The notes beneath the pieces were generated by a model, which ran no database searches, was not told the origin of the DNA, and was given only the letters and a program-made list of their open reading frames with translations. The position numbers and the translations under genes were made by a program. Positions 1-22,958 of a DNA stretch of 22,958 nt are shown piece after piece. The stretch is from a virus. Where the stretch lies: positions 1-22,958 of the IMG/VR virus record IMGVR_UViG_3300027849_000062. One strand, 5' to 3'. Position 1 is the stretch's first letter. Every line of letters begins with the position of its first letter.

Positions 1-450
1 CCCTGGATTGTTTCCCTGAACTCTGGGTTAGTTAACCCATACGCAACAAACTCTTTAACGTTAGACAGTGGCCCTCTACGCATATTAGTAGTAGCTTTGT
101 TACCTAGAAGTTTGCGAGTCTTAATAAGTAAAGCTTGCAGCTCTTTAACCGCTTGATGTGCTGCAGGGTTACGTGGTGACTTACCCGATTTAACTTCCCC
201 GCTTACTTCATTTATTAGCTTTGAGGTCATACCGTGCAGCACTTCATGGGCTACAGTTTCAGGGGTCATACCATTTACTACAAAGTCTGTAGACTTTAAA
301 TAGATAGTATTAGTTTCTGCAACGTACCCACCTTTGGAACCAACTAGTGCTTCTAGTCTTGGGTCGTAAGGTGTGTCTTTATTTATAACAACAAGCTTCA
401 AGTCTTTTGAAACCAATGGTAATAGGTCATTAATTAGTGTACCCAGTACA
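1..450 (-). other. Zincin-like HExxH metallopeptidase module in the polymerase C-terminal part
   Basis: Residues 2366-2370 read HEVLH (plus positions 234-248), preceded by short beta-type segments (KLVVINKD, GGYVAETNTIYLK) as is usual before the active-site helix of zincins. A candidate third ligand is Glu2431 in KEFVAYGLTNPEF (51-53), about 61 residues further, in an E-x2-A context typical of phage and polyvalent-protein zincins. The module is cut by the window edge, so completeness cannot be judged. Seen: the motif and its order. Inferred: zinc binding and proteolysis. Confidence 0.6.
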
Positions 451-3400
451 TCAATGTTACCCACCGCAAAGTTGTCTTTTATGTGCTCAAACAGGTCTAC
501 CACATTATCAAAATTAGCAACTGTAGTACTAAACTGGGTAGCAGACTTTCTACCTAGTTTGCCCCAAGGGTTACTCTCAGTAACTGGTGTAGGGGTAACA
601 GGAATAGTAGCAATAACTGGACCCCTCTGATCATTAGCTTCACGCTTCTCACGATTAGATTTACCCAGTGGAGTTTCAAAACCAGCACCTTCAAAGCTGT
701 AGTGATTAACATGCTCGATACTGTCCTTAAATTCTTGTATTGGCTTCTCAGTCATAACCTCTACAAGCATTACTTTGTTTCTGGCTCCTGCCAATAAAGT
801 AACTATTTTCTTATTAGGTGATATGTGCCCACCCTCTACAAGTTGTGCAAGTGCTTCTTGTGACTTTTCTAATGTCTCTGCTAACTCACGGTAGACATGG
901 CGCTCATTCATTAAGTCATGCATGGCTTCGTTAAGTGCTTTAGCCACCTCAGCAACGTTCTCTACACTTGAAGGGAAACCGTCAAATACGTTAAGTACGT
1001 CATACTTGGTAAATATTTTCAGAGCTATGGTTGCATCGATAGAGTGAATAAACTGTATAGCAGCACCTGAAGCAATGTACTCTACAAAACTTACTGTGGT
1101 TGGTGCGTTGGTTAATGTAGAGCTACCATTATTGTTCAGCGGCTTAGAGAATTGTGTTACTACGTCACCCTGGCGTTTAATACCTTTCTTCTTATCACCT
1201 GGATTCCTAGTAACCATCTCAGTCTTACTGACTTGTAGTTGCTCATTAGCGTTATCAGAAAAAGATATTTGAGTTGCGGGCATAAGCGGCTGCAGTAGCT
1301 CTATGATCTTGTCTATCTCAACTTGCGGTAGATAGTCACCCTTTTGCATACTACCGCTTTCAGTGAGTTCCTGTGTCTTCTTAGCCACCATTTCTTTGTA
1401 TGCTATAATGAATGCTTCATTCATAGATTGCATTGCACCGTTGTACTCTGCTCTGTTCTCTTTGAATCCTTCAAACATACTATCTATTGCATTACCTAGT
1501 GACTCATAGTGCAAACCGCCAGCAGCATTCTTTATTGCAGCCTGTGTCTTAAAGTTAAGCGCACCTTCTTTAGTAAGTAAGAATTTAGGGTCACCGTTTA
1601 AAACCAAGTTATCCCTGCTACCTGATAAGTAGCTAATGAACTTATTAATCTTAGCTAACTCTTTATTCTTTTGAGTAGTGGTCTTGCTATCGTCGTTAAC
1701 AACTTCTTCTATTTTAGTATTGATGCTTTCAAGTAATGACTCACCGAAGTCATCAAGTATGCCTCCCAATCCAGCACCATACACATTAGTCATGAGTGGA
1801 CCTTTAGCAGTGCTTCTTACAATGCTACCCATAAAATGCTTTATTGCATTTAACCCGTTAATTATTCCAACATCGTTATTAGCTTTAGCTGTTGTCATCA
1901 TTGCGCTGATACTAGAACTCCACTCCTCTTTTAGAGTCTCATACATATCATTCTCACCACTTTCCTTGAACTCACCATTAGAGCGACGTTCATCAGAGTA
2001 GACACCTGCTTTTTCTAAAAGACCTGCCATGTCGTGGTTACCAAATTGTATTAAACCAATGGCTGGTCCATTAGTAATACCATCTAGCTCAATCCAGATA
2101 TCAGAAGTAAAAGACTTTTTGCCATTCTTCTTAGCATCCAAGAATCTTCCTAGATTAGTAAGTGCGAGTAATGTGTGGGTATTCTCCCCAGCTTTCTCTA
2201 TGGCCCTCACTATTACTTCCCTGGATGAAGCCATATCTTCAGTACTAATATCAGCATCAGAGTTAATCATATGTATAGCTTGAGCTGCCTCTACAAAAAG
2301 AGGGGTTTCATTATTCTCTTCAAGCTTAGTAACGCCATCCAGTTCACTTATATTTAGCTCTTTAGTTAAAGCTGCAAGTAGCGTAGGCATAGTCAACTTG
2401 TCTGCACCAAGACCTTTAACTTTAAAGTCTAGTCCTTGGGCAATACCATATAAGAAGTTGTCCTGCATAACTTGGTCATTAAGACTTACTTCAGTTTTCC
2501 ATTTTTTTAAGCCAACTAATCCCCTTACTATTTTAGAGGATTGGGGGTTAACCAATGTGTTTGCTATACCCACACGTAGGTTTTTCCAAGGTGCATAGGT
2601 AAAGTAGAATGGAGTAGCTAAACCCTTCTTAGTCCCTTTCAAGCTGTTTCGGTAACTTTGTAGGTTATCCCAGTCCTTCTGTATTGCTGAGTTTTTAGCA
2701 AGATGCATCTTTCGATTACCTTCTGTCATCTTAGCTAAATCTTCTTTACTAACTAGACCTAGTACCTTATCAAGTTGGGCACCATCAAATAACTGCATGA
2801 TATTGTCTGTTTGTTCTGACAAGCCCCACGGCTTCGCCTGGGCTTGCAAAAGCATCTTACTGACTGTGTCAGCTACGTTTCGTACAGTGTTCTTTAACTT
2901 GTCTGCTGTGGTTAATACAGGAGCTAGGCTAGGAGCTGTAGCAGCTTTACTTGGATTAAGTAACTCTCCTACGACCCGGTCAGTGTCTTCATTGATGTCA
3001 ATTTTACTTTGTACGGTAGGTATCATTTCCTTACCATCTTCCAAAGTAGCTACCCGCACACCTGTGAGGTATCTGTCTACTACATCTCCTTTCTCGCCTT
3101 TCTTAAGTGGCTTACCATTTTTGGTTTTCAAAGTAGATTGAACTGTCTTTTGGTGTAACTCTACGAAGCCTTTATGCTGTAAAGCACCAAGAACAAAGTT
3201 ACCCAGTGTAGTATGAAGCTCAGACTGCTTATCCGCATTGGTTGTTTCTGGGTTGTAGTCTATGCCAAGTGCACCTGCTATATCTCTCCCTATCCCACTG
3301 GCAAGCCTGATACGACTAACACCCATGTCACTGTGATTAATGTAATCGCTTGAACCTACGCTGTCCTTATCTGGTAAACCAAGTAAGCTAGCCATGTCAG

Positions 3401-6400
3401 TAGGGCTCGGGTAAATAGTACCTTTGGCTTCAAAAGCCAAGAAGCTATATGCAGCAGCAGACATAGCAGCTAATGCAGAATCAGTAAGTTTTCCATCTTT
3501 TAAGAACGCCGCATTCATACGGTTATGCACATGTATGTCTAATACATTTAGAGGCGACAGGTCATTAAGTACTTTAGAGAATGTTTCAGCAAAACCAACG
3601 AAATCTTTTATAGCCGCACTCTTACGAGGAGACATAATAAACTCTGACTGGGCGTAAGCTAAAGCAAGCTCTGGTAATACTTTAAGCCTAGCTATTACGC
3701 CTTGTACATTACCTATTACACCCTTTGGCTTACCTACTTGGAACCAACGGCCAAACTTAGTATCTGAGTAACCATCCATTATTTCTTGTGCAGCACTGAA
3801 CTTCTCTGCTGTGCCTAATAATACCTTTAGATCAGACCTAAGCTTTTTAACCTTTGCAGTAGCTTCTTTAAGCTTACTGTGAACATCTTTAGTAGCTTCT
3901 TTATCACCTTCCGCTGCTTTGAAAAGACCCTTAACACCTTCAACTTCTAAGCCAGCACGGATAATATTACGAATGGTTTCTCGCGCTTTATCCGTATAAC
4001 CTTCGGTATCATCAGCAAACGTTTCACTAACCACTGCTGCTTCAGCCTGGGCTAGTTCTTTCTTAGTGATTGTTTCTATTTCTTTATTAAGTTTCTTCTT
4101 ATCATCAAGAAGACTTCTTTTTGTTTCATCTACTTTTGCACGGACAGCTTTCTTATCTGCATCGGTCAAACTATTACTGTTTAAACCAAGAGCTATAATG
4201 GCATCCCTACGACGCTGTGATGCATTATCATTGGAGAGTTGTTCATCGATGGCAGCCACTTGATCATTGAGTGCAGTAATCCTACCAGTGACCTCTTCTA
4301 ACTTAGTAGCAGCTTCTGTTTGTTCTGGCTCTACAACAGTGTCATTAATAATAGATGGTTCCGGTTCTACATCACCTTCTACAGTTGCTTCTGCCTGCGG
4401 CTCAGCAACTACTTCCTCTACTTGTTCTTGAGGCTCCTGCGTAGCAGGTGGCTCTGTAACGACTTCAGTGACATTATTTTCTGTTGGGGTAACTTTGTTC
4501 CATTTATTAAAAGAATGTCCATCAACAGTCTCCTGTTTAGCCGTGTAACCCTTACTGGTTAAGTAGGCTTGTAACTTTCCTTCACCTACTTCATTGTATT
4601 TACTATTACCATGACCAGAGGTATCAGTAATAATAGTGGCACCTGCTGTAATGGCTCTATCAACCTCAGACAAGTCAGTATCTACTCTGTTGCTGCGATT
4701 ACCCTCTGCACTAATAAATACGGTGTCAGTAGCTTCATAGGAGCCAGTGTTAGCATTGTCGCCCCAGTCTTTAGCATACTGGTTTGTAGAAGACTTCTCT
4801 GAACCAACACCTATAAACTTATTAGCTTGATCAGACTTAACTTGGTCTTTAGGAGTATGTTTACCTGTTTTAGTTAGTTCGACTTTAGTAGGGGTTACTT
4901 CTTCTGTAACTACAGGCTCACGCTTACCGTTTGTTATAGCCACATCTACTTCAGCTAACGTAGCAGCAAGTACTGCAGCTTCTAATTGAATAGACTGAAC
5001 CACTGGGCCAGCAGAAGTATTAACTACCTCGAAGCCTGGGCCAGCTAGTGTCTTGTAATTATCACGAATATATTGGGCAGCATCTAGCTCAGCTTGTGTT
5101 GCTGGTTCAGGTGCAGGATTACCTCTACTGGATTGAGCTACTGTTCTTCTAGCATAGGGAGCGTATGCAGTCTTAAAGACTTCTGCTTTGTCTATGTGTC
5201 TTTGAGCAAAAGACTGGAACTTCTCACGGATTGCTTTTACTTTTTCAGTATTACCTTCATTTATGGCAGAGAATACCATCTGCCTATAGTTGTTACTCCC
5301 AAATACATTAGGGATTTCAGGATTTGCTGTACGCTTACCGGCAATAACCTCACCGTGTACTTGCTCCTTTGTTTTAAGCTTACCTTCTTCCTTGAAAGCG
5401 TTGGACTCTTCTTGTGCTTTAACCACTTCAGCCGATGCTTCAAGCTGTGTGCGTTCTTGCGATGTCCATTTATCTGACGATAATAATGCAGTCATCTGTT
5501 CCGTATTTAACGCACCTGGATTGTACTCATTAGTATCAAAGATACGCTGAGCATCAATCTCAAACTTTGCGTCCCTGTCTGTTGAGGCCGTTATACTATT
5601 AACGGTGTCCATTGATTTAATCAAACCTGCTTCTTTGGCTTGCATTCTTACAAGATCATTATTTTCTATAACGTCTTGAAGTACCCCTATCTTTTCATTA
5701 ATTTCTTTAATCTTTTTAGGGTCAGTAGTCCTATCTCTTTCTGCGTATAACTTATCCTCTTGCTCAAAAGCGGCCGCGATAGTACTTGTGTATGCTTTTA
5801 AAAGTCCACTAGATTTATCTGCATCTAAAGTATTTTTATTATTCGCAACATCATATAGTTTAGTAATGGTATCTAATGCAGATCTAACACTACCTTTATC
5901 GGTAGTAATATCCTCATTAAGAGCTGCCTCTACATATGAGTTGTAATCCCCTGATTCAACGACAGAGTCTAAGGCAGCTTCTTTCTTTTTATTTGCGTTA
6001 GCCTTGGCTATTACTTTATTAGTGGTGGCTTGTATAGCACCCTTAGTACCGTCTTTTACTACACCTAGTGCTTGACTAGGAATTGTAGTTACGCCTGCAG
6101 CACCTAAACCTATGGCAGCACCTGTGAATACTTCTTTACCATCCTCCTTAAGGTTGAAGTCTTTACCAAAGTTGTCCCCTTCAATGGCTGTTTGGATACC
6201 TTCTGTTACACTTTCTTGAGCGATAGCTCCTGTAGTCTTTGCTACACGGGTTGCAGTGGATTTTAATAATGATTTCTTGACTGCCTCTTTAGAAGGTACT
6301 TTAGCTTTGCCAGCCCTACTTAAAGCTTTTAATCCAGAGACTGAAGCTAATGTAGCGTTACTTATATACTCTAAGCCTCCGGCTAATAATGCTTCTTGGC

Positions 6401-7343
6401 CTAACTCACGTTGCTTAGCTTTACTTACTAACCTCTCTGTTTCCTCGTCACTGTTTCTAAGATTCTGTGACCTTACATCACTAGAGTAAGCTAAGGTATT
6501 AGCTATAGCGGTATAAGGGTTTACAGATAATACAGTACTTAGTGCACTCTCAGCAGCGTACTCTACGGTTGCACCTACGTTATCTAATAAGGCACCTACA
6601 CCCTCAGACAGCTTAGCGCCCACTTTTATAGTGTCAAACACTCCATCAGCGTTAGATATTGCATCATCCATGCTGTCCCAAGCACCGGCTAAATCTCGAT
6701 TAAGCTGCTCTCTTTTAAGTGTGTTAAACCCTTTAGTGAGCCAAGTATCTTCGGTGTAGTAGTTCTTATCTTTCTGCGCTTTTTGTTGTGCTGTTTTATA
6801 CTTATCATACACTTCGCGGGCACCAACTAATTCAGCGGTGTCTGTAAAACCCCCATACTGATGATCTGACTTTTTACCTATATCGATAGGCTTATCTAGT
6901 TCAGCAGACTCTTCTGGAGTTAAGGCTATACCCTGCTTCTCTTTGTATAGGGCATCTCTGGCAGCATCGCTTAATTTACTTAAGTAACCAACTGCTTCTT
7001 CATTATCACCAGCAGATGTAAAGTTACCTGCTATACGCGCTGCATCTAGTGCTATAGCAGTAACTGTGTTAAGTGTTGCACCAGATATTGTATCAAGGTC
7101 ATTGTCACCAACAAAAGCACCAGTACTCTGTACTGCTCTACGCATACGCTCAGCGATATTAGCGTCGACGTAACCTAATGGTTCTTCAGTAATAGAAGCT
7201 AATTTTTGAGAGTTTACTTCTGCAGCTTTACTTAGTTTGGCAAGTTTGTTTGTGGTGGCATTAGCTACTTTGGGTTGATTTCTGTTTATGGCGTTTTCTA
7301 GTATGGAGGAGGTGGTTTGAGGTACAAGATTTGGATCACTCAT
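1..7343 (-). CDS. Giant virion-encapsidated RNA polymerase, N4 gp50-like (3' end outside window)
   Basis: Single-subunit RNA polymerase of the T7/N4 type, expected to be packaged, ejected with the DNA and to transcribe early genes. The frame stays open for 2447 codons and leaves the window at the left edge; N4's enzyme is about 3500 aa. Start: ATG at 7343 with AGGA 8 nt upstream. Layout by residue: helical, alanine-rich region with hydrophobic stretches (about 245-440); helical region (450-830); unrecognised globular domain (about 840-950); acidic Pro/Glu linker (950-1018); polymerase core (about 1020-2150); HExxH module (about 2310 to the edge). Polymerase motifs: NPQ-associated Arg1590, motif A Asp1754-Gly, motif B Arg1843/Lys1847/Tyr1855-Gly, motif C His2100 to Asp2103. 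It is the last gene visible in the late operon and is preceded by a long hairpin. Family assignment is firm; roles of the flanking domains are inferred. Confidence 0.93.
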   Translation of the reverse strand, partial: MSDPNLVPQTTSSILENAINRNQPKVANATTNKLAKLSKAAEVNSQKLASITEEPLGYVDANIAERMRRAVQSTGAFVGDNDLDTISGATLNTVTAIALDAARIAGNFTSAGDNEEAVGYLSKLSDAARDALYKEKQGIALTPEESAELDKPIDIGKKSDHQYGGFTDTAELVGAREVYDKYKTAQQKAQKDKNYYTEDTWLTKGFNTLKREQLNRDLAGAWDSMDDAISNADGVFDTIKVGAKLSEGVGALLDNVGATVEYAAESALSTVLSVNPYTAIANTLAYSSDVRSQNLRNSDEETERLVSKAKQRELGQEALLAGGLEYISNATLASVSGLKALSRAGKAKVPSKEAVKKSLLKSTATRVAKTTGAIAQESVTEGIQTAIEGDNFGKDFNLKEDGKEVFTGAAIGLGAAGVTTIPSQALGVVKDGTKGAIQATTNKVIAKANANKKKEAALDSVVESGDYNSYVEAALNEDITTDKGSVRSALDTITKLYDVANNKNTLDADKSSGLLKAYTSTIAAAFEQEDKLYAERDRTTDPKKIKEINEKIGVLQDVIENNDLVRMQAKEAGLIKSMDTVNSITASTDRDAKFEIDAQRIFDTNEYNPGALNTEQMTALLSSDKWTSQERTQLEASAEVVKAQEESNAFKEEGKLKTKEQVHGEVIAGKRTANPEIPNVFGSNNYRQMVFSAINEGNTEKVKAIREKFQSFAQRHIDKAEVFKTAYAPYARRTVAQSSRGNPAPEPATQAELDAAQYIRDNYKTLAGPGFEVVNTSAGPVVQSIQLEAAVLAATLAEVDVAITNGKREPVVTEEVTPTKVELTKTGKHTPKDQVKSDQANKFIGVGSEKSSTNQYAKDWGDNANTGSYEATDTVFISAEGNRSNRVDTDLSEVDRAITAGATIITDTSGHGNSKYNEVGEGKLQAYLTSKGYTAKQETVDGHSFNKWNKVTPTENNVTEVVTEPPATQEPQEQVEEVVAEPQAEATVEGDVEPEPSIINDTVVEPEQTEAATKLEEVTGRITALNDQVAAIDEQLSNDNASQRRRDAIIALGLNSNSLTDADKKAVRAKVDETKRSLLDDKKKLNKEIETITKKELAQAEAAVVSETFADDTEGYTDKARETIRNIIRAGLEVEGVKGLFKAAEGDKEATKDVHSKLKEATAKVKKLRSDLKVLLGTAEKFSAAQEIMDGYSDTKFGRWFQVGKPKGVIGNVQGVIARLKVLPELALAYAQSEFIMSPRKSAAIKDFVGFAETFSKVLNDLSPLNVLDIHVHNRMNAAFLKDGKLTDSALAAMSAAAYSFLAFEAKGTIYPSPTDMASLLGLPDKDSVGSSDYINHSDMGVSRIRLASGIGRDIAGALGIDYNPETTNADKQSELHTTLGNFVLGALQHKGFVELHQKTVQSTLKTKNGKPLKKGEKGDVVDRYLTGVRVATLEDGKEMIPTVQSKIDINEDTDRVVGELLNPSKAATAPSLAPVLTTADKLKNTVRNVADTVSKMLLQAQAKPWGLSEQTDNIMQLFDGAQLDKVLGLVSKEDLAKMTEGNRKMHLAKNSAIQKDWDNLQSYRNSLKGTKKGLATPFYFTYAPWKNLRVGIANTLVNPQSSKIVRGLVGLKKWKTEVSLNDQVMQDNFLYGIAQGLDFKVKGLGADKLTMPTLLAALTKELNISELDGVTKLEENNETPLFVEAAQAIHMINSDADISTEDMASSREVIVRAIEKAGENTHTLLALTNLGRFLDAKKNGKKSFTSDIWIELDGITNGPAIGLIQFGNHDMAGLLEKAGVYSDERRSNGEFKESGENDMYETLKEEWSSSISAMMTTAKANNDVGIINGLNAIKHFMGSIVRSTAKGPLMTNVYGAGLGGILDDFGESLLESINTKIEEVVNDDSKTTTQKNKELAKINKFISYLSGSRDNLVLNGDPKFLLTKEGALNFKTQAAIKNAAGGLHYESLGNAIDSMFEGFKENRAEYNGAMQSMNEAFIIAYKEMVAKKTQELTESGSMQKGDYLPQVEIDKIIELLQPLMPATQISFSDNANEQLQVSKTEMVTRNPGDKKKGIKRQGDVVTQFSKPLNNNGSSTLTNAPTTVSFVEYIASGAAIQFIHSIDATIALKIFTKYDVLNVFDGFPSSVENVAEVAKALNEAMHDLMNERHVYRELAETLEKSQEALAQLVEGGHISPNKKIVTLLAGARNKVMLVEVMTEKPIQEFKDSIEHVNHYSFEGAGFETPLGKSNREKREANDQRGPVIATIPVTPTPVTESNPWGKLGRKSATQFSTTVANFDNVVDLFEHIKDNFAVGNIDVLGTLINDLLPLVSKDLKLVVINKDTPYDPRLEALVGSKGGYVAETNTIYLKSTDFVVNGMTPETVAHEVLHGMTSKLINEVSGEVKSGKSPRNPAAHQAVKELQALLIKTRKLLGNKATTNMRRGPLSNVKEFVAYGLTNPEFRETIQ
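900..4290 (-). other. RNA polymerase catalytic core within the giant protein
   Basis: This is the region corresponding to the N4 mini-vRNAP (roughly 1100 residues). Motif A reads LDGITNGPAIG with catalytic Asp at 2082-2084. Motif B reads RSTAKGPLMTNVYG at 1776-1817, matching the T7 pattern R-x3-K-x3-MT-x2-YG residue for residue in spacing. Motif C reads IHSIDAT with the second catalytic Asp at 1035-1037. About 164 residues before motif A there is WKNLRV followed by NPQSSKIVR, aligning with T7 DWRGRV...FNPQ. Distances between motifs (164, 93 and 256 residues from Arg1590 to Asp1754, Lys1847 and Asp2103) fit a single-subunit polymerase. Confidence 0.88.
4490..4830 (-). other. Unrecognised globular alpha/beta domain plus acidic linker boundary in the polymerase N-terminal half
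   Basis: Residues about 840-950 differ from their helical, low-complexity surroundings: they contain FIGVGSEKSSTNQYAKDWG, then TVFISAEGNRSNR, AITAGATIITD and a YNEVGEGKLQAYLTSKGY helix. Alternating hydrophobic strands with Gly/Ser-rich turns suggest a small Rossmann-like fold, loosely reminiscent of SLOG/DprA-type nucleotide-binding domains, but I cannot name the family. It is flanked downstream by a Pro/Glu/Val-rich linker (residues 950-1018) that separates it from the polymerase core. Confidence 0.45.
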
Positions 7344-7360
7344 TGCGAGTTCCTATGTAG

Positions 7361-7395
7361 AACCAGCCTATATGTCGAGAACATATAGGCTGGTT
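7361..7395 (-). promoter_or_regulatory. 15-bp perfect hairpin in the leader of the virion RNA polymerase gene
   Basis: Positions 7361-7375 are the exact reverse complement of 7381-7395, with a 5-nt loop at 7376-7380. It occupies the middle of the 79-bp gap between the 463-aa gene and the polymerase and ends about 8 nt before the Shine-Dalgarno AGGA. Neither strand has a U-tract behind it, so it is not a canonical intrinsic terminator. Possible roles are an RNA processing or stability element, an attenuator, or a block to translational coupling. Confidence 0.6.
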
Positions 7396-7422
7396 AGGTA
7401 TTATGGGGAGAGTACTATTTAC

Positions 7423-8814
7423 TTATTTTGGTTGGTTAGTGAACTTTTGGAATCCACGATGCTGCTTCTCAAACTTTCTTAGATTATCAGCATTTTGTTT
7501 TGTAAGTGTACTTAACTGATTTTCTGTTTCTTTATCGAACTGTTGTGATTTGAATATCTTATCCTTGTAAGAAGCGTAAGCCTTAAACTCTTCTTTAAGA
7601 AGGTTTGTGAACTGTTCATACTCCCACTCACCACCTTTACTCTCTTCACTACCTTCTCTTGCAGTCCTATCAAAAGCTCTTTTTACTACTATACCGGGTA
7701 TACCATCTCTCTTAAAGTTTTCGTGTAACTGGCTTGTAGAAGTAACTTTGCCATCTTCAGTAGGTAAACTCTTAGCAATATCAGCCAAAAGCTTCTCTTC
7801 AATTTCTTTTATACCTTTCTCAGCGTAAGTGATACCGTTTTCTTTGCCTTCTACCCCAGAGTTGAGTAATGCTGTTGGTGTGTTAATCTGGAATGTAGGC
7901 GTTTCACCAGAAAGCTCACCAATATACTTAACAGCATCTGACTTAGCGTAGTCACTAGAGTAACTTTCTACTTCTTCCGGTAGAACCGCAGGTATGGTCT
8001 GTTGCTTAACGAAATCCCTCTGTCTTGAGAGAGAACTTACACTTGACGTATATTGACTAGCTCTATCCGTTATTTCATTATTGGCTTCAGTGGTTAGTGT
8101 ATTGGCACGTTTATAGGTAGCATCAGTGGCAGCTTTAAATTCAGTAGCGTGTCTACCTTTAAGGTTATTATCTTTAATATATTTATTCTGTATACGAGTT
8201 AAGTCACCCTCAGTTTGTGCTGTCTGTCCTAGGCTAATTGCGCCTTGTGCGCCTACTTCTGACTGCCTGATTTGATCTTGTCCATAAGCGTAATCTTTAT
8301 CAGATCTCAACTTATCATTGAAGCTCTTAGTTAATCCTGAAGTATCCTGAATATCTAAACCAGATAGACCATCTATAGTAGCTGTACCATTCTGTATACG
8401 AGAACGTGCTGCAGCAATTATAGGGTCTTCACGTTGCTTACGTTGTGCTTCACTGTAGTTGTACTCATTGGTAGCGTCAGTACGAAGAGTATCATCGCGT
8501 TGGCCTAGTGAAGCCAGTATCTTACTCTTGTCTACTTGACCAGAACCCATACCATCTAACTGACTACGTACATCAGTACTCAAGTCACCATAACCATCTA
8601 AGTTGCCTAAGCCTTGTATCTGATCCATTAAGCTCTGTGTTTTCATATCACGAGCTTCATCGAAAGAGTTATCATTATTGGTTCTGACAGTCTGTAGTGC
8701 GCCTTGTAATCCAGCTATACCATCTGAAATACCTTCTCTTGCAGATGCCATGCCTTGCTGCACTCCAGCGAAGCTGGGTGCATTGATGTTACGCCAAGTT
8801 ATTACGTTAGCCAT
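7423..8814 (-). CDS. Internal virion / ejection protein candidate, N4 gp51-like by position
   Basis: A 463-aa, highly charged, Gln/Asp/Ser-rich, mainly helical protein without a signal peptide or membrane segment. The N-terminus (TWRNINAPSF, residues 6-15) followed by a run of short Gly/Ala/Gln-rich helices is a pattern I associate with podovirus internal virion proteins at this position; the rest has no motif I can name. ATG at 8814 shares its A with the TAA of the upstream gene (TAATG), and AGGAG lies 7 nt before it, so translation is probably coupled. It lies between the 180-aa protein and the virion polymerase, matching N4 gene 51 by order. Role inferred: packaged head protein that may leave with the DNA. 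Confidence 0.7.
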   Translation of the reverse strand: MANVITWRNINAPSFAGVQQGMASAREGISDGIAGLQGALQTVRTNNDNSFDEARDMKTQSLMDQIQGLGNLDGYGDLSTDVRSQLDGMGSGQVDKSKILASLGQRDDTLRTDATNEYNYSEAQRKQREDPIIAAARSRIQNGTATIDGLSGLDIQDTSGLTKSFNDKLRSDKDYAYGQDQIRQSEVGAQGAISLGQTAQTEGDLTRIQNKYIKDNNLKGRHATEFKAATDATYKRANTLTTEANNEITDRASQYTSSVSSLSRQRDFVKQQTIPAVLPEEVESYSSDYAKSDAVKYIGELSGETPTFQINTPTALLNSGVEGKENGITYAEKGIKEIEEKLLADIAKSLPTEDGKVTSTSQLHENFKRDGIPGIVVKRAFDRTAREGSEESKGGEWEYEQFTNLLKEEFKAYASYKDKIFKSQQFDKETENQLSTLTKQNADNLRKFEKQHRGFQKFTNQPK

Positions 8815-9356
8815 TATGCAACTCCTGGAAGTCTACGGTAGTTAGCTTGCTGAGGTTGTTGGTTCTGTTGTGCCGCCACTTGTGGCTGTGCATTAGGCTG
8901 TGCACCATAGCTTTGTATTTTATTATCATTCATGTAGTCACCTACTGACTGGTAGTTACCACCTGCGTCTACTCTGGCAGCCTGTCTGTCAGCTAGCTGT
9001 GTATTCATGGATTGGGCTTGTTGGTTGTACTGCTGAGTGAAAGCAGACTTCTGAAAGGCGAATTGTTTCTTAGCCAAGCTCTGTTGCTGGAAACCAAGCC
9101 ATGCATTGGCGAGCCCACCTACTGCTTGTAGTCCTGGCATGAGAAAACCGTTAGTGGTAGAGCCATCGTCATTTTTACCGCCTAGCGCACTCCAAGAAGA
9201 ATTTACTTTACCTGGGCTATTACCTGTAGAATTACCAAAGTTACCCCAACTTTGGCTTGTGTCGTTAATACCACCCATACCCTCAAACATATTGGTTTGA
9301 GGTACTGAATAGTTCATTGGTGTTTGGGGGTTAAACCAGCTCTCTGTTACTGCCAT
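8814..9356 (-). CDS. Small Gln-rich internal virion protein candidate, N4 gp52-like by position
   Basis: A 180-aa protein in three parts: a Gly/Ser/Asn-rich N-terminus (1-70), an amphipathic helix centred on GLANAWLGFQQQSLAKKQFAF (81-101) continuing to about residue 125, and a Gln/Ala/Pro-rich tail (150-175). The middle helix with AKKQFAFQKSAF is a recurring pattern in small podovirus internal proteins. Start ATG at 9356 has AAGGA 8 nt upstream. Its stop overlaps the start of the 463-aa gene by one base. It follows the 820-aa gene after 11 bp. Function is inferred from position and composition only. Confidence 0.7.
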   Translation of the reverse strand: MAVTESWFNPQTPMNYSVPQTNMFEGMGGINDTSQSWGNFGNSTGNSPGKVNSSWSALGGKNDDGSTTNGFLMPGLQAVGGLANAWLGFQQQSLAKKQFAFQKSAFTQQYNQQAQSMNTQLADRQAARVDAGGNYQSVGDYMNDNKIQSYGAQPNAQPQVAAQQNQQPQQANYRRLPGVA

Positions 9357-9367
9357 AGGAAGGATCC

Positions 9368-11830
9368 TTAAAAATTATGATTAACTTTTGGTAGGGCTAA
9401 ATTGAGATCAACGAAATCTTCTATTGCGCTGTAACTAAGCGATGCAACATTAACGTTGTGTATTGTGCGGTTGTAGAAATTAGTAGGTGTCTCATTAAAG
9501 TCGTTTAATGGCTCTGTCCTAATAAATTCAAATGGGTCGAGTAGTTTAGAGGGTGCAAGTAATTCTTGCTTCTGCTCTAACTCATCCATTAAATCTTTTG
9601 CTTCTGCTTCAAAGATACTCGCTTCTTTTAGCAAGTCTTCTAAATCTTCAGCCATACTTTCAGTAATGGCTTTACTTATACCTGTACTGAGCATCATTAA
9701 CTCTGATGCCCATGTAGCAGCTAGTGACTCAACTCCTGCGAAGTTGCCGTAAGCGGCTGATGCAAACGCCATTATAGCAGCTAAAAAAGCAAATTCTGTA
9801 CCTAGTACCTTAATTACGTATTTAAAAGCGTAAGAAAGTACAACATTAGTTAGTACTAGATTTATTATATAAACACTTACGGCCCAAAGTGCTACACCAA
9901 CCGTAGCTCCAGTTGCGATAGCTGCAGCGTATATACTGTATATTTCTATACCAGTAAACACAAACACAACTATGGCCAACACAATCATGAAAACTTTAAA
10001 TAAACTTGTCTGGTACCACTTAAGTTTTACGCGGTCATAACTATAAAACACCAAGTGTGGTGCTGCATAGAATAATGCACTCTTAGTAAAGACATCTAAA
10101 CTATTAACTACTAAACTATTAAGTGGAATAATGAAACTATTTTCATCATCATTCTCTACTAAGTCTTTTAAAGTGGTTACTACAGTATGCTGTTGGTAAA
10201 TACTATTAATATGTTTAAGGCCATAAATCTTAATTTGTCTGTAAGTGTTCTGGTCAATTTGATGCGAAAAAGTAATTAACTCAACATTACCTACAATATC
10301 TATTTTAGATTTAACAAAACCAGTAGTACCTATTTTACCCTGTATCAATTCTTTGGTTATGCTGCTCCAGTACATCGAGGAGTCTAAACCACCTTCTAAT
10401 ATTTTTACAGAATTTACACCATAGCTCACCCCTACTCTTAGCGCTACATCTCTATAAATATTAAGTGATCTATTACCGGTTGTAACTACAGAAGGTAATG
10501 GGGGCTCATTTGTTACATCAGAGATATAGTCAAAGTATTCTATTAAGTACCGCAAACCACTTTGCTTATCTGTGTTTAGATTTATACCTGAAACCAAGTA
10601 AGCATGGTCTATTGAGTCAATACCCTCGTTCTGGTTTATACTATCTGCAAGGTCTGTTGCATTTAAACCATAGATATCTAGGAGCTTTTGGCTTGTAGTG
10701 TAAGTAATGGTTTCTGCATCTGCAGGCGTAAATAAGTCTACGTTGTCTCTTCTGAGTACTACTACTGGGTAGTACGGATTAATATCTTCTCTTGTTCCTT
10801 TAGGAAACGCAGCACCAATTACACTAGCTTCACTTTCTGAATAAAATAAGTGCTTTGGTGTGAGTACATCAGGCTTATCTAACTCTGAGAATGTAGTGAA
10901 ATATTCTATGTAGTAATAAGGCATCTTCCTATTTACGGTTTTTGTGTAAACCTCAGTATATGGGTAAGTAAACGAATTAATGAATGTCTCTAATACAGGA
11001 GTCGTATTTTTACTTAAGCCAGGTAATGAAATAGGTGTTGTCTCTGAAGCATCGTCATCAAACACATAGTGCGTAGTTACATCCTCTTTGTAGGATATTA
11101 CTGCTTTACCCGTAACCTTTATACCTAACCTACTGCTGAAGTTTATGTCGTAAGATATGACTGTGGGTGTTCCTGCATTAATCTCGGTATTATCTATAAA
11201 GTTTTGTCTTTTTGTAATAGGTATAAGTAGGGCTTTCTCTTCACTTGTTACAGTAAATACCTCTACTTTAGTGGCTACCCTATCTTGATAATTAACCGGT
11301 GTTTCTACTGTTCTACTTACAGGGATACCTACACGCTGCGCTGGCAGGTATCCTTCTAATGTGGCCTGTACTGTTGCTAGGTAATTGGATTCATCTATAT
11401 CCATTTGAGCTAAAGTAGCGGCAGGTATATCAGTGACTGTTCCTTTAAACCTGTTGTGCCCGTACTCAGTAACCAAGTGGTCTTTAAGAAAGAACTCTGG
11501 TTCATCTAATTCAAAGTCTACTGAAGTAACTGTTACAGAGTCTGTTTCAAGTGATTCAATATAAGCCACTATATCATCTGACTGTAATATGGTTTGCTCA
11601 AAGGTACCGCTTGGTAGCCCTCTGGCATAGTTGTCCCTACCATACTGATAGTATCTATCTAACTTACCAGAACCACCATTTATAGCATCTTGTATTAGAT
11701 TCTGACCTACGCGCTCTCCACGTATTATACTGCTAAGTACACTCTCTTTAAGTGGCTCAGGGTCTAAGTCAAATAATGGTATCGAAGTGCTGGCCACATA
11801 TGTTTTATATTTACTACTAAATATCCCCAT
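9368..11830 (-). CDS. Large virion protein with C-terminal membrane-helix cluster, N4 gp53-like by position
   Basis: The start at 11830 gives 820 aa beginning MGIFSSKY. I prefer it to the in-frame ATG at 11866 (832 aa) because MG(I/F/L)FSSKY is the usual beginning of this podovirus family as I recall it, and because the 12 extra codons (GRGGRKPPFFV) are simply the terminator hairpin read as protein. The first 590 residues are beta-rich and globular. About residues 608-695 (620-707 in the longer numbering) are strongly hydrophobic with three or four helices (VFMIVLAIVVFVFTGI; AVSVYIINLVLTNVVLSYAF; AFLAAIMAFASAAYG), followed by an acidic coiled coil (about 720-760). Such a membrane cluster in a capsid-associated protein suggests a role in DNA or protein delivery through the host envelope. 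The start lacks a Shine-Dalgarno at normal distance (see hairpin entry). Confidence 0.78.
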   Translation of the reverse strand: MGIFSSKYKTYVASTSIPLFDLDPEPLKESVLSSIIRGERVGQNLIQDAINGGSGKLDRYYQYGRDNYARGLPSGTFEQTILQSDDIVAYIESLETDSVTVTSVDFELDEPEFFLKDHLVTEYGHNRFKGTVTDIPAATLAQMDIDESNYLATVQATLEGYLPAQRVGIPVSRTVETPVNYQDRVATKVEVFTVTSEEKALLIPITKRQNFIDNTEINAGTPTVISYDINFSSRLGIKVTGKAVISYKEDVTTHYVFDDDASETTPISLPGLSKNTTPVLETFINSFTYPYTEVYTKTVNRKMPYYYIEYFTTFSELDKPDVLTPKHLFYSESEASVIGAAFPKGTREDINPYYPVVVLRRDNVDLFTPADAETITYTTSQKLLDIYGLNATDLADSINQNEGIDSIDHAYLVSGINLNTDKQSGLRYLIEYFDYISDVTNEPPLPSVVTTGNRSLNIYRDVALRVGVSYGVNSVKILEGGLDSSMYWSSITKELIQGKIGTTGFVKSKIDIVGNVELITFSHQIDQNTYRQIKIYGLKHINSIYQQHTVVTTLKDLVENDDENSFIIPLNSLVVNSLDVFTKSALFYAAPHLVFYSYDRVKLKWYQTSLFKVFMIVLAIVVFVFTGIEIYSIYAAAIATGATVGVALWAVSVYIINLVLTNVVLSYAFKYVIKVLGTEFAFLAAIMAFASAAYGNFAGVESLAATWASELMMLSTGISKAITESMAEDLEDLLKEASIFEAEAKDLMDELEQKQELLAPSKLLDPFEFIRTEPLNDFNETPTNFYNRTIHNVNVASLSYSAIEDFVDLNLALPKVNHNF

Positions 11831-11864
11831 AACAAAAAAAGGAGGCTTACGCCCCCCTCTCCCC
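11828..11864 (-). promoter_or_regulatory. Possible hairpin-bridged ribosome binding site of the 820-aa gene
   Basis: No Shine-Dalgarno lies 5-12 nt before ATG 11830; that stretch is TTTTTGTT. GGGGAG (11864-11859) lies immediately 5' of the terminator hairpin. If the hairpin (11858-11839) is looped out, the distance from GGGGAG to ATG becomes 8 nt. Bridging by hairpins is known for T4 genes 25 and 38. This is an inference from spacing. Confidence 0.4.
11834..11858 (-). terminator. Intrinsic terminator with GUAA tetraloop between the 388-aa and 820-aa genes
   Basis: On the minus strand AGGGGGGC (11858-11851) pairs with GCCTCCTT (11846-11839) around a GTAA loop. This is an 8-bp stem with two G-U pairs, closed by C-G, and a GNRA tetraloop. 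A T-run (11840-11834, partly in the stem) follows. It lies 36 bp behind the stop of the 388-aa gene and 3 nt before the chosen ATG of the next gene. Confidence 0.65.
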
Positions 11865-11893
11865 ATTCTTTAAATTGTTTTTACTGGCAGGCA

Positions 11894-13060
11894 TTAAACC
11901 ACTCCAATACCTGACTTAGCTTTGGCCACTACAGCAGCTATAGCATCGTTACCCAATCCAGCGGCAGTAGGTTGAAAACCTGTATCTGTGGTTCTCTGTA
12001 CGGCCCATACATCGGCCATAGTTTTAAGAACCTTCTGCTCTGCATCTCTGGCATAACCTTCAGTCTGAGCTGCGTATAAGGCTTTCTGCTTACCAACAAC
12101 ACCGGTAACAGCAAGACCATCTACAGTGTCCCTGATCTGCGCTTCTTCTGTTTTAGCACGCTGAGCCAATACACTAATCTCTTGAGTTGTCTTAGTTATA
12201 TTAGAATCTATCAATGCTATGTCAGAAGACAACTTACTAATCTGTGCAGTTAACATGTCTGTTTGCTTCTGGGTTTGTAGTTGGTCAAGTTGAGAAGAAG
12301 TAATATCCTCATCTAATTTAAAAGCCTGCCTGTCTAGTACAATACCCTGCTTAGGTATGTTCAATGCATCTGCAGTTAAATTAGTTACTTGTTGGTCTAC
12401 TAAAGCTGATTGCTTAGTTCTGTAAGTAACGTTTGCATTTGTATCAAGAATGTCTGCTTGTAGCTTGTTAATTTGCTCAAGTATTAAGTCACCTTGTAAT
12501 ACTGCATTGGCTCTCTCAGTACCCAAATTAAGTAACTGTTGGTTTAAGATTAATACCTCAGATTGCGTCTTAGTATCACTAATAGCAATACTGGCTGTTT
12601 GTGCCGCAATCTGTAGACCTTCTAAAGTCTTGTTAGCTGTATCAACAACAAGTAATTCAGTTTGTTGAGCAACCATTAATGTTTCTTTAGCTAGCTTAGC
12701 TAACTGGGCATCTGCCAATTGAATTTCTTTATCAAGGCTTACACCCTGCTTAAGTATATTGGCACCTTCAAGTACTAAGTTAGCTTTCTGTACTGTGGAC
12801 ACTTCAGTGTCCAAAAGTACTTTAGCTGTCTGCGCTTCAGTAAGGGCTACTTGTGCTGCAGACTGTGCATCGGTTAATTGGAATTGAATCGCTTGCTGTA
12901 GAACTGTAGTAGTAATAGCAGTATAAGCTTTAGCGTACTCTTCACCTGATAACCTATTCTTAGAATACTCTGTATCAAGGTGTGCTTTGGTAACAGCCAT
13001 CAATCGGTCAAAGATACCGTTACCTTCTATCGTGCCCTCAGTAAGCGACTCAAAACTCAT
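11894..13060 (-). CDS. Long helical virion protein, N4 gp54-like by position
   Basis: A 388-aa protein. The N-terminus (GTIEGNGIFDRLMAVTKAHL, 9-28, then EYSKNRLSGEEYAKAY) and the short glycine-ending tail (SGIGVV) resemble a podovirus internal-protein family that I recognise only loosely. Residues about 55-330 are almost unbroken helix rich in Ala, Gln, Leu and Thr, with no cysteine. They contain a degenerate internal repeat: KQGVSLDKEIQL (104-115) recurs as KQGIVLDRQAFKL (237-249). A rod-like coiled-coil packaged in the head is likely. ATG 13060 is preceded by GAGAGG and lies 1 bp from the stop of the 172-aa gene, so the two are probably translated together. A terminator follows. Confidence 0.75.
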   Translation of the reverse strand: MSFESLTEGTIEGNGIFDRLMAVTKAHLDTEYSKNRLSGEEYAKAYTAITTTVLQQAIQFQLTDAQSAAQVALTEAQTAKVLLDTEVSTVQKANLVLEGANILKQGVSLDKEIQLADAQLAKLAKETLMVAQQTELLVVDTANKTLEGLQIAAQTASIAISDTKTQSEVLILNQQLLNLGTERANAVLQGDLILEQINKLQADILDTNANVTYRTKQSALVDQQVTNLTADALNIPKQGIVLDRQAFKLDEDITSSQLDQLQTQKQTDMLTAQISKLSSDIALIDSNITKTTQEISVLAQRAKTEEAQIRDTVDGLAVTGVVGKQKALYAAQTEGYARDAEQKVLKTMADVWAVQRTTDTGFQPTAAGLGNDAIAAVVAKAKSGIGVV

Positions 13061-13061
13061 A

Positions 13062-13580
13062 TTAGCCTCTCGCTGCTTGTTGCTTAGCTAAGTCAGCTAA
13101 TTCTGCTTTAGTAAGCTGCGGTAACTCTTCGATGGCAAACTCATTAGCAAGCATACCTACACGCTTAGATACACCATTCTTGGTGATTTCTGTTTTGAAC
13201 ATCTGGAATTTCTTGGCCTTAATCATATCGAATATGATCTTAGGAACATGGTAACCATCAGTAGTGTCAAAATGGACATACTTCTTAAAGGTACCAATTT
13301 GTGAATTACCAGTAATAAATATTTCACCTGGCCATTCTTTCTTGGCTGGGTTCATGCAGACTACATTCACACGAACTAATGCAGAAGCTGATAGGCGTGC
13401 CTTAGCCGTATCTGATTTAGGTGCAACAGTTGTTTCTTTTACAACAGGAGTAAGTGATTCGTTAACTTTGTCTCGTAGCGTAGAGAGGCTAATACTTGGA
13501 TGAAACTTAATACCCATAGTTTTAGCACGTTCTTTTAATGTGTCTAACTCGCTAGGAGCATCATTGGTGATATCGGTCAT
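13062..13580 (-). CDS. Virion-associated protein with N-terminal HeH/SAP-like motif, N4 gp55-like by position
   Basis: A 172-aa protein. Residues 13-42 (TLKERAKTMGIKFHPSIS, then TLRDKV) have the helix-extension-helix pattern of SAP/LEM/HeH-type domains, common in phage head-completion and capsid-linked proteins. A linker rich in Thr, Lys and Ala follows (45-62). The C-terminal domain (67-160) is beta-rich with VNVVCMNPAKKEWPGEIF and DGYHVPKIIFDMIKAKKF. The first gene behind the capsid-gene terminator; its own Shine-Dalgarno is weak (GAG, 8 nt before ATG 13580), suggesting low output. DNA or capsid binding by the HeH-like motif is an inference. Confidence 0.75.
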   Translation of the reverse strand: MTDITNDAPSELDTLKERAKTMGIKFHPSISLSTLRDKVNESLTPVVKETTVAPKSDTAKARLSASALVRVNVVCMNPAKKEWPGEIFITGNSQIGTFKKYVHFDTTDGYHVPKIIFDMIKAKKFQMFKTEITKNGVSKRVGMLANEFAIEELPQLTKAELADLAKQQAARG

Positions 13581-13608
13581 ATGTTTAACTCAGTGTATGT
13601 GGGAAGGT

Positions 13609-13638
13609 AAAAAGCCCCCTTACAGGTTGTAAGGGGGC
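13609..13638 (-). terminator. Strong intrinsic terminator behind the major capsid protein gene
   Basis: A perfect 10-bp GC-rich stem (GCCCCCTTAC at 13614-13623 against 13629-13638) with a 5-nt loop. On the minus strand it is followed by five T. It lies 20 bp behind the capsid stop codon and about 29 bp before the start of the next gene, as expected for lowering expression of everything downstream of the most abundant virion protein. Confidence 0.85.
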
Positions 13639-13657
13639 GAAAGGTTACTTATGGGTG

Positions 13658-14830
13658 TTATGCCTTAGCAGCGGTTAACAATACTGCTATACGTTCGGTA
13701 CGTAGTGGCAAGAAGCCGTAGTACCATTTGATAGCCATGAAGCCAGTTTCACCAAACGGGTCAGTACGATCCGCAGTTTCAACACCTGGTTTCTTGTGGA
13801 TAATCTTAAACTTAACAGTCTTACCGTCAGTCTGGAAACCAATAGTAGCGAATGATTCATCACCAACAACAAGCATTGGGAATACATCAACTTTACCGCC
13901 AGTCTCATAACTAGTACCGTTACCTGTAGCGCCTGTGCCTTCATAGCGTTGCATTTCTAAAGGATTGATAATACGGAAGCCAGCAATAGAACCAACTTCA
14001 CCACGTAGAGTAGAACCGTTAGAAGCATAGTGCTTCACTTCAATGAAAGCAGGATTGTCGTGGTAATCCTTCATTGCCATTAAAGTAGGCAACAACTCAG
14101 ACGCACAGTACATAACACGACCACCTGAAACAACTTTAGTATCAATAATACGAGTACCAGTGATTACTTTGGTTTGCTTAGGTGTGCGGTTGTTGTCAAG
14201 GTCAATACCAAGCTTAACTAAGTCATCATAAATAACTAGTGAAGTTGGAGTAACAGTAGCTTGAGTAGTTGCAGAACCGGCATACTTAATAGTAGAGGCG
14301 GCAGTCAACAAATCAGATTGAAGCATAGCCTCAGTAAGCTGATCTGCACCAACAACCATCTCACGGTTAACGTGCATCATCAGGTCTTCATCAGAGTCAA
14401 AGTCTAAAGACTCTTGTGTGTACTCGTCGAAGAAACCCATTTTCTCAATTGTGCCTTCAAGTACTAAACGCTTGAAGCCAATACGGTTAACTCGGCCACC
14501 ATTCTCTGATAACAGAGGAATCTTGCCATTAATAGTTCCTACATCTTTAGATGAACCATACAAGTTACCATCGGCAATTGCTGCACCTGCGGCATCGATA
14601 CCTTGGTCATTTTGGTTACGGTCATCTAGTAACGGTAAGTAATGGTAAAGCTTAATTGTCTTACCCATGTTTTTAGGCATGTTGCGGCTAGAAGCCAATT
14701 GCCCAAAATACTCTTCCTTAACCGCTTCTATAAGCGCTTTCTTGGAAAAGTGATCGGTACGTAACTGAGCACCTACACTGGAGGGTGTGTCGCCTGCTGG
14801 ATCTTTATATTGCTGCTTTAATTCTGGCAT
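13658..14830 (-). CDS. Major capsid protein, N4 gp56 family
   Basis: A 390-aa shell-forming protein, expected to have an HK97-type fold like N4 gp56. Recognisable features are the N-terminal [18 protein letters not shown] helix (23-40), then [29 protein letters not shown] (42-70), which is the typical opening of the N4-gp56-type capsid family, and a C-terminal block with [19 protein letters not shown]. Length fits the family (about 400 aa). ATG 14830 has TAGG 10-13 nt upstream and lies 16 bp behind the scaffold-like gene. It is followed by the strongest terminator in the window. Assembled around the scaffold-like protein and portal of the neighbouring genes. Confidence 0.93.
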
Positions 14831-14846
14831 GTTGTGAACTACCTAT

Positions 14847-15971
14847 TTATGTGTACTTGCTAGAGAACTGTTTTTCAAATTCTTCATCTGACAAGTTCAA
14901 GGGATTAAAATCTTCGGTGGGTGATGAAGCAGACGGATTGGACTTAGTAGGTGCGGCAGCACGCTTACGCTCAACAACTTTAGGGTCTGTGGTTTTTGCT
15001 CTTGTTTTCGTAGGTGTCTCGATACTTTTGCTGGATTCGGCTTGAGGTGTTGCAGCACCAAATTTGCCTTCTGCATAAAGTCGATCTCCTACTTGGCGGT
15101 ATGCTTCGATATCAGTCATTCCTGATAACCGCCCAAGCATTTTTTCTTTTTCTGTCTCAGTGCTAATTAACTCGTATATACCATTACTGATATGCTCATT
15201 AATAACTCTGATTATTTCTGGATTTTTAACGATGTCTTTGCGACTAGCTTCATCCCACTTAGTACCGATAACATCTACAGTAGTGCTATATGTCGGAGTA
15301 CTTGAGATATCCTCAAGGACGGCATCTAACGCTAGTTCGCTATCATCGACAGTGTAAGTTTTAGGTTTGTACTCACTTGCATCGTCGGAGTTTTCTAATT
15401 CGTATGTGTCTATCTTACTATCTTTAACTAACTTCTTAATAGCATCTGGGTCTTTGCGATCCAAATCAATAAGGTAAGATAACTTTTCTTCTGTAAGTAG
15501 GCTATTGTTCTCCAACATCTTAAGTAGTTTAAGGTTGGGTTTTAATGCAGCCATCTTTTTATTGTAGTTAGCGCCCATTTGCATGAGCTGTACGGCATCG
15601 TCAACAGACTCAATCTGTATCTCCTTACCGTTGGCCTTGAAGGGAGCCAATATCTTCTTATACTCGCTCTCATAGTCTATTACAGACTTTTCTTCTTCTA
15701 CTGATTCTTCAGAGTCATCAGCTTCATCTGTTTCTTCCTCAGATTCTGTATCGACCTCAGTTGTCTCATTTTCCGCATCAACAACTTCTTCACTAACTGA
15801 TGCCTCTTCGTCTGCTTCGCCTTCGGCTGCAGACTCAGTATCTTCTTCAACCGCCTCTACATACTCATCAGTGTCTGTTGACACTTCTTTAGTAGTTTCT
15901 AAAGGTGGTAAACCTGATTCCATGAATTGCTCATCAGACATTGATAAGGGATTGTTTTCTTCTACAGACAT
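14847..15971 (-). CDS. Acidic scaffold-like protein, N4 gp57-like by position
   Basis: A 374-aa protein likely to guide capsid assembly, judged by position directly before the capsid gene and by composition. Residues 22-98 are extremely acidic and disordered. Residues 100-190 form a helical core (VDDAVQLMQMGANYNKKMAAL, then PNLKLLKMLENNSLLTEEKL) of a kind common in podovirus scaffold genes. Residues 245-300 are helical, and 310-350 are basic, Lys/Pro/Thr-rich. A striking feature is that NPLSMSDEQF (7-16) near the N-terminus reappears as NPLNLSDEEF (356-365) at the C-terminus. ATG 15971 has GAGG upstream and lies 3 bp behind the preceding stop, so it is translated in tandem with it. Confidence 0.8.
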   Translation of the reverse strand: MSVEENNPLSMSDEQFMESGLPPLETTKEVSTDTDEYVEAVEEDTESAAEGEADEEASVSEEVVDAENETTEVDTESEEETDEADDSEESVEEEKSVIDYESEYKKILAPFKANGKEIQIESVDDAVQLMQMGANYNKKMAALKPNLKLLKMLENNSLLTEEKLSYLIDLDRKDPDAIKKLVKDSKIDTYELENSDDASEYKPKTYTVDDSELALDAVLEDISSTPTYSTTVDVIGTKWDEASRKDIVKNPEIIRVINEHISNGIYELISTETEKEKMLGRLSGMTDIEAYRQVGDRLYAEGKFGAATPQAESSKSIETPTKTRAKTTDPKVVERKRAAAPTKSNPSASSPTEDFNPLNLSDEEFEKQFSSKYT

Positions 15972-15974
15972 CTG

Positions 15975-16322
15975 TTATTCCTCAGCTCTTAGTTCAGCTA
16001 AGGTTTCCTCATCTTCTTCTAAAGCACGGGCAGACATTGCACCTAGTTGGTTAACAGTGTTGAGGTATACACGTAATGAACCAATACCGTCCATCTGCTT
16101 AAGAATACTGGCTTGGTCTTCTGAAGTCTGAAAGCCTGCATCAGCTTTCAAAGTAACTAAGCGAATAGCTTCTTGCTCAAAGTAACCATCGAGGATGATC
16201 TTCTTGAAGTCACGGTTCTTAACAAGACGTGCAATAGACTTACTCTTCTCTACAGCTTCTTTAGCGTGATCCATACTTACTTCTACAGATTGGATTTGTT
16301 CATTAATGCTTTGTTCGTTCAT
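15975..16322 (-). CDS. Small helical protein, N4 gp58-like by position
   Basis: The chosen start at 16322 gives 115 aa beginning MNEQSINEQIQ, with AAGGA 8 nt upstream. The frame is open to an ATG at 16352 (125 aa), but that one has no Shine-Dalgarno and its extra residues (SFWPGQGIT) encode the ribosome-binding region. The protein is charged and helical throughout (SVEVSMDHAKEAVEKSKSIARL; FKKIILDGYFEQEAIRLVTLK) with a Glu-rich C-terminus. The DGYFxxEAxRLV pattern is common in small proteins next to podovirus portal genes. It lies between portal and scaffold-like genes; no biochemical function is known to me. Confidence 0.75.
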   Translation of the reverse strand: MNEQSINEQIQSVEVSMDHAKEAVEKSKSIARLVKNRDFKKIILDGYFEQEAIRLVTLKADAGFQTSEDQASILKQMDGIGSLRVYLNTVNQLGAMSARALEEDEETLAELRAEE

Positions 16323-16369
16323 GGTTATTCCTTGTCCTGGCCAAAATGACACAGATTAGGTTTATGTAA

Positions 16370-16390
16370 GAACTCCCAGAAAGGGAGTCC
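16370..16390 (-). terminator. Hairpin behind the portal gene, weak terminator or attenuator
   Basis: On the minus strand GGACTCCC (16390-16383) pairs with GGGAGTTC (16377-16370) around a 5-nt TTTCT loop, 8 bp with one G-U pair. The following bases (TTACAT) contain only a short U-stretch, so termination would be partial. It begins 10 bp behind the portal stop. Confidence 0.4.
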
Positions 16391-16400
16391 GTGGTGGGTA

Positions 16401-18512
16401 TTACTTAGTAGGTTTCTCTGGTGCTAAGGCTGACTTAACCATTTCTAACTTTGCATTGGACTTGGCTTGTTCGCCTTGCTTCTGTAGGTCACGTTCCTGC
16501 TTAACACCTGACTCTTGTTCTACAAAATCAAGGTTGTTTAAGTCGGTCTGTGAATCTGTTTCTGCAGCTTTACTCATGTTTAGCTGTGCAGTGGCTTGCC
16601 GCTGTGCAGCCTCAGCCTGAACTTCAGCAATTTGTGCTTTCAATAATTCAACTTCTAATTGAGCTTTCATTTGCTCAATTGGGTCAGGCTGTGGTTGATA
16701 ATCTTCAATCTTCTTAGCTAACTCAGGCATTCTTCTTAATCTAGCTATCTCTGCACGAATCATTCTGACTTCACCTGGATCCGAAGTAGGCCCAGTAGTC
16801 TGTAACATGAAAGCCAATTCTTGAGCTTTCTGGTTATCTTCTTCTGCAGTAGAGATGGATAGTTTAAGGTCAAATGAACCAGCTAATGCTTCACGGTTAA
16901 TGGCCACAAACTCGTCATTAGTAATACGCACTATTTCTTCATCAGCAAGAAACTCGCTGTTCATAGAAATAAACTTATTACCTATCTGAGTTATACCGTC
17001 TGCAAGTCTTCGTAAGATACCTGACTCACGTTTACTTGAAGCAGCAAGTACACCATTCACACCAGTGGCTGTATCGCCAAGTGATGCACCATTGATACCA
17101 TCAGCGAATGCCTTAACCCCGGTCATAGACTCGGCTTCCATGTTCTGTATTTGATACATGAACTGAGAAGAGTTAGGAATCTCTGCAGGTACGTGTGTGT
17201 AGAAAGCTTGCCTAGGATCAACATGAACGTTGAACTCGTAGTCGTCACCCTTATCGTATTTACGTTGGTTAGTAATGTCTAAGGCATCTTTACGACGACC
17301 TTTCTGACCACTAGCGTTACTAGCCATGATATCAATCATGCCTCTTGTAACTGCACCTACAACGTCTTGGTTGTCTTTAAGTAACTCACCATCTGGCTCA
17401 CCATATATTGAATTGCGTACAGGTAATGTTGGTATAGTTACGAAAGGTAATTGTTGGTCTGGGAAAGGATTACTACTTAAACGTATTAATGTTTCTCCAA
17501 CCCAAGTAGCTACAAATGCTTTTGGTTTCCCATCATTGTTGATATCCCAGAAACCCCAATACTCATAAGCCATGAATTTCTTACGTGGCTCATCTTTAAA
17601 GTTAAAGGTGTCATTGTCTGGAGTATCATAATCTGGCTCACCTAAAATAGAATTAGTGTTAGTAACTATTTCATCTAGGTTCTTGTACATGCCTGTTGTT
17701 TTAAGTTCTTCCAAAGAAGTAGTAAAACGGTATATAGCAAACTTGGCTTTCTTTAAAACACCCTTACAAGTAGGGTCTATAACTATATCTCGGTAGTCAC
17801 ACACTTCAGCAGTAGGTTGGTTACGAAGAACAACTGTTTCTTCTACCATCTCTGTACCTGACTGGAATACCTGAATAGGCTGTTGTGCTTCCATAGAAGC
17901 TTGTAGTGACATCTTTAAATCTTCAGGAGCTTGTTTCTCAAACTCTTGTGGATTTTCTTGTGCCATCTGTCCTGCTTGAGCCAATTGCTGTGCAAAGGCA
18001 GGATCCGTATTTACTCTTTGCGAGTAAACCGGTACTTCTTTTTCTACTATCTCTTGTTCGTAGTCCCAACCTGTTCGTACAACGATTGTGCCTTCATCCA
18101 CAGCAGTTCTAACGTACTCATCGATAAAGTGTACTTTATCAAGTTTGTTATTAAACTGGTGGTTTAGGATTAGCTCGTTTTGTACTGCAGCTTGCTTATC
18201 TTCAAAGGTGACGGGGCTGACGTTAAAAACGTCAGCCGTAGAGAGGAAGGGTTCTGACAGGGATGAATAACGCCACTCTGCTTGCTTCCTTATAAGTTTC
18301 GGCTGGATACTAGAACGACTCTTGCTTTTAGCAATCTTCGCACTTCCTTTGATATGCAGGTTATCAAGCCAACGATCTACATCAGTGACATGTTTATCTG
18401 CTTCAATTTTCGCATCAGCGTAATCTTGTTTAAGTTGACTGAGCTTCGGCTCGTTTTCCCACTCAGTCAACTTGGCGGGATCTTCTAAGGTAGGCTTTGT
18501 ACTATCATTCAT
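16401..18512 (-). CDS. Portal protein, N4 gp59-like
   Basis: A 703-aa protein of the podovirus portal type, which forms the dodecameric DNA channel at one capsid vertex. Diagnostic stretches are DVDRWLDNLHI (44-54), KQAEWRYSSLSEPFLSTADVF (76-96), typical of N4-like portals, DEGTIVVRTGWDYE in the wing, and the middle block with RGMIDIMASNASGQKGRRKDALD. The C-terminus (about 600-700) is a Gln/Ala/Glu-rich coiled coil with EQMKAQLEVELLKAQIAEVQAEAAQRQ, probably protruding into the head. It opens the head-assembly block, following a 151-bp gap with a promoter candidate. The start ATG 18512 has only a distant AAGAAG as ribosome-binding site, embedded in a small hairpin. Confidence 0.9.
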   Translation of the reverse strand: MNDSTKPTLEDPAKLTEWENEPKLSQLKQDYADAKIEADKHVTDVDRWLDNLHIKGSAKIAKSKSRSSIQPKLIRKQAEWRYSSLSEPFLSTADVFNVSPVTFEDKQAAVQNELILNHQFNNKLDKVHFIDEYVRTAVDEGTIVVRTGWDYEQEIVEKEVPVYSQRVNTDPAFAQQLAQAGQMAQENPQEFEKQAPEDLKMSLQASMEAQQPIQVFQSGTEMVEETVVLRNQPTAEVCDYRDIVIDPTCKGVLKKAKFAIYRFTTSLEELKTTGMYKNLDEIVTNTNSILGEPDYDTPDNDTFNFKDEPRKKFMAYEYWGFWDINNDGKPKAFVATWVGETLIRLSSNPFPDQQLPFVTIPTLPVRNSIYGEPDGELLKDNQDVVGAVTRGMIDIMASNASGQKGRRKDALDITNQRKYDKGDDYEFNVHVDPRQAFYTHVPAEIPNSSQFMYQIQNMEAESMTGVKAFADGINGASLGDTATGVNGVLAASSKRESGILRRLADGITQIGNKFISMNSEFLADEEIVRITNDEFVAINREALAGSFDLKLSISTAEEDNQKAQELAFMLQTTGPTSDPGEVRMIRAEIARLRRMPELAKKIEDYQPQPDPIEQMKAQLEVELLKAQIAEVQAEAAQRQATAQLNMSKAAETDSQTDLNNLDFVEQESGVKQERDLQKQGEQAKSNAKLEMVKSALAPEKPTK
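18215..18237. repeat. 10-bp perfect inverted repeat with 3-nt loop inside the portal gene
   Basis: GGCTGACGTT (18215-18224) and AACGTCAGCC (18228-18237) flank AAA. It is in the coding region for TADVFNVSP. N4 virion polymerase promoters are hairpins with 3-nt loops and a central purine, but with shorter stems. Whether this is functional or a coding coincidence cannot be told. Confidence 0.5.
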
Positions 18513-18519
18513 TTTTAGA

Positions 18520-18540
18520 TTAACTTCTTGATAAAGTTAA
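18520..18540 (-). promoter_or_regulatory. Small hairpin covering the portal ribosome binding site
   Basis: TTAACTT (minus strand 18540-18534) pairs with AAGTTAA (18526-18520) around a 7-nt loop. The only Shine-Dalgarno-like stretch before ATG 18512, AAGAAG, lies partly in the 3' arm. It could reduce portal translation, which would suit a protein needed in about 12 copies. Confidence 0.3.
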
Positions 18541-18583
18541 GGGAGGGATAAACTCTTACCAGGGAGGTATGGGTTCGACGGAC

Positions 18584-18612
18584 ATTAAACATCGTATAAG
18601 ATGGTCAGGCAA
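18584..18612 (-). promoter_or_regulatory. Sigma70-like late promoter candidate upstream of the portal gene
   Basis: On the minus strand TTGCCT (18612-18607) and TTTAAT (18589-18584) are separated by exactly 17 nt: 4/6 and 5/6 matches to the sigma70 consensus. It lies in the only gap over 100 bp in the window (18513-18663), about 70 nt before the portal ATG. N4 late promoters are weak sigma70 promoters activated by the phage SSB, so an imperfect -35 is acceptable. The remaining gap holds a small inverted repeat near 18615-18636 and no gene. Confidence 0.45.
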
Positions 18613-18663
18613 GTAAACCTAGAAGGGCTTTTAGGTTAGTACTTATTTAGTATAGTTTTGTTT

Positions 18664-19020
18664 CTAGGCTTGCATTGGCGGCAGCACGACGTCTAATAGG
18701 TGCTTCTCACACTTTGCTTCCAGCGTTAGCTCTTCATAATTTTCATCTGGTTGGAACCCAAAATCCATATCCATATCTCCAGAGTTAGCCAGGATATACG
18801 GTGCAGCCCCTGATGCTTTTGCTTCCGCATCTATCCAGTAGTAGGCGCTGTATCTAATATTTTGAGAGACACTTGCATCGGGGTTTGTGACAGTTTCAAA
18901 ATCGCTAACATTTAGCGCGAAATATTCGTTAATTTGTTTACTATAATTAGCGTTGCGAACATAAACTACTGCGTTTTCATGTAGTGCGCCCTGCGGGTCT
19001 GTAAATGTTGTCGTGATCAT
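18664..19020 (-). CDS. Small tail-associated protein of unknown function
   Basis: A 118-aa protein with no signal peptide or membrane helix. The first 65 residues are beta-rich (AVVYVRNANYSKQINEYFAL; IRYSAYYWIDAEAKASG), followed by an acidic Met/Asp-rich loop (DMDMDFGF) and a helical C-terminus with one cysteine. ATG 19020 has AAAAGG upstream. It lies 30 bp behind the 412-aa appendage gene, last of the tail cluster before the promoter gap, so a role in tail or fibre attachment or assembly is likely. I do not recognise the family by name. Confidence 0.7.
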   Translation of the reverse strand: MITTTFTDPQGALHENAVVYVRNANYSKQINEYFALNVSDFETVTNPDASVSQNIRYSAYYWIDAEAKASGAAPYILANSGDMDMDFGFQPDENYEELTLEAKCEKHLLDVVLPPMQA

Positions 19021-19050
19021 GGTTGTGCCTTTTGTTTTGTTGTTAAGAAT

Positions 19051-20289
19051 TTAGTTTGCGCTAAATGCGAAGTTGTAATAGATGTCTGATGTAACCACGA
19101 TAGAAGTATCTATAGTGTTTCTTGCGTAGCATCTAATAATTCCATCATAGAAGGCTTCCGTGGCCTGCGCGGGCGTGACTCTAATAACGAGAGTCTTATT
19201 ATTAAACCCCCATTGTGTGTTGCTCACGCTATTCATCTGTACGTCAGCGTTAGGATAACTACTACCTGATGACAACGTCTCCTTAGATTGCTCTATGAAC
19301 GCAAACTTATACTCACACACCTCGGTCATCCCTGCCCCGTATCCTAATTGCCAATCTATAGAAGACTGCCAAGTGAGGTAATAAGTGTTGCTGCCTTGCA
19401 TAGTGTCGCCATTAGCCTGCTTATTTGGCGGTGGCACACTCCAGTAGAATGATGTGACGGTGCCTCTGAAGTGCGTGAGCCTCAACCACACACTTGGGTT
19501 GTTGGTAATGCTGTCATTTTCGGGGGATATCGTAGGGACAAACTCATCCCTACGGTAACTGTCGAGATTATTACCGCCGCCAAAGAAGGCTTTAACATCA
19601 TTGAGCGTAATGTTCCCAGTCTCATGACCAAACTCTAGGATTGTGCCATCAGCGGGGTCGCCCATAGTGCTTATAGCCCAATATGACGTTACCCCTGTTA
19701 CGTTCACAGTTGTATTGACCGACGAACCGTAACTTGATGATGCAGCCATTCGAGTCCACACTCTGTCGTCATTGTAGACAAGTAGAGTCCCTGTTGTGTA
19801 CGTGTCTCCGTTCTTGCTTATCTGAGCCGTACCTGAAGCGGACACCGTTGCGTATGTCCCGTTAGACAACCCTGATATGACAAAACTCCGTGAGTAGTAA
19901 ACATTGTTTGGACTAGCGCCCACTACATTAGAACCTAACGTGAAGGCATTAGGTGTATTATCTATACCGTCTGATACATACGCCGTGAATGTTGCTGAGT
20001 CATACGAAGTGGCAGATATCGACAAGACATCTGACTGCTCGGTAGGTGGGTTTTTAACTGTATGATAAACATACCCTCCACCTAGCGTCAGCGTTGCACT
20101 TGCCGTTCCTGTCCACGCTGTAGAACTCCATCCCGAAACATAGACATTCGACGGTTGATTGCCTCCCGAATGAGAGACCCATCGAAAGGCCAACCTGTCG
20201 TTTGAGCTTAATATCTGAGAACCACCACCGCTTAGGAAGTTAGTTTCAGCATCACTATACGTGGTGACATCATAAAGAAAATCAGCCAT
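19051..20289 (-). CDS. Beta-rich tail appendage / receptor-binding candidate with Ig-like domain
   Basis: A 412-aa protein rich in Ser, Thr, Tyr and Trp. Residues about 131-209 follow an Ig/fibronectin-like pattern common in phage tail proteins (YYSRSFVISGLSNGTYATVS; VYNDDRVWTRMAASSSYG; ending SYWAISTM). Residues 226-276 (NITLNDVKAFFGGGNNLDSY, then RRDEFVP and LRLTHFRG) resemble the 'SLSDIRxEFGGxNxxSLxxYYRGGxYVP...ISLSDF' signature of many marine phage tail proteins, here in diverged form. The last 130 residues are another beta domain. ATG 20289 has GGAGG 8 nt upstream and overlaps the end of the fibre gene by 8 bp, so the two are coupled. Probable structural partner or tip of the fibre; exact role unknown. 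Confidence 0.72.
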   Translation of the reverse strand: MADFLYDVTTYSDAETNFLSGGGSQILSSNDRLAFRWVSHSGGNQPSNVYVSGWSSTAWTGTASATLTLGGGYVYHTVKNPPTEQSDVLSISATSYDSATFTAYVSDGIDNTPNAFTLGSNVVGASPNNVYYSRSFVISGLSNGTYATVSASGTAQISKNGDTYTTGTLLVYNDDRVWTRMAASSSYGSSVNTTVNVTGVTSYWAISTMGDPADGTILEFGHETGNITLNDVKAFFGGGNNLDSYRRDEFVPTISPENDSITNNPSVWLRLTHFRGTVTSFYWSVPPPNKQANGDTMQGSNTYYLTWQSSIDWQLGYGAGMTEVCEYKFAFIEQSKETLSSGSSYPNADVQMNSVSNTQWGFNNKTLVIRVTPAQATEAFYDGIIRCYARNTIDTSIVVTSDIYYNFAFSAN

Positions 20290-22958
20290 GTGACGCCTCC
20301 ACTAGAGCTTCTAACCTAGCCAGTCTCTCCTCTAAACTTACGATAGTCTTAGCTTGTGCAGCTATGGTATCTGTATGCTCATTTACAGCAGCTATGGTTA
20401 GCACAACAGTTGCAGGGACAGAGACAGTTAACTTTGTACCTAGCGTGTCATCGTCGATGTAGTTAATGGCTTCAGGAAGGACCGCTTCAATATCCTGTGC
20501 GATCACTGATGCTCTACGCGGGTATTTCCCATCAACCTTATCTTGATCAAGACGGTCGTGAGTTGTAGTACGTAAAGTTCTCAGCTTAAGAGCAGCATTA
20601 GATATAGACTGAAGATTCTGCTTCACTCGTATATCAGACGTGGCTATTACATCAGTACCTGTCACAGTATTGAGTGATGTGATTTTACCAGTAGTCTCGA
20701 TGATACAATTGTTACCACCCGTTCCTAGCCTAACCTGTCCGTCAGCCCTAAATTTCATAGTGCCACAGTAGATACCACTAGTGAATTGAGCTTGGTCATT
20801 GATACGCAGGTAGTTATCATTAGTTTTAAACATGGTTTTACCGTTGCTCTGCATGGTATCCCCATCCATGTACAGGTTCCCTTGCACACTAAGATAAGCT
20901 TTATTAGAAGTCTGGGCATTGTCAGCAGCACGTTCAATATGGACACCAAAAGGTGCTATATTTGAATCGTAAGTGTTAAGCCTAATATCGCAACCTTGCT
21001 TAGACGCACTGTTAAGTCTTAGAGTTGCCTCTGCCCCATCAGTGTTCGTAGTACTATCAACTTCCAATAGACCATCAGTAGCGTTTACATACCTAGCATC
21101 AGCCTCTCCTTTGTTATACAAATCCAGCCAAGTGCGGATAGCAGCACGATCAGAACAATAGCGGTTATAGTTGTCATTCGTGCCATTCACTCTAAACGCC
21201 AAGGCTCCACTTATAGTATTTTGGTTACTATAGGAAGAACGTAGCAGTCTCGCGTGAATGTCACCGCTACCGTTACGCTGTGCGATAGTGTCCCCATTCC
21301 CATTATCCTTTGAGAGAGAGTAACCATCTACCGTGGAAGCATCTACATTAAGTGCATCAATCTGAGTCTTACCAAAGTTATTTGCCGTGTAGATAGCTGC
21401 ACCATATAACAACCCATCCGAAGTAGGATTTCTAAGCTGGAGGGGGTGATTACCGTCCCAACTACCGCTGTCATCACGATCTGTAAGTATATAGAATATG
21501 TCACTGTTGATATGAATCCAGAAGTCATCTGCGCCGGAGTCTGTGTCATTAAACTTAATTGAAGGAGCACCGTTGGATACAGTTAAGTTACCAGTCATCG
21601 TACCACCAACTAAGGGTACGTGACCAACCTGAGAATAAGTGTAGGCTGTGTTCCAGTCGGTAGAGTTGCCGCCTGTGGTAGATAAAGTCCCAGTAACAGC
21701 CGCACCCGTAGAGGTTAAAGTCAGAATAGTGGGAGTTTGGAAAGCAGCCCCTGAAGTACCAGTGCCTAACTCAAAAGTCATCGTAGGATTGGAGGTGCCA
21801 TCTGTATTAAACTCAATTCGTGCAGCGTTACCGGTTTGCTCTGGGACTCCTTTTTGGTGGTTAAATGTTACATTTGCATTACCGTATCCATCGTTGATAG
21901 TAAGCGCAACACCACCAGAACCCCTACCCGATTGAATATTTCCTGACGTAGAATAAGTACCTGTACTGGTTCCATCGTTGGCCAGCACGGTTGGCGTATT
22001 GCTGAAATTATTGTAGTTCAGGTAATAAGAGCCTTCTTTACCATTCAGAAGTGTAGCCGCACCAGCTTGGCCTCCACCCGCCACTGTCTGTGACGCGGAT
22101 GCTGACGTTAGCCAGCCACTCGTATGCGAACCTGCATTGTGAGTAACAGTGTATTGAACCTGTACGTCGCCTCCCAATGTAATCGCAGCGGGTGTGTTAT
22201 TGCCTACATAGTTGATGCTAATAGACGAACGCGTTCCCTCTCCACTTTCAGTCTCTGTGTAACCGCTATACATTTGGTTGTGAATAGTTGTGTACGCAGT
22301 ATAATTACCTTCACCTGTTACAGCACAGGTTCTTACGTTAACAGTCAGAGTCCAATCTGGGCGAACTGTGGTTGTGTCCCAGTAATCACTATTAAATCTA
22401 ACTGCCAACGTTAACTCACTAGTATTAACGTTAGTCATAGTTACAACGCTAGTGATAGAAGATTCGCCTGAAGCTGTCGCTGCTGTGAAAGAACCGCCCG
22501 TAGCCCCCTCAGATATTGGAGACTTTATCTGCGACCATATTGAATTGCTAAACATGCTAAGGTTATTTATCGTGTTGTCGGCAAGACCACCCGATAGTTG
22601 CAACTTGTTATCGGCATCAAAGCGTAGTACATCATTCGTGCCGTCATTAATAACTAGCGGTGAGTTTGCAGCAGAATCAATTGTGACTTTTCTGGATGAA
22701 GTATTACTGGAAACCTCAAGTTTACCACCTAGCAGGGTCGCACCCGTGATAGTCCCTGTTGCAGTAACATCTTCAGCAAATAACTTAGTAACCATGGCTC
22801 CGTTTACTAGTAACTTATCAACGCTGACTGTATCTTTTACGATTAAACTGCCATCAATTACAAGTGCTGCTGGTTGCCATTTATGTGTATTAGATACATA
22901 TTGATAATATCTAGTTGTTGAAAACTCATTACCTGATTCTTTACTGTATAGGGTAACT
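20282..22958 (-). CDS. Tail fibre protein with C-terminal S74 chaperone (5' end outside window)
   Basis: The frame has no stop up to the right edge, giving 891 visible residues; the ATG at 22795 is internal because the codons upstream of it encode a sensible fibre sequence (KWQPAALVIDGSLIVKDTVS, then VDKLLVNGAMVTKL) resembling the C-terminal part of gpJ-like and other fibre proteins. Then come Gly/Thr/Ser-rich beta repeats, fibre-shaft modules such as TVDGYSLSKDNGNGD...DIHARLLRSS and YNKGEADARYV, and a C-terminal 120-residue peptidase_S74 intramolecular chaperone. Host binding by trimeric fibres is the expected role. It overlaps the 412-aa gene by 8 bp. The total length and the N-terminal attachment domain cannot be judged. 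Confidence 0.85.
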   Translation of the reverse strand, partial: VTLYSKESGNEFSTTRYYQYVSNTHKWQPAALVIDGSLIVKDTVSVDKLLVNGAMVTKLFAEDVTATGTITGATLLGGKLEVSSNTSSRKVTIDSAANSPLVINDGTNDVLRFDADNKLQLSGGLADNTINNLSMFSNSIWSQIKSPISEGATGGSFTAATASGESSITSVVTMTNVNTSELTLAVRFNSDYWDTTTVRPDWTLTVNVRTCAVTGEGNYTAYTTIHNQMYSGYTETESGEGTRSSISINYVGNNTPAAITLGGDVQVQYTVTHNAGSHTSGWLTSASASQTVAGGGQAGAATLLNGKEGSYYLNYNNFSNTPTVLANDGTSTGTYSTSGNIQSGRGSGGVALTINDGYGNANVTFNHQKGVPEQTGNAARIEFNTDGTSNPTMTFELGTGTSGAAFQTPTILTLTSTGAAVTGTLSTTGGNSTDWNTAYTYSQVGHVPLVGGTMTGNLTVSNGAPSIKFNDTDSGADDFWIHINSDIFYILTDRDDSGSWDGNHPLQLRNPTSDGLLYGAAIYTANNFGKTQIDALNVDASTVDGYSLSKDNGNGDTIAQRNGSGDIHARLLRSSYSNQNTISGALAFRVNGTNDNYNRYCSDRAAIRTWLDLYNKGEADARYVNATDGLLEVDSTTNTDGAEATLRLNSASKQGCDIRLNTYDSNIAPFGVHIERAADNAQTSNKAYLSVQGNLYMDGDTMQSNGKTMFKTNDNYLRINDQAQFTSGIYCGTMKFRADGQVRLGTGGNNCIIETTGKITSLNTVTGTDVIATSDIRVKQNLQSISNAALKLRTLRTTTHDRLDQDKVDGKYPRRASVIAQDIEAVLPEAINYIDDDTLGTKLTVSVPATVVLTIAAVNEHTDTIAAQAKTIVSLEERLARLEALVEASHG
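20285..20644 (-). other. Peptidase_S74 intramolecular chaperone domain of the tail fibre
   Basis: The last 120 residues begin with ATSDIRVKQNLQ. The Ser (20636-20638) and the Lys five residues later have the spacing of the catalytic Ser-Lys pair of endosialidase-type chaperones. RRASVIAQDIEAVLPEAINY and a terminal coiled coil (ASHG end) complete the family pattern. Cleavage just before the Ser would release the domain after trimer folding. Confidence 0.88.

What the first reader, a model, noticed from the sequence alone, without database searches (positions are those of the whole stretch)
1..450. HExxH zincin-like module downstream of the virion polymerase core
HEVLH at residues 2366-2370 with preceding beta strands and a downstream Glu in KEFVAYG looks like a metallopeptidase that would be injected along with the polymerase. 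A peptidase delivered at entry could cleave the polyprotein-sized virion enzyme itself, a capsid protein or a host defence protein. N4 vRNAP is not generally described as a protease.
Basis: partly seen in the sequence, partly recalled or inferred. Interest (0 to 1): 0.65.

Follow-up and report, generated by a model that had tools for sequence, protein, structure and literature searches.

The report
Known protease domain in phage polymerase
The giant RNA polymerase that this N4-like phage carries in its particle has a built-in zinc-protease-like domain with a fully intact active site; this is real, but the same domain was described in phage N4 in 2017 and its structure was deposited in 2025, so the sequence is a new member of a known kind.

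Summary
HEVLH is at residues 2366-2370 (window 248-234, minus strand) of a 2447-residue virion RNA polymerase (vRNAP) cut off by the contig end, and the distal Glu is E2431. Across 23 diverse vRNAPs, coliphage N4 included, the only invariant columns of the region are H, E, H and that Glu. Predicted secondary structure fits a gluzincin. The complete domain of the closest relative (L002) matches the N4 vRNAP cryo-EM structure best (probability 0.98-0.99), and enzymes such as leukotriene A4 hydrolase and lethal factor weakly.

Iyer et al. 2017 described this metallopeptidase in N4 vRNAP and proposed self-processing or host targets. A 2021 review repeats it, and a 2025 N4 cryo-EM preprint places the HExxH in subdomain C1.

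Catalysis and substrate are untested. Published data argue against unprompted self-cleavage. Related domains occur in a DarB-like antirestriction protein and podophage internal virion proteins.

New here: relative to L002, identity falls from about 98% to about 50% (DNA) at the RNAP-zincin linker. This suggests a recent exchange of the zincin module, or an assembly chimera.

The parts
3..7343 (-). virion RNA polymerase (N4 gp50-like), 2447 residues, 3' end cut off by the contig end
   Evidence: phrog_2206 virion RNA polymerase E 6.5e-154; 80% identical over 2142 aligned positions to the vRNAP of L002; gene order as in Schitoviridae
1035..1046 (-). HSID at residues 2100-2103 near the end of the polymerase core; by position probably the T7-RNAP motif C (assigned from memory, not tested)
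   Evidence: sequence
555..623 (-). Pro/Thr-rich linker (about residues 2241-2263) between polymerase core and zincin domain; site of the identity break against L002
   Evidence: AlphaFold2 pLDDT < 50 over residues 2242-2264; DNA comparison; N4 linker 2102-2123 is disordered (PMC12633501)
3..548 (-). zincin-like metallopeptidase domain (N4 subdomain C1 equivalent), residues about 2266-2447, C-terminal end missing
   Evidence: profile of 23 vRNAPs incl. this one matches N4 vRNAP C1 in PDB 9pnr, 11fw and others (N4 is itself in the profile); AlphaFold2 model mean pLDDT 80.7
234..248 (-). HEVLH active-site motif, residues 2366-2370 (two Zn ligands and catalytic Glu)
   Evidence: invariant H, E, H; lies in predicted helix 2361-2386
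51..53 (-). E2431, predicted third Zn ligand, in KEFVAYGLTN
   Evidence: invariant; in predicted helix 2429-2436
624..1250 (-). tract of about 98.5% DNA identity to L002 (residues 2032-2240) next to the 50%-identical zincin region: likely recombination footprint

Best explanation
The C-terminal part of this virion RNA polymerase contains the zincin-like metallopeptidase (MPTase) domain already known from N4-like vRNAPs and other phage 'polyvalent' proteins. Inferred: two His of HExxH and E2431 bind one Zn2+, and E2367 activates water. Known for N4 and inferred for this phage: the polymerase is packed uncleaved and ejected into the host. Inferred: the peptidase acts after or during ejection, when the beads-on-a-string chain refolds. 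As the more likely class of substrate I choose the phage's own injected proteins (vRNAP itself, for example its linkers, or the ejectosome partners gp51/gp52) over a host defence protein. Confidence: zincin domain with intact active site 0.95; active peptidase 0.7; own-protein substrate about 0.45, host protein about 0.3. The overall confidence given is for an active peptidase of this family.
For: Only H, E, H, E are invariant in 23 vRNAPs, the others being 15-48% identical to the window domain. Predicted order of strands, HExxH helix and Glu helix, pLDDT 91-96 around the motif, matches the MPTase description in PMC5512222. The L002 domain model's best PDB matches are N4 vRNAP 9pnt/9pnr, prob 0.98-0.99, then gluzincins weakly. 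Related domains occur in other proteins: an internal virion protein (9sfn) with E 1.7e-16, whose aligned sequence carries HEAVH and ELVAWGLT; phiM1 ejection protein gp48 (8vb2) with E 4.4e-5; a DarB-like antirestriction protein. C1 evolves at the pace of the polymerase core (mean identity difference 1.3 points in 145 pairs), which fits a conserved internal role better than a host arms race.
Against: No activity or bound Zn has been shown in any vRNAP that I could find. N4 vRNAP is packaged unprocessed (PMC5512222), and purified full-length N4 vRNAP shows 'no evidence of degradation' (PMC12633501), so self-cleavage, if it happens, needs a trigger. The two structure models gave no PDB match at E <= 0.001.
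Confidence: 0.7

Rival explanations
1. The zincin is an injected effector that cuts a host protein, for example a defence or envelope protein.
For: The vRNAP is ejected into the cell; MPTase domains in polyvalent proteins are proposed as effectors (PMC5512222); a related domain lies in a DarB-like antirestriction protein; the module appears swapped between window and L002.
Against: C1 is conserved in all vRNAPs examined, from phages of many hosts, and does not evolve faster than the polymerase core. No host substrate is known.
Confidence: 0.3
2. The HExxH fold is kept mainly for structure: C1 clasps the polymerase, helps autoinhibition and packaging, and Zn, if bound, only stabilises it.
For: The N4 C-terminal domain represses transcription, and a C1-RNAP salt bridge (R2279-D2012) clasps the closed form (PMC12633501); the C-terminal region is required for encapsidation (PMC5512222).
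Against: The general-base Glu of HExxH is invariant; a purely structural Zn site would not need it.
Confidence: 0.2
3. Chance HExxH in a helical region, not a zincin.
For: Short motif; no Pfam or NCBIfam hit for the window domain.
Against: Invariance of exactly the four expected residues; profile match to virion proteins outside the vRNAPs; 0.025 expected by chance.
Confidence: 0.02

Closest known systems
Coliphage N4 virion RNA polymerase gp50, subdomain C1 (PDB 9pnr, 9pnt, 11gp, 11fw)
   Same: Same position after the T7-like core, HELVH at 2228-2232 and distal Glu in NEFMAWGL; profile hit over the whole domain
   Different: Domain only 22% identical; the window lacks the end of the domain and all of C2; insert between HExxH and Glu is shorter in the window
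Zincin-like MPTase domains of polyvalent proteins (Iyer et al. 2017, PMC5512222)
   Same: HExxH helix, downstream Glu helix, three preceding strands, in a giant injected protein
   Different: This phage was not described in the passages read; none of the 12 published clades was assigned here
Internal virion or ejection proteins: PDB 9sfn chain G, phiM1 gp48 (8vb2)
   Same: Profile homology; 9sfn_G aligns with HEAVH and KELVAWGLT
   Different: 1337 and 1263 residues, not polymerases by their names; the 8vb2 active-site residues were not inspected
DarB-like antirestriction polyvalent protein (L060)
   Same: HELVH and ELLAYGLTDP, same motif spacing
   Different: Carries endolysin and methyltransferase-type modules, no vRNAP match

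Membership tests
N4-like virion RNA polymerase (Schitoviridae) | sequence family match | tested here: met
   phrog_2206 E 6.5e-154 over residues 63-2445
N4-like virion RNA polymerase (Schitoviridae) | gene neighbourhood of gp51, gp52, gp53-like genes, major head protein and portal | tested here: met
   same order next to the vRNAP gene as in N4
N4-like virion RNA polymerase (Schitoviridae) | complete ~3,000-3,700 aa protein with C2 region | not testable with these tools
   contig ends at residue 2447; closest relative L002 is 3675 aa; window end not found in viral contigs
zincin-like MPTase of polyvalent proteins (gluzincin) | HExxH plus downstream Glu, conserved | tested here: met
   invariant in 23-25 vRNAPs and in a second set of 26
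zincin-like MPTase of polyvalent proteins (gluzincin) | three strands, HExxH helix, Glu helix | tested here: met
   AlphaFold2 secondary structure of window domain and of L002 domain
zincin-like MPTase of polyvalent proteins (gluzincin) | fold match to solved zincins | tested here: inconclusive
   L002 model: N4 vRNAP prob 0.98-0.99 (E 0.035-0.041), LTA4 hydrolase and lethal factor at E 0.18-0.8; window model: no meaningful match
zincin-like MPTase of polyvalent proteins (gluzincin) | Zn binding and peptidase activity | not testable with these tools
   needs biochemistry; not reported for N4 in the passages read
Pfam or NCBIfam peptidase families | curated profile match | tested here: not met
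   window domain has no hit; other members only weak mixed hits

The most novel reading that the evidence does not exclude
The zincin is a switchable self-processing enzyme. After ejection it cuts the flexible linker in front of it (or the NTD-RNAP linker), freeing the polymerase from the autoinhibiting C-terminal domain. The zincin plus C-terminal part is an exchangeable cassette that recombines at that linker, as between window and L002.
Probability: 0.15. Interest if true: 0.65.

Novelty: new member of a known kind. Interest (0 to 1): 0.22.

Why it matters
The conservation of all four catalytic residues, and of nothing else, in every vRNAP aligned here predicts that a proteolytic step is part of infection by the family. 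I found no report of an assay. N4 is a laboratory phage with a solved structure, so one active-site mutant would settle it. For the window itself, the finding is ordinary: a further member of a described domain family.

Tried and rejected
Pfam and NCBIfam on the window domain: nothing. phmmer of the window vRNAP against PDB: nothing; only the alignment profile reached N4 vRNAP. Foldseek with the truncated window model: no useful match. Extension of the contig to the left by exact DNA search in viral contigs: no match. Bacterial genome records: six relatives, of which L064 (1578 aa) shows the domain with neither of two rough polymerase motif patterns. I considered reading C1 as a fast-evolving host-directed effector from the window/L002 divergence and rejected it as a general rule, because 145 other pairs show C1 and core at the same identity; the divergence is specific to this pair. 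I wondered whether conserved G2264 marks a cleavage site, but the gappy linker alignment may force that column, so no weight is put on it. An assembly chimera at the junction cannot be excluded without reads.

Full report
Observation. The window is a 22,958-base virus contig. Its left part, 3-7343 on the minus strand, encodes 2447 residues of a protein that runs off the contig end. PHROGs names it virion RNA polymerase (phrog_2206, E 6.5e-154), and the upstream genes (gp51, gp52 and gp53-like genes, virion proteins, major head protein, portal, tail fibre) fit the N4 late region. The protein has one HExxH, HEVLH at residues 2366-2370 (window 248-234). A shuffled protein of this composition would have 0.025.

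Conservation. I collected vRNAPs of 24 other phages, mostly from different Schitoviridae genera, including N4, LUZ7, Littlefix, phCDa, YH30, several Vibrio, Pectobacterium, Klebsiella, Salmonella, Achromobacter, Rhizobium and Stenotrophomonas phages. Each has an HExxH at the equivalent place. In a 23-sequence alignment, with the others 15-48% identical to the window domain, the invariant columns are H2366, E2367, H2370 and E2431 and no others; the 25-sequence alignment gives the same. A second set, mostly from viral contigs, has 24 relatives plus the window and L002; it again keeps all four, with a few more columns because its members are closer. Some of its contigs are the same phages as in the first set, and L053 and L060 in it are not standard vRNAPs.

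Fold. AlphaFold2 on the window's 207 residues (mean pLDDT 80.7) puts HExxH in a long helix (2361-2386) after strands 2316-2320, 2339-2341 and 2346-2350, and E2431 in a following helix (2429-2436); pLDDT near the motif is 91-96. The same domain of the closest complete relative, L002, gives the same order. In Foldseek against PDB its best matches are the N4 vRNAP cryo-EM models 9pnt and 9pnr (probability 0.99 and 0.98, E 0.035-0.041), followed by leukotriene A4 hydrolase and anthrax lethal factor at insignificant E-values. The truncated window model matched nothing convincingly. By sequence profile the domain matches N4 vRNAP over its whole length (E 9e-65 to 4e-63; N4 is one of the profile's own sequences) and, independently, two podophage virion proteins: 9sfn chain G (E 1.7e-16; aligned stretch contains HEAVH and KELVAWGLT) and phiM1 ejection protein gp48, 8vb2 (E 4.4e-5).

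What was known. Iyer et al. [quoted passage not shown] they note that N4 vRNAP is packaged unprocessed. A 2021 review (PMC8472413) draws the domain in N4 and in phage CB1. The 2025 preprint on N4 vRNAP (PMC12633501) places the HExxH in C1 (2124-2375), finds that the C-terminal domain inhibits transcription, that the 2102-2123 linker is disordered, and sees no degradation of the purified protein. Earlier work assigns encapsidation to the C-terminal region (PMC4496689 cites unpublished data).

Mechanism. Shown here: conserved four-residue site, predicted secondary structure, homology to N4 C1 and to other injected or virion proteins. Inferred: Zn binding, catalysis, timing, substrate. The invariant general-base Glu argues for catalysis rather than a structural metal site. 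Among 145 vRNAP pairs with at least 45% core identity, C1 is on average only 1.3 points less conserved than the polymerase core and C2 is 0.5 points more conserved. That favours a constant partner, such as the phage's own ejected proteins, over a rapidly changing host target, though only weakly; the pairs are not independent. The published stability of purified vRNAP means self-cleavage would need a trigger, such as refolding after ejection or a host factor.

A mosaic junction. Against L002 the polymerase core is about 84-88% identical in DNA with dS about 0.5-0.65. From residue about 2032 to 2240 it is about 98.5% identical, with dS about 0.05 over residues 2101-2200, and from about residue 2265 to the contig end it is about 50% identical. 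The core-minus-C1 difference is 49 points of protein identity, against at most 12 in the 145 other pairs. This looks like a recent recombination that joined different zincin modules to one polymerase at the disordered linker. A chimeric assembly at a shared near-identical tract gives the same picture and was not excluded. Since the window contig ends inside C1, whether C2 was exchanged too is unknown.

Verdict. A real, intact, conserved zincin-like domain, correctly spotted from raw sequence, in a known place in a known protein family. Interest is low for novelty, moderate for the still unassayed activity.

Noticed in passing
window 500-1300 against L002: About 98.5% DNA-identical tract (window 624-1250) between an 85%-identical core and a 50%-identical zincin region: recombination at the RNAP-zincin linker or an assembly chimera.
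   Followed up: partly
window about 5550-7343 (vRNAP residues 1-600): The N-terminal region also diverges from L002: the first 150 residues have no aligned counterpart, then 34-70% identity rises to about 90% after residue 600.
   Followed up: no
L007 (Vibrio phage PG11) vRNAP residues 2424-2428: A second HExxH (HEMTH) 237 residues after the first; Iyer et al. mention vRNAPs with more than one MPTase domain.
   Followed up: no
L053 6989-14698: A 2569-residue ORF matches vRNAP only around the zincin (residues 842-1204); possibly an ejection protein without polymerase.
   Followed up: partly
L064 8192-12925: A 1578-residue ORF in a Pseudomonas putida assembly carries HELVH and ELIAYGLTN; neither of two rough polymerase motif patterns was found.
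   Followed up: partly
window 19051-20289: A 412-residue minus-strand ORF between the portal side and the tail fibre gene has no PHROGs match.
   Followed up: no
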